Shown piece by piece: positions 1-64,000 of a stretch of 64,000 nt of DNA (position 1 is the stretch's first letter; each line of letters begins with the position of its first letter). The stretch covers positions 1,054,001 to 1,118,000 of the forward strand of contig JAIBBC010000001.1 in NCBI GenBank assembly GCA_019694875.1, given 5' to 3'. The stretch is from Cyclobacteriaceae bacterium (GTDB lineage Bacteria > Bacteroidota > Bacteroidia > Cytophagales > Cyclobacteriaceae). A model generated the notes under the pieces. That model ran no database searches. It saw nothing but the letters and a program-made list of their open reading frames with translations, and was not told where the DNA came from. Position numbers and translations under genes: made by a program.

Positions 1-1
1 A

Positions 2-913
2 GAAGAGGTAGGCTCCGAGCACCTGGCAACATTCGTAAAGGAAAACAAGGCCAAGCTAAAGGCCGATGTAATTCTGATTTCCGATACGGCAATAATTTCA
101 CTCGATCATCCGTCTATTACCGTGGGCCTGCGTGGGTTGAGTTATATGGAGGTTGAAGTAACAGGCCCTAACCGTGACCTGCATTCGGGCGTTTACGGTG
201 GAGCCGTGGCCAATCCGATCAATATACTGAGTAAGATGATTGCATCACTGCACGATGAGCAGGGCCGCGTAACCATACCCGGATTCTACGACAAAGTTGT
301 TCAGTTAAGTGCTTCCGATCGTGAGGCAATAAACAAAGCACCGTTCTCTCTAGAGAACTATAAAAAAGATCTTAACATCGATGATGTTAAAGGCGAAGAC
401 GGTTACACCACCGTTGAACGCACGGGCATTCGCCCGACACTCGATGTCAATGGAATCTGGGGGGGATATACCGGAGAAGGAGCTAAAACTGTACTGCCAT
501 CAAAAGCATACGCGAAAATTTCTATGCGGCTTGTTCCAAACCAGGAGAATAATGAAATATCAGAATTGTTTGCCAAACACTTTAAATCTATCGCGCCAAA
601 ATCGGTTAAGGTTAAAGTAACGGCCTTGCACGGTGGTCAGGCCGCTGTTACGCCTACTGATTCAAAAGCATTTAAAGCAGCCAGCGCAGCCTTTGAAGAG
701 GTTTGGGGCAAACGTCCCATCCCGACACGCGATGGAGGAAGTATTCCGATTGTGGCACTTTTTAAGAAAGAACTTGGTTTGGATACCGTGTTGATGGGGT
801 TCGGTCTCGACTCCGATGCCATCCACTCACCCAATGAACATTATGGAATCAAAAACTTTATGCTCGGTATTGAAACCATAACTGCGTTTTATAAGCATTT
901 TTCAAAATCATAG
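2..913 (+). CDS. M20-family metallopeptidase (dipeptidase), C-terminal part
   Basis: The reading frame is open from the window edge, so the N-terminus is missing. It begins with EEVGSEHL, the M20 motif that carries the catalytic general-base Glu and a metal-ligand Glu. The dimerisation (lid) domain follows, with the family phrase GPNRDLHSGVYGG. Near the end, DGGSIPIV and HSPNEHYG supply the last metal-binding His. Family members (the ArgE/DapE/CNDP group) are two-metal peptidases that cleave dipeptides or deacylate amino acids. The C-terminus is complete, ending in a helix and the stop codon. I infer a dipeptidase of the carnosinase-like branch; the substrate cannot be told from this fragment. 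Confidence 0.9.
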   Translation, partial: EEVGSEHLATFVKENKAKLKADVILISDTAIISLDHPSITVGLRGLSYMEVEVTGPNRDLHSGVYGGAVANPINILSKMIASLHDEQGRVTIPGFYDKVVQLSASDREAINKAPFSLENYKKDLNIDDVKGEDGYTTVERTGIRPTLDVNGIWGGYTGEGAKTVLPSKAYAKISMRLVPNQENNEISELFAKHFKSIAPKSVKVKVTALHGGQAAVTPTDSKAFKAASAAFEEVWGKRPIPTRDGGSIPIVALFKKELGLDTVLMGFGLDSDAIHSPNEHYGIKNFMLGIETITAFYKHFSKS

Positions 914-955
914 TGATTTTATAACCACTCCCAGTCATTATTCGTTGATCCGATC

Positions 956-3064
956 ATGAAACTTAAAAAAGCTCTCCTGCTGTCTTACTTTTTACTGATG
1001 TTGCTTGTGCAATCATTCGCGCAGGTGCTTGAACCGGCTAAGTGGTCGTGGGAGAGTTCAAAGAAGACTGTTAAAGTCGGAGAGGAGCTTGAGATAATTT
1101 TTAAAGTTTCGATCGATGACAACTGGTACATGTATGCCAATGACTTTGACCCGGAATGCGGCCCTCTCCTGACAGAGGTCAAGTTTCCGAACATAAAAGG
1201 TTTTAAAGTTGTCGGTAAGCTCAAGGCAATAAATCCTAAAACAAAGCACGATGACGTTTTCGGATGCGATGTAAAGATTTTTGAACACAACGGAGAATTC
1301 CGTCAGAAGATAAAAATCTTGTCTGCAGACGCAGTGATCTCCGGAACGTACGAAGGACAAACCTGTACCGAAGCCGGAAAGTGTATTCCTTTCGATGGTG
1401 AATTTACAGTTACCGGCATCAGCATCGCGGCTGATACGAAAGCTGAAACAAAGCAGAATCCCCAAGTAGTAAAAGAAACTACACCGAAAGAGAAACCAAA
1501 CGAGGTAAAAGAATTACAGGTCGTAGCCGACACGGTCAAAGCTCCATCGGAAACGAAGCAGCAATACAATTCGAAAATCTCGGGCCCGGTGCTCGACAAA
1601 ACGATCCTCGAAGGCAAACCAACATACGGCAATGATTCGTTCTGGACGTTGCTTGTGCTGGCGTTCATCGCGGGCTTAACGTCATTGATCACACCGTGCG
1701 TGTTCCCGATGATTCCCATGACGGTTACATTCTTCTTAAAAGACACCCAAACAAAACGGGAAGGAATCAAAAAGGCCATCATCTTCGGATTATCCATTAT
1801 TGTTTTGTATTCATCGGCCGGAACAATTTTCGCGATCCTGCTTGGGCCGGATGGCCTTAATGCGCTGGCAACAAACTGGGCACTGAACCTTTTCATTTTC
1901 GTTGTATTCCTGATTTTTGCACTCTCGTTCTTCGGGCTCTTTGAAATCAATGCACCGTACAAGCTGGTCAATAAGATCGATCAGAAGGCTGAAAAGGGTG
2001 GCCTGACCGGAGTATTCTTCATGGCGTTTACGCTCGTGCTGATTTCATTCAGTTGTACCGTGCCGATTGTGGGAAGTGTTCTTGCACTTTCTGCTGGCGG
2101 ACAGATACTGAAGCCGATCCTGATGATGTTCTCGTACTCATTGGCATTCGCATTGCCGTTTGCATTCTTTTCATTCTTTCCCGAAGTAATCAAAAGCATG
2201 CCCAAATCGGGCGGCTGGTTAAATGCTGTTAAAGTAACATTGGGCTTTGTAGAGCTTGCGCTTGCGCTGAAGTTTTTCAGCATTGCCGATCAGGCGTATC
2301 ACTGGGGCTTACTCGATCGCGACATCAACATTGCGTTGTGGATTGTTATCTTCGGATTGCTTGGCTTGTACCTGTTGGGTAAAATCAGGCTTCCGCACGA
2401 CAGCCCGATTGAAAAAGTATCTGTTCCCAGATTAATACTCGCAACACTTATTTTCACATTCGTGGTTTATCTCGTTCCCGGATTGTGGGGAGCTCCGCTA
2501 AAAGCATTGGCCGGATATCTTCCGCCACAGCACACGCATGATTTTGATCTGGCAGCCATGATTCAGGCCAAACAAAAAGGCGAGTGTGAAGAACCCAAAT
2601 ATGCCGACTTCCTTCATCTGCCTCACGGTTTAACCGGCTTCTTCGACTATGAACAAGCCATCGCATGTGCGCGTGCTCAAAACAAACCTGTGTTTATTGA
2701 TTTCACAGGCCACGGTTGTACAAACTGCAGGGAAATGGAAGCAGTTGTGTGGAGCGATCCGTCAGTCTTAAAGAGATTAAAAGAAGATTTCGTGATTGTT
2801 GCCTTGTATGTGGATGATAAAACAGAACTGCCCGAATCAGAATGGATAACTTCGAAATACGATGGCAAGGTTAAGAAGACCATCGGTAAGAAGAATGCCG
2901 ACATTCAAATAGCCAACCTCGATAACAATGCGCAGCCTTTCTATGTATTGGTTGGCCCTGACGAAAAAGTACTTGCCTGGCCGTATGGTTATGATCGTGA
3001 TGTAAAGGGCTTTGTTGAGTTCCTCGAAAGAGGAAAGAAAAAGTTTAAAGAGCGATATAATTAA
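956..3064 (+). CDS. Thiol:disulfide interchange protein DsbD-like
   Basis: This 702-residue inner-membrane protein has the DsbD three-part layout. A signal peptide ends at FAQ (about residue 23). A periplasmic DsbD-alpha/DsbC-like domain follows, with paired cysteines C137 and C143. The membrane domain has about eight helices, with the redox pair C248 (TPCVFPMIP) and C367 (SFSCTVPIVG). A C-terminal thioredoxin domain carries C588-T-N-C591. DsbD moves electrons from cytoplasmic thioredoxin across the membrane to periplasmic reductants, for disulfide repair and cytochrome c maturation. A Lys/Thr/Pro-rich linker (about 160-210) joins the alpha domain to the membrane domain. The gene follows the peptidase by 42 bases and converges on the next gene. 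Confidence 0.93.
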   Translation: MKLKKALLLSYFLLMLLVQSFAQVLEPAKWSWESSKKTVKVGEELEIIFKVSIDDNWYMYANDFDPECGPLLTEVKFPNIKGFKVVGKLKAINPKTKHDDVFGCDVKIFEHNGEFRQKIKILSADAVISGTYEGQTCTEAGKCIPFDGEFTVTGISIAADTKAETKQNPQVVKETTPKEKPNEVKELQVVADTVKAPSETKQQYNSKISGPVLDKTILEGKPTYGNDSFWTLLVLAFIAGLTSLITPCVFPMIPMTVTFFLKDTQTKREGIKKAIIFGLSIIVLYSSAGTIFAILLGPDGLNALATNWALNLFIFVVFLIFALSFFGLFEINAPYKLVNKIDQKAEKGGLTGVFFMAFTLVLISFSCTVPIVGSVLALSAGGQILKPILMMFSYSLAFALPFAFFSFFPEVIKSMPKSGGWLNAVKVTLGFVELALALKFFSIADQAYHWGLLDRDINIALWIVIFGLLGLYLLGKIRLPHDSPIEKVSVPRLILATLIFTFVVYLVPGLWGAPLKALAGYLPPQHTHDFDLAAMIQAKQKGECEEPKYADFLHLPHGLTGFFDYEQAIACARAQNKPVFIDFTGHGCTNCREMEAVVWSDPSVLKRLKEDFVIVALYVDDKTELPESEWITSKYDGKVKKTIGKKNADIQIANLDNNAQPFYVLVGPDEKVLAWPYGYDRDVKGFVEFLERGKKKFKERYN

Positions 3065-3071
3065 TTCGGAG

Positions 3072-3650
3072 CTAAAAAATTTCTATAGGAAGAACAACCT
3101 CAAAATCAACAACACTCTCGACTACATCACAATCTCCTGTTTTTGTTTTCGGTTGATGGTAAAGTGTAATTTTTATCGAACCGGTTTTTGGCACAGATGA
3201 GGTAGTCCACAAACTGGATAATCCGGTTGGTTTGCCATTTGAATCTAGATCCGAATCCGGATAACCGTTGCTGATCAATACACCGTTCGTCACCTCGAAA
3301 CAAAAAAGATGGTCATCCATTCTTCCCGGAATCGGTGCAGTAGTCCAATTCCCGTTGGAATCCCGAAATCCAAATCCCCAAAGTTCAAATCTAAACTGAG
3401 TTCCTTTTCCAAGCCCCAGCGATGAATATGTCGGTTCCAGAACCCCGTCATCATCGCTGTCGTCAAAATCCATCCATTTCGGTTCAATGCCACCTGCATA
3501 ATATGCTTCCATAAAAAAAGCGTTTATCAGTTCAGGCTTTGGAGTCTTGCGATCGTTATCGGAAGGCTTTGAATCATCCGAACACGAAACGATAACCGCA
3601 ACAGTTAGAAGAGAGGCAAGCGAGGAAACGCGTTTCAAAAGAGGATGCAT
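3072..3650 (-). CDS. Hypothetical lipoprotein
   Basis: This 192-residue protein has a lipoprotein signal: basic start, hydrophobic stretch, then VIVSC with the lipidated Cys at about residue 23, followed by an acidic SDDSKPSDND linker. The mature part is rich in aromatic residues, Gly and Asp, including a DFDDSDDDG run that could bind calcium, and it looks mostly beta. I recognise no catalytic motif or known family. It is convergent with dsbD, 7 bases away, and is probably transcribed alone. The lipobox with acidic residues after Cys resembles the surface-export signal described for Bacteroidota lipoproteins; that location is inferred. Confidence 0.75.
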   Translation of the reverse strand: MHPLLKRVSSLASLLTVAVIVSCSDDSKPSDNDRKTPKPELINAFFMEAYYAGGIEPKWMDFDDSDDDGVLEPTYSSLGLGKGTQFRFELWGFGFRDSNGNWTTAPIPGRMDDHLFCFEVTNGVLISNGYPDSDLDSNGKPTGLSSLWTTSSVPKTGSIKITLYHQPKTKTGDCDVVESVVDFEVVLPIEIF

Positions 3651-3757
3651 TGGGTATTTTCACTTAAAGATAAGACATGTAACCACACATTTGTAGTGCA
3701 TAATGTAATTTGGTTAATCCTTATGCATGTGTTTTTTTTAACAAAAACAAACTGTTT

Positions 3758-3791
3758 TTGCCGCTCATAACTTTTTAAACGGGTATATTTG
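3758..3791 (+). promoter_or_regulatory. Bacteroidota-type promoter for the OapA/M23 gene
   Basis: TTG at 3758-3760 (within a TTTTTG run) is followed after 23 bases by TATATTTG at 3784-3791. The latter is an exact match to the TAnnTTTG -7 element. Transcription would start near 3797, leaving a leader of about 30 bases before the ATG at 3828. The 177-base gap 3651-3827 holds nothing else that I can identify. Confidence 0.55.
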
Positions 3792-3827
3792 CCGTTCTAT
3801 TTTTTGGCAGAATAAATACGTGAGGCG

Positions 3828-5111
3828 ATGAAGAAATATTTAGGAAGGCTTTTTTCTGTTCTATTGATCCTGGCAGCTGCATTCGCAGCGAACATGTTTA
3901 ATCCGTACCCTGAGGTTAAGAGTCTGCGCAGCGGATACCTGGCCGATGATGTTGACTTGAATTTCAGTCAGCCGGTGTATCGGTATGGCTTGAACGTCAA
4001 CAAGCACATTGTGATTGAAGAGAAAGTAAAGAAGAATGAATTCCTCGCGGATATTCTCACGGCCTATAACGTTCCTGTAAAGCTGATTAATCAGCTTGCT
4101 GCGCTTCCGCGGAATGTTTTCGATGTCCGCAAGATCGCTCCAAATAAAAAATACACACTGTTCTGCTCTGCAGATTCGTTGCGCACTGCAAAGGCATTTG
4201 TGTACGAACCGAACCCGATTGATTACGTGGTTTTCACATTTGACGAATCATTAACAGTTGATGTATGCCAGCGTGAAGTGAAAGTGGAAGAGAAGAGCAT
4301 TTCGGGTGTTATCCAGTCTTCGCTGTCACAAACAATCAACGAGATGGGCATCTCGCATGAGTTAACCAACAAGTTCGTGGATATCTTCGCATGGCAGGTT
4401 GATTTCGCGCGTCTTCAGAAAGGTGATGTGTTTAAACTTGTTTACGAAGAAGTTTCGGTAGAAGGCCGTCCAATCGGTGTGCGCAACATCAACGGTATCT
4501 ACTTCGAACATTTTGGCTCAGGATACTATGCAATTCCATTCGATCAGGGTAACGGTCTTGATTACTTCGGTGAAGATGGTAAAAGCCTTCGCAAAGCATT
4601 ATTGAAATATCCGATCGAATTTACGCGCATCAGCTCACGCTACACGGGCCGCAGGTTCCACCCGGTTCAAAAGATTTTTAAAGCTCATCTCGGAACAGAT
4701 TTCGCAGCGCCTCAGGGAACTCCAATCCGTTCGGTTGGCGATGGTATTGTAGAAGAAGCACAATACAAGTCAAACAACGGTAACTACGTTAAGATCCGTC
4801 ACAACGGAACATACACTACTCAATACCTGCACATGTCGCGTATCGATGGTTCGGTAAGAGCCGGTACACGTGTTCGTCAGGGCCAGGTTATCGGTTATGT
4901 GGGTAGCACGGGCCTTGCCACCGGTCCGCACCTTTGCTATCGGTTCTGGAAAAATGGTGTTCAGGTCGATGCCTTACGTGTGGAACTCCCTGCATCTGAG
5001 CCGATAAAGGCCGAATATCAGGATGCGTTTGAAGAAGCCCGGGCAGCGGTTATGCTTAAGCTTGACGGAATCGCTTCGCCTGCCCAGCAATCTTTTGCAA
5101 AAGTTTTGTAG
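3828..5111 (+). CDS. M23 peptidase with OapA/LysM-like N-terminal domain
   Basis: This 427-residue protein has an N-terminal membrane anchor or signal (residues 5-22). An OapA/LysM-like segment (about 60-95) and a MepM-like middle region follow, then a C-terminal peptidase M23 domain (about 260-380). Visible active-site residues are H287 and D291 (HLGTD), H335 (QYLHMS) and H368 (GPHLC). M23 enzymes are zinc endopeptidases that cut peptidoglycan cross-links, so the likely role is cell-wall growth or remodelling. The usual HxH end of the motif reads HLC here, so the third zinc ligand would be C370 rather than His. Cys can bind zinc, so activity is still plausible. A strong promoter lies just upstream. 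Confidence 0.9.
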   Translation: MKKYLGRLFSVLLILAAAFAANMFNPYPEVKSLRSGYLADDVDLNFSQPVYRYGLNVNKHIVIEEKVKKNEFLADILTAYNVPVKLINQLAALPRNVFDVRKIAPNKKYTLFCSADSLRTAKAFVYEPNPIDYVVFTFDESLTVDVCQREVKVEEKSISGVIQSSLSQTINEMGISHELTNKFVDIFAWQVDFARLQKGDVFKLVYEEVSVEGRPIGVRNINGIYFEHFGSGYYAIPFDQGNGLDYFGEDGKSLRKALLKYPIEFTRISSRYTGRRFHPVQKIFKAHLGTDFAAPQGTPIRSVGDGIVEEAQYKSNNGNYVKIRHNGTYTTQYLHMSRIDGSVRAGTRVRQGQVIGYVGSTGLATGPHLCYRFWKNGVQVDALRVELPASEPIKAEYQDAFEEARAAVMLKLDGIASPAQQSFAKVL

Positions 5112-5213
5112 TAAACGAAAACTTTTAAGCACTCCGCATTCGTTATTTTTAACAATTGCATTTATTTATGTTCTGTCAGGATTCGTTCTGTATGAACATT
5201 ATCATTTAGTATC

Positions 5214-7517
5214 GTGCTTAAAAAACTGCTTCTTGTTGTGATGGTATTCGGCATCACTTCTGCCTTTTCTCAAAAGGTGGGGTTGGTGCTCAGCGGTGGT
5301 GGTGCCAAAGGCATCGCGCACATAGGCGTACTTAAAGCGCTCGAAGAAAACGACATCCCCATCGACTACATTGTAGGGACATCCATGGGTGGGATTATCG
5401 GTGGTTGCTATGCTGCGGGCATGAGTCCGGATGCGATTGAGCGCATGGTGTTATCGGAAGACTTTTTGCGGTGGGTTAATGGCTATCCGGAAAGTAAAGT
5501 GAACTATCACTACGCACGTTCGGAAGATGGCCCGTATTTTTTAAAGCTCAACCTTTCGCTCGACTCAACATTTTCTTTTCAATTCAATTCCAGCCTGGCA
5601 AACGATGTTTCATTAAACTTTGCGCTGGCCGAAAAAATGGCTCAGGCGGCAGCGATTTCGAATAATAATTTCGACAGCTTATTTGTGCCATTGCGGGTTG
5701 TAGCAGCCGATGTATTCACGCAATCAGAAGTTGTTTTGAAGAAAGGTTCATTAAGCGATGCGCTGCGGGCTACGCAAACCGTTCCGTTTTTTTATAATCC
5801 GATTCGGGTAGATGGCCGGTACTTATTTGACGGAGGTGTGTATAATAATTTTCCTGTTGATGTAATTCAACGCGAATTCAAACCTGACGTAATCGTTGGG
5901 TCGAATGTTTCGTCAAAGATTTTTAACGAATACCCATACGATCAGGATGATAAGCTAATCGCGAACTCGTTATTGTACATGCTGCTCGATAAGTCCGACC
6001 CTTCGGCAATTCCGGAGAGCGGAGTATACATTCAACCCGATCTGGAGGGGTACAGCTCACTTGAATTTAAGTTTGCCCGCGCACTCATCGACAGCGGATA
6101 TGCCCAAACCATGCGCAAGATGCCAGAGCTGAAGAAGAAAATTGCCACACGAACTACATGTGAAGATGTGGTTGCAAAACGCAATGTGTTCAATAATCAG
6201 AACAAGCCCTGGATTTTCGAAAAACTCACGTTCAAGTCTTTTAACTCGAAGCAGCGCAAATACATCCGCAGAATCTTCAAGATTGGCTCCGTAAGAAAGA
6301 AACCATTGTATTATCACAACATCCGCGAAGGTTATTATAAGCTTGCGTCTGAACCTTACTTCTCGAACGTTTATCCCTCAATGCCTTTTAGTAAAACGTC
6401 CAATAAATTCGTGCTTCAGCTAACAAAACGTTCGCAAAAGAATTTTCAGGTCGACTTCGGAGGCGTTATTGCAACCCGCGACATCAGTAACATCGCATTG
6501 GGACTTAACTATTATTATTTCAACAACCTGCTCACCCATGCATTTGCCGGGTTTCAGACGGGCAGCTTTTATAAATCGGCAATTCTGCGCACGCGTTTTG
6601 ATTTCCCGATTCTCGATCGTTTTTATCTTCAGCCCGAGGCCGTGTTTAACGGATGGGATTACACCGAAGGCATTGATATCCTGAAAGAGAAGAATACACC
6701 AACCGTGTTAAAGCGTTTCGACAGAAGAGTCGGCCTGCACTTTGGAAAAGCAGTGGGTAAGCAGTTTAAGGTTGATATGGCCTTTGAAGCATTTAACAAT
6801 GATGACTACTACGGCAACAAAAAGGTTTTTATAAGCTCCGATACACTGGATCATCTGCGATTGGAAGGATTTAAAACCGGCACGACTTTTTCAATGAACG
6901 ATCTCAATCGGAAGCAATATGCATCGTATGGCAAAGCATACTCCGTCAGTGCGAATTTTTACTACGTGAAAGAAGATTACAGTCCGGGCAACACCGCTGA
7001 CGACAGTAAGGTTGTAACCTCTGCGGAACACAAGTGGTTTCGTATCAAAGCTACTGCCGAACACTATTTTACCCGCGGCTGGTATCGGCCCGGTGTCTAT
7101 GCAGAAGCAGTACTGTCCAACCAAAAATTCTTCACCAATTATTACGGAACGATAATTAACGCCCCCGCTTTTTTTCCGCTGCAGGATAGCCGCACGCTTT
7201 TGCTGGAAAACTTCCGCGCTTTTAACTATGCAGCATTCGGGGTGAGAAATGTTTTTACGATCAAAGACAAACTGGACTTCCGCCTGGAGGCTTATGCGTT
7301 TAAACCATTTGAACATATTATGGAAGCCGGCAATCAGGATGCTGTTGACCAGATGGAGTTTACCCAGGTTTTCTTTGCCGGTACCGGAAGCGTGGTCTTC
7401 CATTCACCGGTTGGTCCGGTCGCATTGAGCGTCAACTACTATGATGATGCCGAAAACAAGTTTGGAGTGCTGATGCATGTAGGGTTTTTACTGTTCAAAA
7501 ACCATATCCTAGAGTAA
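5214..7517 (+). CDS. Patatin-like phospholipase with C-terminal outer-membrane barrel (type Vd-like)
   Basis: This 767-residue protein starts at GTG and has a signal peptide ending at FSQ. The patatin domain (about 20-310) has the oxyanion loop GGGAKG (28-33), the nucleophile elbow GTSMG with S57, and the catalytic Asp in DGG (D206). The rest carries a POTRA-like segment (about 330-400) and then long alternating beta-strands ending in a hydrophobic, barrel-like C-terminus, like the BamA/TamA family. The known relatives PlpD and FplA are type Vd autotransporters whose lipase domain crosses, or stays attached to, their own barrel. It should hydrolyse phospholipid acyl chains at or beyond the outer membrane. 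GTG was chosen because it directly precedes the signal peptide. Confidence 0.87.
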   Translation: MLKKLLLVVMVFGITSAFSQKVGLVLSGGGAKGIAHIGVLKALEENDIPIDYIVGTSMGGIIGGCYAAGMSPDAIERMVLSEDFLRWVNGYPESKVNYHYARSEDGPYFLKLNLSLDSTFSFQFNSSLANDVSLNFALAEKMAQAAAISNNNFDSLFVPLRVVAADVFTQSEVVLKKGSLSDALRATQTVPFFYNPIRVDGRYLFDGGVYNNFPVDVIQREFKPDVIVGSNVSSKIFNEYPYDQDDKLIANSLLYMLLDKSDPSAIPESGVYIQPDLEGYSSLEFKFARALIDSGYAQTMRKMPELKKKIATRTTCEDVVAKRNVFNNQNKPWIFEKLTFKSFNSKQRKYIRRIFKIGSVRKKPLYYHNIREGYYKLASEPYFSNVYPSMPFSKTSNKFVLQLTKRSQKNFQVDFGGVIATRDISNIALGLNYYYFNNLLTHAFAGFQTGSFYKSAILRTRFDFPILDRFYLQPEAVFNGWDYTEGIDILKEKNTPTVLKRFDRRVGLHFGKAVGKQFKVDMAFEAFNNDDYYGNKKVFISSDTLDHLRLEGFKTGTTFSMNDLNRKQYASYGKAYSVSANFYYVKEDYSPGNTADDSKVVTSAEHKWFRIKATAEHYFTRGWYRPGVYAEAVLSNQKFFTNYYGTIINAPAFFPLQDSRTLLLENFRAFNYAAFGVRNVFTIKDKLDFRLEAYAFKPFEHIMEAGNQDAVDQMEFTQVFFAGTGSVVFHSPVGPVALSVNYYDDAENKFGVLMHVGFLLFKNHILE

Positions 7518-7643
7518 ACACCTGTTTTCCACGGTATACTGACTGAGCCGGGGGCTTATTTTTGACCCTCCAATGTATTATTTTCGGTCAATTTTAAATT
7601 TTTGCCTAAGTTTATTGTTTGGAATTTAACCGTCTGGAGACTC

Positions 7644-9680
7644 ATGAAGAGACTACTACCTGTACTCACGATCTTATTAACCTTGTCTTATGGAGCTTCT
7701 GCACAGGTGGTGCAATGGGCGTCAAAAGTCATTGATTTTTCGTCAGAATTGACCCACGCCCAATATTCGGCTCAGCAAGCTTTAGGGAAACCCAATGTAA
7801 TGCCTGCGGGTGGCGACAATCCGAATGCCTGGATGCCTGACAAGGCCAACCGAAAAGAATTTTTAAAACTCGGCTTCGACAAGCCGATGAGTATTAAACA
7901 AATCGCCATTGCAGAATCTTTTAATCCGAGCGCGTTGTACCGGATACTGGTCTATGATGAAACAGGAAAGGAGTATGAACTGAGCACGTTTAATCCGATG
8001 GCGATTCCAATGAAAGGCAGGATGATGAACTTCTTCCTCGAGCCAACAACATATAAAGTAGCCGCCATAAAACTCGAATTTGATGGCGCGGCAGTGCCGG
8101 ACTATTACGCTATCGATGCGGTAGCCATTTCGGATTCCAATTACCCTATTGTTGCATTCATTCCCACACCTGAGCTTCTGGCTTCCGGTATTGTTACAGA
8201 AGTTCTTGACAAAAACGTGAACAGTGATGTGAACGAATTGAATCCGATTCTTTCTCCTGACGGAAAAACACTTTACTTCAGCCGCAGCAATCACCCTGAT
8301 AACTCCGGTGGTAAAAAAGACAAAGAAGACATTTGGTACTCTGAACTCGGAGCAGATGGAAAATGGCAGTTAGCGAAAAACGCAGGCGCACCATTGAACA
8401 ATGAATATCCCAACTTCGTAAGCTCGATCAGTTCAACAACACCCGATGGAAAGTCGGTTATCATGCTGTTGGGAAATAAGTATGATGAAAAAGGCGACAG
8501 CAAACTGGCCGGAGTTTCCATGAGCTCAAATGTGGGCGGCAACTGGACAAAACCTGTTGCGCTTAAAATTGAAGATGACTATAACTTCCACGAAAAGGCG
8601 AACTACTTCCTCGCGAATAACAGAAAAACGCTGTTGATGTCTGTACAACGCGAAGATTCACGAGGCGATCGCGACTTGTATGTTTCTTTTATGAAGGCCG
8701 ACAGCAGCTGGTCTCGCCCGTTGAATCTGGGAGCAGTTGTTAACACAGCAGGTGAAGAATCTGCGCCATTCCTGGCGTTGGATGACAAAACACTTTATTT
8801 CTCTTCAAACGGGTTCAGTGGCTATGGCGGCAGTGACATTTACGTTACTAAACGATTAGACGACACATGGACAAACTGGTCAGAGCCTGAAAACCTTGGG
8901 CCGGATATCAACTCACCTAAGGAAGATTTGTTCTTCAACATTCCTTCCAACAGTGAATACGCTTATTACTCACGGGGCGTGTCAGACAACAACACCGACA
9001 TTTTCAGAATCAAGCTGCCAATTATGAGAAGCCCGGAAGTGTGGGTAACGGTACGTGGCAAGCTTGTCGATGGAAGAACGGGTGAGCCGATTGGTGCTAA
9101 AATTATTTATGAACGCCTGCCTGATGGAACCGATGTAGGTATCGCACAATCCGATCCTAAAACCGGTGAATATGAAATTAAACTTCCTGCCGGCCATCTT
9201 TACGGCATTCGTGCAGAGGCAGACGGACACATTTCGGAAAGTCAGAATCTGGATCTTCGTGATGCAAAGGGCGACAAGATTATTACCGGGCAGGATTTCA
9301 GACTGCAGCCGATCAACGTAACACCAATCGATTCAGGTGTGCGCGTAACACTGAACAATATCTTCTTTGACTTCGATCAGGTAACGCTAAAAGCCGAGTC
9401 ATATCCCGAGCTCGATCGCATCATGAAACTGATGGGCGAGCGCGCAACAATGACAATCGAAATCGATGGCCATGCCGATGCAACCGGCCCGGAACAATAC
9501 AACCTGGAACTTTCCAAGCGTAGAGCTGCAGCGGTTCAAAAATACCTGACGGGTAAGGGAGTGGATTCATCGCGGGTAACGATCGCATTCTTTGGAGAAA
9601 CAAAACCATTAGTTCCGAATACAACCAAAGAGAACAGGCGCAAAAACCGCAGGGTGGAATTTGTAATCGTGAAACCATAA
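7644..9680 (+). CDS. PorE-like OmpA-family protein with propeller and regulatory-like domains
   Basis: I place the start at the ATG at 7644, which gives 678 residues and a clean signal peptide ending GASAQ; a TTG at 7602 in frame would bury it. A discoidin/F5-8-like beta-domain comes first (about 25-140). PD40/TolB-type propeller repeats follow (about 165-445; LSPDGKTLYFSR, LALDDKTLYFSS). Next is a carboxypeptidase-regulatory-like domain (about 465-550), then an OmpA C-terminal peptidoglycan-binding domain (about 565-678; IDGHADATG, NRRVEFV). Propeller, CRD and OmpA in that order match PorE, the T9SS protein tethering the machinery to peptidoglycan, but PorE has N-terminal TPRs and a lipobox, which I do not see here. 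A PorE-related or general envelope-anchoring role is inferred. Confidence 0.82.
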   Translation: MKRLLPVLTILLTLSYGASAQVVQWASKVIDFSSELTHAQYSAQQALGKPNVMPAGGDNPNAWMPDKANRKEFLKLGFDKPMSIKQIAIAESFNPSALYRILVYDETGKEYELSTFNPMAIPMKGRMMNFFLEPTTYKVAAIKLEFDGAAVPDYYAIDAVAISDSNYPIVAFIPTPELLASGIVTEVLDKNVNSDVNELNPILSPDGKTLYFSRSNHPDNSGGKKDKEDIWYSELGADGKWQLAKNAGAPLNNEYPNFVSSISSTTPDGKSVIMLLGNKYDEKGDSKLAGVSMSSNVGGNWTKPVALKIEDDYNFHEKANYFLANNRKTLLMSVQREDSRGDRDLYVSFMKADSSWSRPLNLGAVVNTAGEESAPFLALDDKTLYFSSNGFSGYGGSDIYVTKRLDDTWTNWSEPENLGPDINSPKEDLFFNIPSNSEYAYYSRGVSDNNTDIFRIKLPIMRSPEVWVTVRGKLVDGRTGEPIGAKIIYERLPDGTDVGIAQSDPKTGEYEIKLPAGHLYGIRAEADGHISESQNLDLRDAKGDKIITGQDFRLQPINVTPIDSGVRVTLNNIFFDFDQVTLKAESYPELDRIMKLMGERATMTIEIDGHADATGPEQYNLELSKRRAAAVQKYLTGKGVDSSRVTIAFFGETKPLVPNTTKENRRKNRRVEFVIVKP

Positions 9681-9692
9681 AAACTTAGCTGT

Positions 9693-10397
9693 ATGCTCAA
9701 AAGGACTCTCATTCTCCTGGCTTTTGTTGCAAGCTCATTACACATACTCGCGCAATCGGCCGACAGCACCGTTGTTGCGCAGGGTAAAGTTGTAAATGCA
9801 GAAACCAAAGAACCGATTACTGCCAGAATTACTTATCAAAGTCTTCCATACGGAAATAAAATGGGTGTGATTAACAACAGCACCTATTCCTTTCCCATGT
9901 TTGATCGCGAACGATACTCCATTTCGGTAGATGCACCGGGATACCTTCCTGCGAAGTTCATGCTTGACCCGGCTGAGGCCACAAACCTGAGCCTGGTAAA
10001 AGACATTGAACTCACGCATGGTGAAGCACACGCCAAGAAGAAGCATGCGGTTGGACACGTAATGGTGTTGAACAACCTGATTTTTGAAGTAAACAAAAAT
10101 AAGATCGACCCGGATTCATATCCTGAACTCGACATTGTTGTGAATATGATGCGCGAAAACCCAAACATGGTCATTCAGTTAGAGGGCCATACCGACTTCG
10201 TGGGAAACCCTGAAAAACTAATGAAACTTTCACAGGACCGTGTCGATGCGGTGAAGAGCTATCTCACTTCAAAAAAGGTGAACAAGAACAGAATTAAAAC
10301 AAAGGCATTTGGCGGAACCGCTCCGCTGTCGCGCGATGATACACCGGAAGCTCACCGGATGAACCGTAGGGTTGAGCTGCGGATTTTGGAAAACTAA
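9693..10397 (+). CDS. OmpA-family protein with carboxypeptidase-regulatory-like domain
   Basis: This 234-residue exported protein has a signal peptide ending at ILAQ, a CRD-like beta-sandwich (about 28-110) and an OmpA C-terminal domain (about 125-234) with EGHTDFVG and MNRRVEL, the peptidoglycan-binding motifs. It starts 12 bases after the previous gene. Its CRD and OmpA modules echo the C-terminal half of that neighbour (QGKVVNAETKEPI beside RGKLVDGRTGEPI; both have YPELD). The pair probably arose by partial duplication and is co-transcribed. The likely role is a periplasmic tether between an outer-membrane partner and the cell wall. Confidence 0.85.
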   Translation: MLKRTLILLAFVASSLHILAQSADSTVVAQGKVVNAETKEPITARITYQSLPYGNKMGVINNSTYSFPMFDRERYSISVDAPGYLPAKFMLDPAEATNLSLVKDIELTHGEAHAKKKHAVGHVMVLNNLIFEVNKNKIDPDSYPELDIVVNMMRENPNMVIQLEGHTDFVGNPEKLMKLSQDRVDAVKSYLTSKKVNKNRIKTKAFGGTAPLSRDDTPEAHRMNRRVELRILEN

Positions 10398-11228
10398 TTA
10401 ATTGGCAGCAACGAACGCTGCTAAAGATTTTTGCTTGGAAGAGAGAATTGCATGCATGCAGTTCTCTTTTGTTTTTGTATCCAGTTCGGATTGCTGTAAA
10501 GAAAGCAACAAGATCTGTGAAAACTCTTCTGTCCGGAAAGATGAGTACAGCGCGTTTGCCTTCACGAGGTCGGAAGCAGCAGCTTCCAGCTTGCCATGGT
10601 TAAATGAGTCGACCGCCTTATTGTAAAAAGAAAGTCCGCGGAGTTCATCGATCGTAACCGTATTGTATAATTCAAACTGGAATTTGTAGTACGACTTATC
10701 TGTTTGCTGTGCCTGAATCTTATTTTGCTTGTACGTTGCAATCCGCGTTTCAATGTCTTGTTGGCTTGTTACAAATCCGTTTTGTGAATCAGTTGCCTCC
10801 AGCAAAATTTGACCCTCCCTTGTTTCTGCCACAATAAAAATGTGATAGTTGGTTTCAATAACCTCGTGCGCGATGTTGTAGTGATGCAATGCGAGCGACA
10901 GCAGAATGGTACCCGTTAAGCAATTGTAAGAGCCTTTTTCAAACGTCTCATCGAGCGTTGCGAACGCTGCATATTGCTTTAAAAACTGTTGGTGGGTTTT
11001 GTTGAATATGTGCCGAACAAAAGCGCGTTCACTTTTTGCTGACTTGCTCTTTCTATCGAGCCGATTCAGGAAAGAATCGAAGGCCTGAACGGATTGGCTG
11101 TTACAATCGCTTGAAGTAAGAAATGCTTTCAAATAGGAATCAACCGGAAAGCCGCTGTTGGCTCCGTTACCGGCAAATGCCATCCCCGACAGCATCAGAA
11201 TTATCCCTAAAAAAACACCTCTTCTCAA
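10398..11228 (-). CDS. Exported transglutaminase-like protein, function unknown
   Basis: This 276-residue protein has a signal peptide ending MAFAG. No family is certain. A segment with C103 (GSYNCLTGTILLSLAL), H129 (NYHIFIV) and D147 (LLEATD) has the spacing and context of the Cys-His-Asp triad of transglutaminase/cysteine-protease folds, as in bacterial transglutaminase-like TPR proteins. The C-terminal third is helical with a TPR-like stretch (SFYNKAVDSFNHGKLEAAASDLVKANALY). This supports a periplasmic cysteine hydrolase or acyltransferase-like protein, but that is inference. Its stop directly abuts the stop of the convergent ompA-like gene. Confidence 0.7.
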   Translation of the reverse strand: MRRGVFLGIILMLSGMAFAGNGANSGFPVDSYLKAFLTSSDCNSQSVQAFDSFLNRLDRKSKSAKSERAFVRHIFNKTHQQFLKQYAAFATLDETFEKGSYNCLTGTILLSLALHHYNIAHEVIETNYHIFIVAETREGQILLEATDSQNGFVTSQQDIETRIATYKQNKIQAQQTDKSYYKFQFELYNTVTIDELRGLSFYNKAVDSFNHGKLEAAASDLVKANALYSSFRTEEFSQILLLSLQQSELDTKTKENCMHAILSSKQKSLAAFVAAN

Positions 11229-11347
11229 TGTTACGCCAATGTTACCGTTGTGTTAACAAAGTTAATATTCGGGTAACACCAGTCAATAGCACCCCCAAAA
11301 ACTTAACATTGGAGCGAAATGGCAGGTTATTTACTACCTTACTCCTC

Positions 11348-12781
11348 ATGACCATCATCGAGAGAACCACAGCCCAAAGCGATATTTCGAAGCGTTTTGA
11401 GGAGAAAAAGACGGTTTTTCAGTCGTTAAAGATTGAACCGGTTTCTGCACGGAAAGCCCGGCTCAGGAAACTGCGGACGTGGATTAAGGCAAATCAGGCT
11501 GCACTTCGTGACGCTATGTATCGCGATTTTCGCAAGCCGGCTGCTGAAGTGGATACGACAGAAATTTTGCCGGTACTCGATGAAATCAAGCAGGCACTTG
11601 AAAATCTCGATCGGTGGGCGAAGACAAAAAAGGTTGATGCTTCATTAACAATGCTCGGAACCCGGTCGGTAATCATGTACGAACCGAAAGGCGTCTGCCT
11701 GATCATATCGCCCTGGAATTATCCGTTCAACCTTTCCGCAGGCCCGCTTGTATCAGCACTCGCTGCGGGCAATGCAGTGATTCTGAAACCGTCCGAAATG
11801 ACTCCAAACACTTCGACATTAATCAGTAAGATGTGTAAAGAGGTGTTTACCGAAAATGAAGTAACAGTTTTCGAAGGCGGAACCGAAGTATCGCAGGAAT
11901 TATTGAAACTTCCGTTCGATCATATTTTTTTCACCGGTAGTCCTTCGGTTGGAAAGATCGTCATGAAAGCGGCTGCTGAAAATCTCACCTCCGTCACACT
12001 TGAACTTGGCGGTAAATCACCAACGCTTGTTCTGCCCTCCGCGAATGCGAAAGAAGCCGCACAACGTATTGCAGTAACCAAATTTATCAACAACGGACAA
12101 ACATGCATTGCACCTGATTATGTTTTTGCACACGAAAATATCGTGGCAGACTTGATCAAAAATCTAAAAGAAGAAATTCCTGTGCGCTTTGGCGGATCGG
12201 ACGGAAAAATAAAAACCTCCCCCGACTATGCCCGAATTGTTAATGAAAAACATTTTTCAAGATTATCTGATCTCTTGCGTGATGCCGAATCAAAGGGCGC
12301 TACCGTGGAAACAGGCGGACAGCTTGATTTTTCGCAAAGGTTTTTTGAACCTGTAGTATTGAGTAATGTTTCAAATGCCTCGCGGGTGATGGAGGAAGAA
12401 ATATTCGGCCCGATACTTCCCATAGTAACGTATCGTTCGCTTGACGAGGTAGTGCAATACATTAACGCGCGGCCAAAACCTTTGGCATTGTACATCTTCG
12501 GAAGGAAGAAATCGGAGATAAACCGGGTGAAAAAAGAAACGTCTTCCGGCACAGTATGCATTAACGATTGTGCAATCCAATTTCTTCATCCCAATCTTCC
12601 GTTTGGAGGCGTGAATACCAGTGGCATCGGGAAATCACACGGATATTATGGTTTCCTGGCATTTTCAAATGAGAAGCCTGTACTTCGCCAGCGAAACGGA
12701 TTGACCGCGTTCCGGTTTTTCTATCCACCCTACACGCCCGGTGTTCAGCGAATGATCGGGTGGATTCTTAAATTGTTCTAA
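11348..12781 (+). CDS. Aldehyde dehydrogenase (class 3/fatty-aldehyde type)
   Basis: I chose the ATG at 11348 (477 residues); longer in-frame starts would run into the divergent gene. The protein oxidises aldehydes to acids with NAD(P)+. Visible residues are N124 (PWNYPF), the nucleotide-binding FTGSPSVG, the general base E219 (LELGGKSP) and the nucleophile C253 (NNGQTCIAPDY). Length and the C-terminal hydrophobic, aromatic tail match class 3 / coniferyl-fatty aldehyde dehydrogenases, where the tail aids membrane association. A role in detoxifying lipid-derived or medium-chain aldehydes is likely. The gene is divergent from the transglutaminase-like gene, with a 119-base intergenic region. 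Confidence 0.92.
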   Translation: MTIIERTTAQSDISKRFEEKKTVFQSLKIEPVSARKARLRKLRTWIKANQAALRDAMYRDFRKPAAEVDTTEILPVLDEIKQALENLDRWAKTKKVDASLTMLGTRSVIMYEPKGVCLIISPWNYPFNLSAGPLVSALAAGNAVILKPSEMTPNTSTLISKMCKEVFTENEVTVFEGGTEVSQELLKLPFDHIFFTGSPSVGKIVMKAAAENLTSVTLELGGKSPTLVLPSANAKEAAQRIAVTKFINNGQTCIAPDYVFAHENIVADLIKNLKEEIPVRFGGSDGKIKTSPDYARIVNEKHFSRLSDLLRDAESKGATVETGGQLDFSQRFFEPVVLSNVSNASRVMEEEIFGPILPIVTYRSLDEVVQYINARPKPLALYIFGRKKSEINRVKKETSSGTVCINDCAIQFLHPNLPFGGVNTSGIGKSHGYYGFLAFSNEKPVLRQRNGLTAFRFFYPPYTPGVQRMIGWILKLF

Positions 12782-12977
12782 TCAATTCAAATTCTTAGAA
12801 ATTCTGCGCGCAGCTGCGGTGGAGGCGGCCGTTCGCGGGAAACGAGCTTTGTTACCGTCCGGCTGATTGCCCTACCGACAGGCAGGCACGACTTTCGCTG
12901 AAAGTTAACCCCAATTAACTCTCAGGTTTAGTAATTTTGAGGTTCAAATTCTGTTATAGGTAAATACCAACGATCAC
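12782..12977. other. 196-base intergenic region
   Basis: There is no convincing gene. The centre is more GC-rich than the flanks and contains ctaccgacaggcaggcac, which resembles dispersed palindrome-type repeats found between genes in some Bacteroidota. It has no second copy that I could see in this window. The right end carries the promoter of the AsmA-like gene. Confidence 0.35.
12932..12939 (+). promoter_or_regulatory. Possible -7 element for the AsmA-like gene
   Basis: TAATTTTG is an exact match to TAnnTTTG and lies 38 bases before the ATG at 12978. No clear TTG occurs at the expected -33 distance, so the call rests on one element. Confidence 0.35.
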
Positions 12978-15935
12978 ATGAAAAAAGCGCTCATTATTAT
13001 CGGGATTATTTTTATTGTGCTGCTTGCCGCGGCATTTATTTTACCGATTGTTTTCAAAGACGATATCAAGGCGGCCATCGATAAGGAATTGGCCAAATCG
13101 GTTAATGCCGATGTGCTGTATGAAGCCGACAATTTTTCGTTAACGCTTTTTAAAAACTTTCCCAATATCACGGCCGAGATCCGCGACCTGGGTGTGATCA
13201 ACCGTGAACCGTTTGCGGGTGATATCCTCTTCGCTGCTGAAAATGTGCAGGTTGAAGTTAACCTAAAAGATGTTTTGTTTGGTGATCAGTTGCGCCTGAA
13301 GGGAATTACACTGGTAAGACCTATTATCAACGTAAACGTATTGGCTGACGGCCGCGCAAACTACGACATCGCTATTCCTTCTTCCGACACAGTTTCTACA
13401 AGTGAGGAGTCAGGCGATTTTTCATTTGGCATCGACCATTGGGAAGTTGTGGAAGGCGACATTAAATACGATGACAAATCTATCCCGATGCTCATCGAAC
13501 TGAAGGGCGTTAACCATACTGGCAGTGGTGACTTTACCCAAAGTGAGTTCGATCTGAAAACCAAAACAACAGCCGACACGCTAAACGTTGCTTATGATGG
13601 AGTTGAATACCTGAGCAAAAAGCAGGCGGACGTTGACATGACACTTACGATCAGTGAAGATTATACGAAGTACACATTCAAGGAAAATGCTGCCAGGCTG
13701 AACGACTTTGCGATGAGCTTTGACGGCTGGTTCAAGATGAATGAGAATGATTATGGAATGGACATCTCTTTCAAAAGTCCGGAAAATACATTTAAAAGCC
13801 TGCTTTCATTGGTTCCCGGAATGTATTCCGAAAGCTTTAAGAACATTGAAACCAGTGGCGATCTGGCATTCAATGGTTTTGTGAGAGGAACGTACAGCGA
13901 AAAGCAGATGCCGGCATTCAATGTTGATCTGAAAGTGATCAATGCGATGTTTAAATATCCTGATCTCCCGACACCGGTTAACAACATCAATCTCGACATG
14001 CTGGTCGATAATAAAGACGGAATTATCGATAACACCGTAATTGATATCAAAAAGCTTCACATGGATTTCGGATCGAACCCGGTAGATGCAAAAGCGTTGA
14101 TAAGCAAAATTTATCCCACCACGGTTGACGCGAACCTGTCGGCAAAATTGAGCCTGGCCGAACTTAATAAAATGTTTCCGGTGGAAGGACTTGACATGCG
14201 CGGGAACTATTCACTTAACCTGACTGCGAAAGGTGTTTACGACAGCTTGAAGAAGACAATTCCGGCAATTGATGCGGCCATGTCACTTTCAAACGGCTAT
14301 GTAAAGTCATCGGAGTTTCCATTGCCTTTACAGGATCTGAAATTCAACTCAACTATTAAAAATACATCGGGTAAGATGGCCGAAACATTTATTGCGGTTC
14401 GCGATTTCTCCATGAATATGGATGGCGAGAAGTTTACAGCCGATATGTTAATTCAAAATCTTGACGACTACACATGGGATGTAAAAGCAAAAGGTGGAAT
14501 TGACCTGGAAAAAATCACAAAAGTGTTCCCGCTCGAAGGCATGACGCTGGCCGGGCAGGTTAAAGCCGATCTCGAAACAAAAGGTAAAATGTCGGACCTC
14601 GATGCCAAGCGCTACGACAAACTCCCTACAAGCGGTTCGGCTACGCTTACCAATTTCAAATATGTTACGAAAGATTTGCCACCGGTTGCGCTCAGCAAAG
14701 CGGAAATGGCTTTTGATCCGAAAAACATCAACCTGAAACAGCTTACGGGAACAGTTGGGAAAAGCGATTTTGATGTAAAAGGTTCAGTGAGCAACTACAT
14801 CGGCTACATGTTCGGCAAGAACGAGTTACTCAAGGGAAATGTGACGTTTAATTCAACGTTGCTCGACCTCAACGAGTTTATGACTGAAAGTGAAACCCCA
14901 ACTGTTCAGGATACAACCGGGTACAGCGTTATTCCCGTACCGCAAAACGTTGATTTTGTTTTAAGTTCAGACGTGAAGACGATCAAAATGATGGACTACA
15001 CGATGACAAACGCAAAAGGTGACGTAGTTGTGAAAGATGGCGTTGCCAACCTGAGCGGCCTGTCGTTCAACATGCTTGGCGGTGCATTTGTGGTGAACGG
15101 CTCATACAACACAAAAGACATCAAGCATCCGAAGTACGATCTGGCCTTGAAAATTCAGGAACTTTCTATCGCGCAGGCAGCTACCTCATTCTCGCTGGTA
15201 AAAACATTTGCTCCTGTTGCCGGGTTAGTGAACGGGAAGTTTTCTACCGACTTTAAAATAGGCGGTGAACTGCTTCAGAACTTTTCGCCAAACCTGAAAA
15301 CAGTGAATGGCGATGGTCTTGTTAAGATTGCGCAGGCATCACTAAAAGATTCGAAACTTGTTTCCGGTATTACGTCATTAACCAAGCTTGATAACACCGA
15401 TGAAGTGACGCTGAAAGATGTGTTAATGTCAACGTCTATTAAAGATGGTCGTCTTTCCGTAAAACCGTTTGATGTGAAGTTCGGAAGCTATAAAACAACC
15501 GTGGCTGGAAGTACAGGTATTGATGGATCAATCGATTATAATCTTAAAATGGATGTGCCGGCCGGAAAGCTTGGTTCGCAGCTTAATAGTTTCGTGAGCA
15601 AGTATTCGGGAACCAAGACCGACCCGAATGCACCGATTCCGGTTACGATCGGATTGGGTGGAACAGTCACAAAACCAACGCCTAAACTACTTGCCAATGA
15701 ACAGACGCAACAGGTAAAGGATGCTGCGAAAGAGGCAATCAAACAGGAGGCTACGAAGAAAGCGGAGAATCTTGTGAATGACTTACTCAACAAGAACAAA
15801 AAGAGTTCAAAAGATACCACGGCAGCTAAAAGTGATACAACAAAAACGAAAAGCAAATCAACTACGGAAAAGGTAAAAGAAGAGGCGGTGAATAAAATTC
15901 AGGATTTGCTTAAGAAGAAAAAGAAGAAGCCTTAA
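12978..15935 (+). CDS. AsmA-family (bridge-like lipid transfer/assembly) protein
   Basis: This 985-residue protein has one N-terminal membrane helix (about 4-26), then an AsmA N-terminal domain: the VNADVLYEADNFSLTLFKNFPNITAEIRDL region and ITLVRPIINVNVLADGRANYDI. A long beta-rich body and an AsmA_2-like C-terminal domain follow (VAGLVNGKFSTDFKIGGEL; SLTKLDNTDEVTLKDV). AsmA-like proteins are periplasm-spanning and implicated in phospholipid delivery to the outer membrane. The last 90 residues form an unusual low-complexity tail rich in Lys, Thr, Ser and Asp, ending in KKKKKK. If exported this tail would lie in the periplasm or at the outer membrane. The gene is probably monocistronic, with a promoter upstream and a strong terminator downstream. 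Confidence 0.87.
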   Translation: MKKALIIIGIIFIVLLAAAFILPIVFKDDIKAAIDKELAKSVNADVLYEADNFSLTLFKNFPNITAEIRDLGVINREPFAGDILFAAENVQVEVNLKDVLFGDQLRLKGITLVRPIINVNVLADGRANYDIAIPSSDTVSTSEESGDFSFGIDHWEVVEGDIKYDDKSIPMLIELKGVNHTGSGDFTQSEFDLKTKTTADTLNVAYDGVEYLSKKQADVDMTLTISEDYTKYTFKENAARLNDFAMSFDGWFKMNENDYGMDISFKSPENTFKSLLSLVPGMYSESFKNIETSGDLAFNGFVRGTYSEKQMPAFNVDLKVINAMFKYPDLPTPVNNINLDMLVDNKDGIIDNTVIDIKKLHMDFGSNPVDAKALISKIYPTTVDANLSAKLSLAELNKMFPVEGLDMRGNYSLNLTAKGVYDSLKKTIPAIDAAMSLSNGYVKSSEFPLPLQDLKFNSTIKNTSGKMAETFIAVRDFSMNMDGEKFTADMLIQNLDDYTWDVKAKGGIDLEKITKVFPLEGMTLAGQVKADLETKGKMSDLDAKRYDKLPTSGSATLTNFKYVTKDLPPVALSKAEMAFDPKNINLKQLTGTVGKSDFDVKGSVSNYIGYMFGKNELLKGNVTFNSTLLDLNEFMTESETPTVQDTTGYSVIPVPQNVDFVLSSDVKTIKMMDYTMTNAKGDVVVKDGVANLSGLSFNMLGGAFVVNGSYNTKDIKHPKYDLALKIQELSIAQAATSFSLVKTFAPVAGLVNGKFSTDFKIGGELLQNFSPNLKTVNGDGLVKIAQASLKDSKLVSGITSLTKLDNTDEVTLKDVLMSTSIKDGRLSVKPFDVKFGSYKTTVAGSTGIDGSIDYNLKMDVPAGKLGSQLNSFVSKYSGTKTDPNAPIPVTIGLGGTVTKPTPKLLANEQTQQVKDAAKEAIKQEATKKAENLVNDLLNKNKKSSKDTTAAKSDTTKTKSKSTTEKVKEEAVNKIQDLLKKKKKKP

Positions 15936-15937
15936 CA

Positions 15938-15966
15938 AAGAATCCCGCGAAAGCGGGATTCTTTTT
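15938..15966 (+). terminator. Intrinsic terminator after the AsmA-like gene
   Basis: A 12-base-pair perfect stem (aaagaatcccgc with gcgggattcttt) closes on a GAAA loop. The T-rich end of the right arm gives a rho-independent terminator starting 3 bases after the stop codon. Confidence 0.85.
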
Positions 15967-16053
15967 GTCGATATGGGGTCTAAATTTTACGTGAAAGGTA
16001 ACTACCGCTGAATGGGGTATCGTAATTTTACCCACTTCAAAACCTAAACCAAT

Positions 16054-17625
16054 ATGAAAAAATTATTCTACGTTGTGCTGCTGTTCATAACAGCCGGTGC
16101 AATGGCCCAGGAAAAAATCGACACCGCCATGGTATCGAAGATAAAAAAAGAGGGCCTCAACAATTCGCAAGTGATGGAGGTGATGAGCATGCTCACCGAT
16201 GTATACGGCCCACGCTTAATGAATTCACCTAACTATCAGAAAGCGGCTGACTATGCTAAAGCTACGATGGAGCGATGGGGCTTATCATCAGTGCAGTACG
16301 ATGTTTGGGATGAACATTTCGGACGGGGTTGGGAAATTAAGAAGTTCAGTCTGCAGGTGATTGAACCCAGCGCGAGCCCGTTAATTGCATATCCGAAGGC
16401 ATGGTCGCCTGGTATCAAAGGCACAGTTCAGGCAGAAGTGGTGTTCCTCGATGTAAAAACCGAAGCTGACCTGGAGAAATATAAAGGCAAGCTGAAAGGA
16501 AAAATCATTTTGTTCAATAATCCGATTCTCGCGAAGTCATCCTTCCGCCCGGATGCAAGCCGTTTTAACGACTCTACACTATTGGTGATGTCAAATTCTT
16601 CCGGTACTGCTTCGTTCCGTGCAAGACGTTTCAACGCTGCAACAGCACCCCAGAACTTCACCTTCATGAAGTGGGATTTGTGTCAGAAGGAGGGTGCCGT
16701 TGCGGTACTCGAATCAAGCCCTGCATTTCCATTGGAAGACGGAACGCTTACAGTAAGCGGAGCAACTGTTCCGTACCCGGCCACAACGCCTTTTGAACAA
16801 CGTAAAACGGTTCGCAGCGCAGAAGCTCCAAAAATTTTACCGCAAATCACGGTGTCAGCCGAACAGTATGCGCGCATGGTACGCCAGCTTCAAAAAGGAC
16901 AAAAAGTAAAAGTTGAGCTTACGCTCGAAACTGCTTTCAGTCCTTCAGCTCCGGGATTTAATATCATCGCGGAAATCCCAGGTACCGATTTGAAAGATGA
17001 AGTTGTTATGATTGGTGCACACTTCGATTCATGGCACAGCGGAACCGGTGCTACCGACAACGCAGCGGGTTCGGCAGTATGCATGGAGGCCATGAGAATT
17101 CTGAAACAACTGGGAGTTTCTCCACGCAGAACAATCAAAATAGGATTGTGGGGAGGCGAGGAGCAAGGTTTGCTCGGTTCCCGCAACTACGTAAAAAGAA
17201 AACTGGGTGAGCGTCTGGACAAAGCGTTCCCATACGACTCGATCAAACTTACCGGTGAGGGAAACAAATTGTCGGTGTATTTTAACATGGACAATGGAAC
17301 AGGTAAGTTCAGAGGGGTTTATCTTCAAGGCAATGAGAATGCACGCAGGGTGTTTAGAGAATGGTTGAAGCCTTTTAACAAAGCAGGTGCTTCTACATTA
17401 ACACTTAACGATACAGGCGGAACCGACCACCTTTCGTTTGATGCTATCGGTTTACCCGGATTCCAGTTTATTCAGGATCCTATTTCATACGATACCCGCA
17501 CGCATCATACAAACTTCGATGTGTATGATAAAATCATTGAGGCAGACATGAAGCACAACGCAGTAATGATGGCGGCCTTTGCCTGGCTTGCTGCGCAACG
17601 CGATGAAATGTTTCCTAAAAAATAA
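16054..17625 (+). CDS. M28-family zinc aminopeptidase/carboxypeptidase, exported
   Basis: This 523-residue protein has a signal peptide ending AMAQ. A protease-associated-type insert (about 110-250) precedes the M28 catalytic domain. Two-zinc residues are visible: H323 and D325 (GAHFDSW), D335 (ATDNAAG), E369/E370 (GGEEQG), an Asp in FNMDNG and the final His in GGTDHLSFD. It probably trims peptides in the periplasm or outside the cell. Length fits the PA-insert M28 group. A TAATTTTA near-match to the -7 element lies at 16023-16030. The gene is followed by a terminator shared with the convergent tag gene. Confidence 0.92.
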   Translation: MKKLFYVVLLFITAGAMAQEKIDTAMVSKIKKEGLNNSQVMEVMSMLTDVYGPRLMNSPNYQKAADYAKATMERWGLSSVQYDVWDEHFGRGWEIKKFSLQVIEPSASPLIAYPKAWSPGIKGTVQAEVVFLDVKTEADLEKYKGKLKGKIILFNNPILAKSSFRPDASRFNDSTLLVMSNSSGTASFRARRFNAATAPQNFTFMKWDLCQKEGAVAVLESSPAFPLEDGTLTVSGATVPYPATTPFEQRKTVRSAEAPKILPQITVSAEQYARMVRQLQKGQKVKVELTLETAFSPSAPGFNIIAEIPGTDLKDEVVMIGAHFDSWHSGTGATDNAAGSAVCMEAMRILKQLGVSPRRTIKIGLWGGEEQGLLGSRNYVKRKLGERLDKAFPYDSIKLTGEGNKLSVYFNMDNGTGKFRGVYLQGNENARRVFREWLKPFNKAGASTLTLNDTGGTDHLSFDAIGLPGFQFIQDPISYDTRTHHTNFDVYDKIIEADMKHNAVMMAAFAWLAAQRDEMFPKK

Positions 17626-17644
17626 GCTTACAAGATCAATACGT

Positions 17645-17676
17645 AAAAGACCCTGGCAATCGTCAGGGTCTTTTTT
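17645..17676 (+). terminator. Intrinsic terminator after the M28 peptidase
   Basis: The stem agaccctg/cagggtct (17648-17655 with 17664-17671) has an 8-base loop and a run of T. The stem is preceded by A residues, so it could also act on the convergent tag transcript. Confidence 0.8.
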
Positions 17677-17680
17677 CGTC

Positions 17681-18256
17681 TCATTTTTTGATGACCTCCT
17701 TGTACCGGAAACAATCAACCACATGATCGTTTACCAGGCCGCATGCCTGCATATGAGAATACATTACGGTACTTCCCACGAACTTGAATCCACGCTTGAT
17801 CAGGTCTTTACTCAATGCATCCGATTCTTTTGTGGTCGGTGCAATCTGTCCGAGTGCTTTCCACTTGTTAACAATGGGTTTATCACCAACAAAACTCCAG
17901 ATGTACTTGTCAAAACTCCCGAACTCTTTCTGAACCTCCAGAAATCGTTTCGCATTATTGACAGCTCCATAAACTTTCAGCCTGTTGCGAACAATACCCG
18001 GATCGAGTAAAATCTTTTCGCACTTTGCCTCTGTGAAACGCGCAACTTTGACAGGATCAAAATCGGCAAATGCTTTTCGATAGCCTTCGCGTTTGTTAAG
18101 AATAGTTAACCAGCTTAGCCCGGCCTGGGCACCCTCAAGCACGAGAAATTCAAAATGCTTTCGGTCATCGTGTACCGGCAAACCCCATTCCTTATCATGG
18201 TATTCCATGTAGTTCTCGGTTTTCAAACACCAGCTGCAGCGGACTTTTTCTTTCAT
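17681..18256 (-). CDS. tag: DNA-3-methyladenine glycosylase I
   Basis: This 191-residue cytoplasmic repair enzyme removes 3-methyladenine from alkylated DNA and starts base-excision repair. N-terminal RCSWCL gives the zinc ligand C7, with H20 (YHDKEWG) next. E41 (LEGAQAGLSW) is the catalytic/recognition Glu, W49 is conserved in the pocket, and the C-terminal MYSHMQACGLVNDH carries the second zinc pair. Length equals that of typical Tag proteins. It converges with the M28 gene across a shared terminator and is divergent from the RidA-like gene. No SOS or Ada box is recognisable upstream. Confidence 0.95.
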   Translation of the reverse strand: MKEKVRCSWCLKTENYMEYHDKEWGLPVHDDRKHFEFLVLEGAQAGLSWLTILNKREGYRKAFADFDPVKVARFTEAKCEKILLDPGIVRNRLKVYGAVNNAKRFLEVQKEFGSFDKYIWSFVGDKPIVNKWKALGQIAPTTKESDALSKDLIKRGFKFVGSTVMYSHMQACGLVNDHVVDCFRYKEVIKK

Positions 18257-18358
18257 TTTGTTAAAAATAATGGTTACTTGATTGAGTTTGGAAATAATTC
18301 AGCGGTAAAATAAAAATATGCCACTGACTACGTTATGTCAGTAGTTAAACTCATCCCT

Positions 18359-18874
18359 ATGCGTGTTTTACATATTGTTTTTTTAATTGGCATCTCAATT
18401 TGCGCTTCAGCTCAGGATGCTGAAAAGAAACTGAAGGATTTAAAAATTGAGCTGCTCAAACCGGCTGCTCCGATCGGAACTTATACCAAAGCTGTTCGCG
18501 TGGGCAATCTGATATTTTTATCCGGGCATGGGCCGCTGAAATCAGATGGCTCATACATGACTGGCAAAGTTGGTAAAGACGCCACGCTTGAGCAGGCTTT
18601 CATGGCAGCGCGCCAGACTGCAATTTCCATGCTTTCGACATTAAAGGCAGAAGTTGGCGATTTAAACAAAGTCAAACGCGTTGTCAAAGTTTTGGGAATG
18701 GTTAACTGCACAGAAGACTTTACCGATCAGCCAAAAGTTATGAACGGATTCTCCGACCTGATCGTAAGTGTGTATGGCGAAAAGGGCATCCATGCCCGTT
18801 CGGCTGTTGGCGTGATTTCATTACCGGCCAACATGATGGTGGAGGTTGAAATGATTGTTGAAGTTTCAGAATAA
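18359..18874 (+). CDS. Exported RidA-family protein
   Basis: I chose the ATG at 18359 (171 residues), giving the signal peptide MRVLHIVFLIGISICASAQ; an in-frame ATG at 18335 would add eight residues. The rest is a RidA/YjgF domain: KAVRVGNLIFLSGHGPL, then HARSAVGV, whose Arg binds the carboxylate of enamine/imine substrates, and VEVEMIVEV with the conserved Glu. RidA hydrolyses reactive 2-aminoacrylate in the cytoplasm; a signal peptide points to the periplasm, where that role is unexpected. The RidA fold is clear, the substrate unknown. Confidence 0.85.
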   Translation: MRVLHIVFLIGISICASAQDAEKKLKDLKIELLKPAAPIGTYTKAVRVGNLIFLSGHGPLKSDGSYMTGKVGKDATLEQAFMAARQTAISMLSTLKAEVGDLNKVKRVVKVLGMVNCTEDFTDQPKVMNGFSDLIVSVYGEKGIHARSAVGVISLPANMMVEVEMIVEVSE

Positions 18875-18926
18875 CGGTTTGTTGTAACATTTTTATCAAG
18901 CTGGCGTCATTGCGAAAACTTTCACG

Positions 18927-19598
18927 ATGACCACATTTGTCAGATTCATTGAAACGTGCAAGCAACTTTCCTTTTTGCAGGTTTTCACCATTTACCTTCG
19001 ATACCTGATCGGTGGAGCCTTTGTAATTGCCGCTTTCGGAATGGGTAAGTTTTCCGGCCAGCAGCTGCTCATTAGTAATCCCGGTGCGTCTATCGAAACG
19101 CTTGAGCCGCTTCAGCAATTCTTCCGGGTGATGGCCACCTCAGGTTTGTACTGGGAATTCATCGGCCTGACCCAGGTGATCGGTGGAGGTTTGTTAATGA
19201 CGCAGCGGTTTTCAAAACTTGGCGCAGTAATTTTCTTTGGCTTGATCCTGAACATTTTCATCATCACGGTTTCGTATGGTTTTCAGGGAACACCCGTAGT
19301 AACCGGGTTGATGCTGCTGGCAACTGTTTTTTTGCTTTTGTGGGATTTGAATTCGTTTCAATTTGTTTTAACAGCACCCCGCACGGAAACGATTGTTCCT
19401 GCTAATAAGCTTTTGATTGCCGATCATCCGTTTTGGACGGCTCTCGGTACGCTCATGCTCATTACTATTTTCACGATGGCCTTTCTGAAATTCAACCTTG
19501 TGGTTCAGTTGGTAAGCGTGTTTGTGGAAGGTCTGCTCGCCTTTATCATCTTCTTCAGTTTTCGAAAAAGGTTTCAAGGCCTGTCCGCCATGGTGTGA
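18927..19598 (+). CDS. DoxX-like integral membrane protein
   Basis: This 223-residue protein has about five to six hydrophobic helices and a DoxX-like layout (YLRYLIGGAFVIAAFGMGKF, SGLYWEFIGLTQVIGGGLLMTQRF). DoxX/DoxD-type proteins sit in the inner membrane and are linked to quinone or redox processes, but most family members have no defined activity. The gene is 52 bases after the RidA-like gene in the same direction and may be co-transcribed. A CCCGGT/ACCGGG hairpin without a T-run overlaps its stop (19599-19615). No catalytic residues can be named. Confidence 0.65.
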   Translation: MTTFVRFIETCKQLSFLQVFTIYLRYLIGGAFVIAAFGMGKFSGQQLLISNPGASIETLEPLQQFFRVMATSGLYWEFIGLTQVIGGGLLMTQRFSKLGAVIFFGLILNIFIITVSYGFQGTPVVTGLMLLATVFLLLWDLNSFQFVLTAPRTETIVPANKLLIADHPFWTALGTLMLITIFTMAFLKFNLVVQLVSVFVEGLLAFIIFFSFRKRFQGLSAMV

Positions 19599-19823
19599 CC
19601 CGGTGAACTACCGGGCATGCTGTGGAATTGTTTTCGACCGGGTGTGAAAAAAGCTGGGCTGTGGCACTCCGGAAAACGTCATTCTGCATCAAAAACATAC
19701 ACACCGGCTCAAAACGGCTGAAAACCCTATTATGGCATTGTTTTGTTTTGGTTATCAATCGGTTACAGAAAACTTTTCTGCGGAATTAACGTTAGATTTG
19801 TAGTATAACAACCACTAATTGTT
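19599..19823. other. 225-base intergenic region, the longest in the window
   Basis: Apart from the small hairpin just after the DoxX-like stop and the promoter element of the next gene, I see no open frame or RNA structure that I can support. Confidence 0.4.
19793..19800 (+). promoter_or_regulatory. Possible -7 element for the 67-residue gene
   Basis: TAGATTTG is an exact match to TAnnTTTG, 23 bases before the ATG at 19824. A matching TTG at the expected -33 distance is not present. Confidence 0.42.
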
Positions 19824-20027
19824 ATGAATTCAGTTACCGAAAAGCTTCAGATTTTGGAATCGCTGAATGCGCTCGACAAAACTCAGACTGAAAAAGTGCT
19901 TGCCTACATTAAGGGCATGCTGGCGCCTAACCAGGAAGAGATCGAGTACAAGCGCAATAAGCGTGAGGCCATGAAGGAGATCCGGCAGGCGTTGAATGGC
20001 TCAAGACGATTAAAATTGTCGTTGTAA
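19824..20027 (+). CDS. Small helical protein, function unknown
   Basis: This 67-residue soluble protein has no signal peptide. The sequence predicts two or three helices (TEKLQILESLNALDKTQTEKVLAYIKGML, then the charged EEIEYKRNKREAMKEIRQAL). The first half resembles the helical start of some antitoxin-type small proteins, but no toxin gene lies beside it, so I do not call a toxin-antitoxin system. Coding is supported by a good -7 element just upstream and by codon use like its neighbours. It stands alone between two larger gaps and faces rluD. Confidence 0.6.
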   Translation: MNSVTEKLQILESLNALDKTQTEKVLAYIKGMLAPNQEEIEYKRNKREAMKEIRQALNGSRRLKLSL

Positions 20028-20052
20028 GCTGAGCGCTGACTTCTTTAACAAG

Positions 20053-20072
20053 CCGGCATCAAAAAATGCCGA
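20053..20072 (+). terminator. Possible weak hairpin terminator between convergent genes
   Basis: cggcat/atgccg pair around a caaaaa loop in the 68-base gap between the small helical gene and rluD. There is no strong T-run on either side, so termination is uncertain. Confidence 0.3.
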
Positions 20073-20095
20073 CTAGGACTTCTGTCCCCCTTTCC

Positions 20096-21121
20096 TTAAA
20101 CATACTTCACGTAGTTTTCCCATTTTTCTATTACTTCCATAAGATCTTTTGGGATTTCTGAATCAAACTGAACCCATTCTTTCTTTACAGGATGCATAAA
20201 GCCAAGTGTTTTGGCGTGCAGCGCCTGGCGCGGAATAATCTTGAAACAGTTTTCGATGAACTGTTTGTATTTACTAAAGAGTGTGCCTTTCACGATTTGA
20301 TCTCCACCATACATAGCATCATTGAAAAGCGGATGACCAAGGTACTTCATGTGCGCCCGAATCTGGTGCGTGCGCCCGGTTTCGAGTTTGCATTCAACTA
20401 ATGAAACGTATCGGAAGCCGCGTAGCATCTTGTAATGTGTTATGGCGGTGCGGCCCATGTCACCTTCCGGAAAGGCAACCGTAATTCTTCTGTCTTTCAG
20501 GCTTCGGCCGATATTAACGTTCACCGTTCCCTGCGGAGGATCCATCTCACCCCAAACCAATGCCCAATATGTCCGCTCAATTGTATGATCGAAGAACTGT
20601 TTAGCCAATGCAGTCATCACAGGTTCGGTCTTGGCAATTACCAGTAAACCGGATGTGTCTTTATCGATTCTGTGCACGAGACCCGGCCGCCCATCATTGC
20701 CCGGCAACTGTGGAAGCTGTTGAAAGTGATAGGTAAGAGCATTAACCAGTGTTCCGTTCCAGTTATTATACGCAGGATGAACAACCATGCCGGCTTCTTT
20801 ATTAATTACCAGCAGGTGATCATCTTCATAAACAATGTTGAGCGGAATATTTTCAGGCTTAACATCGGTATCACGCGGTGGTTCGGGCATGGAGATGACG
20901 ATTACGTCACCCGGATGAACTTTATAGTTGGACTTGATAACGGCATCGTTAACCTTTACAAAGCCCCCTTCTATACCCTGTTGAATTTTTGATCGTGAAA
21001 CATTGGCCAGGCGTGCATTCAAAAACTTGTCAATGCGGATGAGGCTTTGCCCGGGATCGGCCACAATGCGGTGATGCTCAAACAGCAAATCATCATCATC
21101 TTCTTCCGGAGCCTGGTTCAT
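20096..21121 (-). CDS. RluD-type 23S rRNA pseudouridine synthase
   Basis: This 341-residue RluA-family enzyme has an N-terminal S4 RNA-binding domain (about 28-85; IRIDKFLNARLANVSRSKIQQGI) and a catalytic domain. Its HRIDKDTSGLL motif (150-160) contains the catalytic D153. The family isomerises uridine to pseudouridine in RNA. Length and the S4 domain fit RluD, which acts on helix 69 of 23S rRNA, although RluC-like specificity cannot be excluded. An acidic stretch (EEDDDDLL) opens the protein. It is divergent from the next lipoprotein gene with only 59 bases between the two starts. Confidence 0.9.
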   Translation of the reverse strand: MNQAPEEDDDDLLFEHHRIVADPGQSLIRIDKFLNARLANVSRSKIQQGIEGGFVKVNDAVIKSNYKVHPGDVIVISMPEPPRDTDVKPENIPLNIVYEDDHLLVINKEAGMVVHPAYNNWNGTLVNALTYHFQQLPQLPGNDGRPGLVHRIDKDTSGLLVIAKTEPVMTALAKQFFDHTIERTYWALVWGEMDPPQGTVNVNIGRSLKDRRITVAFPEGDMGRTAITHYKMLRGFRYVSLVECKLETGRTHQIRAHMKYLGHPLFNDAMYGGDQIVKGTLFSKYKQFIENCFKIIPRQALHAKTLGFMHPVKKEWVQFDSEIPKDLMEVIEKWENYVKYV

Positions 21122-21180
21122 TGGTTTTTAATTGACCGCAATATTACTGAATTTGCGTTCGATTAATAGATTCAAATCAA

Positions 21181-22068
21181 ATGATGCGCTTTACTGTTGT
21201 GATGGTATGTTTGTTTTTTCTAAGCTGCACACAGAGAAAAGAAAACACTGTTTCGGAAAAAACAGGCTTTGGAGGGCCGTTGAGTGCAGGTACAGTTAAG
21301 GAAGATAAAATCCGGGAAGCGTCAGGACTGGTTGCAAGTGTAGCGAACGCAGGTATGCTATGGACGCATAACGATAGCGGCAATGATGCCGATCTGTTTC
21401 TAATTAATGCCAAAGGGGAAATTAAATGCACGGTTCACCTGCGTGATGCTAAAAACCGTGATTGGGAAGACATTACCATTGGGTCAGGCCCGGAGAAGGG
21501 AAAAAACTATATCTACATCGGGGAGATTGGCGACAACGCAGCGATTTACAACAGCAAGTTTCTTTATCGGCTGGAAGAACCACGCATTCATGAAGGAGTA
21601 TCCGATACAACGATTAACCGAACGGAAAAAATTGAATTCATACTTTCGGACGGAACACGCGATACAGAATCACTCGGGTTTGATCCGGTGTCAAACAACT
21701 TTTACATATTCTCGAAGCGTGAAAGCAATGTGAACCTTTATAAACTCGCTGCGCCTCTGGATGCCGATAAGCCCATGGTTGCGGAGCGTGTTTTAGAAGC
21801 GCTGCCGTTTACGCAGATTGTAGCGCTTGATATTTCGAAAGACGGAACCGAGATACTGGCCAAGAATTATGATCATGTTTTCTACTGGAAACGAAAACCG
21901 GGTGAAACCATTGAAGCAGCCGTACTGGCAAAGCCGGAAGAACTGCCTTACAAAAATGAACCACAGGGCGAATCCATCGCGTTTACGCGCGATGGATCAG
22001 GATACTATACCATTAGTGAACGCAAGAAGGATAAAGAACAGCAACTGTTCTTTTATAAGCGCAATTAG
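21181..22068 (+). CDS. Lipoprotein of unknown function, probable beta-propeller
   Basis: This 295-residue protein starts with two Met codons; the signal ends FLSC with the lipidated Cys at residue 16 (15 from the second Met). The mature part has propeller-like strand patterns (EASGLVASVANAGMLWTHNDSGNDADLFLIN; DWEDITIGSG; IYIGEIGDN; ESLGFDPVSNNFYIFSKRE), reminiscent of phytase-like or SdiA-regulated propellers, but no catalytic set is confirmed. The repeated Asp-rich loops could bind calcium. It ends in a strong terminator and is probably transcribed alone. Confidence 0.7.
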   Translation: MMRFTVVMVCLFFLSCTQRKENTVSEKTGFGGPLSAGTVKEDKIREASGLVASVANAGMLWTHNDSGNDADLFLINAKGEIKCTVHLRDAKNRDWEDITIGSGPEKGKNYIYIGEIGDNAAIYNSKFLYRLEEPRIHEGVSDTTINRTEKIEFILSDGTRDTESLGFDPVSNNFYIFSKRESNVNLYKLAAPLDADKPMVAERVLEALPFTQIVALDISKDGTEILAKNYDHVFYWKRKPGETIEAAVLAKPEELPYKNEPQGESIAFTRDGSGYYTISERKKDKEQQLFFYKRN

Positions 22069-22095
22069 ACTCCGCATTTTTATGCGGAGTCTTAA
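22068..22095 (+). terminator. Intrinsic terminator after the propeller-like lipoprotein
   Basis: The perfect 10-base-pair stem gactccgcat/atgcggagtc, with a tttt loop, begins at the last base of the stop codon. Confidence 0.75.
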
Positions 22096-22098
22096 AAA

Positions 22099-22132
22099 TT
22101 GAACGGTGTCGTCATTTTTTAGCATTAATTTG
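22099..22132 (+). promoter_or_regulatory. Possible promoter for the small lipoprotein
   Basis: TTG at 22099-22101 is followed after 23 bases by TTAATTTG (22125-22132), seven of eight positions matching TAnnTTTG. The spacing equals that of the promoter at 3758-3791. The ATG is at 22161. Confidence 0.42.
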
Positions 22133-22160
22133 CGTCCGAATTTTTAACTAAAACCCTGTT

Positions 22161-22778
22161 ATGAACCTCAAAAACCTGTTTAGCGCAGCTGCTGCTGCGT
22201 CAATCCTACTATTGGCCGCTTGCGGAGACGATGAAAAACCTAAGCCGAAACAAGAATTCACATTTGGTGATCAGACTATTTCATTAAAAGATGCCAATAT
22301 CTTTATCGACTATAACGGAACATTTAATGGAACACACGTTTATCGTGACTATTATATTACTGATGGTGCAGCTAATGGAAGCGGGGCTACCTATTACATC
22401 GAGTTTGAATTGGCAGTTCCGGAAGGAGAGCAAATTTCGGAAGGAGAATACCCAGCATTCTATAACTGGAGTTCAGCTTCTGAAACTTCGAACATCGGAT
22501 ACGTATATGCTGAATCTGGGGAAGACAACCAATATGTTGAAATCGATTTGCTCGAAGACGCTGACGGAAGCGATAAGATTGTTGTATCGGGAGGGGTGGA
22601 CGATGGTGAGACAATGACTGTTAAATTCAATGGAGACGTTTCGTACTACTACTTTGATGGCACCAACTGGGTAACCGAAACCGTTGCTGGCAAATTTTAC
22701 GCGAATGGTGTAGTGGAAGACGTAAGTTCTGTACCCACGCGAAAGAGAAAGACAATCCCCGGGGGCGCTGCAGAATAA
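22161..22778 (+). CDS. Hypothetical acidic lipoprotein
   Basis: This 205-residue protein has a lipoprotein signal with LLAAC (Cys at about 21) followed by GDDEKPKPKQ. The mature part is acidic and aromatic-rich with beta-strand character (FIDYNGTFNGTHVYRDYYITDG; YYFDGTNWVTETVAG). I recognise no family. It is flanked by its own promoter and a clear terminator. The C-terminus becomes basic (RKRKTIPGG) just before the stop. It is probably an outer-membrane-attached protein. Confidence 0.7.
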   Translation: MNLKNLFSAAAAASILLLAACGDDEKPKPKQEFTFGDQTISLKDANIFIDYNGTFNGTHVYRDYYITDGAANGSGATYYIEFELAVPEGEQISEGEYPAFYNWSSASETSNIGYVYAESGEDNQYVEIDLLEDADGSDKIVVSGGVDDGETMTVKFNGDVSYYYFDGTNWVTETVAGKFYANGVVEDVSSVPTRKRKTIPGGAAE

Positions 22779-22802
22779 GCATACTAGAAGTTGAATAAAA
22801 AT

Positions 22803-22828
22803 AAAAAAACGCCAGAAGGCGTTTTTTT
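22803..22828 (+). terminator. Intrinsic terminator between the lipoprotein and gdhA
   Basis: aaaaaaacgcc and ggcgttttttt pair around an AGAA loop. A-runs and T-runs flank both sides, so it can serve both convergent transcripts. Confidence 0.85.
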
Positions 22829-22851
22829 ATGCTCAATAAGTCTTATCGCAA

Positions 22852-24204
22852 TTAAATCACACCCTGAGCCTTCATCGCATTAGCAACCTTCACGAAGCCT
22901 GCAATGTTAGCACCAACCATATAGTTTCCGGGTTTGCCGTATTCTTTAGCGGCAGCAAGAGCGGTATCATGAATGCTCTTCATAATTCCCCGGAGCTTTC
23001 CGTCAACTTCCTCGCGCGTCCAGTTGGATCCCATAAAGTTTTGCGTCATTTCCAGTCCGGACGTTGCCACTCCGCCTGCGTTCGATGCTTTGCCTGGAGA
23101 ATACATCACACCGTTGTCAATGAGAATATTGATTCCTTCGATCGTGGTTGGCATGTTCGCACCCTCACCCAAAACTTTAACTCCGTTTTTAACAAGGTTC
23201 GATGCGTCTTTTCCATTCACTTCATTCTGCGTAGCGCATGGGAAAGCACAATCGGCTTTAATGCTCCACAGCGGGTTGTGATCTGCCTTCGGATCAACCT
23301 CTTTGTACGTGCACTTGTATTTATCTGCGTAATCTTTGATACGTCCCCTGCGATTATTTTTCAGGTCCATCAGAAACGCGAGCTTTTCAGTTGTGAAGCC
23401 GGCCTCATCGTGAATAAAGCCGTTGGAATCAGAAGCTGTCACAACCTTACCGCCCATCTGAATGATTTTTTCGATCGCGTATTGCGAAACATTTCCCGAC
23501 CCGGATACCAAACAGGTTTTACCTTTTAAACTGTCGCCTTTGTTTTGAAGCATATTCTCAGCAAAATAAATCAGTCCGTAGCCGGTTGCTTCCGGACGGA
23601 TTAAGCTTCCGCCCCAGCCAATACCCTTACCGGTGAGAACTCCAGTAAATTCGTTGCGGATTTTTTTATAAGCGCCAAACAGATAACCGATTTCGCGGCC
23701 GCCAACACCGATATCACCGGCAGGTACATCCAACCGATGGCCGATATGTCGCGCAAGTTCTCCCATGAATGCCTGGCAGAACTTCATGATCTCGTTTTCG
23801 GATTTTCCTTTCGGATCGAAATCGGAACCGCCTTTACCTCCGCCCATCGGAATCCCTGTGAGGGCGTTTTTGAAAATCTGTTCGAACGCAAGAAATTTTA
23901 ATACGCTTTGATTAACGGAAGGATGGAATCGCAATCCACCTTTGTATGGACCGATGGCACTGTTCATCTGAACGCGAAATCCTTTGTTTACCTGAACCTC
24001 GCCTTTGTCGTCAAGCCACGTCACACGAAAAGAAATGAGACGCTCCGGCTCAAGCATTCGCTCAAGCAATTTCAACTTCCGGTATTCCGGATTCTTATCT
24101 ATTACAGGTAATACGGAATCAATAACTTCTTCGGCAGCTTGTAAAAATTCAGGTTCGTGCGGGTTGCGCTGCTTAACAAAGGCAAGAATATCAGAGTGGG
24201 CCAT
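22852..24204 (-). CDS. gdhA: Glutamate dehydrogenase (NADP-type, hexameric)
   Basis: I placed the start at the ATG at 24204 (450 residues, starting MAHSD); the frame stays open another 25 codons upstream into the promoter region. The enzyme interconverts glutamate with 2-oxoglutarate and ammonia. The substrate-binding KGGLR (K88) and the catalytic Lys K124 in MGGGKGGSDFDP are present, as is a Rossmann motif (CLVSGSGNVSQYA). Length and sequence match the small hexameric GdhA, usually NADPH-dependent and assimilatory. It is divergent from the aldo/keto reductase, with 102 bases between starts, and has a terminator beyond its stop. Confidence 0.95.
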   Translation of the reverse strand: MAHSDILAFVKQRNPHEPEFLQAAEEVIDSVLPVIDKNPEYRKLKLLERMLEPERLISFRVTWLDDKGEVQVNKGFRVQMNSAIGPYKGGLRFHPSVNQSVLKFLAFEQIFKNALTGIPMGGGKGGSDFDPKGKSENEIMKFCQAFMGELARHIGHRLDVPAGDIGVGGREIGYLFGAYKKIRNEFTGVLTGKGIGWGGSLIRPEATGYGLIYFAENMLQNKGDSLKGKTCLVSGSGNVSQYAIEKIIQMGGKVVTASDSNGFIHDEAGFTTEKLAFLMDLKNNRRGRIKDYADKYKCTYKEVDPKADHNPLWSIKADCAFPCATQNEVNGKDASNLVKNGVKVLGEGANMPTTIEGINILIDNGVMYSPGKASNAGGVATSGLEMTQNFMGSNWTREEVDGKLRGIMKSIHDTALAAAKEYGKPGNYMVGANIAGFVKVANAMKAQGVI

Positions 24205-24220
24205 AGGTTTAAATTTTACT

Positions 24221-24250
24221 CCAAGATAGCAGAAGGGCAAATAACGCAAA
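24221..24250 (-). promoter_or_regulatory. Possible gdhA promoter
   Basis: On the minus strand TTTG is followed after 18 bases by TATCTTGG, a near-match to TAnnTTTG. It lies 17 bases upstream of the gdhA ATG. Confidence 0.3.
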
Positions 24251-24273
24251 CGTTTTCGGGCCGTTTTTGCATC

Positions 24274-24303
24274 TTGCACACCGGTACGCCCTTCGTATTT
24301 TTG
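24274..24303 (+). promoter_or_regulatory. Promoter abutting the aldo/keto reductase start
   Basis: TTG (24274-24276), 19 bases, then TATTTTTG (24296-24303), an exact TAnnTTTG match. Only three bases separate it from the ATG at 24307, so the transcript would begin at or about the start codon. Confidence 0.5.
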
Positions 24304-24306
24304 ACA

Positions 24307-25188
24307 ATGCAGAAAATCAGATTACATGAGCAGGGACCCGAGCTGTCCAGAATTATTGTTGGCGCATGGCGTTGGACGAACGAATCGGTCCCGCAGATCG
24401 AAAGGCTCATCCAAACATCACTGGACAAAGGCATCACTGCGTTTGATCATGCCGATATCTATGGTAACTACAGCTGCGAAGAAAACTTCGGCAACGTTCT
24501 TCGTGCCAACCCTTTGTTGCGTAACAAGTTGCAACTGATCACCAAGTTTGGCATCAAGCTCGTATCGGATAAACGCCCGGAACATAAAATAAAACATTAC
24601 GACACGTCATCAGGCCACATTGTTTGGTCGGTCGAGAATTCATTAAAAACACTGGCGACCGGTCACATCGACCTGCTATTGATTCACCGGCCCGATCCGT
24701 TGCTAAATCCGGAAGAGGTTGCGCAGGCATTCTCATCACTCAAACAACAAGGTAAAGTTTTACACTTTGGCGTGTCGAATTTTACGACATCGCAATTTGA
24801 AATGCTTCAGTCATATCTCCCATTTCCACTGGTAACAAACCAGATTGAGTTATCATTATTCCGGAACGATCCCTTTTTCAATGGCGATACCGATGTGTTG
24901 ATGAAGCATAGAATCAAACCGTTGGCGTGGTCACCTTTGGGTGGAGGAAAGTTTTTTGAAGACGAACGAATCAGGGAGTTGATGAACAGGTTATGCCTGA
25001 AGTATGGCATCAGCGCAATGCAGCTTTTGCTGGCATGGTTATTAAAACATCCTTCCGGTGTTTTACCAATACTCGGCACCACCAAACCGGAGCGGATTCT
25101 GGAAGGAGCGGATTCCGTGAACATTGATCTCGACAAACAGCACTGGTTTGAATTATTAAGAGCTGTAAACGGTAAGGATGTTGCCTGA
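24307..25188 (+). CDS. Aldo/keto reductase (YdhF-like)
   Basis: This 293-residue cytoplasmic NADPH-dependent oxidoreductase has a TIM-barrel AKR fold. The catalytic tetrad is visible: Asp and Tyr in FDHADIYGNYS, Lys in LITKFGI and His in LLLIHRPDPLL. A C-terminal nucleotide-binding part (LPILGTTKPERI) follows. It reduces carbonyl compounds; the natural substrate is unknown. I took the ATG at 24307, because the family N-terminus (IRLHEQGPELSRIIVGAWRW) begins right there and upstream frame is promoter. Confidence 0.9.
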   Translation: MQKIRLHEQGPELSRIIVGAWRWTNESVPQIERLIQTSLDKGITAFDHADIYGNYSCEENFGNVLRANPLLRNKLQLITKFGIKLVSDKRPEHKIKHYDTSSGHIVWSVENSLKTLATGHIDLLLIHRPDPLLNPEEVAQAFSSLKQQGKVLHFGVSNFTTSQFEMLQSYLPFPLVTNQIELSLFRNDPFFNGDTDVLMKHRIKPLAWSPLGGGKFFEDERIRELMNRLCLKYGISAMQLLLAWLLKHPSGVLPILGTTKPERILEGADSVNIDLDKQHWFELLRAVNGKDVA

Positions 25189-25215
25189 GGTGATCGTTAT
25201 ATTGCAATAATAAAT

Positions 25216-27561
25216 ATGAATGTTATGAGAGCAGCCGGGATTATCGTTATTATGTTATTGGCAACGCAACTCTTTGCTCAGGAGGTTGACCTTGTGCGAC
25301 TGGGGTATGCTTCGAATGATGTTACGGCCAAGCAAATCGGGATGACGGCCTCCGCGGATGGTAATCTGATCGCATTTGTATACAACGACAAGACCATCAA
25401 AATTTTTGATGTTAACGCCAATCGTTTTATTAAGAAATTTAAAGGCCCCTATACTACCCTGTTTGATGTTCAGTTGACACCGTCCCGCATCGCGTTGGTG
25501 GCTACAAATGAAGTTCAGGTTTGGGACTGGCGTGAAGAAAAACTTGTTCAAACACTCCCGCTGACTCATGCCGCAACCAAGACAGCTTTCTCCGGCAAGC
25601 ATGCCTTGCTCGCTGTCGGGCAGAAAGAAGGAAACGTAGCCGTCATTAATGTCGATAAAGCTGAAAAAGTCAACGAGATCGTTTACCCCACGCACCACGT
25701 CAGCGCCCTGGCCATTCATCCGAACGGCAAAAGTGTGGTTGTAGGTGTAATGACATTTCTAAAAAGTCTGAATCCGTTAAAGCAATTCGATATCGCTACA
25801 GGGCAAATGCTGGCTTTTTCGTCTGCGGGCATTTACAGTATGGCTGTTTACAATGAGAACGGCAGCGAACTTGTGACTTCCGGAATGAATGGTCTTGGCC
25901 TCAAAACCGTGATCAACGTGCTGAATGGAAATGATCTGTCGTTTAAGAGTCAGGTTGAAATGGATCTCATTATTTTAAACGCGTTGATACCGTACGGGGG
26001 CGTGTCGATCGACAATAAGCTTCTTTCCATTACGGGTTCACAATCATTCAATGTAAATGACCTTCAATCGGGCAACCGGGTTTTTACTACAATGTCCGAC
26101 AAGGTTAAGCTGCCAGCGTATGGACAATTGGGCGTGGGATCGTTCAATGTTTATCCGTTGTCGAAAACGAAACTCCTGTTCAACGGTTCTAAAAACAACA
26201 TCAACCAGATTTACGATGTTAAAACCAATTCAATTGTCGGCTACTTCTTTTCCGACAGCAATGATGACTTCGCGATTGTTTCGCGTGACGGCCGTGTAGA
26301 CGGTACACCCGAAGCGCTTGCCAAAGTTTACTGGACATCCCGCAACTCCAACAAAAAAACATCATTGGAGAGTACGTTTGAGAAAGGCTTTGCACCAAAG
26401 CTGCTGGTCGGAATAGTGAACGACAAGGCGGCCGTTCTGCAACAGGAGTTTAAGATTGAACAAGTCAAAGTTCCGGTGATCAGCCTGCAGGCTATCAATG
26501 GCAAAGCACCGGGTGCTTCTATGTCGACTCAGGCTCAACTTAAGAATGCCAAATTCGATGTGCTGGTAAAAGAGAACCCGCAGGAGATTGTTGAGGTGAA
26601 ATTGTTTCAGAATGCAAAACTGGTGAAAACAATTCCCGGCAACGGAACAACTAAATATTCATTTGACGCCACACTCAACACATCCTTTGGGGAAGATAAT
26701 TTTTTCTACATCACAGCAGCCAGCAAATCGGGGATTGAATCTGAAAAAGTAAAGTTTACAGTTTTGTATAAGGGAGCAACGGAAGATAAGCCGAAGCTCT
26801 ACCTCGTAACGATCGGGGTTAATACGTATAAGAATAATAAATACAATCTCAATTACGCTCAGGCGGATGCCGATGGTGTTGAGAAAGCTGTGAAGCAAAA
26901 TTCAGGGTCGTTGTTTAAAGAGATTGTCACATATAACATCCGGAATGATAAAGCGGTTAAACCTACCATTCTGGCAGCATTGGATGACATCAAAAAGAAA
27001 TCACTGCAACAGGATGTGCTGCTGGTTTATTATGCCGGACATGGCGTGATGACGGAAGGTACAAATGGAGAATTTTATATCGTTCCACACGATGTAACAC
27101 AGCTTTACGGAAAGGATGACGTATTGAAAGAAAAAGGTATTTCTGCTACATCGCTCAAGCAATATGCACAAGAGATTAACGCGCAAAAGCAGGTGTTCAT
27201 TCTGGATGCATGCCAGTCAGCCGGGGCGCTCGAAACAGTAGCGGTTCGGGGGGCGGCAGAGGAAAAAGCTATTGCCCAGCTTGCGCGAAGCACCGGTACA
27301 TTCTGGATTACCGCCACCGGCTCAAACCAGTTTGCAACGGAATTTGAAAAACTCGGCCATGGAATTTTTACGTACGCGTTGCTGGAGGGAATAAACGGTG
27401 GGGCAGATGCGAATGCCGATAAAAAGCTCACCGTTCGCGAACTCAGCACGTTTATCGAAAATAAAGTGCCCGAGCTGTCGGAGAAATATAAAGGCAGCGC
27501 CCAGTTTCCGTCAGCCTACTCGTTTGGGAACGATTTTCCGATCGTCACTTATAAAGAGTGA
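25216..27561 (+). CDS. Exported propeller-caspase protein (peptidase C14 family) 1
   Basis: This 781-residue protein has a signal peptide ending QLFAQ. A WD40-like beta-propeller (about 25-400; TASADGNLIAFVYNDKTIKIFDV) and an Ig-like beta-sandwich (about 440-525) follow, then a C-terminal caspase domain (about 530-770). The catalytic dyad is intact: H609 (YYAGHG) and C666 (LDACQSAG). Bacterial caspase homologues cut after specific residues, often basic, and are linked to stress responses; here the signal peptide places the enzyme in the periplasm or outside. It starts 27 bases after the aldo/keto reductase. A same-architecture paralogue lies at 34517-36532. Confidence 0.88.
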   Translation: MNVMRAAGIIVIMLLATQLFAQEVDLVRLGYASNDVTAKQIGMTASADGNLIAFVYNDKTIKIFDVNANRFIKKFKGPYTTLFDVQLTPSRIALVATNEVQVWDWREEKLVQTLPLTHAATKTAFSGKHALLAVGQKEGNVAVINVDKAEKVNEIVYPTHHVSALAIHPNGKSVVVGVMTFLKSLNPLKQFDIATGQMLAFSSAGIYSMAVYNENGSELVTSGMNGLGLKTVINVLNGNDLSFKSQVEMDLIILNALIPYGGVSIDNKLLSITGSQSFNVNDLQSGNRVFTTMSDKVKLPAYGQLGVGSFNVYPLSKTKLLFNGSKNNINQIYDVKTNSIVGYFFSDSNDDFAIVSRDGRVDGTPEALAKVYWTSRNSNKKTSLESTFEKGFAPKLLVGIVNDKAAVLQQEFKIEQVKVPVISLQAINGKAPGASMSTQAQLKNAKFDVLVKENPQEIVEVKLFQNAKLVKTIPGNGTTKYSFDATLNTSFGEDNFFYITAASKSGIESEKVKFTVLYKGATEDKPKLYLVTIGVNTYKNNKYNLNYAQADADGVEKAVKQNSGSLFKEIVTYNIRNDKAVKPTILAALDDIKKKSLQQDVLLVYYAGHGVMTEGTNGEFYIVPHDVTQLYGKDDVLKEKGISATSLKQYAQEINAQKQVFILDACQSAGALETVAVRGAAEEKAIAQLARSTGTFWITATGSNQFATEFEKLGHGIFTYALLEGINGGADANADKKLTVRELSTFIENKVPELSEKYKGSAQFPSAYSFGNDFPIVTYKE

Positions 27562-27634
27562 AAATTTTCAGCGATTATTTTCTTTTCTGCGGTAACATTC
27601 CTTCCTTCAATTTTGTATTCATCCTAAACAATTC

Positions 27635-30484
27635 ATGGCGAAGGGTTCAGAAGCGAAAAAGATAGTCGACAGTACAGGCCACGAATACATCGAAATTATC
27701 GGTGCCCGCGAGCACAACCTCAAAAACGTAAGCATTTCGTTTCCGCGTAACAAGCTGGTGGTACTCACCGGCATCAGCGGAAGCGGCAAATCATCCCTGG
27801 CGTTCGATACTATTTATGCCGAAGGTCAGAGACGGTACATGGAGAGCTTTTCGGCTTACGCCCGAAGCTTTATTGGTAACCTGGAACGGCCCGATGTTGA
27901 CAAGATCAACGGGCTTAGCCCGGTAATTTCCATCGAACAAAAAACCACGTCCCGGAATCCACGCTCAACCGTGGGGACTGTTACAGAGATTTATGACTTC
28001 ATGCGTCTGCTGTTTGCCCGTGCGGGCGAAGCATATTCTTACCTCAGTGGCGAGAAAATGATCCGGCAGTCGGAGGACCAGATTCTTGATGCTATACTCA
28101 ATAATTTCAACGGTAAAAAACTGGTGCTTCTCGCACCAATTGTGCGGGGACGTAAAGGCCACTACCGCGAATTGTTCCAGCAAATCAGAAAACAGGGCTA
28201 TACGAAAGTTCGCGTAGATGAAGAGGTGCTTGACATTACGGCCAAAATGCAGGTGGATCGTTATAAGATTCACGACATCGAAGTGGTGATCGACCGGATC
28301 GTAGCCGACAAAAAAGATCGTGCGCGCATCGGTCAATCAATCAATAAAGGACTGAAAGAAGGCAAAGGCGTTATAATGCTGTTGGAAGAGAACGGAAAGG
28401 TGCATCATTTCTCGAAGTTCCTGATGGATCCAAAAACCGGGTTGTCGTATGATGAGCCTGCGCCAAACCTGTTTTCATTTAACTCTCCATACGGTGCCTG
28501 CCCCACATGTAACGGTCTTGGCCAGATTGAAGAGATAACCGAAGAGTCTGTAATCCCGGATAAAAATCTCAGCATCAGCCGCGGTGGAATTTTACCGCTT
28601 GGCGAATACCGCGACATCTGGATTTTCAAAAAAGTGGAAGCAATCCTTAAGCGATACAAGCTGACGCTGAGCACACCGATCAAAGACATTCCGAAAGAGG
28701 TAATAAAAATTTTGCTGTATGGCGATGATGTTCCGGTAGCTGTTGCATCGGTGAAGTATCCGGGCACGGATTGGAATACGAAGTTCGAGGGCATCGTGAA
28801 CTTCCTGGAGAAGCAGCGCGATGAAGGTTCGGAAGCGATCAAAAAATGGGTTGAAGACTTTTTGATGGTGAAAACCTGCCCGGAATGCAACGGTGCGCGT
28901 CTGCGGAAAGAATCGTTGCACTTTAAAATTCACGATAAGAATATTGCTGAGTTGGCGTTGATGGATATTCAGCAATTGAGCACGTGGTTTACCGGCATCG
29001 AAAATAAGATTAACGAGAAACAAAGAATTATCGCTGCGGAAGTATTGAAAGAGATTCGTAAGCGTATTGGTTTCCTGCTGGATGTTGGTCTTGATTATTT
29101 AAATCTGAATCGTTCGTTGAGAACCTTAAGCGGGGGAGAGGCACAGCGTATCCGGCTGGCTACTCAAATCGGTACGCAGTTGGTAGGTGTGCTTTATATA
29201 CTGGACGAACCAAGCATTGGCCTCCATGCACGCGACAACGTCAAGCTGATCAAAGCACTGAAAGATCTGCGTGATTTGGGCAATTCGGTGATTGTTGTTG
29301 AGCACGACAAAGACATGATGCTCGAAGCTGATTATGTTATTGATGTTGGCCCCGGTGCCGGACGTCATGGCGGACAGATTGTTGCGCAAGGTGATCCGAA
29401 GAGCTTTTTAAAAGGAAGTGGCGCTACATCAAAATACCTGAGCGGTAAACTTGGCATTTCGTATCTGAAAGAAAGACGTAAAGGCACAGGAAATAAGATT
29501 CAACTCAGCGGAGCAAATGGTAACAATCTTAAAAATGTCGATCTCACAATTCCACTCGGAACATTCATGTGTATTACCGGAGTATCGGGCAGCGGTAAAT
29601 CAACATTAATTCATGAAACGTTATTTCCGATCCTGAACAGATATTTCTTCAATTCAAGAACAGAGCCACTCGAACATAAGAAAATTGACGGTCTTGAACA
29701 CATCGATAAAGTAATTGAAGTCGATCAGTCGCCTATCGGCAGAACACCCCGATCGAATCCTGCAACCTACACAGGCGTGTTTACCGACATCCGCGATTTG
29801 TTTGCCCAGATGCCCGAAGCGAAGATCCGTGGTTATAAAACTGGCCGATTCTCATTTAACGTAAAAGGCGGCCGTTGTGAAACCTGCGAGGGTGCCGGTT
29901 TAAGATTGATTGAAATGGAATTTCTTCCGGATGTGTATGTGCCGTGCGAAACCTGTAAAGGCAAGCGATACAACCGTGAAACACTCGAAGTTCGCTTTAA
30001 AGGAAAATCGATCTCGGATGTGCTGGACATGACTGTTGAAGAGGCCGTGACGTTTTTCGAAAATCAACCGAAAGTGTTGCGGAAAATTCAAACCCTCAGC
30101 GAAGTGGGCTTGGGCTACATCTCGTTGGGTCAGCATGCAACAACACTGTCAGGCGGAGAGGCGCAGCGCGTAAAGCTTGCAACCGAACTGTCGAAACGCG
30201 ATACCGGAAAAACACTCTATATATTAGATGAGCCGACAACCGGTTTGCACTTTCAGGACATTGCTCATTTACTTGACGTACTACAAAAACTTGTCGATAA
30301 AGGAAACACGGTTTTGGTTATTGAGCACAATCTGGATGTGATAAAATCGGCCGATTATATTGTCGATCTCGGGCCGGAAGGCGGAGCGAAAGGCGGAAAA
30401 ATTATCGCTAAGGGAACACCTGAAGAAGTTGCCAAAAATCCTGCGAGCTTTACCGGCAAATTCCTGAAAGCGGAATTAAATTAA
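27635..30484 (+). CDS. uvrA: Excinuclease ABC subunit A
   Basis: This 949-residue protein is the damage-sensing ATPase of nucleotide excision repair. It has two ABC modules with Walker A GISGSGKS (46-53) and GVSGSGKS. Signature motifs [12 protein letters not shown] and [12 protein letters not shown] are present, as are UvrA zinc-finger cysteines ([16 protein letters not shown] and [16 protein letters not shown]). Full length and all hallmark motifs are present. uvrC lies about 16 kb away in this window. A CAATTTTG near-match to the -7 element occurs about 20 bases upstream. The next small gene begins one base after the stop. Confidence 0.98.
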
Positions 30485-30485
30485 C

Positions 30486-30734
30486 ATGAACGCAACGCAA
30501 CGACAGTATTTATTCGGGTTGATTTTCTTTGCTGTAGGTGTTTACTACATCACTCATGCCTCGTGGATTGAATCATCGTTGTATATCGTGGCCGGCCTGG
30601 CATTTGTATTCAATGGCCTTACAGTTGAGCCACGACTGGAGCGATTTAAAAAACCATTAGCAATAGTTTCGTGGTTGCTGATTATCGGTGCCGGCCTTTT
30701 GTTGCTTTACTTGGTACAGTTCCAGTGGTTTTAA
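30486..30734 (+). CDS. Small two-helix membrane protein
   Basis: This 82-residue protein has two or three hydrophobic segments (YLFGLIFFAVGVYYIT, SLYIVAGLAFVFNGL, WLLIIGAGLLLLYLVQF). No family was recognised. It begins one base after the uvrA stop, so it is very likely translated from the uvrA mRNA. A role in repair cannot be inferred from position alone. The short length and compact helices suggest a small inner-membrane protein. Confidence 0.7.
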   Translation: MNATQRQYLFGLIFFAVGVYYITHASWIESSLYIVAGLAFVFNGLTVEPRLERFKKPLAIVSWLLIIGAGLLLLYLVQFQWF

Positions 30735-30752
30735 CCCACTCATGTAACTGCG

Positions 30753-30784
30753 TTGTCGTGCAGTTTTTGAATTTTTTACCTTTA
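30753..30784 (+). promoter_or_regulatory. Possible promoter for the LytS-type kinase
   Basis: TTG (30753-30755), 21 bases, TACCTTTA (30777-30784, seven of eight to TAnnTTTG). The ATG is at 30795, giving a very short leader. Confidence 0.38.
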
Positions 30785-30794
30785 CCATTCGGAA

Positions 30795-31841
30795 ATGGTT
30801 AATAATAAAAAGCGACTCTACTGGACTCTTCAAATCACAGGCTGGACAACCTATGTCTTGCTGCAGATTGTTTGGTATAGCTTTAGTAACGTAAATGGAA
30901 TTCCGTTACGGAGAATCACATTCTTCATTTTCGAAGGACTCATTTGCCTGGGCGTAACACACACCTTCCGGTACTACGTTAATCAATGGAAATGGCTAAG
31001 CCTGAGCGTGCCGAAAATGATGACGCGCGTGCTGCCTACCATTTTTGTGCTGGGGTTCGTGATTTACTTTCTACGTGTGCCGTTGAGTATCCTGCTAAAT
31101 GTGGTAAACGTTCAGCGCTTGGCACTCGATCCGCGCCAGATTCTGTTGGGCGAATCATTTTTCTTTTTCATGCTGTTTCTATGGTCGTTATTTTATTTCA
31201 CGTATCACTACATCGCTCGCTATAATAAGTCATTGAAGTACGAAGCTTCAATGATTGAGATCGAACTCAACAACCTTAAGAACCAGTTAAACCCGCATTT
31301 TATTTTTAACGCACTTAACAGCATTCGGGCGTTAGTGGATGAGAATCCAGACAAATCGAAACAGGCGATTAATCATTTGTCCAACATCCTTCGAAACTCA
31401 CTGACCTTTGAGAAGAAAGGATTGACAAAATTTGATGACGAGCTGAAAATTGTAAAGGATTACCTCAGTCTGGAGAGCATTCGTTTTGAAGAGCGATTGA
31501 AAACCGAACTCGACATTCATTCCGAATCTTCGCGCTTTCTGGTGCCGCCTTTTATGATTCAAACACTTGTTGAAAACGGCATCAAACATGGTATTTCGAA
31601 GCTTACGCAAGGCGGAACCATTCACTTGAAAACCCTGGTGGAAAAAAACCGTTTGAAAATACAAATCCGCAACAGCGGGCATTTGCTGAATGGAGCACGT
31701 AAAGGGAAATTCGGTGGGATGGGAATAAAAAATACGATGCAGCGTTTAAAACTTTTATATGGTGACGAAGCATCTTTTAAGATCATTAATGAGAACAACA
31801 ATTTTGTATTAACCGAAATCATAATTCCGCAATCACTATAA
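30795..31841 (+). CDS. LytS/YehU-type sensor histidine kinase
   Basis: This 348-residue inner-membrane kinase has four hydrophobic helices in the first 150 residues and no large periplasmic sensor. A His-kinase domain of the LytS/YehU type follows, with phospho-acceptor H168 (LNPHFIFNALNSI), then an ATPase domain with N-box VENGIKHG and a glycine-rich GGMGIKNT. It pairs with the LytTR regulator 15 bases downstream. The signal is not evident; the helices may sense the membrane. The layout matches the common Bacteroidota kinase-LytTR pairs. Confidence 0.93.
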   Translation: MVNNKKRLYWTLQITGWTTYVLLQIVWYSFSNVNGIPLRRITFFIFEGLICLGVTHTFRYYVNQWKWLSLSVPKMMTRVLPTIFVLGFVIYFLRVPLSILLNVVNVQRLALDPRQILLGESFFFFMLFLWSLFYFTYHYIARYNKSLKYEASMIEIELNNLKNQLNPHFIFNALNSIRALVDENPDKSKQAINHLSNILRNSLTFEKKGLTKFDDELKIVKDYLSLESIRFEERLKTELDIHSESSRFLVPPFMIQTLVENGIKHGISKLTQGGTIHLKTLVEKNRLKIQIRNSGHLLNGARKGKFGGMGIKNTMQRLKLLYGDEASFKIINENNNFVLTEIIIPQSL

Positions 31842-31856
31842 CTATCTACCCAAAGG

Positions 31857-32579
31857 ATGAAAGCATTAATAATTGACGATGAACGCCTGGCTCGCAAGGA
31901 ACTGATGAAACTTCTGGAAGAACATCCTTCAATCGAAGTGGTGGGAGAAGCCATGAATGCCGAAGAAGCAATAAACATGGTGAATGACCTGAGTCCCGAT
32001 CTTTTGTTCCTTGACATTCAAATGCCCGGAAAAACAGGCTTTCAGTTACTCGAAGAGCTTGATGCCGTTCCTTTTGTTGTGTTTACAACTGCCTACGATG
32101 AGTTTGCATTGAAGGCATTTGAAGTGAATGCGCTTGATTACTTACTGAAACCCATTCAGGCCGATCGTCTTTCGGAGACGGTAAGCAAAATTCTCGATAA
32201 GGAAAAAAGCCGTTCTGCTGCGGTTCGCAATGCCGATAAGAAGCTTGGTCTGAGCGACCAGGTTTTTGTAAAAGACGGTGATCGCTGCTGGTTTGTGAGC
32301 CTGAACAACGTGCGGATGTTTGAATCAGACGGTAACTATATCAAAGTCTATTTTGATGGCAACCGGCCCATGATTCATAAATCACTGAATGCGTTAGACG
32401 AAAAGCTTGATGAAAGGGCTTTCTTCCGCGCAAGCCGGAAACACATCATCAACCTCAGCTGGGTTGAAGGGATTGAGCAATGGTTCAACGGAGGCTTAAT
32501 GGTTAAACTGAAAGGCGGTGAAAAAGTTGAAGTTAGCCGCAGACAAGCCGCTAAGTTTAAGGATATGATGAGCCTTTAA
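31857..32579 (+). CDS. LytTR-family response regulator
   Basis: This 240-residue regulator has a receiver domain (about 1-120) with the acidic pair DDE near the start, phospho-acceptor D53 (FLDIQMPG), switch Thr (FTTAYDE) and Lys (YLLKPI). The LytTR DNA-binding domain follows (about 135-240; FESDGNYIKVYFDG, FFRASRKHIINL). It is probably activated by the kinase upstream to switch on target genes. Its targets are unknown; LytTR sites are direct repeats, and I saw no convincing pair upstream of nearby genes. It ends one base from the convergent T9SS cargo gene. Confidence 0.94.
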   Translation: MKALIIDDERLARKELMKLLEEHPSIEVVGEAMNAEEAINMVNDLSPDLLFLDIQMPGKTGFQLLEELDAVPFVVFTTAYDEFALKAFEVNALDYLLKPIQADRLSETVSKILDKEKSRSAAVRNADKKLGLSDQVFVKDGDRCWFVSLNNVRMFESDGNYIKVYFDGNRPMIHKSLNALDEKLDERAFFRASRKHIINLSWVEGIEQWFNGGLMVKLKGGEKVEVSRRQAAKFKDMMSL

Positions 32580-32580
32580 C

Positions 32581-33825
32581 TTAATCCATCTTAATAAATT
32601 TCATCGTTTTATGTTTACCCTTCGATGTCTTAACCTGCATAATATACACCCCTGGTTTAAGACTTGAGATATCATACTCAAAACCCTCACCGTTACGAAC
32701 AAGTTTGATAGACTTCAGTGATCCAGTGTCAGAACTATAAAGTGCCGCGGCAGGTGGTTCCTCATCGCAAGGCGCTTTAAGGTATACCACGTTCATGGCT
32801 TTAGCATTTGGCATATACGAAACAGGGATTTCCGGATCACAGTCACCCGGATCAGGTTGTGGGTCACCGGGATTCCCTGGGCTTCCGGGTCCTCCAGTAT
32901 TGGGCAATACCCACCACCAATTCCTTGTGTAAGTATTTTGGCAAGGCGTTGTATAGGTTAGCGTGGCCAAGCCCGTTAGACCGCGAGAATTGAAGGATAC
33001 TTCCGGCAAATTTTTATTTCCATTAGCAGGGAAATACCAGGCAGGATCAAGTGTCCATTGATAGCTTGGAAAATTTGTTGGCGAGGCACTCAGTTTGACA
33101 TCGTTGTATGGGAAATTTGTTTCTGTAATGTTAACCTGATGATCAATCTTGATCGTTTTCGAGGAATAGTTGCTTTGCCCGCATGAAGCACTAACGCCCT
33201 TTACCTTTATTGTAAATGCTGAAAGCGGAATAGGTTTGCAAGTTGTATCTGAACAGGGTTGGATAGAAACGAGCATTCCCTGATTCGCGACAACGGGGCC
33301 TATAACGCCATTAACCCTCCATCCAGCGGGAACCTCCCAAGTGTAAGATGTTGCGTTGGGCAGGGAGCCAATTGAAAATAAGGCCGTTGAACCAGGACAA
33401 ATAACATCTCCATTAATTATTGTCGGATCAGGGATTCCAACAAAGATGTCCCGCGTTTTTTGGGTGTTAAGTGGCGCGACTGAGTAGGGTGTGTGGAGAT
33501 AGTAATTAAGTGTAACGCGTATTTTTGTGAGGCCTAATGAAAGACCCGAAACGTTGATTTTGGCTGAGCCTGTCGGGGCAATAGGTACAAATGTTGACGA
33601 GAAAAGTGTTTTAACAACAATGCCATTTTGAATAAACTCCCATTTTACACTTTTTACTTCATCGAATGTGGTAAGTGTGTTAGTGAAGTTTAATGCATAA
33701 TTGACGGTGTAAGTGGTGGTGCTCTGGGGGCAAACGGGACTATTTCCTTCAATCGAGTTTATTTCGGCTGCAAACGCGTTAATTAAACCTGCGATCATAA
33801 GGGTACAAGTCGCTAAATTTCTCAT
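32581..33825 (-). CDS. T9SS-exported Ig/PKD-like protein with type A sorting domain
   Basis: I chose the ATG at 33825 (414 residues), where a signal peptide ending NAFA begins; an earlier in-frame Met at 33882 is less likely. PKD/Ig-like beta-domains follow (CPQSTTTYTVNY; ICPGSTALFSIGSL), with several paired cysteines. A short Gly/Pro/Asp-rich linker (GGPGSPGNPGDPQPDPGD) leads to a C-terminal type A sorting domain (YDISSLKPGVYIMQVKTSKG, ending KFIKMD). This C-terminus is the substrate of the type IX machinery encoded at 40.8-46.5 kb. No enzyme motif is visible, so a surface adhesin-like role is inferred. Confidence 0.85.
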   Translation of the reverse strand: MRNLATCTLMIAGLINAFAAEINSIEGNSPVCPQSTTTYTVNYALNFTNTLTTFDEVKSVKWEFIQNGIVVKTLFSSTFVPIAPTGSAKINVSGLSLGLTKIRVTLNYYLHTPYSVAPLNTQKTRDIFVGIPDPTIINGDVICPGSTALFSIGSLPNATSYTWEVPAGWRVNGVIGPVVANQGMLVSIQPCSDTTCKPIPLSAFTIKVKGVSASCGQSNYSSKTIKIDHQVNITETNFPYNDVKLSASPTNFPSYQWTLDPAWYFPANGNKNLPEVSFNSRGLTGLATLTYTTPCQNTYTRNWWWVLPNTGGPGSPGNPGDPQPDPGDCDPEIPVSYMPNAKAMNVVYLKAPCDEEPPAAALYSSDTGSLKSIKLVRNGEGFEYDISSLKPGVYIMQVKTSKGKHKTMKFIKMD

Positions 33826-33907
33826 GCTAAAACAGATTATGTACTCAAGATAAAATTTTTTTCTAAACGCAATTGAGCGCAAAGCATAAAATACCCAATA
33901 CCACGTA

Positions 33908-33938
33908 TTGACATATATTAATTTCTTTATATTCTTTG
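33908..33938 (+). promoter_or_regulatory. Possible promoter for the small barrel protein
   Basis: TTG at 33908-33910 is followed by an ATTCTTTG element (33931-33938) at 20-base spacing, close to TAnnTTTG. It lies 25 bases before the ATG at 33963. Confidence 0.35.
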
Positions 33939-33962
33939 CGGCTTAAACAACTATTATCCCCT

Positions 33963-34448
33963 ATGAAAAAATTGATACTTTTTGCTTTTGTTCTGTTTGC
34001 AGGCACAACAGCTTTTGCACAGATTGAAAAAGGCGACAAAAACATTTCCTTCAACGCCTTATACATGGGTACAGAAGGCTTTGGAATGGGAACCATCTCG
34101 GGAAAATTTGGATATTATTTCACGCAAAACATTGAAGCTGGTATTACCCCCTCTATTTCGATAACAAAATTTGGGGATCAGTCAGACACATCTCCGGCAA
34201 TTGGTTTCTATGGAACTTATAACTGGCTTACGCAAGATGCAAAGTTGCTTCCTTATGCAGGTGCGGCTATTAGCTTTACAGAAATTGCAGATGAAATGAA
34301 AACTGGATTAGGTCTTTACGGGGGCTCAAAATATTTTGTGACTGAAGCTGTTAACATTGACGGGGGCTTGCAACTTTTGTTTATCGATGGAAACTCTGCT
34401 TTCCTTATTCAGGTGGGCGTAGGTTTCTTGTTAGGGAAAGCCAACTAA
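33963..34448 (+). CDS. Small outer-membrane beta-barrel protein
   Basis: I chose the ATG at 33963 (161 residues), as it starts the signal peptide ending TAFAQ; an earlier Met at 33936 is in the promoter region. The mature part consists of alternating hydrophobic beta-strands with aromatic girdle residues (GTISGKFGYYFTQNIEAGITPSISI; IGFYGTYNWLTQDAKLLPYAGAAI), typical of an OmpW/OmpX-like eight-strand barrel. The partner and function are unknown. It is followed by a terminator. Confidence 0.75.
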   Translation: MKKLILFAFVLFAGTTAFAQIEKGDKNISFNALYMGTEGFGMGTISGKFGYYFTQNIEAGITPSISITKFGDQSDTSPAIGFYGTYNWLTQDAKLLPYAGAAISFTEIADEMKTGLGLYGGSKYFVTEAVNIDGGLQLLFIDGNSAFLIQVGVGFLLGKAN

Positions 34449-34471
34449 CATTTTGGAATAATTTATAGATA

Positions 34472-34500
34472 GGAGGGTGTGTTTTGCATCCTCTTTTTTA
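34472..34500 (+). terminator. Intrinsic terminator after the barrel gene
   Basis: An 8-base-pair stem, ggagggtg with catcctct (two G-U pairs), a 7-base loop, then a T-run. It ends 17 bases before the start codon of the second propeller-caspase gene. Confidence 0.6.
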
Positions 34501-34516
34501 TTTAACCCTTCATCGT

Positions 34517-36532
34517 ATGAGAACCCTGACCATACTTTTCTTTCTTGCAATAGGCCTGACAGCTTCCTTTAACGCCAATGCGCAGGATGTCTACCTTTCG
34601 GCCTATAAAAAGTTCTCGGTAAGCTCAACCGATGTAGAAACGATTTCATTTTCAGAAGATTCAAAAATTATTGGCGCAGCTGATAAAAAGGGCAACGTTT
34701 CGCTCATAGAAATAGAGTCTTCAAGCGTTCTCAAAAAAATTCCTGCATCCGGAAAAGTTATCTTCCACGAATTTCTCGACAAGGACAAAAAATTCATTGC
34801 TGTTCGGGCTAACGGACAGTTTTCAACGTATCCGCTTTCTTCTTTCGAGGAAAGCAGGGGCTCTCAAACCTTTCCTTCACTTGTAAATGTCACACTCGAT
34901 CCGAATCAGGTTTACCTGACGGTTCTTGAAAAAAATAATCAGATCGAAGTGTTCGATCTGAAAGCCGGTATGACGCAAACGCGGATTCAGTCATCAGGTG
35001 ATCTGAAGAACGCGTTGTTCCTGGGCTTCGATCGTTTTGGTCAGCAGCTTGCCGCAATCAACAACATAGGCGAAAGTTTTAGCTGGGAATTCATCAATCA
35101 GAAATTTCTACGCGAATTGAAACTTCAAAGTGGGGAGTATTCCGGCTCGCGCTCAGTGATTCATTCCGCATCTGCCAGCAAGGGCTCTGATAATTTTGTT
35201 GTAGGCCTTCAGGAAGTGTTTATTCCGAAAGGTGGTTTGCAACCCGGCCGTCAGCCGGAACGCAGAAATATGTTAATCGCGTATGACTGGACCACCGGTC
35301 AGGAGAAGAAGCGTGTTGCGCTCCGCTACCGCCCCGATGGATTGGCGATGGGACCAACGGCCTCAACGTTATTTTATTACAGCAGCGATTCGCGCAACAT
35401 CTTTGTCGTTAACCTTGATAAAGGGGAAGTAAACGAAAGTGTTTCTGTTGATGAACGTCCCAGTTCCATTACACTGTCGGATGATGGAAGCATACTCGCG
35501 GTAGGTACCGTGAGCGGAATGATTTACCTCTACGAAGTTGTGCGGAACAACCCCGCTGAAATCAGAATTACAACACCAACAATTAATCGCAACTACGGAG
35601 AGCAGTTGATTCAGGGCACCTCCGTTACCGTGGAAGGGAAAGTTGAAGGGACCGACCGCATGGCGCAGGTACTGATCAACGATCAAAGGGCTGAATTAAA
35701 TCCTGACGGCACTTTCAAAGGGATTGTAAACCTTGTGCCCGGCAAAAACCGTGTGCGCGTGGCAGCACAAAACACACAGTCGCAAGTCATAAGCAAAGAC
35801 CTTTATTTAAACAGCGAGCCTGCCCGGCAAAAGCCAGCAACAAAGGAAAATTCAGTGCAATACAATAAGCGTATCGCACTGGTGATTGGTAATGCCGACT
35901 ATACAGCTGCCAGCAAACTTAAAAACACACTCAACGATGCCAAAGCGATGACAGCAACACTCAAAGGCCTGGGCTTTGATGTTACTACCATTGAAAACGG
36001 GAACTACGAAACGATTAAAAATGCCATCTATGCATTTGGCGACCGTATTCAGGATGTTGACGTTTCACTTTTCTTTTACGCAGGTCATGGAATTGAAGTG
36101 GATGGTGCCAACTATCTTGTGCCGGTAGATGCCGACATCCAGTCGCATTTGGATGTAAAGCAAAAGTGCATTCCGCTTTCAGGTGTTTCCAATACGATGG
36201 AGTTTGCGAACGATGAAGGTCTTAACATGATTATTCTGGACGCATGCCGTAACAATCCCTTCCCGGCCGGGAAACGCGGAGGTACAGGTCTTGCAAGGAT
36301 TAATGCTCCAAGCGGAACACTAATTGCTTATGCGACCGATCCGGGCTCTGTAGCGTCCGATGGCGATGGAACAAACGGTCTTTACACAGGCGAACTCATC
36401 AAGCAATTAAAAATCTCTCAGCGTATTGAAGACATTTTCATGCACACCCGCAACAACGTTGAACAGCTTTCCGGTGGCAAACAGCGTCCGTGGGAAGAAG
36501 CGAGACTAAAAGGAATATTCTACCTGAAGTAA
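34517..36532 (+). CDS. Exported propeller-caspase protein (peptidase C14 family) 2
   Basis: I chose the ATG at 34517 (671 residues), which starts a signal peptide ending NANAQ. The architecture repeats protein 1: propeller (about 25-340; TISFSEDSKIIGAADKKGNVSLIEI), Ig-like domain (about 345-435) and caspase domain (about 450-670). The dyad is intact, with H524 (FFYAGHG) and C577 (ILDACRNNPF). The caspase start (NKRIALVIGNADY) is canonical. It should be a secreted or periplasmic cysteine protease, possibly gated by its propeller. A terminator lies directly upstream, so its promoter position is unclear. Confidence 0.87.
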   Translation: MRTLTILFFLAIGLTASFNANAQDVYLSAYKKFSVSSTDVETISFSEDSKIIGAADKKGNVSLIEIESSSVLKKIPASGKVIFHEFLDKDKKFIAVRANGQFSTYPLSSFEESRGSQTFPSLVNVTLDPNQVYLTVLEKNNQIEVFDLKAGMTQTRIQSSGDLKNALFLGFDRFGQQLAAINNIGESFSWEFINQKFLRELKLQSGEYSGSRSVIHSASASKGSDNFVVGLQEVFIPKGGLQPGRQPERRNMLIAYDWTTGQEKKRVALRYRPDGLAMGPTASTLFYYSSDSRNIFVVNLDKGEVNESVSVDERPSSITLSDDGSILAVGTVSGMIYLYEVVRNNPAEIRITTPTINRNYGEQLIQGTSVTVEGKVEGTDRMAQVLINDQRAELNPDGTFKGIVNLVPGKNRVRVAAQNTQSQVISKDLYLNSEPARQKPATKENSVQYNKRIALVIGNADYTAASKLKNTLNDAKAMTATLKGLGFDVTTIENGNYETIKNAIYAFGDRIQDVDVSLFFYAGHGIEVDGANYLVPVDADIQSHLDVKQKCIPLSGVSNTMEFANDEGLNMIILDACRNNPFPAGKRGGTGLARINAPSGTLIAYATDPGSVASDGDGTNGLYTGELIKQLKISQRIEDIFMHTRNNVEQLSGGKQRPWEEARLKGIFYLK

Positions 36533-36533
36533 T

Positions 36534-36902
36534 TTACTTCATTACGAGCTCGATCAACTCTTTCTGTACGTTCCAGTCTTTGGCAAGCTTAAGCATGGCA
36601 GTTGCCTCCATTTCGGTAACGTAACCTTTCAGGTTGTTCGATTGCCAAACCATGTTGATAAGTTCGGTGCGCTTATCTTTCGGGTAGTCGGCAATAATCT
36701 CGTTCAGATATTCGCGTGCGCGCTCAAAGGAAGTGATATAATCTTTCTCAATAAACTTCAGAGCCCATTTGTATTCTTCATGGGCGTCAAGTGAATCGGC
36801 AGTTTTTTCAAGGTCAATCCGTTCAGCTTCATCCAGTCCGTGATAGTAGAAAATCACCGACTTCAGCAGCATGTATACCTTCTTCTCTTCTTGCGATCTC
36901 AT
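36534..36902 (-). CDS. TerB-like small protein
   Basis: This 122-residue soluble helical protein has no signal. The central and C-terminal parts (KRTELINMVWQSNNLKGYVTEMEATAMLKLAKDWNV) resemble the TerB/DjlA-type helical fold, with an acidic helix, but the metal-binding Asp residues of true TerB are not clear. Function is unknown. Its stop is one base from the convergent caspase gene, and it may be co-transcribed with the cyclase and hemW genes, which read the same way upstream. Confidence 0.6.
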   Translation of the reverse strand: MRSQEEKKVYMLLKSVIFYYHGLDEAERIDLEKTADSLDAHEEYKWALKFIEKDYITSFERAREYLNEIIADYPKDKRTELINMVWQSNNLKGYVTEMEATAMLKLAKDWNVQKELIELVMK

Positions 36903-36921
36903 GTGGGGTTGTGCCCCGAAA

Positions 36922-37680
36922 TTACAAAACTTCTGTCAGCTTGTATAAAACAGGCTTTGAAGGACTGGCATCCATTTCGAGGCTGGTGATCTGTAAATTC
37001 AGGAGGTAGAGCCCGTCTTCAACCGCCTGATCAACATAAATGAGTTCCGTAATTGTGCTGCCTTTGCGGATGGAACCCGGAAACTTCCAAAACGCTTTGT
37101 GCGCCAGTAACTTGCCTTCGTCCGATTCGCGGTCAATGCTCGGAAGATCAATCAGTAAATGTAAAACACCTGAATCCGCAAAGTATTGAGCTGCTTCATG
37201 ATGCAGATACGGTGGATTCGTGCCGGAATATTGAGCAGTTTTTTTTGATTCGTTGTTGGGCAGCGTGCGAATGACGATTGCTTGTGCAGATTTGTGTTTG
37301 ATTCTGTCAACAACGGATTGACGTGTAATGACATGATCACCAGTTGAAGCAATTTCAGGTGTGACGGATATTAATTCCGCAACAAAATGAAATTCAGTAA
37401 GGCATTGGTTGATGGTTGCATTATCGGCAGAAATGTGTCCGTAACATTCGGTATGTGTGCCATTACCATGGGGTGTTACAATAAGCTTTTGATAATTCAC
37501 ACTTCCGCCCTCATTCACACTTCCAACAAAATCCCCTGAACGAATCGTTTCCATTTTAACGGGTTCGGCCCAGTAACAATTGGGATTTTCCGAGCCTGCC
37601 TTTAACGGTAACGAAATATCATAGCCTTTGCTTAGATCAGCTTTGAATGGACGATTGTTAAAACGTATGTCGGCAATCAT
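36922..37680 (-). CDS. Cyclase-family hydrolase (kynurenine formamidase-like fold)
   Basis: This 252-residue protein has the metal-binding motif of the cyclase/KynB superfamily in the form HGNGTHTECYGHI, with Glu where many members have Asp, and a matching late His/Glu region. Family members are metal-dependent amidohydrolases, including kynurenine formamidase and isatin hydrolase. The substrate here is unclear, because no tryptophan catabolism genes are near. Its start overlaps the end of hemW by 4 bases, so the two are translationally coupled. Confidence 0.8.
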   Translation of the reverse strand: MIADIRFNNRPFKADLSKGYDISLPLKAGSENPNCYWAEPVKMETIRSGDFVGSVNEGGSVNYQKLIVTPHGNGTHTECYGHISADNATINQCLTEFHFVAELISVTPEIASTGDHVITRQSVVDRIKHKSAQAIVIRTLPNNESKKTAQYSGTNPPYLHHEAAQYFADSGVLHLLIDLPSIDRESDEGKLLAHKAFWKFPGSIRKGSTITELIYVDQAVEDGLYLLNLQITSLEMDASPSKPVLYKLTEVL

Positions 37681-38804
37681 GTTAAGAAAAGATCGGATGA
37701 GATTTTATCTGCAAATAACTTTCCGGCTTTCGTTAATTTCAATACACCGTCATCAAATGTGACGAATTGCTTTTCCAAAAGTTCGGAAAGGTAATTTTTG
37801 TTTTCAGTAAGTAAGTCGTAACCGTACGTTTGTTTCAAAAACGAAAGATCAGTTCCCCACGATGTACGCAACGATGTGAGAATGTATTCATTAATCCGGT
37901 TTTCGCGCGACAGAATCTCTTTTTCAAAGGGAATGGCATCTGAATTAAGCGCCTTTAGGTAAAGATGATTGTTTGTAATGTTGTACTGTCTGCTTTCGCC
38001 ATTGAACGAATGTGCACTCGGGCCAACACCAAGATAGTTAACCCCGCGCCAATAGCTGCTGTTATGTTTCGAGTGAAACCCGGGCTTCGCAAAATTTGAA
38101 ATTTCATAATGTTCATATCCGGCTGCCGGGAGCATTTCCATCAGCATTTCCAAATGCCTTGCTGCCACTTCATCAGATTGTAGATTTAGCTTTCCGGTTG
38201 CGGCCCATTTGCCAAAAACAGTTTTAGGTTCGATCGTTAACGAATAACAGGAGATGTGTTCCGGATGCAGATTGATCGCTTGCGCGATGTCGCGCCTCCA
38301 GTCATCCATAGTTTCTCCCGGCAGGGCGTACATCAGATCAATCGTGATATTATCGAAACCTGCTTCGCGTGCATCGTTGAAACTTCTGATGGCAGACGCT
38401 TCATCGTGAATGCGATTTAAAGATTTTAACCGTTCTGTATTGAACGTCTGTATGCCGATACTCAATCGGTTAAGCCCGATTGATTTGAGTTGCGATAATT
38501 TTTCACGTGTGAGATCATCCGGATTGGCTTCAAGCGTGATTTCAGCATGGGGAGATACGGAGTAATGCGATCGGATCGTTCCAAACAATAAACTAAGCTC
38601 AACTGCTGTAAGCAACGAAGGCGTTCCGCCACCCAGGTAAATGGTGTCGATAGCTTCTCCCTGCAAATAATCCTTTTGCAGCGTCAGTTCTTTTGCAATG
38701 GCCTTGATCAATTGTGGTTTTACATCCTGATTGACCGAGAAGTGAAAGTCACAATAGTAGCATGCTTGTCTGCAAAAAGGAATATGAATGTAAATGCCAG
38801 CCAT
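37677..38804 (-). CDS. hemW: Radical SAM heme chaperone HemW-like
   Basis: This 375-residue protein has the radical SAM cluster motif C11-x3-C15-x2-C18 (PFCRQACYYCDFHF), a GGGTPSLL glycine motif, and a C-terminal HemN-type domain. Its length (~375) and early Cys motif match HemW, which binds heme, rather than the longer coproporphyrinogen dehydrogenase HemN. HemW inserts heme into respiratory proteins. A hemD-like gene lies on the opposite strand nearby. The gene is divergent from the DUF4271 gene. Confidence 0.88.
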   Translation of the reverse strand: MAGIYIHIPFCRQACYYCDFHFSVNQDVKPQLIKAIAKELTLQKDYLQGEAIDTIYLGGGTPSLLTAVELSLLFGTIRSHYSVSPHAEITLEANPDDLTREKLSQLKSIGLNRLSIGIQTFNTERLKSLNRIHDEASAIRSFNDAREAGFDNITIDLMYALPGETMDDWRRDIAQAINLHPEHISCYSLTIEPKTVFGKWAATGKLNLQSDEVAARHLEMLMEMLPAAGYEHYEISNFAKPGFHSKHNSSYWRGVNYLGVGPSAHSFNGESRQYNITNNHLYLKALNSDAIPFEKEILSRENRINEYILTSLRTSWGTDLSFLKQTYGYDLLTENKNYLSELLEKQFVTFDDGVLKLTKAGKLFADKISSDLFLT

Positions 38805-38845
38805 TTAAAGTGTTTCAAAAATACGGTTTTGTTATCCGATCGTGA

Positions 38846-38853
38846 TAATTTTG
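38846..38853 (+). promoter_or_regulatory. Possible -7 element for DUF4271-hemD
   Basis: TAATTTTG is an exact TAnnTTTG match and ends 7 bases before the ATG at 38861, implying an extremely short or absent leader. A TTTTG run lies 14 bases upstream, which is closer than usual. Confidence 0.4.
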
Positions 38854-38860
38854 GCAGAAT

Positions 38861-39952
38861 ATGAGAATTGCGCTGTTTGTCGTTCTGGTTTGCCTTACTC
38901 ACACATTGTCCGCACAATGGGTTGTAAAAAAAGATTTGCGCGATACATGGATGACGAGCGACAGCACGGTTTACAAGCCCTATCAATCCGATAACAATCC
39001 GGCAACCGTTTATATCTCGATTCCGGTAAAAACTTTTAAGACTGATTATTTCGTTGTTAAATCAACAAATCCTTTGTCGATTCTTTTAAATGGCTCTGTT
39101 GTGTTGGATAAAGTCAGCGAAGTCAGGCTTTCCATCGACAGTCTTGCCGCACGGTATCCTTCTCCTGAGTTTTTCATTTCGCTCCATAGCGAAACCCCGT
39201 TATCGAACAGCAATCTTCAAACCTACATAGCCGCTAATGTTCTTCATCAGGCAACGGCACCGGAAGAATCGTATTTAAAAACCAAAACGATTTTCCGCGA
39301 CTTTTCCATTACAGCAACATTGGTATTGATTATTTTTTTAGTGAGCATCATCAGGCTTAACCCTGGCCTTTCGGCAGATTATTTTTCCATCCGGAAACTA
39401 TTTTCCAATCGCGAAAGCGAAGACGATCATTATTACTACCGCGTTACCAGTGCAACAATTTTGTTTTATGTTTTCACCAGTTTAATGGCTGCACTTTTTT
39501 TTATGATTATTATCCGGTTTACAGGCGTCCGGTTTGGCATTGAAGGCATTGCAACAGCTTCTTATGGAACGCTGCTCGTTACCTGGCTTACGGTTAGCAT
39601 GTATGTACTGATCTTTTTATTTGTTAAGATAGTTATCATCTACCTGATCAGTGTTTTATTTGGTATTCGCGAAGTAGCAGGCTACCACTTTTTCAACTTT
39701 GTCAGAATTCTGCTGGTTACACTAGGCATTCTTTCACTCGTTTTATTGATTTATTTTGTTTTGCACGGACAAGGTCAGGCATTTTATAATTTTTTGTTTG
39801 CAACACTTCCGTGGATACTCGGCCTGTGGATTGTACTGGGGTTTTTTAAACTTGCATCACGCGTTCGCCACTCCGCTTTCCATTTATTTTCGTACATTTG
39901 TGCCACCGAATTAATACCCTTCTTCATCATAATTGAGGTACTAAATAAGTAG
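38861..39952 (+). CDS. DUF4271-type multi-pass membrane protein
   Basis: This 363-residue protein has a signal-like N-terminus ending LSAQ, an extracytoplasmic N-terminal region of about 120 residues, and then about six hydrophobic helices (residues 145-360). It matches, from memory, the Bacteroidota-specific DUF4271 family, which has no assigned function. Its stop codon is followed with no gap by an in-frame GTG of the HemD-like gene, so they form one operon. The location next to porP-gldKLMN suggests a link with the secretion or envelope machinery, but only by position. Confidence 0.75.
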   Translation: MRIALFVVLVCLTHTLSAQWVVKKDLRDTWMTSDSTVYKPYQSDNNPATVYISIPVKTFKTDYFVVKSTNPLSILLNGSVVLDKVSEVRLSIDSLAARYPSPEFFISLHSETPLSNSNLQTYIAANVLHQATAPEESYLKTKTIFRDFSITATLVLIIFLVSIIRLNPGLSADYFSIRKLFSNRESEDDHYYYRVTSATILFYVFTSLMAALFFMIIIRFTGVRFGIEGIATASYGTLLVTWLTVSMYVLIFLFVKIVIIYLISVLFGIREVAGYHFFNFVRILLVTLGILSLVLLIYFVLHGQGQAFYNFLFATLPWILGLWIVLGFFKLASRVRHSAFHLFSYICATELIPFFIIIEVLNK

Positions 39953-39973
39953 GTGAATTTGTTACGTGCTGAT

Positions 39974-40750
39974 ATGAATGAAAATGTGAACGACAGAATG
40001 CGGAAAGTAAAAAGCATTCTGGTGACGCAAGAAGCCCCTACCGATCAAAATTCTCCATATCTGAAACTGGCAGAGAAATTCAATCTCAAAATTGATTTTC
40101 GTCCTTTTATTGAAGTGCAGCCCGTACCGATCAAAGAATTCAGAAAACAAAAAATCGAAATACTCAACTACACGGCTATTATCTTCACCAGCCGCCATGC
40201 AGTTGACCATTTTTTTCACATCTGCCGCGAGTTAAAAATTGAAATGCCGGCCGACATGAAGTATTTCTGCATCTCAGAACAAACTTCTAATTACCTGCAG
40301 AAGTACATCGTGATCCGTAAACGGAAAATTTTCACAGGTTTGAAAACGGCACAGGATCTTCTGGAGATTTTGAAAAAACATAAGAACGAAAAGTATCTTT
40401 TCCCATGCTCGGATATTCGTAAAAACGACATCCCCGACTTTTTACGGGAAAATGGTTTCGATTTCACCGAGGCGATTATGTACCACACCGTGGCCAGCAA
40501 CCTGTCTGACCTCGAGAATGTCTTTTATGACGTGCTGGCGTTCTTCAGCCCTTCAGGCATTAACTCACTTTTTGTAAACTTTCCTGATTTTAAACAGAAT
40601 AACACCCGCATTGCCGCGTTTGGTCCTACAACCGCCAAAGCCGTAACCGATGCTGGTCTGCTACTCGACATTGAAGCCCCGCTACCCAATGCGCCTTCTA
40701 TGACCGGAGCCCTGGAACTGTACATCAAGAAGGCTAACGGGATTAAATAA
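39974..40750 (+). CDS. hemD: Uroporphyrinogen-III synthase (HemD)-like protein
   Basis: I chose the ATG at 39974 (258 residues); an in-frame GTG at 39953, touching the previous stop, is also possible. The sequence has the two-domain HemD fold: KSILVTQEA at the start, TAIIFTSRHAVDHFF, FPCSDIRKNDIPDFL, and VLAFFSPSGINSLF plus IAAFGPTTAKAVTDAG in the second half. HemD cyclises and inverts ring D of hydroxymethylbilane to make uroporphyrinogen III. HemD sequences are poorly conserved, so the call rests on motif order. No other tetrapyrrole synthesis gene besides hemW is in the window. Confidence 0.78.
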   Translation: MNENVNDRMRKVKSILVTQEAPTDQNSPYLKLAEKFNLKIDFRPFIEVQPVPIKEFRKQKIEILNYTAIIFTSRHAVDHFFHICRELKIEMPADMKYFCISEQTSNYLQKYIVIRKRKIFTGLKTAQDLLEILKKHKNEKYLFPCSDIRKNDIPDFLRENGFDFTEAIMYHTVASNLSDLENVFYDVLAFFSPSGINSLFVNFPDFKQNNTRIAAFGPTTAKAVTDAGLLLDIEAPLPNAPSMTGALELYIKKANGIK

Positions 40751-40811
40751 CTCCTTCATTACTTGGATTTTACTAAGTGTCATTTTTTATTACACTTTAA
40801 TTACACGGCCG

Positions 40812-40843
40812 TTGAAAGTGTCGTAAAAAAGAACTTACTTTAA
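40812..40843 (+). promoter_or_regulatory. Possible promoter for porP
   Basis: TTG (40812-40814), 21 bases, then TACTTTAA (40836-40843), six of eight to TAnnTTTG. The ATG of porP is at 40864. Confidence 0.33.
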
Positions 40844-40863
40844 ATCCTCCTTTTGGTGTTTTG

Positions 40864-41823
40864 ATGTCCAGACTAGGTTTTTATATCATTTTTTGCCTTC
40901 TGACGCTAACCAGTGCGGGTAAGCTATTTGCCCAACAGGATGCCCAATTTTCGCAGTACATGTTCAATTCGCTTTACATTACTCCCGCAGCTGCAGGAGC
41001 TGATGGAGTTTCGCGATTCATGGCCATGCACAGAAGCCAGTGGCTCGGCTACCAGTCTTCGTTTGACGATCGTGGCGCACCCACATCACAGTTCATTTCA
41101 TTTAATGCTCCCATCCACAAATTAAACAGCGGTGCCGGTGGCTACCTCCTTCACGATAAGCTTGGAAACCTGAACAACCTGCAGGTACAGGCGCTTTATG
41201 CCTACCACCTAGGCATCGGAGAAAGCAAGCTCAGCTTCGGTATTAAACTCGGAGTTTTTGCCCAAACTGTTGACGGGGGCGAATATCGCTACATCCAGGA
41301 GGGAGACGATCTGATCATCAACGGTAAAGAAACTCAGGTCCGCCCGGACGTGGCCCTTGGTATGATGTACCGCAACGAGAAATTCTACGCAGGTTTCGGG
41401 GTTAACCACCTTACCAACGCAACCTTCGATTTCGGCAAAAATGGCTCCCGGAACGCCCTTGAAAGACATTTAAACTTCACAGCCGGCTACTACTACGATG
41501 TGAGTTTCGACCTTCAGATTATGCCGACTGTCCTTGTAAAAACGGATTTCAACGAATATTCATTCGATCTCGGAGCGATCGCAACCTACCGGAATACGAT
41601 GTGGGGCGGGTTATCGTTCAGACAATCAGAAGCATTGAATGTGATCCTCGGATATGCCCTTTTAAAGGATAAATCGCTGAAATTGGGCTATTCTATAGAC
41701 ATCGTACTGGTAGATAAACAAGCTAAGAGCGGAAGCTCACATGAACTCATGTTAACCTATGATTTGCCGATAAGCCCGGGTAGCGGTAAAAAGATCATCC
41801 GAACCCCCCGCTACAGGCATTAA
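40864..41823 (+). CDS. porP: T9SS outer-membrane protein PorP/SprF
   Basis: I chose the ATG at 40864 (319 residues; a TTG at 40861 is directly before). A signal peptide ends KLFAQ, followed by the family signature QDAQFSQYMFNSLYITPAAAG, then amphipathic beta-strands forming a barrel that ends at the C-terminus. PorP/SprF proteins connect the type IX machinery, and many family members act in adhesin/filament export. The gene precedes gldK by 131 bases, the usual Bacteroidota order. No fault is visible in the frame. Confidence 0.93.
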   Translation: MSRLGFYIIFCLLTLTSAGKLFAQQDAQFSQYMFNSLYITPAAAGADGVSRFMAMHRSQWLGYQSSFDDRGAPTSQFISFNAPIHKLNSGAGGYLLHDKLGNLNNLQVQALYAYHLGIGESKLSFGIKLGVFAQTVDGGEYRYIQEGDDLIINGKETQVRPDVALGMMYRNEKFYAGFGVNHLTNATFDFGKNGSRNALERHLNFTAGYYYDVSFDLQIMPTVLVKTDFNEYSFDLGAIATYRNTMWGGLSFRQSEALNVILGYALLKDKSLKLGYSIDIVLVDKQAKSGSSHELMLTYDLPISPGSGKKIIRTPRYRH

Positions 41824-41831
41824 GCGACAAA

Positions 41832-41839
41832 TAATTTTG
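41832..41839 (+). promoter_or_regulatory. Possible -7 element for gldK
   Basis: TAATTTTG is an exact TAnnTTTG match, 9 bases after the porP stop. It would give gldK a leader of about 110 bases. No TTG lies at the expected -33 distance. Confidence 0.3.
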
Positions 41840-41954
41840 GTTTTTTTGAGATTTTGTAGAATTTGGTAGGCGATTTTTATAGAAGTGAAGATTCGGGAAC
41901 ACCTTTCTTCCCCCCAAAACATAGACGTACATACTGGAAATTGAACTATAGAAT

Positions 41955-43040
41955 ATGAACAGATCGGTTGCTTCAAAATGTCTTCTCATCCTGGCCGGTG
42001 TCGCTGCAAGCGCGTGTGGTTTATTAGGGCTTGGTGGCAAAAAGAACGATTCACAGGGAGAGTTGGTTGGCGTTCCGGGCCGTGAAGGCTGGGTACTGAC
42101 TGTGCCATACGGTATGGTTCCAATCCCTGCGGGTACATTCCACATGGGTCAGGCAGATGAAGATCCTGCGTCAACCCAAATCAACTACAACAAGCAGGTA
42201 ACGATCGGTTCGTTCTTCATGGACGATACCGAAATCACCAATAACGAGTACCGTCAATTCACCAATTTCTACCTGGTAGATCAGGGTAACATTGAAGGAT
42301 TTGAAACAATTGACGCAGAAACATTCCGTCAGAAGTACTACCCTGACACTACTGCATGGGTAAAAGACTTCGCGCACCACATGGGCGACCCAATCCAGGA
42401 CTATTACTACTGGCACCCGGGTTATGACGACTATCCGGTAGTGGGTATCAACTGGGATGCAGCAACGTATTTCTCAAGCTGGAGAACAGCTTACCTCAAT
42501 GACTACCGCAAGAGCGTGGGAGATTTCCCGATGCCGAATTTCCGCCTGCCTTCAGAAGCTGAGTGGGAATATGCAGCTCGCGGAGGAAGAGACTTGGCCA
42601 AGTATCCTTGGGGTAACCCGTACATCCGTAACGCAAAAGGATGTATGCTCGCGAACTTCAAGCCGGGTCGTGGTAACTTCTACGATGACGGTTTTGCATA
42701 TACCGCACAGGTTATGATGTACTTCCCGAACGACTACGGTTTGTATGATATGGCCGGTAACGTATCGGAGTGGTGCCTTGATGATTTCAACGCTGCTTCA
42801 GTGCCTACTGTGTGGGATTTGAACCCTCAGTATATCGATCCCCGCACCAATCCGGAAAGTCCGAAATACAACGAAAAGATTGCTCCTAAGAAAGTTATCC
42901 GCGGAGGTTCATGGAAAGATGTTGCGTATTACCTGGAAACCGGCACAAGAACATTTGAGTTTAAAGATTCTACCCGTGCTTACATCGGCTTCCGTTGTGC
43001 GATGACACACCTCGGACGCTCATCCGGACGTGAATTTTAA
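41955..43040 (+). CDS. gldK: Gliding motility/T9SS lipoprotein GldK (PorK)
   Basis: This 361-residue lipoprotein has the lipobox Cys at 21 (AASAC). The body is a formylglycine-generating-enzyme-like fold (PAGTFHMGQ, ITNNEYRQFTNFY, RLPSEAEWEYAARGG, GNVSEWCLDDF, IRGGSWKDV, IGFRCAM). GldK uses this fold structurally, and with GldN it forms the large periplasmic ring of the type IX system beneath the outer membrane. It is shorter than the Flavobacterium GldK and P. gingivalis PorK that I recall (over 450 residues). It heads the gldKLMN run. Confidence 0.96.
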   Translation: MNRSVASKCLLILAGVAASACGLLGLGGKKNDSQGELVGVPGREGWVLTVPYGMVPIPAGTFHMGQADEDPASTQINYNKQVTIGSFFMDDTEITNNEYRQFTNFYLVDQGNIEGFETIDAETFRQKYYPDTTAWVKDFAHHMGDPIQDYYYWHPGYDDYPVVGINWDAATYFSSWRTAYLNDYRKSVGDFPMPNFRLPSEAEWEYAARGGRDLAKYPWGNPYIRNAKGCMLANFKPGRGNFYDDGFAYTAQVMMYFPNDYGLYDMAGNVSEWCLDDFNAASVPTVWDLNPQYIDPRTNPESPKYNEKIAPKKVIRGGSWKDVAYYLETGTRTFEFKDSTRAYIGFRCAMTHLGRSSGREF

Positions 43041-43105
43041 TTATTAAGAAACCCTGTTTATCTTTAAAATACTTAACTGAACCGAAAACTTAAACCAATA
43101 CTACA

Positions 43106-43930
43106 ATGAGCAAGAAAAAAGGCGGATTTGTTGAACTTCTATTTAAAACCATCATGCCTAAGGTATATGGTATAGGAGCAGCAGTTGTAATTGTCGGAGC
43201 CTTATTTAAAATTCTTCACCTCCCCGGTGCTGATGAAATGTTGATGATCGGTCTCCTTACTGAAGCCGCTATCTTCTTCTTAAGTGCATTCGAACCACCA
43301 CATCCTGAAACGGACTGGTCAAAAGTATATCCAGAGCTTGCTGAAGACTTCGAGGGTCCGGTAGCTGCTCCAACAGTAAGAAAAATCGGTGCTACTACTG
43401 ATTCTCCGCTGTTGAAAGTTGATGAAATGCTGAAAACTGCAAAGGTTGATCAGAACTTGCTCGACAACCTCGGTAAAGGTTTAAACAACCTCGCAACATC
43501 GGCATCTCAAATGAACAACCTTTCAAACGCTGCTGTAGCTACTAACGAGTATGCTACCAACGTTAAGACCGCTTCTAAAGCTTTGTCTGATATGAACGCC
43601 TCATACAAGACAGCAATCGAAGCAGTTGGTTCAATGGCTAACGCATCTAAAGATGCTGGTGAGTACCACTCTCAGGTTCAGAAAGTAACGAAGAATCTTG
43701 CTGCATTGAATTCAGTTTACGAAATGGAATTGAAGGATGCTGATTCTCATGTTAAGAACATGAACAAGTTCTACGAAAGCCTGACAGGTGCTATGCAAGG
43801 TCTTTCTAAAGTTGGTGATAACACTGCGAAGTTCACAACTGAACTTGGCAAGTTGTCGGATAACCTGACTGCCCTGAACAATGTTTATGGCAGCATGCTC
43901 ACAGCCATGAAAGGTGGCGGTTCTAAATAA
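43106..43930 (+). CDS. gldL: T9SS motor protein GldL (PorL)
   Basis: This 274-residue inner-membrane protein has two transmembrane helices near the N-terminus (GIGAAVVIVGALFKILHL and MLMIGLLTEAAIFFLSAF). The second contains the conserved Glu (TEAAIFF) thought to take part in proton conduction. A long cytoplasmic coiled-coil-like helical tail with repeated Asn/Lys/Ala patterns follows. GldL with GldM forms the proton-driven rotary motor powering secretion and gliding. It lies 65 bases after gldK and 49 before gldM, which agrees with one operon. Confidence 0.95.
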   Translation: MSKKKGGFVELLFKTIMPKVYGIGAAVVIVGALFKILHLPGADEMLMIGLLTEAAIFFLSAFEPPHPETDWSKVYPELAEDFEGPVAAPTVRKIGATTDSPLLKVDEMLKTAKVDQNLLDNLGKGLNNLATSASQMNNLSNAAVATNEYATNVKTASKALSDMNASYKTAIEAVGSMANASKDAGEYHSQVQKVTKNLAALNSVYEMELKDADSHVKNMNKFYESLTGAMQGLSKVGDNTAKFTTELGKLSDNLTALNNVYGSMLTAMKGGGSK

Positions 43931-43979
43931 TATTGATCGAGAATTTTAGTTTATAACATAACTATAAACCAACAACAAC

Positions 43980-45575
43980 ATGGCAGGTGGTAAGGAAACC
44001 CCAAGGCAGAAGATGATTGGTATGATGTACCTGGTGCTTACAGCCCTTCTCGCCCTTCAGGTGGGAAGCGCGGTACTGGATAAGTTCGCCATCATCAATA
44101 CCACGATGGAGAAGACAAATGGTGAGAACATTGCCAAAAACACCGAAACACTGAAGACTATTTCAGATGCGGCTGGTAAATCTGATAACCCGAAAATCAA
44201 AGGCGCAAAGGATGCAGCTGAAAAAGTGCGCACGTTAACAGATAAGACTTACAAGAACATTGAAGGTCTCAAAGAGGCGATGATTAAGGAATCTGACGGC
44301 ACAGAGATCAACGAAAAATTGATTCAGAACCACGGTTCTAAGGCTGCTGCTATGATGATCAACAAGCCAATTGGTAAGGACTACGAGAAGTGGTTGAAAG
44401 ACTATGTTAACGAGCTTAATTCAATTGTTGCCGCAGCAGGTGTGAAAGACACCAAATACGATGACATTGCAAAGGCTCCGAAAGACTTAGATTTGTTTAA
44501 GGATAACAAGGATCACGCAAATAAGGACTTCTTAACGTTTACGTTCGAGAACACACCTGTTATCGCGGGCCTTGCTTCAGTAACAGAAAGTCAGGCGCAG
44601 ATTTTGGACTATGAGAAAGATGCATTGGCGAAACTTGCTGCCATTGCAGATGCCCAGAACATTAAGCTTGACAAATTCATTTTGATGGCGCGTCCGAAAT
44701 CTTCCATTGTGGCCGCGGGTTCTAAGTATGAGGCTGACCTGTTCATTACAGGATCTTCATCTGCGATGAATCCAACCTTCACTAAGGATGGCTCTAACAT
44801 CCCCGTAGTTGATGTAGAAGGAATTAAGATGGGTAAAATCGAGTTTACGGCGACAGCAGGTGCTTACGACAAAGATGGTAACGCTAAGAAAAGCTTTAAA
44901 GCTGCTGCTAAACTTGGAGACAAGGATATCCTTGGTGACATCGAGTACTTCGTGGCAAAACCTGTTATCAAGGTTACGACGGGTACCGCGCCAACACTTT
45001 ATATGGGCTGCGGTAACAGCGTGAACTTTGAAGTACCTGCTTTGGGAACCAACTATAAGCCAAGCTTCTCAGCATCGGGCGGAAAAGTGGTGCCGGGTTC
45101 TAAAACCGGTAACGTAATTATTATTCCAAGTCAGCGGAAGGTTAATGTAACCGTTACAAATGCGGGTGCAAACCTTGGGGTTGAAGCATTCGATGTTAAG
45201 CCAGTTCCACGTCCGCGCATTATTGCAAAAGACAACAACGGTCGTGACATCGACTTGAAAAATGGTATCAAAGCAGGATCAATAGCGGGCTTGCGTGTGA
45301 ATGCTGAAGCTGAGGCTAACTTCAAAACAGAAGTTCCTAAGGATGCTAACTATCGTGTACGTAATATGTCTGTTATCCTGGCCCGCGGAACAGCCCGCGT
45401 ACAGGAAATGACGGTTACGTCTGAATCAATCGATCTGGCTGGCTGGCGCTCATTGATGCGCCCCGGAGACAGAATTGTGATTGAACCTAAGAATGTTGTG
45501 CGTATGACGTACGAAGGAACACCAGAGCCGGTAACCGTATCTTCGGCTGATCTGGTTCAAATACCTGTTAACTAA
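43980..45575 (+). CDS. gldM: T9SS motor protein GldM (PorM)
   Basis: This 531-residue protein has one N-terminal membrane helix (MIGMMYLVLTALLALQVG) and a long periplasmic part. A helical D1 domain (about 40-220) precedes three beta-rich domains, ending at the GldM C-terminal domain (PRIIAKDNNGRDIDLKNGIKAG). GldM spans the periplasm as a dimer and passes torque from the GldL motor to the GldKN ring. Length is close to the family norm. Codon use and spacing fit the operon, and no frame damage is seen. Confidence 0.96.
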   Translation: MAGGKETPRQKMIGMMYLVLTALLALQVGSAVLDKFAIINTTMEKTNGENIAKNTETLKTISDAAGKSDNPKIKGAKDAAEKVRTLTDKTYKNIEGLKEAMIKESDGTEINEKLIQNHGSKAAAMMINKPIGKDYEKWLKDYVNELNSIVAAAGVKDTKYDDIAKAPKDLDLFKDNKDHANKDFLTFTFENTPVIAGLASVTESQAQILDYEKDALAKLAAIADAQNIKLDKFILMARPKSSIVAAGSKYEADLFITGSSSAMNPTFTKDGSNIPVVDVEGIKMGKIEFTATAGAYDKDGNAKKSFKAAAKLGDKDILGDIEYFVAKPVIKVTTGTAPTLYMGCGNSVNFEVPALGTNYKPSFSASGGKVVPGSKTGNVIIIPSQRKVNVTVTNAGANLGVEAFDVKPVPRPRIIAKDNNGRDIDLKNGIKAGSIAGLRVNAEAEANFKTEVPKDANYRVRNMSVILARGTARVQEMTVTSESIDLAGWRSLMRPGDRIVIEPKNVVRMTYEGTPEPVTVSSADLVQIPVN

Positions 45576-45590
45576 GAGAAAAAGCGAAAT

Positions 45591-46496
45591 ATGAAAATGC
45601 TGAAGAGAGTTGTTCTGTATGCTTTAATTGGAGCTCCACTGGCCGTACTTGCACAGCCAGATGAGATTCAATACAATCCAAATTCGCTTGATCCGATTGC
45701 GCGCTATGAGCAGCACTACAAGAGACGCGTTTGGCGAACAATCGATTTGAGAGAAAAGCAGAACAAAGGATTTTTTGCCCGCAACGGAGAAATTAGCAAG
45801 CTGATCATGGAAGCTGCTAAGTCCGGTGAGATTGCAGAAATCTTTCAATCAGACTCTCTTAAATCAAAATGGACAAAAGAGGAATTCCAGGGAAAACTTC
45901 AGGCGGCACCTCCGCAGAGTTTCCCTGCTTGGGATCCTGCAACACCCTATTATCTGAATGACGTTGTTTCTTTCAATGGAAAGAACTACGAAAGCCAGAT
46001 CGATAACAATACAGGTGTAAATCCAACCACCGTTAAGAATGGTGAGTGGACTGTAACTAAGCAGGGAGCCGGACTGGATTATCTTCCTAACCAGGTTTAT
46101 CGCCTTAATCTTGTTGAAGACATGATTTTCGATAAGAGAAGATCACGCCTGTACTACGATATTCAGGCTCTTGAACTTTCTGCGTTCGATGATGCAACGG
46201 GTACATTCAAGTCTTTGGGATGGTTTAAGTACAAAGACCTTGAAAAAGTTTTCCGTAATAATCCTGAGAAAGCAGTTTGGTTTAACCGCCAGAATACAGC
46301 ACAGAACAAGAACTATGCGGATGCATTCCTTCTGAGATTCTTTAAAGGAGTTATCTACAAGGTTGAGAATCCGGATGATAATACATTGGATGATGTATAT
46401 CGCGCGAACAACAGGCCTTATTACGAAGGTGTTTGGGCACGTGAGTGGGAAGAGATGAAGCTCATGGAAATGGAGCACAATCTCTGGGAATACTAA
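45591..46496 (+). CDS. gldN: T9SS ring protein GldN (PorN) with a chitin-binding-like insert
   Basis: This 301-residue exported protein has a signal peptide ending VLAQ. The N-terminal part (RRVWRTIDLREKQNKGFF) and the C-terminal half (DMIFDKRRSRLYYDIQALE; ADAFLLRF; EMEHNLWEY) match GldN/PorN, the ring partner of GldK. Between them, residues 112-156 (45924-46058) form an insert with the aromatic pattern of a family 5/12 carbohydrate-binding module: PAWDPATPYYLNDVV, then FNGKNYES, a Pro, and GEWTV. I recall no such module in other GldN proteins. It may let the ring grip a glycan; that is inference. Confidence 0.95.
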   Translation: MKMLKRVVLYALIGAPLAVLAQPDEIQYNPNSLDPIARYEQHYKRRVWRTIDLREKQNKGFFARNGEISKLIMEAAKSGEIAEIFQSDSLKSKWTKEEFQGKLQAAPPQSFPAWDPATPYYLNDVVSFNGKNYESQIDNNTGVNPTTVKNGEWTVTKQGAGLDYLPNQVYRLNLVEDMIFDKRRSRLYYDIQALELSAFDDATGTFKSLGWFKYKDLEKVFRNNPEKAVWFNRQNTAQNKNYADAFLLRFFKGVIYKVENPDDNTLDDVYRANNRPYYEGVWAREWEEMKLMEMEHNLWEY

Positions 46497-46519
46497 TCCT
46501 AACGATTTGACTTTACAAG

Positions 46520-46548
46520 AACCCCTGGCAGATGTCAGGGGTTTTTTA
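46520..46548 (+). terminator. Intrinsic terminator after gldN
   Basis: The stem aacccctg/caggggtt (46520-46527 with 46536-46543) has an 8-base loop and a run of T. It overlaps the last codons of the convergent uvrC gene. Confidence 0.85.
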
Positions 46549-48322
46549 TTGCCTTGATGATAGCTGCTTTACTTTTACCTACCACGGCTTCGAGTTCTTC
46601 CTGTGAAGCTTCTTTTACTTTTTTAACAGACTTGAAGTGGCGCAGCAGTTTTTCGGTAGTTGCCTTGCCAACACCCTTTAATTCTTCGATCTCGGTTTTA
46701 AGGAACGTTTTACTTCTTTTTTGACGATGAAAGGTGATGGCAAACCTATGTGCTTCATCGCGGACAAATTGCAGAAGCTTCAAACCGGGTGAGCGCTTAT
46801 TGATCATCAGCGGAAGCGAATCTTCCGGGTAATAGATTTCCTCAAGTTTTTTCGCAATGCCTGCAATCGGGATTTTCCCGTATAGATTTAATTCTTTTAA
46901 AGCCTCACAGGCACTCGAAAGCTGCCCCTTACCACCATCAATCAGAATCAAATCGGGCAGGGGTTGATCTTCATGCACTAATCTGAAATACCTGCGATAG
47001 ACAATCTCTTTCATGGAGGCAAAATCGTTTGGTCCTTCAACCGTTTTGATGTTGAAATGACGATAACCCTTTTTGTCAGGCTTTCCGTTCACAAACCTCA
47101 CCATGGAAGCAACCGGTGTTGTTCCCTGAAAGTTTGAGTTATCGAAGCACTCAATAACATCCGGCAAGGTTGGCAATTGCATGTCTTTTTGAAGGATGAA
47201 TAATACTTCGTTCTTTTTCGCCTTCTTCTCAGCGCGCAGCAATTCACGTTCGCGCTGCAGCTCCATTGCATTCTTTTGTGAGAGCAATAGCAGCTTGCGC
47301 TTGTCGCCAATCTTCGGGATGATATTCTCCGAGCCCTCGGGAAGCAAATTGATCGGTATATTGCTGAAGACGATTTTATTTCCGCTTCTGGATTGTTCCT
47401 GCATTTCCAGTAAGGCAAGACTTACAAGCTCTTCATCGGTTTCATCAAGCTTCTTCTTTAACTCCATTGACTTGGAGTAAATAATCGCGCCTTCGCGAAT
47501 TACCATGTAATTCGTGTAGCTGTATTCGCTGCTGCTGATCAATGTGATCACATCTACATCCGTGATGTCGCGGTTAACAACCAGCGATTTGGTTTGAAAG
47601 CGTTCGAGATAATCGAGCTTTTCTTTAAAGAATTGCGCTTTTTCGAACTGCATGGCAGAAGCAGCCGCGTTCATTTGCCCCGAGAAGTACTTTTCAACAA
47701 TGCTTACCTGGCCCTTTAAGATCGACCGCAGTTGATCAATATCTCGTAAGTAATCAGTCTCGTTCTGCAGACCTTCACACGGGCCTTTGCAATTGCCAAT
47801 GTGATACTCCAGGCAAACTTTAAATTTCTTTTGCTCGATGTTATTTGGCGTGAGTAGAAGATGGCAGGTGCGGATCGTATAAAGTTTTCGTGCAAGCTCG
47901 AGAATGTTCTTCATAGCCACCACGCTTGAGTAAGGCCCGAAATATTCGCCTTGCTCGGGAATGTACTTTCGCGTGTAAATGACGCGCGGAAAGGGTTCTT
48001 TTAAAATGCAGATGTAGGGAAACGTTTTATCATCCTTGAGCAGGATATTATACTTAGGCTGATTTTGCTTGATGAGGTTGTTTTCGAGAAGCAACGCATC
48101 AAACTCGGTTCCGGATACGGTGTATTCAATCTTCTCGATTTCAGAAACCAGCCTGAGCGTTTTGCGGTTAACACCTTCAATTTTGTTAAAATAGCTGCCG
48201 ACACGCTTTCGAAGACTTTTCGCCTTGCCAACGTAAATGAGCGTGTTTTCGGAGTTATAAAAACGATATACTCCGGGTGAATCGGGAAGAATTTGGATAT
48301 GCTGCTTGAGCTGATCCTTCAT
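46535..48322 (-). CDS. uvrC: Excinuclease ABC subunit C
   Basis: This 595-residue protein makes both incisions of nucleotide excision repair. A GIY-YIG nuclease domain (about 14-95; GVYRFYNSENTLIYVGKAKSLRKRVGSYF) is followed by a Cys-rich linker (CLEYHIGNCKGPCEG), a UVR motif that binds UvrB, the C-terminal RNase H-like endonuclease (ECFDNSNFQGT, LILIDGGKGQL) and helix-hairpin-helix ends (IEELKGVGKATTEKLLRHF). Full length. It is 8 bases downstream of the penicillin-binding protein gene on the same strand and may be read from that mRNA; uvrA is elsewhere in the window. Confidence 0.97.
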   Translation of the reverse strand: MKDQLKQHIQILPDSPGVYRFYNSENTLIYVGKAKSLRKRVGSYFNKIEGVNRKTLRLVSEIEKIEYTVSGTEFDALLLENNLIKQNQPKYNILLKDDKTFPYICILKEPFPRVIYTRKYIPEQGEYFGPYSSVVAMKNILELARKLYTIRTCHLLLTPNNIEQKKFKVCLEYHIGNCKGPCEGLQNETDYLRDIDQLRSILKGQVSIVEKYFSGQMNAAASAMQFEKAQFFKEKLDYLERFQTKSLVVNRDITDVDVITLISSSEYSYTNYMVIREGAIIYSKSMELKKKLDETDEELVSLALLEMQEQSRSGNKIVFSNIPINLLPEGSENIIPKIGDKRKLLLLSQKNAMELQRERELLRAEKKAKKNEVLFILQKDMQLPTLPDVIECFDNSNFQGTTPVASMVRFVNGKPDKKGYRHFNIKTVEGPNDFASMKEIVYRRYFRLVHEDQPLPDLILIDGGKGQLSSACEALKELNLYGKIPIAGIAKKLEEIYYPEDSLPLMINKRSPGLKLLQFVRDEAHRFAITFHRQKRSKTFLKTEIEELKGVGKATTEKLLRHFKSVKKVKEASQEELEAVVGKSKAAIIKAIKNP

Positions 48323-48330
48323 GAAACTTG

Positions 48331-50679
48331 TTAGTGTTCAACATTCCATTCCTGCTGCACCGGTTGGGCGACAGCGGCTGTATCGGTCGGATCAACATAG
48401 TATTCATTGCAATCCATCCGGAAATCCTGAACGGCCGGGCGTTTGAATGAGCCTTTTTTGTATGGAAGAGTTTCATCGGCATAAACGCGTCTCATGTACC
48501 CCGCCCAAATTGGCCGTGCTGTGCGTGAGCCTTGGCCCATATCCCAACTGCGATAATGAATGCTTTTTTCATCGCCACCAACCCACGCACCCGATACCAG
48601 ATCTTTTGTAATACCCATATACCAGCCGTCTGAAGCGTTGTTGGTGGTACCGGTTTTACCTCCAATCTCGTTGTCGAGTTTAAGCTCACGGGGCAATCCC
48701 TGTGATGTTCCCCCGCTTACTTCAACACCGCCCATCAGCATGTAAACCATTTTGAAAGCAACGGATTCTTTCATAGCCTGACGGGTTTTGGGTACCCTGC
48801 TCTCCAGCACATTTCCGTTTTTGTCTTCAATGCGTGTGATATAGAACGGTTCGGTAAAAATACCTTCGTTAACAAATGTTGAATATGCTCCTACCAGTTC
48901 GTACAGCGAAACATCATTTACACCAAGACAAAGCGCAGGCACAGCTTCCAGCGGACTACTTATTCCGGCACCGTGTGCAAAGTTTACTACGTTAGCAGGC
49001 TGTACCTGCTTAATTAACTGCGCAGTGATGGAGTTGACGGATAAGGCCATCGCTTCACGAAGTGTCATTGTTTCGCCATGGCCGAACGAGCCATCGGAGT
49101 TGCGCGGCATCCACGTGCCCCCGCCCACCAAATCAAAACTTGGTGAGACGTCCGCGAGCTTATGACAGGGTACCCATCCGTTTTCCATAGCTGTGCCATA
49201 CACAAATGCTTTAAATGTAGAACCGGGTTGACGTTTTCCCTGGCGTACGTGATCGTATTTGAAATATTTGTGATTAATTCCACCAACCCACGCCTTAATA
49301 GCACCTGTGTGCGCATCCATTGACATGAAACCTGTATTCAGGAAGCGCTTGTAATAATTGAGCGAGTCCATCGAACTGAATAGTGTATCGCGCTCGCCAT
49401 TCCAGGTGAAAATCCGCATGGGCTTTTTCATATTGAGCATGATGTTTACCGAATCTGAATCTTTGCCATAACGCGCAACAAGGTTTCGGTAACTTTCCGA
49501 TTGTTTAATGCGCGAATTCAGGTAGCCTTTGATTTCGCGCCAGTTGTCGTCAAGCCACGGGTTTCGTCCCTTCCAGTGTTCGGAGAAGTCCTTTTGCAAT
49601 TTCGACATATGTTCAACCACAGCATCTTCAGCATATTTCTGCATGCGGCTGTCAATAGTCGTGTAGATTTTAAGACCTGATTCATAAAGGTCGATGCCAC
49701 GATCGTTTGCCCAGGCGATCAATTCGGGGCCGATTACACTTCTGAAATAGGTAGCGAGGCCTTCATTTTGATTCTGAACTTTGTACTGAAGAACGATCGG
49801 CAGCGCCTTGAGTGAGTCGAGTTCTTGTTTGCTTTTTATGTATCCACGACTATAAAGCTTGACGAAAATTTCATTACGCTTCGATAGCGAATTCTCATAG
49901 TTTGTTTTTGGATTGAATCGTGAGGTTGCCTGAAGCATTCCTACCAGCACAGCCGACTCCTGGATGTTTAAGCTGTCGGGCATTTTGTTGAAAAATGTTT
50001 TTGCTGCAACCTGAATACCGCCCACGTTTCCAAAGGGAACTGTGTTGAGGTACATCGCGATGATCTCTTCTTTTGTAAAATTCTTTTCCAACTGAACCGC
50101 GATGATCCATTCTTTGGTTTTGTCGAACACACGTTTCGGATATTTGCCGGTGAAGACGTTTCTGACGATTGAACCATCGAGATTCATGTCGGCATTTTGC
50201 GTGTACAGGTTTTTTGCAAGCTGCTGGGTGATGGTACTGCCACCGCCACTGGGGTTAAGTGTAAGCAGACCTTTGGCCACGCGCAGGTATGCCCAGAAGT
50301 CCATCCCGGAATGATCGTGAAAACGATGGTCTTCAGAATTGATCAGCGTGTTGATCAGTTCGGGTGAGAGATCTTCGTATTTGGTTTGACTGCGATCGTA
50401 TCGGAAATAGCGTCCCAGGGAAACACCATCTGCGGAAATTAACTCAGAGGAAAGGTCATTTTCGGGGTTTTCAATAGATTTCAGGCTTGGCATCCCGCCA
50501 TACAGGCCGAATAAATCAATGCTTACCGTATAAACATAAAGGGGAAACCCGATCAGGAAGACAAAGAAAAGAATCCAGATGGTGATAAATACCTTTCTGA
50601 ACCAGGGCCGTTCGATTGCGGCAAACTCACGGATTTTGTGAGTTATAGTTTTTTTCGAAGAAGCGCGTGTACTCATCAA
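48331..50679 (-). CDS. Class A penicillin-binding protein (PBP1A-like)
   Basis: This 782-residue bifunctional cell-wall enzyme has a membrane helix (about 28-50). The GT51 glycosyltransferase domain has E116 (NSEDHRFHDHSGMD) and GGGSTITQQLAKNLY. The transpeptidase domain has S487-T-F-K490, an SVN motif and KTGTT. It polymerises glycan strands and cross-links peptides in the periplasm. Its first 53 bases overlap the 3' end of the sprE/porW-like gene, so they are read together. A C-terminal tail ends MDCNEYYVDPTDTAAVAQPV. Confidence 0.95.
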   Translation of the reverse strand: MMSTRASSKKTITHKIREFAAIERPWFRKVFITIWILFFVFLIGFPLYVYTVSIDLFGLYGGMPSLKSIENPENDLSSELISADGVSLGRYFRYDRSQTKYEDLSPELINTLINSEDHRFHDHSGMDFWAYLRVAKGLLTLNPSGGGSTITQQLAKNLYTQNADMNLDGSIVRNVFTGKYPKRVFDKTKEWIIAVQLEKNFTKEEIIAMYLNTVPFGNVGGIQVAAKTFFNKMPDSLNIQESAVLVGMLQATSRFNPKTNYENSLSKRNEIFVKLYSRGYIKSKQELDSLKALPIVLQYKVQNQNEGLATYFRSVIGPELIAWANDRGIDLYESGLKIYTTIDSRMQKYAEDAVVEHMSKLQKDFSEHWKGRNPWLDDNWREIKGYLNSRIKQSESYRNLVARYGKDSDSVNIMLNMKKPMRIFTWNGERDTLFSSMDSLNYYKRFLNTGFMSMDAHTGAIKAWVGGINHKYFKYDHVRQGKRQPGSTFKAFVYGTAMENGWVPCHKLADVSPSFDLVGGGTWMPRNSDGSFGHGETMTLREAMALSVNSITAQLIKQVQPANVVNFAHGAGISSPLEAVPALCLGVNDVSLYELVGAYSTFVNEGIFTEPFYITRIEDKNGNVLESRVPKTRQAMKESVAFKMVYMLMGGVEVSGGTSQGLPRELKLDNEIGGKTGTTNNASDGWYMGITKDLVSGAWVGGDEKSIHYRSWDMGQGSRTARPIWAGYMRRVYADETLPYKKGSFKRPAVQDFRMDCNEYYVDPTDTAAVAQPVQQEWNVEH

Positions 50680-53194
50680 TTCCCTTTGTACGGTAAAATA
50701 TATCGAAATTGTCTTTAGTAATTACAAAGTAACTGAATTTATAGTTCTTCAATCCGCTGAGCGACTCACGTTTTTCGTTGAACGTTTTAAGATACTCCCG
50801 TGCAGGCTGAAGTCCGCTCAGATCCGATACCAGCGTGAGGGTATAAGTATCATTCAAAATCAGGTTACTGACTTTGAGTTTCCGATCGTTAAAGTTAACC
50901 GAGTTGAAGCGTTCAAGTTCGCGTGCTGCCGCGCCCTCGATGGCATCCTTCTTCTCCGAGATCAGCACAAAGAAGTGCGGCTCCTGTAATGACGGAATGT
51001 ATTGAATTCCTTTTTCCTTTTCCCGTTGCAGCGTGTATGCCCGTGAAGAATCAAGTAAACGCTGTGCATATTTGGCGAGATCACTGCCGCTGTATTCTTT
51101 AACAAAGTCTTCAAGCCGCAATTGATACTGACTGATGTTTTCAGTTTTACCTACCAGAAGAATAGAAAGCAACTTAAGATTTGGAGTGAACTCACTATTA
51201 GATGCCATCGTTAGTCCTTCCTGGATCAGGATGGCTGCGCTACCCAGATCACCAACTTCATAGTGTTCGTAGGCTTTTTTATAAATCAGCTTTTGCTGCT
51301 CCACGACCAAACCCGACTCCTGCAGGTAATTCGGATTAATAAGAATCTTCGCATACGATGATTCCGGATAATTTTTCTTCAGGTCATCGGCAAGCTGGTT
51401 TGCTTTTGCAGAATCGGTGTCTTTTAGAATGAGATAAAGTTTGTAAAGCGTTTCGGCACGATATTCTGTTTTGGGAAATCGTGTTAACAATGTTTCGTAT
51501 GACTTGATCGCATTGTCGGTTTCTTTTAAATCGAAGTAGTAGATGTTGCCCAAATTGAAGTACGCGTCTTCTATTTTGCCGTTGGCAATGGCTACCGTGG
51601 AATCAGTTAGTGGCAGCTCGCCCAGGATTCTGTCGAACTCAACTTTAACGGGATCTTTTGCAGCAACATTTTCAGTTGCTGTTGTTTGAGTAGTTTGGGT
51701 AGACGCGGTTTGATTGTTCTGTGACCGAACGGCTCCGGTGGATGCTCGACTTGATCTACGCCAGTTATCTGCCAGCGGAATGCCGCCCCAAATTCTGGTA
51801 AACTCTGTTTGCCCGAGCGCGACAGCAGTAGGGTTGCCAAAATACCAGTCTGGCAGGTCAAAAGATCCTTCATTGTTAACCGTGGTACTGACTTCGGAGA
51901 TGGCAACACGGGCTTTTTTAGGCTTTTTTGTCTTAATCTCAGGTTTTTTCTGGCTTTCCAGCACCGCGGCAATGTGCTTGCGAAGCGAGGCAGTATCCAT
52001 CTTGGCCATCACCAGCAAGCTATCCTGCCAGGCAATGGTATTCAGGTTTTTTACAAACTCGTTCAGGATCTTTTGCCGGGCTTGAATGGCTTTATAGTTT
52101 TCGTGGGTTGTGGGTAGTGAAGAGACTGCGCTATCGTAATATGCTTGTGAAAGCTGGAAGTTTTTTATGGTGTCGTAATAGATTTCACCCAGCCGCAGAT
52201 ATGCTTCGCCATCGATGAGCTTGTTTGATCCTTCGCGGACCGCGAGGTTATAATTAGCCATCGCTTCTTTCAGGTTGTGCTGCTTGAATTCAAACACACC
52301 CATTTCATAATAAATCTTGTCGCGGAAATCTTTATTCTTGGAGTCTTTCAGAAGTTTACGAAACGATTTGCGTGCGCTTGCAAGGTCTCGGCTTCTTGAT
52401 ATCTCGGCTACTTGCGCCATATACAGTCGCGCATAGAAATCAATTTCATATTCCGGATTAGTTGAAATTGTTTTCTTATAAAAGTTGAAGGCCTCTGCTT
52501 CAAGTCCGAGCTCCTGGTAAACCTGCCCGATGATGAAATAAATCCTTCCCCTGCGATCGCCTTTTTTGAGAAGCGGAATTGCTTTGGTCAGGTTACGCAC
52601 CATGTAATCGTAGTTCTTTCTCTTTTGAAAGTAGTGTGCGCGCTGCAGGTAGAAATTTTTCTGATTGGTTTTGTTGAGTTCTTCTTTCTCCAAAAAATCA
52701 AAAGCAGCTACTGCGTTGTTGAACTCGTCATGTTCGGTAAAGGTTCGCGCAAGCTGAATGATTGCCTCGTGCCGGGCATCCGGGTTTTTACTTTTGGTGT
52801 TAACGTACTTAAATGTTTGAATTGCATTACCCCAGTCGAGGCTAAGCAGACGAGCCTTACCCACCATGATATAGGAGTCGTCAACCCATTTGCTGTTCGG
52901 GTGTCGCTGAATGGCCAGCGAAGCCATTTTAATTGCCTCCTGAATTTCTTTGTCATAGCCTTTGGCGCGCGTTGAATCGAGTGGCGGATACAACAGAAGA
53001 ATTTCGTTGTAGTCGTCAATGTGCGCTTTCAGGTTATCTTTTTCAATTTTGGTGACTTCCTCTTTCGCGTACCAGTAACCATTAAAGTGAGCTGTGGTAT
53101 TATGAAAAGCCTTACTGGTAACCGTGTTCGATTGTGACGAACAGCCCGCCAGAAAAAGAGTACAAATCCCGATATAAAAAACCGCTTTTTTCAA
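50627..53194 (-). CDS. TPR lipoprotein SprE/PorW-like (T9SS accessory)
   Basis: This 855-residue lipoprotein has its lipobox Cys at residue 18 (LFLAGC). It opens with the SprE/PorW signature (SKAFHNTTAHFNGYWYAKEEV) and continues as a long TPR array (AARTFTEHDEF-type repeats; IYFIIGQVYQELGLEAEAFNFYKK; AYFNLGNIYYFDLKETDNAIKSYE), with a Gln/Thr/Ser-rich linker about halfway. SprE is needed for gliding and type IX secretion in Flavobacterium, and PorW links parts of the system in Porphyromonas. The gene overlaps the downstream PBP gene by 53 bases. The name is a family inference. Confidence 0.87.
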   Translation of the reverse strand: MKKAVFYIGICTLFLAGCSSQSNTVTSKAFHNTTAHFNGYWYAKEEVTKIEKDNLKAHIDDYNEILLLYPPLDSTRAKGYDKEIQEAIKMASLAIQRHPNSKWVDDSYIMVGKARLLSLDWGNAIQTFKYVNTKSKNPDARHEAIIQLARTFTEHDEFNNAVAAFDFLEKEELNKTNQKNFYLQRAHYFQKRKNYDYMVRNLTKAIPLLKKGDRRGRIYFIIGQVYQELGLEAEAFNFYKKTISTNPEYEIDFYARLYMAQVAEISRSRDLASARKSFRKLLKDSKNKDFRDKIYYEMGVFEFKQHNLKEAMANYNLAVREGSNKLIDGEAYLRLGEIYYDTIKNFQLSQAYYDSAVSSLPTTHENYKAIQARQKILNEFVKNLNTIAWQDSLLVMAKMDTASLRKHIAAVLESQKKPEIKTKKPKKARVAISEVSTTVNNEGSFDLPDWYFGNPTAVALGQTEFTRIWGGIPLADNWRRSSRASTGAVRSQNNQTASTQTTQTTATENVAAKDPVKVEFDRILGELPLTDSTVAIANGKIEDAYFNLGNIYYFDLKETDNAIKSYETLLTRFPKTEYRAETLYKLYLILKDTDSAKANQLADDLKKNYPESSYAKILINPNYLQESGLVVEQQKLIYKKAYEHYEVGDLGSAAILIQEGLTMASNSEFTPNLKLLSILLVGKTENISQYQLRLEDFVKEYSGSDLAKYAQRLLDSSRAYTLQREKEKGIQYIPSLQEPHFFVLISEKKDAIEGAAARELERFNSVNFNDRKLKVSNLILNDTYTLTLVSDLSGLQPAREYLKTFNEKRESLSGLKNYKFSYFVITKDNFDIFYRTKGIDEYTRFFEKNYNSQNP

Positions 53195-53291
53195 TTAAAC
53201 CGGATTAACGAAGACTAAACGTAAAAATCATATATTCAATATTTTAATCGGCCAGAATATCTAATTTTACCCCCCAAAAATAGCGCGATTT

Positions 53292-54153
53292 GAAGCCTAA
53301 AAAAACCATATCGAACTGGCTCACTAACCGGTACCAGCTCGTTATCCGGAATGAGGAGAACTTCGCTGAGAAAACAAGCGTAGGGTTTACCTATTCGAAG
53401 GTAATCCTTTTTTCGGTGATCCTGTTTTCAGTGATTTTCATCATCAGCCTGTTTCTTTCCAAAACACTACTGGCAAAATGGTTTGATCCGCGACATGCGC
53501 AAATCGAAATGAATCGTCAGCTTGTTCAGCTAAAAGATCAATTTGATTCGCTATCGGTAGAAGTTGAACGCAAGGATCAGTTTATCCTGAACTTTCAACG
53601 TGTGTTAAGTGGCGATACCAGTGAGTTTAAAGATCCTGCGGAGATTATGAATGCCGAACCCAGGCAAAACATGAAACCCGCTGAAAATAAAACTGAGCCA
53701 ACCGATACAACATTCCGCAAAGAATTTGAAAAGTCCGATTTATCATTGGTGTCATTAACAAGTGTAAAGTATCGCGAGTTACAGGAGACATTTTTCTTTT
53801 CGCCCATCACAGGATTTATTTCTGATCACTATAACATGAAGCGTGGCCACTACGGAGTTGACGTGGTTGCCAAAACAAACGAAGCTGTGAAGAATGTTGC
53901 CGATGGCTCGGTGGTCTTTGCCTCGTGGACACAAGATGCCGGATATGTAATCATGATTCAGCATCGCGGTAACCTGATCTCGGTATACAAGCACAACGCG
54001 GAACTCTTGAAAAAAGTCGGTACATTTGTTAACGCAGGAGAAATCATTTCTATTGTTGGCAATAGCGGTGAAATGACAGACGGACCACACCTGCATTTTG
54101 AACTGTGGTACAATGGAAATCCGCTTAATCCGGAGGAATTTGTAACATTTTAA
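53292..54153 (+). CDS. M23 peptidase with coiled-coil linker
   Basis: About 286 residues follow the start, taken as the TTG at 53290-53292 read as Met; no ATG fits better. A short cytoplasmic start precedes one membrane helix (VILFSVILFSVIFIISLFL), then a coiled-coil segment (about 75-100) and a C-terminal M23 domain with HYGVD and GPHLHFELW, the canonical zinc motif. It is a membrane-anchored peptidoglycan endopeptidase. It is 10 bases upstream of the bactofilin gene, the same M23-bactofilin pairing that shapes cells in several bacteria. It is divergent from the sprE-like gene. Confidence 0.9.
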
Positions 54154-54162
54154 CGTTTAGAC

Positions 54163-54600
54163 ATGCTTACTTCAAAAGAACAAAAACGAGTAGCTGAAGA
54201 GATTAGCAACTCAAGCAACACGATCGGAAAAGGCACCGTACTCGAAGGAAACATCGAGACTTACGGTAACATCCGGATTGAAGGCAAGGTGATTGGCAAT
54301 GTGAAGTCAAAATCAAAGGTTGCGCTTGGCAACTCTTCGAATATCCAGGGAAACATCACTGCGCAGAATGCAGACATCGAAGGCGAAGTGAAAGGCAAAA
54401 TTGAAATTTCTGAGTTACTCGTGCTCAAAGCAACAGCCATCATCAATGGCGATATCGTAACCGGCAAACTCGTTGTTGAACCGGGTGCGGTATTCAACGG
54501 AAGCTGCCGCATGGGAGCTGCTGTAAAAGACATTAAAACCGGTGATGCCAGCCTGCCGTCACGCTCTTTCAATCCTACCCAGGAAGTAAAAGTTAATTAA
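54163..54600 (+). CDS. Bactofilin
   Basis: This 145-residue cytoskeletal protein has the bactofilin right-handed beta-helix (about 22-120), with repeated short strands (IGKGTVLEGNIETYGNIRIEG, VIGNVKSKSKVALGNSSNIQGNI). Unstructured ends flank it. Bactofilins polymerise without nucleotide and place cell-wall enzymes at specific spots; the M23 gene directly upstream is the probable partner. A 12-base gap separates it from the thioredoxin-like gene. Confidence 0.92.
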   Translation: MLTSKEQKRVAEEISNSSNTIGKGTVLEGNIETYGNIRIEGKVIGNVKSKSKVALGNSSNIQGNITAQNADIEGEVKGKIEISELLVLKATAIINGDIVTGKLVVEPGAVFNGSCRMGAAVKDIKTGDASLPSRSFNPTQEVKVN

Positions 54601-54611
54601 ACAGCCGCGGC

Positions 54612-55121
54612 ATGAGAAAACTTTGCCTGCAATTGATGTTTATAGTTGGCGTGTGTTCACTTGCGGTTGCGCAGGAGAAAGAAAAACCCAATCTGTACAA
54701 TCCTTCGGCAGATGCAAAAGCAGACATTGCGGCTGCAGTAAAAAAGGCTGCAGCTGAAAACAAGCACGTGATTTTGCAACTTGGCGGCAACTGGTGCAGC
54801 TGGTGCATTCTGTATAATAATCTTGTGACTACGAATGATACGCTTAAGACGTACATCGCGAACAACTATGTAACCGTGCACGTGAATTATAGTCAGGAGA
54901 ATTTTAATGATGAAGTTTTTAAATCTCTTGGTTTTCCGCAGCGTTTCGGGTTTCCCGTTTTTGTGATTCTGGATGGCAAGGGCAATCGTCTGCACACCCA
55001 AAACAGCGCATACCTCGAAAAAGGAAAGGGACACGATCCAGATAAAGTGCTTGAATTTCTAACGCAATGGTCTCCTTCAAGCCTTGACCCCAAAAACTAC
55101 CGGCCCATTGGCAAGTACTGA
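54612..55121 (+). CDS. Exported thioredoxin-like protein
   Basis: This 169-residue protein has a signal peptide ending AVAQ and a thioredoxin fold with active site C-S-W-C (GGNWCSWCILYNNLV). A cis-Pro region (FPVFVILD) follows. It resembles the thioredoxin-7/DUF255-type exported proteins rather than DsbA. A role in periplasmic thiol reduction is likely, and DsbD (956-3064) could supply electrons. The stop is 2 bases before the AtpZ start, suggesting one mRNA with the bactofilin and ATP-synthase accessory genes. Confidence 0.88.
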   Translation: MRKLCLQLMFIVGVCSLAVAQEKEKPNLYNPSADAKADIAAAVKKAAAENKHVILQLGGNWCSWCILYNNLVTTNDTLKTYIANNYVTVHVNYSQENFNDEVFKSLGFPQRFGFPVFVILDGKGNRLHTQNSAYLEKGKGHDPDKVLEFLTQWSPSSLDPKNYRPIGKY

Positions 55122-55123
55122 TC

Positions 55124-55348
55124 ATGACCGAACAGGAAAAGGAGAAAGTTAAAAAGGGGGCCAATTCTTATCTTAAATGGAGCGGCCTCGCTTTTCAGCT
55201 TTTGGGCGGCATCGGACTTTTCGGTTGGCTCGGATATAAGTTAGATAATTACCTGGGGCTTTCTTTTCCGGTATTTATGCTGGTATTCGGGTTCCTGGTA
55301 TTTATCGGCATCATGTACCAGGTTTATCAGTCTGTAAAAAATCAATAA
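55124..55348 (+). CDS. AtpZ/AtpI-family ATP synthase accessory protein
   Basis: This 74-residue protein has two transmembrane helices (LAFQLLGGIGLFGWLGYKLD and VFMLVFGFLVFIGIMYQVY) in the AtpZ/AtpI layout. Such proteins help to assemble the c-ring or bring magnesium to the membrane during F1Fo assembly. The gene lies directly upstream of the atp genes, which supports the call. It begins 2 bases after the thioredoxin-like stop. Confidence 0.85.
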   Translation: MTEQEKEKVKKGANSYLKWSGLAFQLLGGIGLFGWLGYKLDNYLGLSFPVFMLVFGFLVFIGIMYQVYQSVKNQ

Positions 55349-55353
55349 CATCA

Positions 55354-55719
55354 TTGATCAGGTTCATCATCGCGTCAGTTATTGTTGCCGCTGCATTTGC
55401 TGCGGGCGGCAGCTTCGCTTTTGACACCAAACCCTTGTTTTTCTATCAAACAATCGGATTACTGTTCATCAGCACGGTCGGACTTTACAAAGTTCTGGTG
55501 GATATGAAGCGAGACAGGCCGGAATACTTTGTACAAATCTATCTCGCAACACTCGGAATCAAGCTAATTGCGTATGCTGCCTACCTTGTTTTTATGGTAA
55601 AACGGCAATCCGAAATGGCCGTTGAAAATGTGGTATTTTTTATAATCGGATACGTCATTTTTACGGCTCTTGAAACGGTGTTTTTATACCGGTTTGTGCA
55701 ACAGGCTGACAAACCCTGA
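55354..55719 (+). CDS. Small multi-pass membrane protein (AtpI-like position)
   Basis: This 121-residue protein has four hydrophobic helices. It starts at TTG 55354, 5 bases after the AtpZ stop; no ATG is near. Family assignment by sequence is weak. The place between atpZ and atpB corresponds to atpI-type genes in other bacteria, so I infer an ATP-synthase assembly role. The basic loop MKRDRPEYF lies between helices 2 and 3. Confidence 0.65.
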   Translation: MIRFIIASVIVAAAFAAGGSFAFDTKPLFFYQTIGLLFISTVGLYKVLVDMKRDRPEYFVQIYLATLGIKLIAYAAYLVFMVKRQSEMAVENVVFFIIGYVIFTALETVFLYRFVQQADKP

Positions 55720-55747
55720 AAACGGGAAAAAAGCAGGGAAAAATTTC

Positions 55748-55774
55748 TTGGTGATCTGCAAATTAATACCTTTG
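55748..55774 (+). promoter_or_regulatory. Promoter for the atpB-atpG operon
   Basis: TTG (55748-55750), 16 bases, then TACCTTTG (55767-55774), an exact TAnnTTTG match. The ATG of atpB is 35 bases further, at 55810. This gives the six structural genes a promoter separate from the accessory genes. Confidence 0.5.
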
Positions 55775-55809
55775 CGGTCGGATTTTTCCACCCTGTAAAA
55801 TCATCTAAA

Positions 55810-56856
55810 ATGAGCCTTTTCTCAAGCAAATTCAGCAAAATTGTACCGTTTTTCATCGCGCTGTTTTTTGCTGGAATTTTAGCTTTTGGTCAGGAGCATG
55901 AGCAGTCCGTAGCTGTCGACAGCGCAGCAAAAAGTGAGGCTGAGAGTTTTAATGCCAGCGAGGTGATTTTGCATCACGTACTCGATGACCATGTTTGGCA
56001 TTTTTGGGATGGTCACCATGGCACCTTGTTCCTGCCCGTAATTGTTTATTCATCAGAACGCGGATTGGAAACTTTTTCCTCCCGAAATTTCTATGATGAG
56101 CATCACAACGTAATTGTATATAATGGCTATACGCTGGAGCATGGCCATATTTACCTTAACGGCTCCCGCGTGTTCGATGTATCGATCACGAAGAATGTTG
56201 CAATGCTGTTTATCACCGCGGCACTGCTGATGGTTGTCTTTCTGGCGGTAGCCCGTGGCTACAAGAAAAATGCCGGCAAAGCACCAAAAGGTATCCAATC
56301 GTTTTTTGAACCCATTATCGTTTTCATCCGCGATGAAATTGTAAAGCCGAACATCGGCCCTCATTACGAAAAATATTTCCCTTACCTGTTAACCCTCTTC
56401 TTCTTTATCCTTTTTGGAAATCTTTTGGGGTTGGTTCCGGGGTCAGCAAACCTTACGGGTAATATTGCAGTAACTCTTACCCTCGCGGTTTTGACCTTTA
56501 TTCTTACTAATGTCAGTGGCAACAAAGCTTACTGGGGACATATCTTCTGGACTCCGGGCGTTCCGCTTCCATTGCGAATCATTATTCTTCCGGTGGAACT
56601 TATCGGAATCTTTACCAAGCCGATTTCATTAACGGTACGTTTGTTTGTGGCGATAACGGCCGGTCACATCGTGTTATTAAGCTTGATCTGTCTCGCGTTT
56701 ATTTTTCATAGCGTGGTTGTTGGCGGGGTATCGAGTCTGATTGTATTATTCATTAACCTGATTGAATTACTGGTTGCCGGGATTCAGGCGTATGTTTTCA
56801 CCCTTTTTACTTCACTGTACATCGGGCAAGCAACTGCTGATCACGACCATCATTAA
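55810..56856 (+). CDS. atpB: ATP synthase Fo subunit a
   Basis: This 348-residue inner-membrane subunit forms the two proton half-channels against the c-ring. The essential Arg sits in LTVRLFVAITAGH. The N-terminus has a signal-like helix ending AFGQ and an unusually long extracytoplasmic region (about 25-130) with many His residues (LHHVLDDHVWHFWDGHH; DEHH; EHGH), then five to six helices. E. coli subunit a is about 270 residues. The long N-terminus is, as far as I recall, common in Bacteroidota. It is first in the atpBEFHAG run. Confidence 0.93.
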   Translation: MSLFSSKFSKIVPFFIALFFAGILAFGQEHEQSVAVDSAAKSEAESFNASEVILHHVLDDHVWHFWDGHHGTLFLPVIVYSSERGLETFSSRNFYDEHHNVIVYNGYTLEHGHIYLNGSRVFDVSITKNVAMLFITAALLMVVFLAVARGYKKNAGKAPKGIQSFFEPIIVFIRDEIVKPNIGPHYEKYFPYLLTLFFFILFGNLLGLVPGSANLTGNIAVTLTLAVLTFILTNVSGNKAYWGHIFWTPGVPLPLRIIILPVELIGIFTKPISLTVRLFVAITAGHIVLLSLICLAFIFHSVVVGGVSSLIVLFINLIELLVAGIQAYVFTLFTSLYIGQATADHDHH

Positions 56857-56898
56857 AGATTTCCCGACTGAACTTGTCAGAAGGGTTGTTTTACTTAA

Positions 56899-57156
<258 letters not shown>

Positions 57157-57166
57157 TAAAGTCTTT

Positions 57167-57205
57167 GAAACTTGTTCGGACATTAGGTCCGGGCAAGTTT
57201 CTTTT
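57167..57205 (+). terminator. Terminator-like hairpin between atpE and atpF
   Basis: gaaacttg pairs with caagtttc (57167-57174 with 57194-57201) around an inner stem cggac/gtccg, followed by TTTT. It is a good intrinsic terminator shape inside the operon. Leaky termination or 3'-end protection would raise atpE mRNA relative to the downstream genes. Confidence 0.6.
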
Positions 57206-57236
57206 AATTGACATTAAACATTAGAAACATTTTAAT

Positions 57237-57731
57237 ATGGATCTTTTAATACCTGGCGAAGGACTTATCATTTGGCAACTGATCGTGTTTGTTGCACTCG
57301 TTTTCCTGCTGAGCAAGCTCGCCTGGAAACCGATCATCAACTCACTCAAAGAGCGTGAAGAATCAATTCAGAACGCACTTAACACGGCTGAACGTGCTCG
57401 TGCTGAAATGGCACAGCTGAAGTCAGACAACGAGAAGTTGCTGAAGGAAGCCCGCGAAGAGCGTGACAAGATGCTGAAAGAAGCCCGCGAGGTAGCGAAC
57501 CGCATGAAAGACGAGGCTCAGACAGATGCAAAAAAGGCAGCTGACAAAATTCTCGCAGAAGCGCGTGCAGCGATCAATGTGGAAAAAGAAGCCGCTATGC
57601 GCGATGTAAAAGCTCAGGTGGCTTTGTTCTCCCTTGAAGTTGCCGAGAAGCTGATGAAGAAAAACCTTTCTTCCGATAAAGAACAGAAGAACCTGGTGGA
57701 AGGATACATCAAAGATCTAAAACTGAACTAA
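57237..57731 (+). CDS. atpF: ATP synthase Fo subunit b
   Basis: This 164-residue stator subunit has an N-terminal membrane helix (LIIWQLIVFVALVFLLSKLAW) and a long charged helix rich in Ala, Glu, Lys and Arg that forms the peripheral stalk coiled coil (EREESIQNALNTAERARAEM). Length is usual. It lies between the hairpin and atpH, whose start is 3 bases after the stop. Confidence 0.95.
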   Translation: MDLLIPGEGLIIWQLIVFVALVFLLSKLAWKPIINSLKEREESIQNALNTAERARAEMAQLKSDNEKLLKEAREERDKMLKEAREVANRMKDEAQTDAKKAADKILAEARAAINVEKEAAMRDVKAQVALFSLEVAEKLMKKNLSSDKEQKNLVEGYIKDLKLN

Positions 57732-57734
57732 GCG

Positions 57735-58295
57735 ATGGCCGAAACACGGGTAGCATCACGATACGTTAAATCCCTGCTTGGCCTGGCAGTTGAGCAAAAT
57801 GCGCTTGATCAGGTTCATCAGGACATGGTTAGCTTTTCCAAACTTGTAAAAGAGAACCGTGAGTTTGCCCTGATGCTGCGTAATCCCATTATCAAGCACG
57901 ACAAAAAGCGTGACATTCTTGAGAAGATTTTTAAAGGCAAAGTAAACAAGCTTACACTCGCGATTTTCGACATCATTACCAGCAAGAACCGCGAACCGCT
58001 TTTGCCTGCTATCGCGGAAGAATTCCATCACGCTTATAACGTTTATAAGAACATTGGCGAAGCAACCGTTACCACGGCTGTTCCGCTGGATGGACACCTC
58101 AGAGCTGAAATCGAAAAGATCGTTCAAAAACTCAGCGATAAGAAGGAAGTTGAGATCAAAGAAAAAGTTGATCCTGAAATGATCGGGGGATTCGTGCTGA
58201 ATGTTGGCGACCGTCAGGTTGATGCGTCCATTAAAAATAAATTGAAAGCGCTGAAGGTGAAGTTCAGCGAAAATCCATACGTAAAAGAATTCTAA
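57735..58295 (+). CDS. atpH: ATP synthase F1 subunit delta
   Basis: This 186-residue subunit joins the peripheral stalk to the F1 head. The N-terminal helical domain starts [17 protein letters not shown]. The C-terminal domain holds the OSCP/delta signature ([24 protein letters not shown]). Length is normal. Atp gene order (F-H-A-G) supports the identity. Confidence 0.95.
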
Positions 58296-58314
58296 CGACT
58301 ACAACATAAAGGTT

Positions 58315-59889
58315 ATGGCAGAAATTAAACCAGAAGAAGTATCAGCAATATTACGCGAACAACTTTCGCAAAGCCGCACCAGCGCACAACTGGAAGAAGT
58401 AGGAACGGTGCTTACCATCGGTGACGGTGTGGCGCGTATCTACGGTCTTACACAGGCGCAGGCAGGTGAGCTCTTGGTTTTTGAAAACGGACTGAAGGCG
58501 CTCGTACTGAATCTTGAAGAAGATAACGTAGGTGCCGTACTCCTCGGTGAATCGAAAGGTATTCGCGAAGGCGATACAGTAAAACGTACCGGTCAGATCG
58601 GTTCTATCAAAGCCGGTGACGGTATGCTGGGCCGTGTAGTGGATACACTCGGTGAGCCCGTGGATGGTAAAGGACCTATCAAGGGCGAGCTGTATGAGAT
58701 GCCGCTCGAGCGTAAAGCTCCCGGGGTAATCTTCCGTCAACCCGTAAACGAACCGCTTCAAACCGGTATCAAAGCGATCGACTCAATGATTCCGATTGGT
58801 CGCGGTCAGCGTGAATTGATCATCGGTGACCGTCAGACTGGTAAAACAGCCGTGGCGATCGATACCATCATCAACCAAAAAGAATTTTACGATAAAGGTC
58901 AGCCGGTATATTGTATTTATGTAGCGGTTGGTCAGAAAGCATCAACGGTTGCTGCGGTAACTGCTGAACTTGAAAAAGCAGGTGCGCTTCCGTATACTGT
59001 GATTGTAATGGCATCGGCATCCGATCCGGCTCCGCTTCAGTTCTTTGCACCGTTCACGGGTGCAGCGATTGGGGAATTCTTCCGCGACACTGGCCGCCCT
59101 GCGTTGGTTATCTACGATGACCTTTCCAAGCAAGCTGTTGCTTACCGTGAAGTGTCGTTGCTGTTGAGAAGACCTCCTGGCCGCGAAGCGTATCCTGGAG
59201 ACGTGTTCTACCTGCACTCTCGTTTGCTTGAGCGTGCTGCGAAGATCATCAACAACGATTCGATTGCCAAAAACATGAACGACCTTCCGCCTTCGCTGAA
59301 GAGCCTGGTGAAAGGTGGCGGATCACTGACTGCACTTCCGATTATTGAAACTCAGGCAGGTGACGTATCGGCTTACATTCCTACAAACGTAATCTCGATC
59401 ACGGATGGTCAGATCTTTCTGGAAACAAACTTGTTCAACTCGGGTATCCGCCCTGCGATTAACGTAGGTATCTCGGTATCACGCGTAGGAGGTTCTGCAC
59501 AGATTAAATCGATGAAGAAAGTAGCCGGTACCTTAAAGCTTGATCAGGCTCAGTTCCGCGAACTTGAAGCGTTTGCGAAATTCGGTTCGGACCTCGATGC
59601 GGCTACCAAACTTACCATCGAACGTGGTAGAAGAAACCAGGAAATTTTGAAGCAAGATCAGTATGCACCTGTTTCGGTTGAGCAGCAGGTTGCCATCATC
59701 ACGGCTTCAACGCGCGGATTCATGGATAACGTGCCGGTTAACAAAGTGCGTGAATTTGAAAAAGAATTTGCTTCCGTTATGAATGGTGCACACCGCCAGA
59801 TATTGGATAATCTCCGTGCCGGTAAGTTCGAAGATGCAGACGTTGCAACCATAAAGAAAGTAGCAACCGATTTAGCAGCAAGATATTAA
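58315..59889 (+). CDS. atpA: ATP synthase F1 subunit alpha
   Basis: This 524-residue subunit binds non-catalytic nucleotide in F1. Walker A GDRQTGKT is at 171-178, the hydrophobic Walker B is in [10 protein letters not shown], and the family signature [21 protein letters not shown] is present. Full length with no change at key residues. It begins 19 bases after atpH and is followed 7 bases later by atpG. Confidence 0.98.
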
Positions 59890-59896
59890 TTGACGT

Positions 59897-60781
59897 ATGC
59901 CAAGTTTAAAGGAAGTAAAAAGCAGAATCGGGTCGGTTATTTCAACCCAGCAGATTACCAAAGCCATGAAAATGGTGGCGGCTGCCAAGCTGCGTAAGTC
60001 GCAGGACCGCATTACGCAGATGCGCCCTTTTGCGCAGAAGCTGGCGGCTATTCTGCAAAATCTTTCTTCAGCTCAAGAGGCAGGCAGCGACAATTGGTAT
60101 TCGGTAAAGCGTGAAGAGAAGAGAATTCTCATCATTGCGATCAGTTCAGATCGCGGTTTGTGCGGATCGTTCAATAGCACCGTGTTTAAAGGTGTTAATA
60201 AACTGATTGCTGATAAGTATGAGGAGCAGTTCCGCAAAGGAGATGTTACCGTTCTGCCGTTAGGCCGGAAAGCTTTTGACTTCTTTTCAAAGCGTAAGGT
60301 AAGTGTGGTTGATAACTACGTTGGAACAATCGGTCACATTTCTTACGAAAGCGTGGCAGATGTTGCTGAATATCTGATTGAAGCTTTCAAGAAAGGCACG
60401 TTCGATAAAATTGAAGTCGTTTATAACGAATTCAAGAATGTGGCTACACAGATTTTAAGAACTGAGCAGTTTCTTCCCGTTCTTCCGCCTGCTAAGAGCA
60501 ACAAGGCGAAGGTTGAAATTGATTACCTCTACGAACCGGGAAAGGAAGAAATCATCAAGGGACTGATTCCGAAATCACTGAAAATACAGTTGTTCAAGGC
60601 TGTGCTTGATTCAAACGCATCTGAAAATGGTGCGCGTATGACTGCGATGGATAAAGCAACCGAGAACGCCGGCGAACTTCTGAAAGAGCTTAAGCTTACC
60701 TACAACCGTTCACGCCAGGCTGCAATCACGAAGGAAATCCTTGAGATTGTGGGTGGAGCGGAAGCATTGAAGTCCGCGTAA
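59897..60781 (+). CDS. atpG: ATP synthase F1 subunit gamma
   Basis: This 294-residue central-stalk subunit has the conserved N-terminal (IGSVISTQQITKAMKMVAAAKLRKSQ) and C-terminal (MTAMDKATENAGELLKELKLTYNRSRQAAITKEILEIVGGAEAL) coiled-coil helices that enter the F1 head, around a Rossmann-like middle (ISSDRGLCGSFNS). It is the last gene of the run; atpD and atpC are absent from this window, and a terminator follows. Confidence 0.97.
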   Translation: MPSLKEVKSRIGSVISTQQITKAMKMVAAAKLRKSQDRITQMRPFAQKLAAILQNLSSAQEAGSDNWYSVKREEKRILIIAISSDRGLCGSFNSTVFKGVNKLIADKYEEQFRKGDVTVLPLGRKAFDFFSKRKVSVVDNYVGTIGHISYESVADVAEYLIEAFKKGTFDKIEVVYNEFKNVATQILRTEQFLPVLPPAKSNKAKVEIDYLYEPGKEEIIKGLIPKSLKIQLFKAVLDSNASENGARMTAMDKATENAGELLKELKLTYNRSRQAAITKEILEIVGGAEALKSA

Positions 60782-60805
60782 GCAAATCTGCAGGAAATGA
60801 TAACT

Positions 60806-60840
60806 TTAAAGTCCTGGCCAAGCGGTCAGGACTTTTGTTT
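60806..60840 (+). terminator. Intrinsic terminator after atpG
   Basis: The perfect 9-base-pair stem aaagtcctg/caggacttt (60808-60816 with 60827-60835) and T-rich tail lie 27 bases after the atpG stop. It ends two bases before the next start codon. Confidence 0.8.
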
Positions 60841-60841
60841 T

Positions 60842-61660
60842 ATGAATAAGCCCGGCCAGATTTACCGAGTCATCAACACGCTGAGTATTGATGTTGCGTT
60901 GGGTGCGGTTTGTTGTGCTGCATGGTTTGCGAAAGAGTTGAATGTTCAACTCAGGCCGTACGCATTTCTGGCACTCGGGTTAACGGTATGGATTATTTAC
61001 ACAGCCGATCATTTAATCGATGCTGCAAAAATTAACAAGGAAGCTTCTACCTTTCGCCACCGATTCCATCAGCGTTATTTCAAGATACTGGCGGCATGTC
61101 TGTTGCTGGGAGTGGTTGTTGATTTTGGACTTCTCTTTTTCATTCGACTTAAAATTTTATATGCCGGGATCGGGCTTTTTTTGATTGTGATTGTGTATCT
61201 GCTGGTTAATCGCTGGCTTAGCTTTGTAAAAGAAGTTATGATCGCAATCGTGTATTGCTCAGGTGTTTTGTTGCCGGCACTTTCGCTGAGGGGTACGTTA
61301 CTTTCCACTACGGAATTTTTGTGGATTGCTTGTTTCTTTTTGACAACGCTAATCAATCTGATTTTGTTTTCAGTGTATGATGCTCAGTCGGATGAAGCTG
61401 ATGGCAACAATTCATTCGTGTTAACGTTCGGGTTGGTTTCAACACGAAAGGTGCTGACCTTACTTTTTGTACTGCAATTCGTTATGATGGTGATGATGGC
61501 AGCGCTGCAGTTGTGGATAATAGCCGGACTGTTGTTGGCCATGAATGCTGTGCTGTTTCTGCTTTTTATTAACCCTTCCTTTTTCAGATCATTCGAAGCT
61601 TACAGGCTGTATGGTGATGTGATTTTTCTGTTTCCTGTCGTTTTATTGATTGTTGGGTAG
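60842..61660 (+). CDS. UbiA-like integral membrane protein
   Basis: I chose the ATG at 60842 (272 residues), because the earlier in-frame ATG at 60797 would put the atpG terminator in coding sequence. The protein has about eight transmembrane helices. YTADHLIDAAK and VYDAQSDEADG occupy the places of the two Asp-rich motifs of UbiA prenyltransferases (NDxxDxxxD and DxxxD), but in altered form. A prenyl-transfer role, for instance in quinone or lipid synthesis, is possible but unproven. A terminator overlaps its upstream region, so its promoter is unclear. Confidence 0.62.
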   Translation: MNKPGQIYRVINTLSIDVALGAVCCAAWFAKELNVQLRPYAFLALGLTVWIIYTADHLIDAAKINKEASTFRHRFHQRYFKILAACLLLGVVVDFGLLFFIRLKILYAGIGLFLIVIVYLLVNRWLSFVKEVMIAIVYCSGVLLPALSLRGTLLSTTEFLWIACFFLTTLINLILFSVYDAQSDEADGNNSFVLTFGLVSTRKVLTLLFVLQFVMMVMMAALQLWIIAGLLLAMNAVLFLLFINPSFFRSFEAYRLYGDVIFLFPVVLLIVG

Positions 61661-61797
61661 TTTTTTCCTCAAAACACCCTCCGAAAACCTGCAAAAACGT
61701 ATAAAATCTTATTTCAGCTATGGAGAATAGCTAATACAAATTATATTTAGAAGCCTTTATTTTAACCCATAGACTACTCCAAAAAATAGGCTCATTG
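61661..61797. other. 137-base intergenic region before the PAS kinase
   Basis: AT-rich. TATATTTA (61742-61749) is a seven-of-eight match to TAnnTTTG, with no TTG at the expected distance. Nothing else could be identified. Confidence 0.3.
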
Positions 61798-63615
61798 ATG
61801 CACGATTTTATTCAACAATTGCCAGGAGTAATCTATGAAATAACCATCAACCCCGATGGTTCACGTAAATTTACCTTCATCAGCGCAAACAGTTTTGATC
61901 TTCTTGGGTTGAAAGCAGAAGAGATCATGAAAGATCCAACTGCGCTGGATAACATCATCATTCCGGAGGATCGTGAAGGCTTTAATGAATCAACACGTGG
62001 CAATCGAAGTCGTACTGAGTTATGGTCGTGGGAGGGCCGGGTACTTGTTCGCGATGAAGTTCGATGGATAGAAGCCCGTTCAAACTTTGAAAAGAACGGT
62101 TCAAATACTGTTCGCAGGGGAATAATTCTCGACATTACCGACCGCAAGCACCGTGAGCAGGAGAGTGAAATCCGATATCAGCTTTTGGTGGAACACTTGC
62201 CACTTGGCGTGGGCGTGCACGTAAACGGAAAATTTGTTTTTGCCAATCAATACGCTCATAAGATACTCGCAGCTAGGGGTAATGAACTGGTAGGAAAGAG
62301 CATAATCGAATTGGTGCATCCCGATTTTCGTGCGCTAGTTCTGGAACGAATGCAAAAAATTGTGCAGGGCGAATCGTTGCCGATGCTTGAGGAGAAATAT
62401 GTGCGGCTTGATGGCACCGTTATCGATGTGGAAACCGTTGGGATACCGTTTATTTACAAAGGCGAAGCGGCCAATCAGGTAATTATCCGCGATATCACGG
62501 ACAGGAAGAAGGCTGAGGCTGCGAGCAAAAAGAATGAAACGTTATTCACCCAGCTTTTCAACAGCACACCTATGGGATTGGTAATGCTTGACGAACAAGG
62601 AAAGGTTGAGCAGGTTAATAATGGTTTCCAGTTGATGTTTGGTTATCGCCCGCAGGAGTTAAAAGGTAAAAACCTGAATGATTTTATCGTTCCGGAAACA
62701 TTAACCAACGAGGGCATTGACCTGAACAATATTATTGCAGCCAATGAAATTGTGAGCGTAGTTACAAAGCGCCAGCACCGCGATGGACATTTAGTGGATG
62801 TATTGATTTACGGAGTACCGGTATTATTGGACAACAGAACGATCAGTATCTATGGCGTTTATGTTGATATTACCGAGCGTAAAAAGGTTGAGGAGGAACT
62901 AAAAGTTCGTAATACAGAGCTGGACAATTTTGTTTACAAGGTTTCACACGATTTGCGTGCTCCACTGTCGTCCATTCTCGGTCTTGTCAACCTGGCCAAG
63001 CTTCCGGGTAATGACGACAACCCGATGGATTACATTAACATCATCGGAAGGAAAGTTGAAGACCTTGATCACTTTATCAGTGATGTACTCAGCCATTCCA
63101 AGAACTTGAAACTGGATGTAAGCATTTCAAAAGTTGACTTCAACGGGATCATTTCCAAAACTTTTATGGATTTGAATTACCTGGAAGGAGCTTCTGATGT
63201 ACTGGTGTACCGGAGGGTTGAAGGAAAGGAATTCTATGGCGACCGCTGGCGGATATCGGAAATTTTCCGAAACCTTGTTTCAAATGCGATTAAGTATCGC
63301 CAGATAGGCGGCACCAAGCCTGAGATTCGCATTGAGATAATCACCACCCCGGACGAGACGACCATCATTTTCTCTGACAACGGTATAGGGATCGAGAAAA
63401 ACGACCTTGCCAAAATCTTCGAAATGTTCTACCGGGCAACGGTGCAGTCAGACGGCTCCGGGATAGGCCTGTACATCGTGAAAAATGCGGTTGAAAAACT
63501 GGGCGGAAGCATCTCCGTGACCAGTAAAGTTGGGTTTGGTACCACTTTTACTATTAAATTGCCGAATCGGACTGAAGAAAACGCATCGGGTAACACCGTT
63601 CAGTACGCGATGTAA
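61798..63615 (+). CDS. Soluble three-PAS sensor histidine kinase
   Basis: I chose the ATG at 61798 (605 residues; a TTG at 61795 precedes it). No membrane helix is seen, so it is cytoplasmic. Three PAS/PAC units (about 5-118, 122-237, 245-365), each closing with DITDRK or DITERK, precede a HisKA domain with H384 (VSHDLRAPLSSI) and an ATPase domain (NLVSNAIKYR, FSDNGIGIEKND, GSGIGLYIV). It phosphorylates a response regulator not present in this window. The PAS units may bind a small ligand or sense redox. The next gene starts 5 bases on. Confidence 0.94.
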   Translation: MHDFIQQLPGVIYEITINPDGSRKFTFISANSFDLLGLKAEEIMKDPTALDNIIIPEDREGFNESTRGNRSRTELWSWEGRVLVRDEVRWIEARSNFEKNGSNTVRRGIILDITDRKHREQESEIRYQLLVEHLPLGVGVHVNGKFVFANQYAHKILAARGNELVGKSIIELVHPDFRALVLERMQKIVQGESLPMLEEKYVRLDGTVIDVETVGIPFIYKGEAANQVIIRDITDRKKAEAASKKNETLFTQLFNSTPMGLVMLDEQGKVEQVNNGFQLMFGYRPQELKGKNLNDFIVPETLTNEGIDLNNIIAANEIVSVVTKRQHRDGHLVDVLIYGVPVLLDNRTISIYGVYVDITERKKVEEELKVRNTELDNFVYKVSHDLRAPLSSILGLVNLAKLPGNDDNPMDYINIIGRKVEDLDHFISDVLSHSKNLKLDVSISKVDFNGIISKTFMDLNYLEGASDVLVYRRVEGKEFYGDRWRISEIFRNLVSNAIKYRQIGGTKPEIRIEIITTPDETTIIFSDNGIGIEKNDLAKIFEMFYRATVQSDGSGIGLYIVKNAVEKLGGSISVTSKVGFGTTFTIKLPNRTEENASGNTVQYAM

Positions 63616-63619
63616 AACT

Positions 63620-64000
63620 ATGAGAGCCATCGAGGTAAAGACATCCCGGGACATTCGAGAATTTTTAATGCTTCCGGTGAGGCTTTATAAAAATCATCCC
63701 CACTGGATTCAGCCCCTGAACAAAGACATTGAGTGGGTTTTTGACCCCAAAAAGAATAAGTTTTTTTCACACGGTGAATGTATCCGTTGGATACTCCAAA
63801 ATGATGCAGGCGAGACCATCGGCCGCGTAGCTGCATTTATTGATAACAAGTTACTGAATAAGGGTAACGATCAGCCGACAGGCGGTATGGGATTCTTTGA
63901 ATGCATACACGATCAAAAAGCTGCCTTCATGCTTTTCGATTTATGTAAAGAATGGCTGCAGGCGAGGAACGTGGAGGCCATGGATGGACCGATTAATTTC
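63620..64000 (+). CDS. GNAT-like acetyltransferase-family protein, N-terminal part
   Basis: The frame opens at the ATG at 63620 and runs off the window, giving 127 residues. It reads MRAIEVKTSRDIREF, then PHWIQPLNKD, TIGRVAAFID, GGMGFFECIHD and AMDGPINF. This matches, from memory, a Bacteroidota family annotated as GNAT-like N-acetyltransferase of about 380 residues with a conserved MDGPINFG motif. Substrate unknown. It follows the histidine kinase by 4 bases and may be co-transcribed with it. Confidence 0.72.
   Translation, partial: MRAIEVKTSRDIREFLMLPVRLYKNHPHWIQPLNKDIEWVFDPKKNKFFSHGECIRWILQNDAGETIGRVAAFIDNKLLNKGNDQPTGGMGFFECIHDQKAAFMLFDLCKEWLQARNVEAMDGPINF

Follow-up and report, generated by a model that had tools for sequence, protein, structure and literature searches.

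Does a structural protein of the type IX secretion system (T9SS) contain a genuine carbohydrate-binding fold, and does such a fold still hold chitin-like glycans? This question is raised by gldN/porN in the window, i.e., the whole stretch of 64,000 nucleotides analyzed here. The gene (45591..46496, plus strand) codes for a 301 aa subunit of the T9SS ring and gliding track, and hosts a stretch that a first-pass annotation, made from the letters alone, had read as a module of the carbohydrate-binding families 5 and 12 (CBM5/12).

The host gene and its neighborhood

The identity of GldN was established by Pfam (PF19841; 2.3e-57, 194.8 bits against a cut-off of 23) as well as by TIGR03523 (118.4 bits against a curated cut-off of 85.9), bearing out the earlier view that both flanks of the module are ordinary GldN. 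The protein has the PorN fold and, judged by eye, a signal-peptide-like N-terminus. According to Pfam matches of the neighboring open reading frames, the gene stands last in the row porP/sprF-gldK-gldL-gldM-gldN, all on the plus strand. Upstream of gldK lies porP/sprF (40861..41823; PorP_SprF, 2.6e-68), followed by gldK, the ring partner with an FGE-sulfatase fold (41955..43040; FGE-sulfatase, 1.4e-49), gldL, the motor (43106..43930; GldL_N, 2.6e-32), and gldM, the motor shaft (43980..45575; GldM_1st to GldM_4th), the fourth domain of which is the expected contact to GldN.

A CBM5/12 fold within GldN

The Trp, Tyr, and Asp pattern claimed for residues 112-156 (45924-46058) was confirmed letter by letter and reads A113-W114-x5-Y120-x2-N123-D124-x-V126-x-F128-N129-G130-x2-Y133-E-S ... 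P145 ... G151-E-W153. The module does lie in this range, its extent by fold being slightly larger (about residues 109-160, 45915..46070, plus strand), with strands at 125-128, 131-135, and 153-156. It is preceded by a junction (residues 97-108, 45879..45914, plus strand) made up of a GldN helix (96-103 in the model) and a run into the module, as read from DSSP of the model and from alignments, and followed by a second junction (residues 161-170, 46071..46100, plus strand) that leads up to strand 171-181 according to DSSP and the PorN alignment of a relative.

The excised module of 57 aa (45903-46073) matched Pfam CBM_5_12 (PF02839) with an E-value of 5.2e-6 and 26.8 bits, just above the cut-off of 26.2. 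With the whole GldN as query the score was 23.4 bits and below this cut-off, and in a search of the genome it was 25.9 bits, or 26.4 with neighbors. From the window's stretch and 29 of 64 other module sequences, 30 in total, a module profile was built; 24 of these 30 excised stretches matched CBM_5_12 at E<0.01. The profile retrieved solved chitin-binding domains (2rts, 7.2e-9; 1ed7 of chitinase A1, 1.3e-6; 2d49, 7.3e-5) and, in addition, the DUF3472 protein 8pn5 (6e-8), deacetylases, and a phage tail fibre (9rkv, 5.9e-5). PHROG tail-fibre families matched the module as well (best 1e-6), and a BFVD search returned nothing at E<=0.001. The predicted structure of GldN shows the small three-stranded beta fold of CBM5/12 type at this place; a model of the module alone, folded from a single sequence, was poor (pLDDT 55) and set aside. 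Together with the profile matches, this places the module in the CBM5/12 fold, being more than a chance likeness.

Insertion and single origin

A search for relatives returned 217 hits at 210 loci, which reduced to 196 distinct GldN-like rows; those shorter than 250 aa, partly fragments, number six. This sample is skewed toward the window's kin, with 140 rows from order-level kin and 56 from class-level loci. A module profile split it into 65 GldN with the module (E<=2.8e-5) and 131 without (best 0.029). In the model the slot lies between helix 96-103 and strand 171-181, and module-free GldN fill it with short linkers, acidic Gly/Asp/Trp linkers, or a few other sequences. The module is thus an insert, as had been proposed, and its residues are not part of a core common to all homologs. 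An acidic, Gly-rich and often Trp-rich slot linker of low complexity (e.g., DDGWGD) was observed in L021-L024, L065-L067, and many of L071-L112.

These data also bear on the objection that the likeness is accidental and the residues belong to the ordinary GldN core. The whole-protein score below the curated cut-off would fit this objection; against it stand the profile and fold matches, the 131 of 196 sampled GldN lacking the module, and the slot of about 32 residues in PorN of Porphyromonas gingivalis. Distribution, profile, and fold led us to reject it, and we rate its probability as negligible.

A tree of 120 rows (45 with the module) was calculated with the slot columns omitted. Six rows (fragments and one odd paralog) were dropped, every fifth class-level locus was taken, and the set was thinned at 85% identity; L063, a low-coverage draft with GldN in two frames, was excluded. 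The tree is a quick one with SH-aLRT support only and long branches on some rows. On it, module presence required one change (SH-aLRT 98), compared with a mean of 36.5 changes for shuffled labels, and no module-free row fell inside the module side. The nearest module-free row, L021, has an acidic linker in the slot. Among the sampled sequences, the GldN module therefore has a single origin.

Distribution across genomes

Family and genus counts follow the search tool's own codes and not NCBI names. The module was found in the GldN frame of all 17 genomes of the window's genus and, across the family, in a GldN-sized frame of 47 out of 196 genomes (190 with GldN) from 18 genera; the frames of these 47 were compared by eye with known GldN places. 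Within the order sample, 4 of 118 genomes have it in a GldN-sized frame, all from the window's family, and the sole frame of similar size outside the family (G421, 286 aa) does not look like GldN. Within the class sample, GldN has the module in 2 of 109 genomes, both of the window's genus. G283 and G319 also gave matches, located in frames of 386-570 aa whose contigs differ from the ones with their listed GldN. The slots read at 48 of 50 class-level loci showed no module. NCBI names on named contigs of module rows include Cyclobacteriaceae, Fulvivirgaceae, and Chryseotaleaceae; two drafts are named Bacteroides and Chitinophaga. In one draft (G022, contigs C13 and C151; L026, L097), GldN occurs twice, as a copy containing the module and a copy whose linker does not resemble that of its family, possibly a result of contamination.

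Module copies were also detected outside canonical GldN. In the window's genome, the Pfam profile gave a single CBM_5_12 match, GldN itself, and our own profile gave a second one in L237 (1339-1995). This is one of four small proteins (with L242, L245, and L246), from four genera that also have the GldN module, which contain close module copies behind starts that resemble secretion signals by eye. The rest of these proteins resembles HEAT repeats weakly at best (HEAT_2, 19.8 bits in that of L242; cut-off 27.7). Moreover, tandem GldN-like frames of 558 aa (three genomes, g85) and of 628-634 aa (three genomes, g101) were found. In the two that were scanned, L250 and L248, Pfam GldN matched in two stretches of each. 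The module occupies the slot of the first half in g85 (L248, L252, L253) and of both halves in L243, L244, and L250. When slot columns are omitted, the six halves from L243, L248, and L250 fall together with module-bearing GldN (98), on very long branches. The canonical GldN read in g85 (L099, L105) is without the module, unlike the tandem frame of that group.

Conservation and selection

Within the 65 GldN modules, the residues required for the fold are kept almost throughout: W153 and P145 in 65/65, Y133 and G130 in 64/65, and either W or Y at position 114 in 65/65. Position 120 is Y, F, or W in 62/65, so that together with W153 the core aromatics are in place. PMC8449059 assigns a core role in other CBMs to the Tyr after the first Trp and to the last Trp, the equivalence resting on our own alignment. 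Among the features that GldN modules have in common apart from the fold are D138 and an aromatic residue (Y or F) at position 121, present in 57/65.

The mean pairwise identity of the module (0.39) is below that of the GldN core (about 0.60), showing the module to be less constrained. Pooled dN/dS values (61 pairs) were saturated at synonymous sites, and consequently only near pairs were used. Between the window and L003, the module differs by 26 synonymous changes per 29.7 sites and 2 non-synonymous changes per 105.3 sites; comparisons within the nearest trio (window, L002, L003) give 20-26 and 2-4, respectively. In the nearest kin sampled, the module is under purifying selection.

The fast evolution of the module relative to the core also suits a loosely constrained spacer. 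In such a reading, the module would be a folded filler with no partner, placed where other GldN have a disordered linker. The slot does vary by lineage between short linker, acidic Gly/Asp/Trp linker, and module, and its sequences evolve fast. Against a mere filler speak a module side of the tree free of any module-free row, the strong synonymous excess among the nearest kin, and shared features such as Y121 and D138. We consider it rather improbable and place it third among the readings of function.

Ligand residues

Starting from the binding of chitin-like GlcNAc polymers by CBM5/12 modules, the first-pass annotation had further suggested that the insert could help the ring grip peptidoglycan strands or position the machinery close to glycans with GlcNAc. 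The title of a cited reference names Gln679 and Trp687 of chitinase A1 as participants in chitin binding, and PMC8449059 describes an exposed aromatic pair as almost fully conserved in CBM5. By our own count in the alignment to 1ed7, Trp687 corresponds to Val143 (codon 46017..46019, plus strand), Gln679 to Ile137, and Thr663 to Tyr121 (codon 45951..45953, plus strand), the latter being a candidate contact residue. Position 143 is never Trp in the 65 GldN modules and Y or F in only 3. At the positions of the CBM5 pair, 136 is aromatic in 0/65 and 137 in 5/65, the full pair occurring in none; a Trp anywhere between 134 and 150 is absent from all 65. The exposed ligand aromatics, whether Trp687 of CBM12 or the pair of CBM5, are thus missing, and canonical chitin binding is not supported, nor is a grip on GlcNAc polymers of the kind known from CBM5/12 modules.

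The pair is likewise missing from the modules of the tandem GldN-like frames and of the small proteins. In related genomes, 12 modules were read from seven long frames with several domains (L238-L241, L247, L249); 7 of these modules, one per frame, have the pair (e.g., AKWWT or AKYWT), and the other 5 are without it. Since pair-free modules also occur in these long frames, the loss of the pair is not peculiar to GldN.

A different mode of glycan binding has to be weighed, in which the module holds peptidoglycan or O-glycans of envelope proteins on an altered platform, steadying or guiding the ring or gliding track. Tyr120 and Tyr121 could be parts of such a platform. The CBM5 of an Erwinia endoglucanase uses a Trp near the equivalent of position 121, which makes an altered platform possible. 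Homology to chitin-binding modules, relatives among phage tail-fibre and tailspike proteins, the frequent aromatics at 120 and 121, and a slot that would face the periplasm all speak in favor of this reading, as does the glycosylation of PorK and PorN in P. gingivalis given in PMC12635249. Against it count the loss of both known sets of ligand residues and the retention of the pair, once per frame, in the long multidomain frames. We regard it as possible though unlikely, ranking second.

Place of the module in the ring

In PMC12421860 and PMC12635249, PorN sits beneath PorK and contacts it through the turns N44-W47 and F156-D162 (for the second turn, PMC12421860), and a model places domain 4 of PorM at loops 4 and 6 of PorN, with a cross-link at A241. 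The slot of GldN corresponds approximately to PorN 109-140 in the numbering of PMC12421860, as counted by us via an aligned class relative. According to the model and the PorN alignment, strand 171-181 leads away from the slot and reaches the counterpart of PorN F156. As this strand links the slot to a PorK-contact turn, the slot is expected at the end of the sheet remote from PorK, towards the motor and the periplasm or cell wall. The model being monomeric, we infer the place of the module in the ring. The ring of P. gingivalis consists of 31-35 PorKN units according to PMC12635249; a ring resembling it would display about thirty modules, one per GldN.

Proposed function

Kept by selection and devoid of the usual chitin-holding residues, the module has probably been repurposed. 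We favor a docking or packing domain of structural character, which touches a protein partner rather than chitin, over binding of glycans by an altered platform, and the latter over a spacer; to this favored reading we give about an even chance. The GldN of one Cytophagales lineage contains a CBM5/12-fold domain, of single origin among the sampled sequences, in a slot for which the nearest module-free GldN has an acidic linker. The chitin-holding residues are gone, with the fold residues kept and an aromatic at 121 common. By homology with PorN, the domain should be presented once per GldN subunit, at the end of the sheet remote from PorK and facing motor and cell wall, where it may pack on a neighboring ring subunit, on GldM, or on a glycosylated envelope protein.

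For GldM, a crude comparison of lineage-specific columns (47 module-bearing versus 34 other sequences) revealed no excess in domain 4 (7/120) relative to domains 1-3 (13/150, 2/93, and 12/79, respectively), so that this test for a corresponding change in the motor came out negative, which counts against the favored reading. As a separate observation, GldM domain 3 (window gene 43980-45575) has 12 of 79 columns that consistently differ between module-bearing and other sequences, more than domain 4.

In a bolder proposal, a captured CBM with its site rebuilt around Tyr120 and Tyr121 would read a glycan or glycoprotein, one per GldN, on the side of the ring or gliding track that faces motor and cell wall. 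We hold this to be speculative and fairly unlikely. If true, the machine would hold on to the cell wall or to glycosylated partners in the envelope, or track along them.

Relation to known systems and significance

The T9SS ring structures found in our searches are from P. gingivalis, the PorN of which (PDB 9mzu, 9ots, 9myj, 7pvh) has the slot of about 32 residues and no CBM-like domain. The module differs from the CBM12 of Bacillus circulans chitinase A1 (1ed7) by lacking its Trp687, from CBM5 domains (2rts, 2d49, 6z40, and 4hmc of MmChi60) by lacking their aromatic pair, and from all these chitin binders by its location within a ring protein. Phage tail fibres and tailspikes contain CBM5/12-like modules (PHROG 20878, 5073, 9851; PDB 9rkv, 8kec, 5js4) that match it in sequence or fold, but these belong to virion proteins, a setting unlike the GldN ring. 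Titles and abstract openings of the GldN papers retrieved yielded no mention of a CBM-like module.

The insertion bears on how the T9SS ring and gliding track relate to the motor and the cell wall. By taking up a folded domain of foreign origin, GldN points to a face that tolerates extra mass, and the domain can be used for labelling and binding studies in cultured species such as Chryseolinea serpens and Ohtaekwangia koreensis (L036, L061). It represents a clear example of a molecular machine recruiting a carbohydrate-binding fold.
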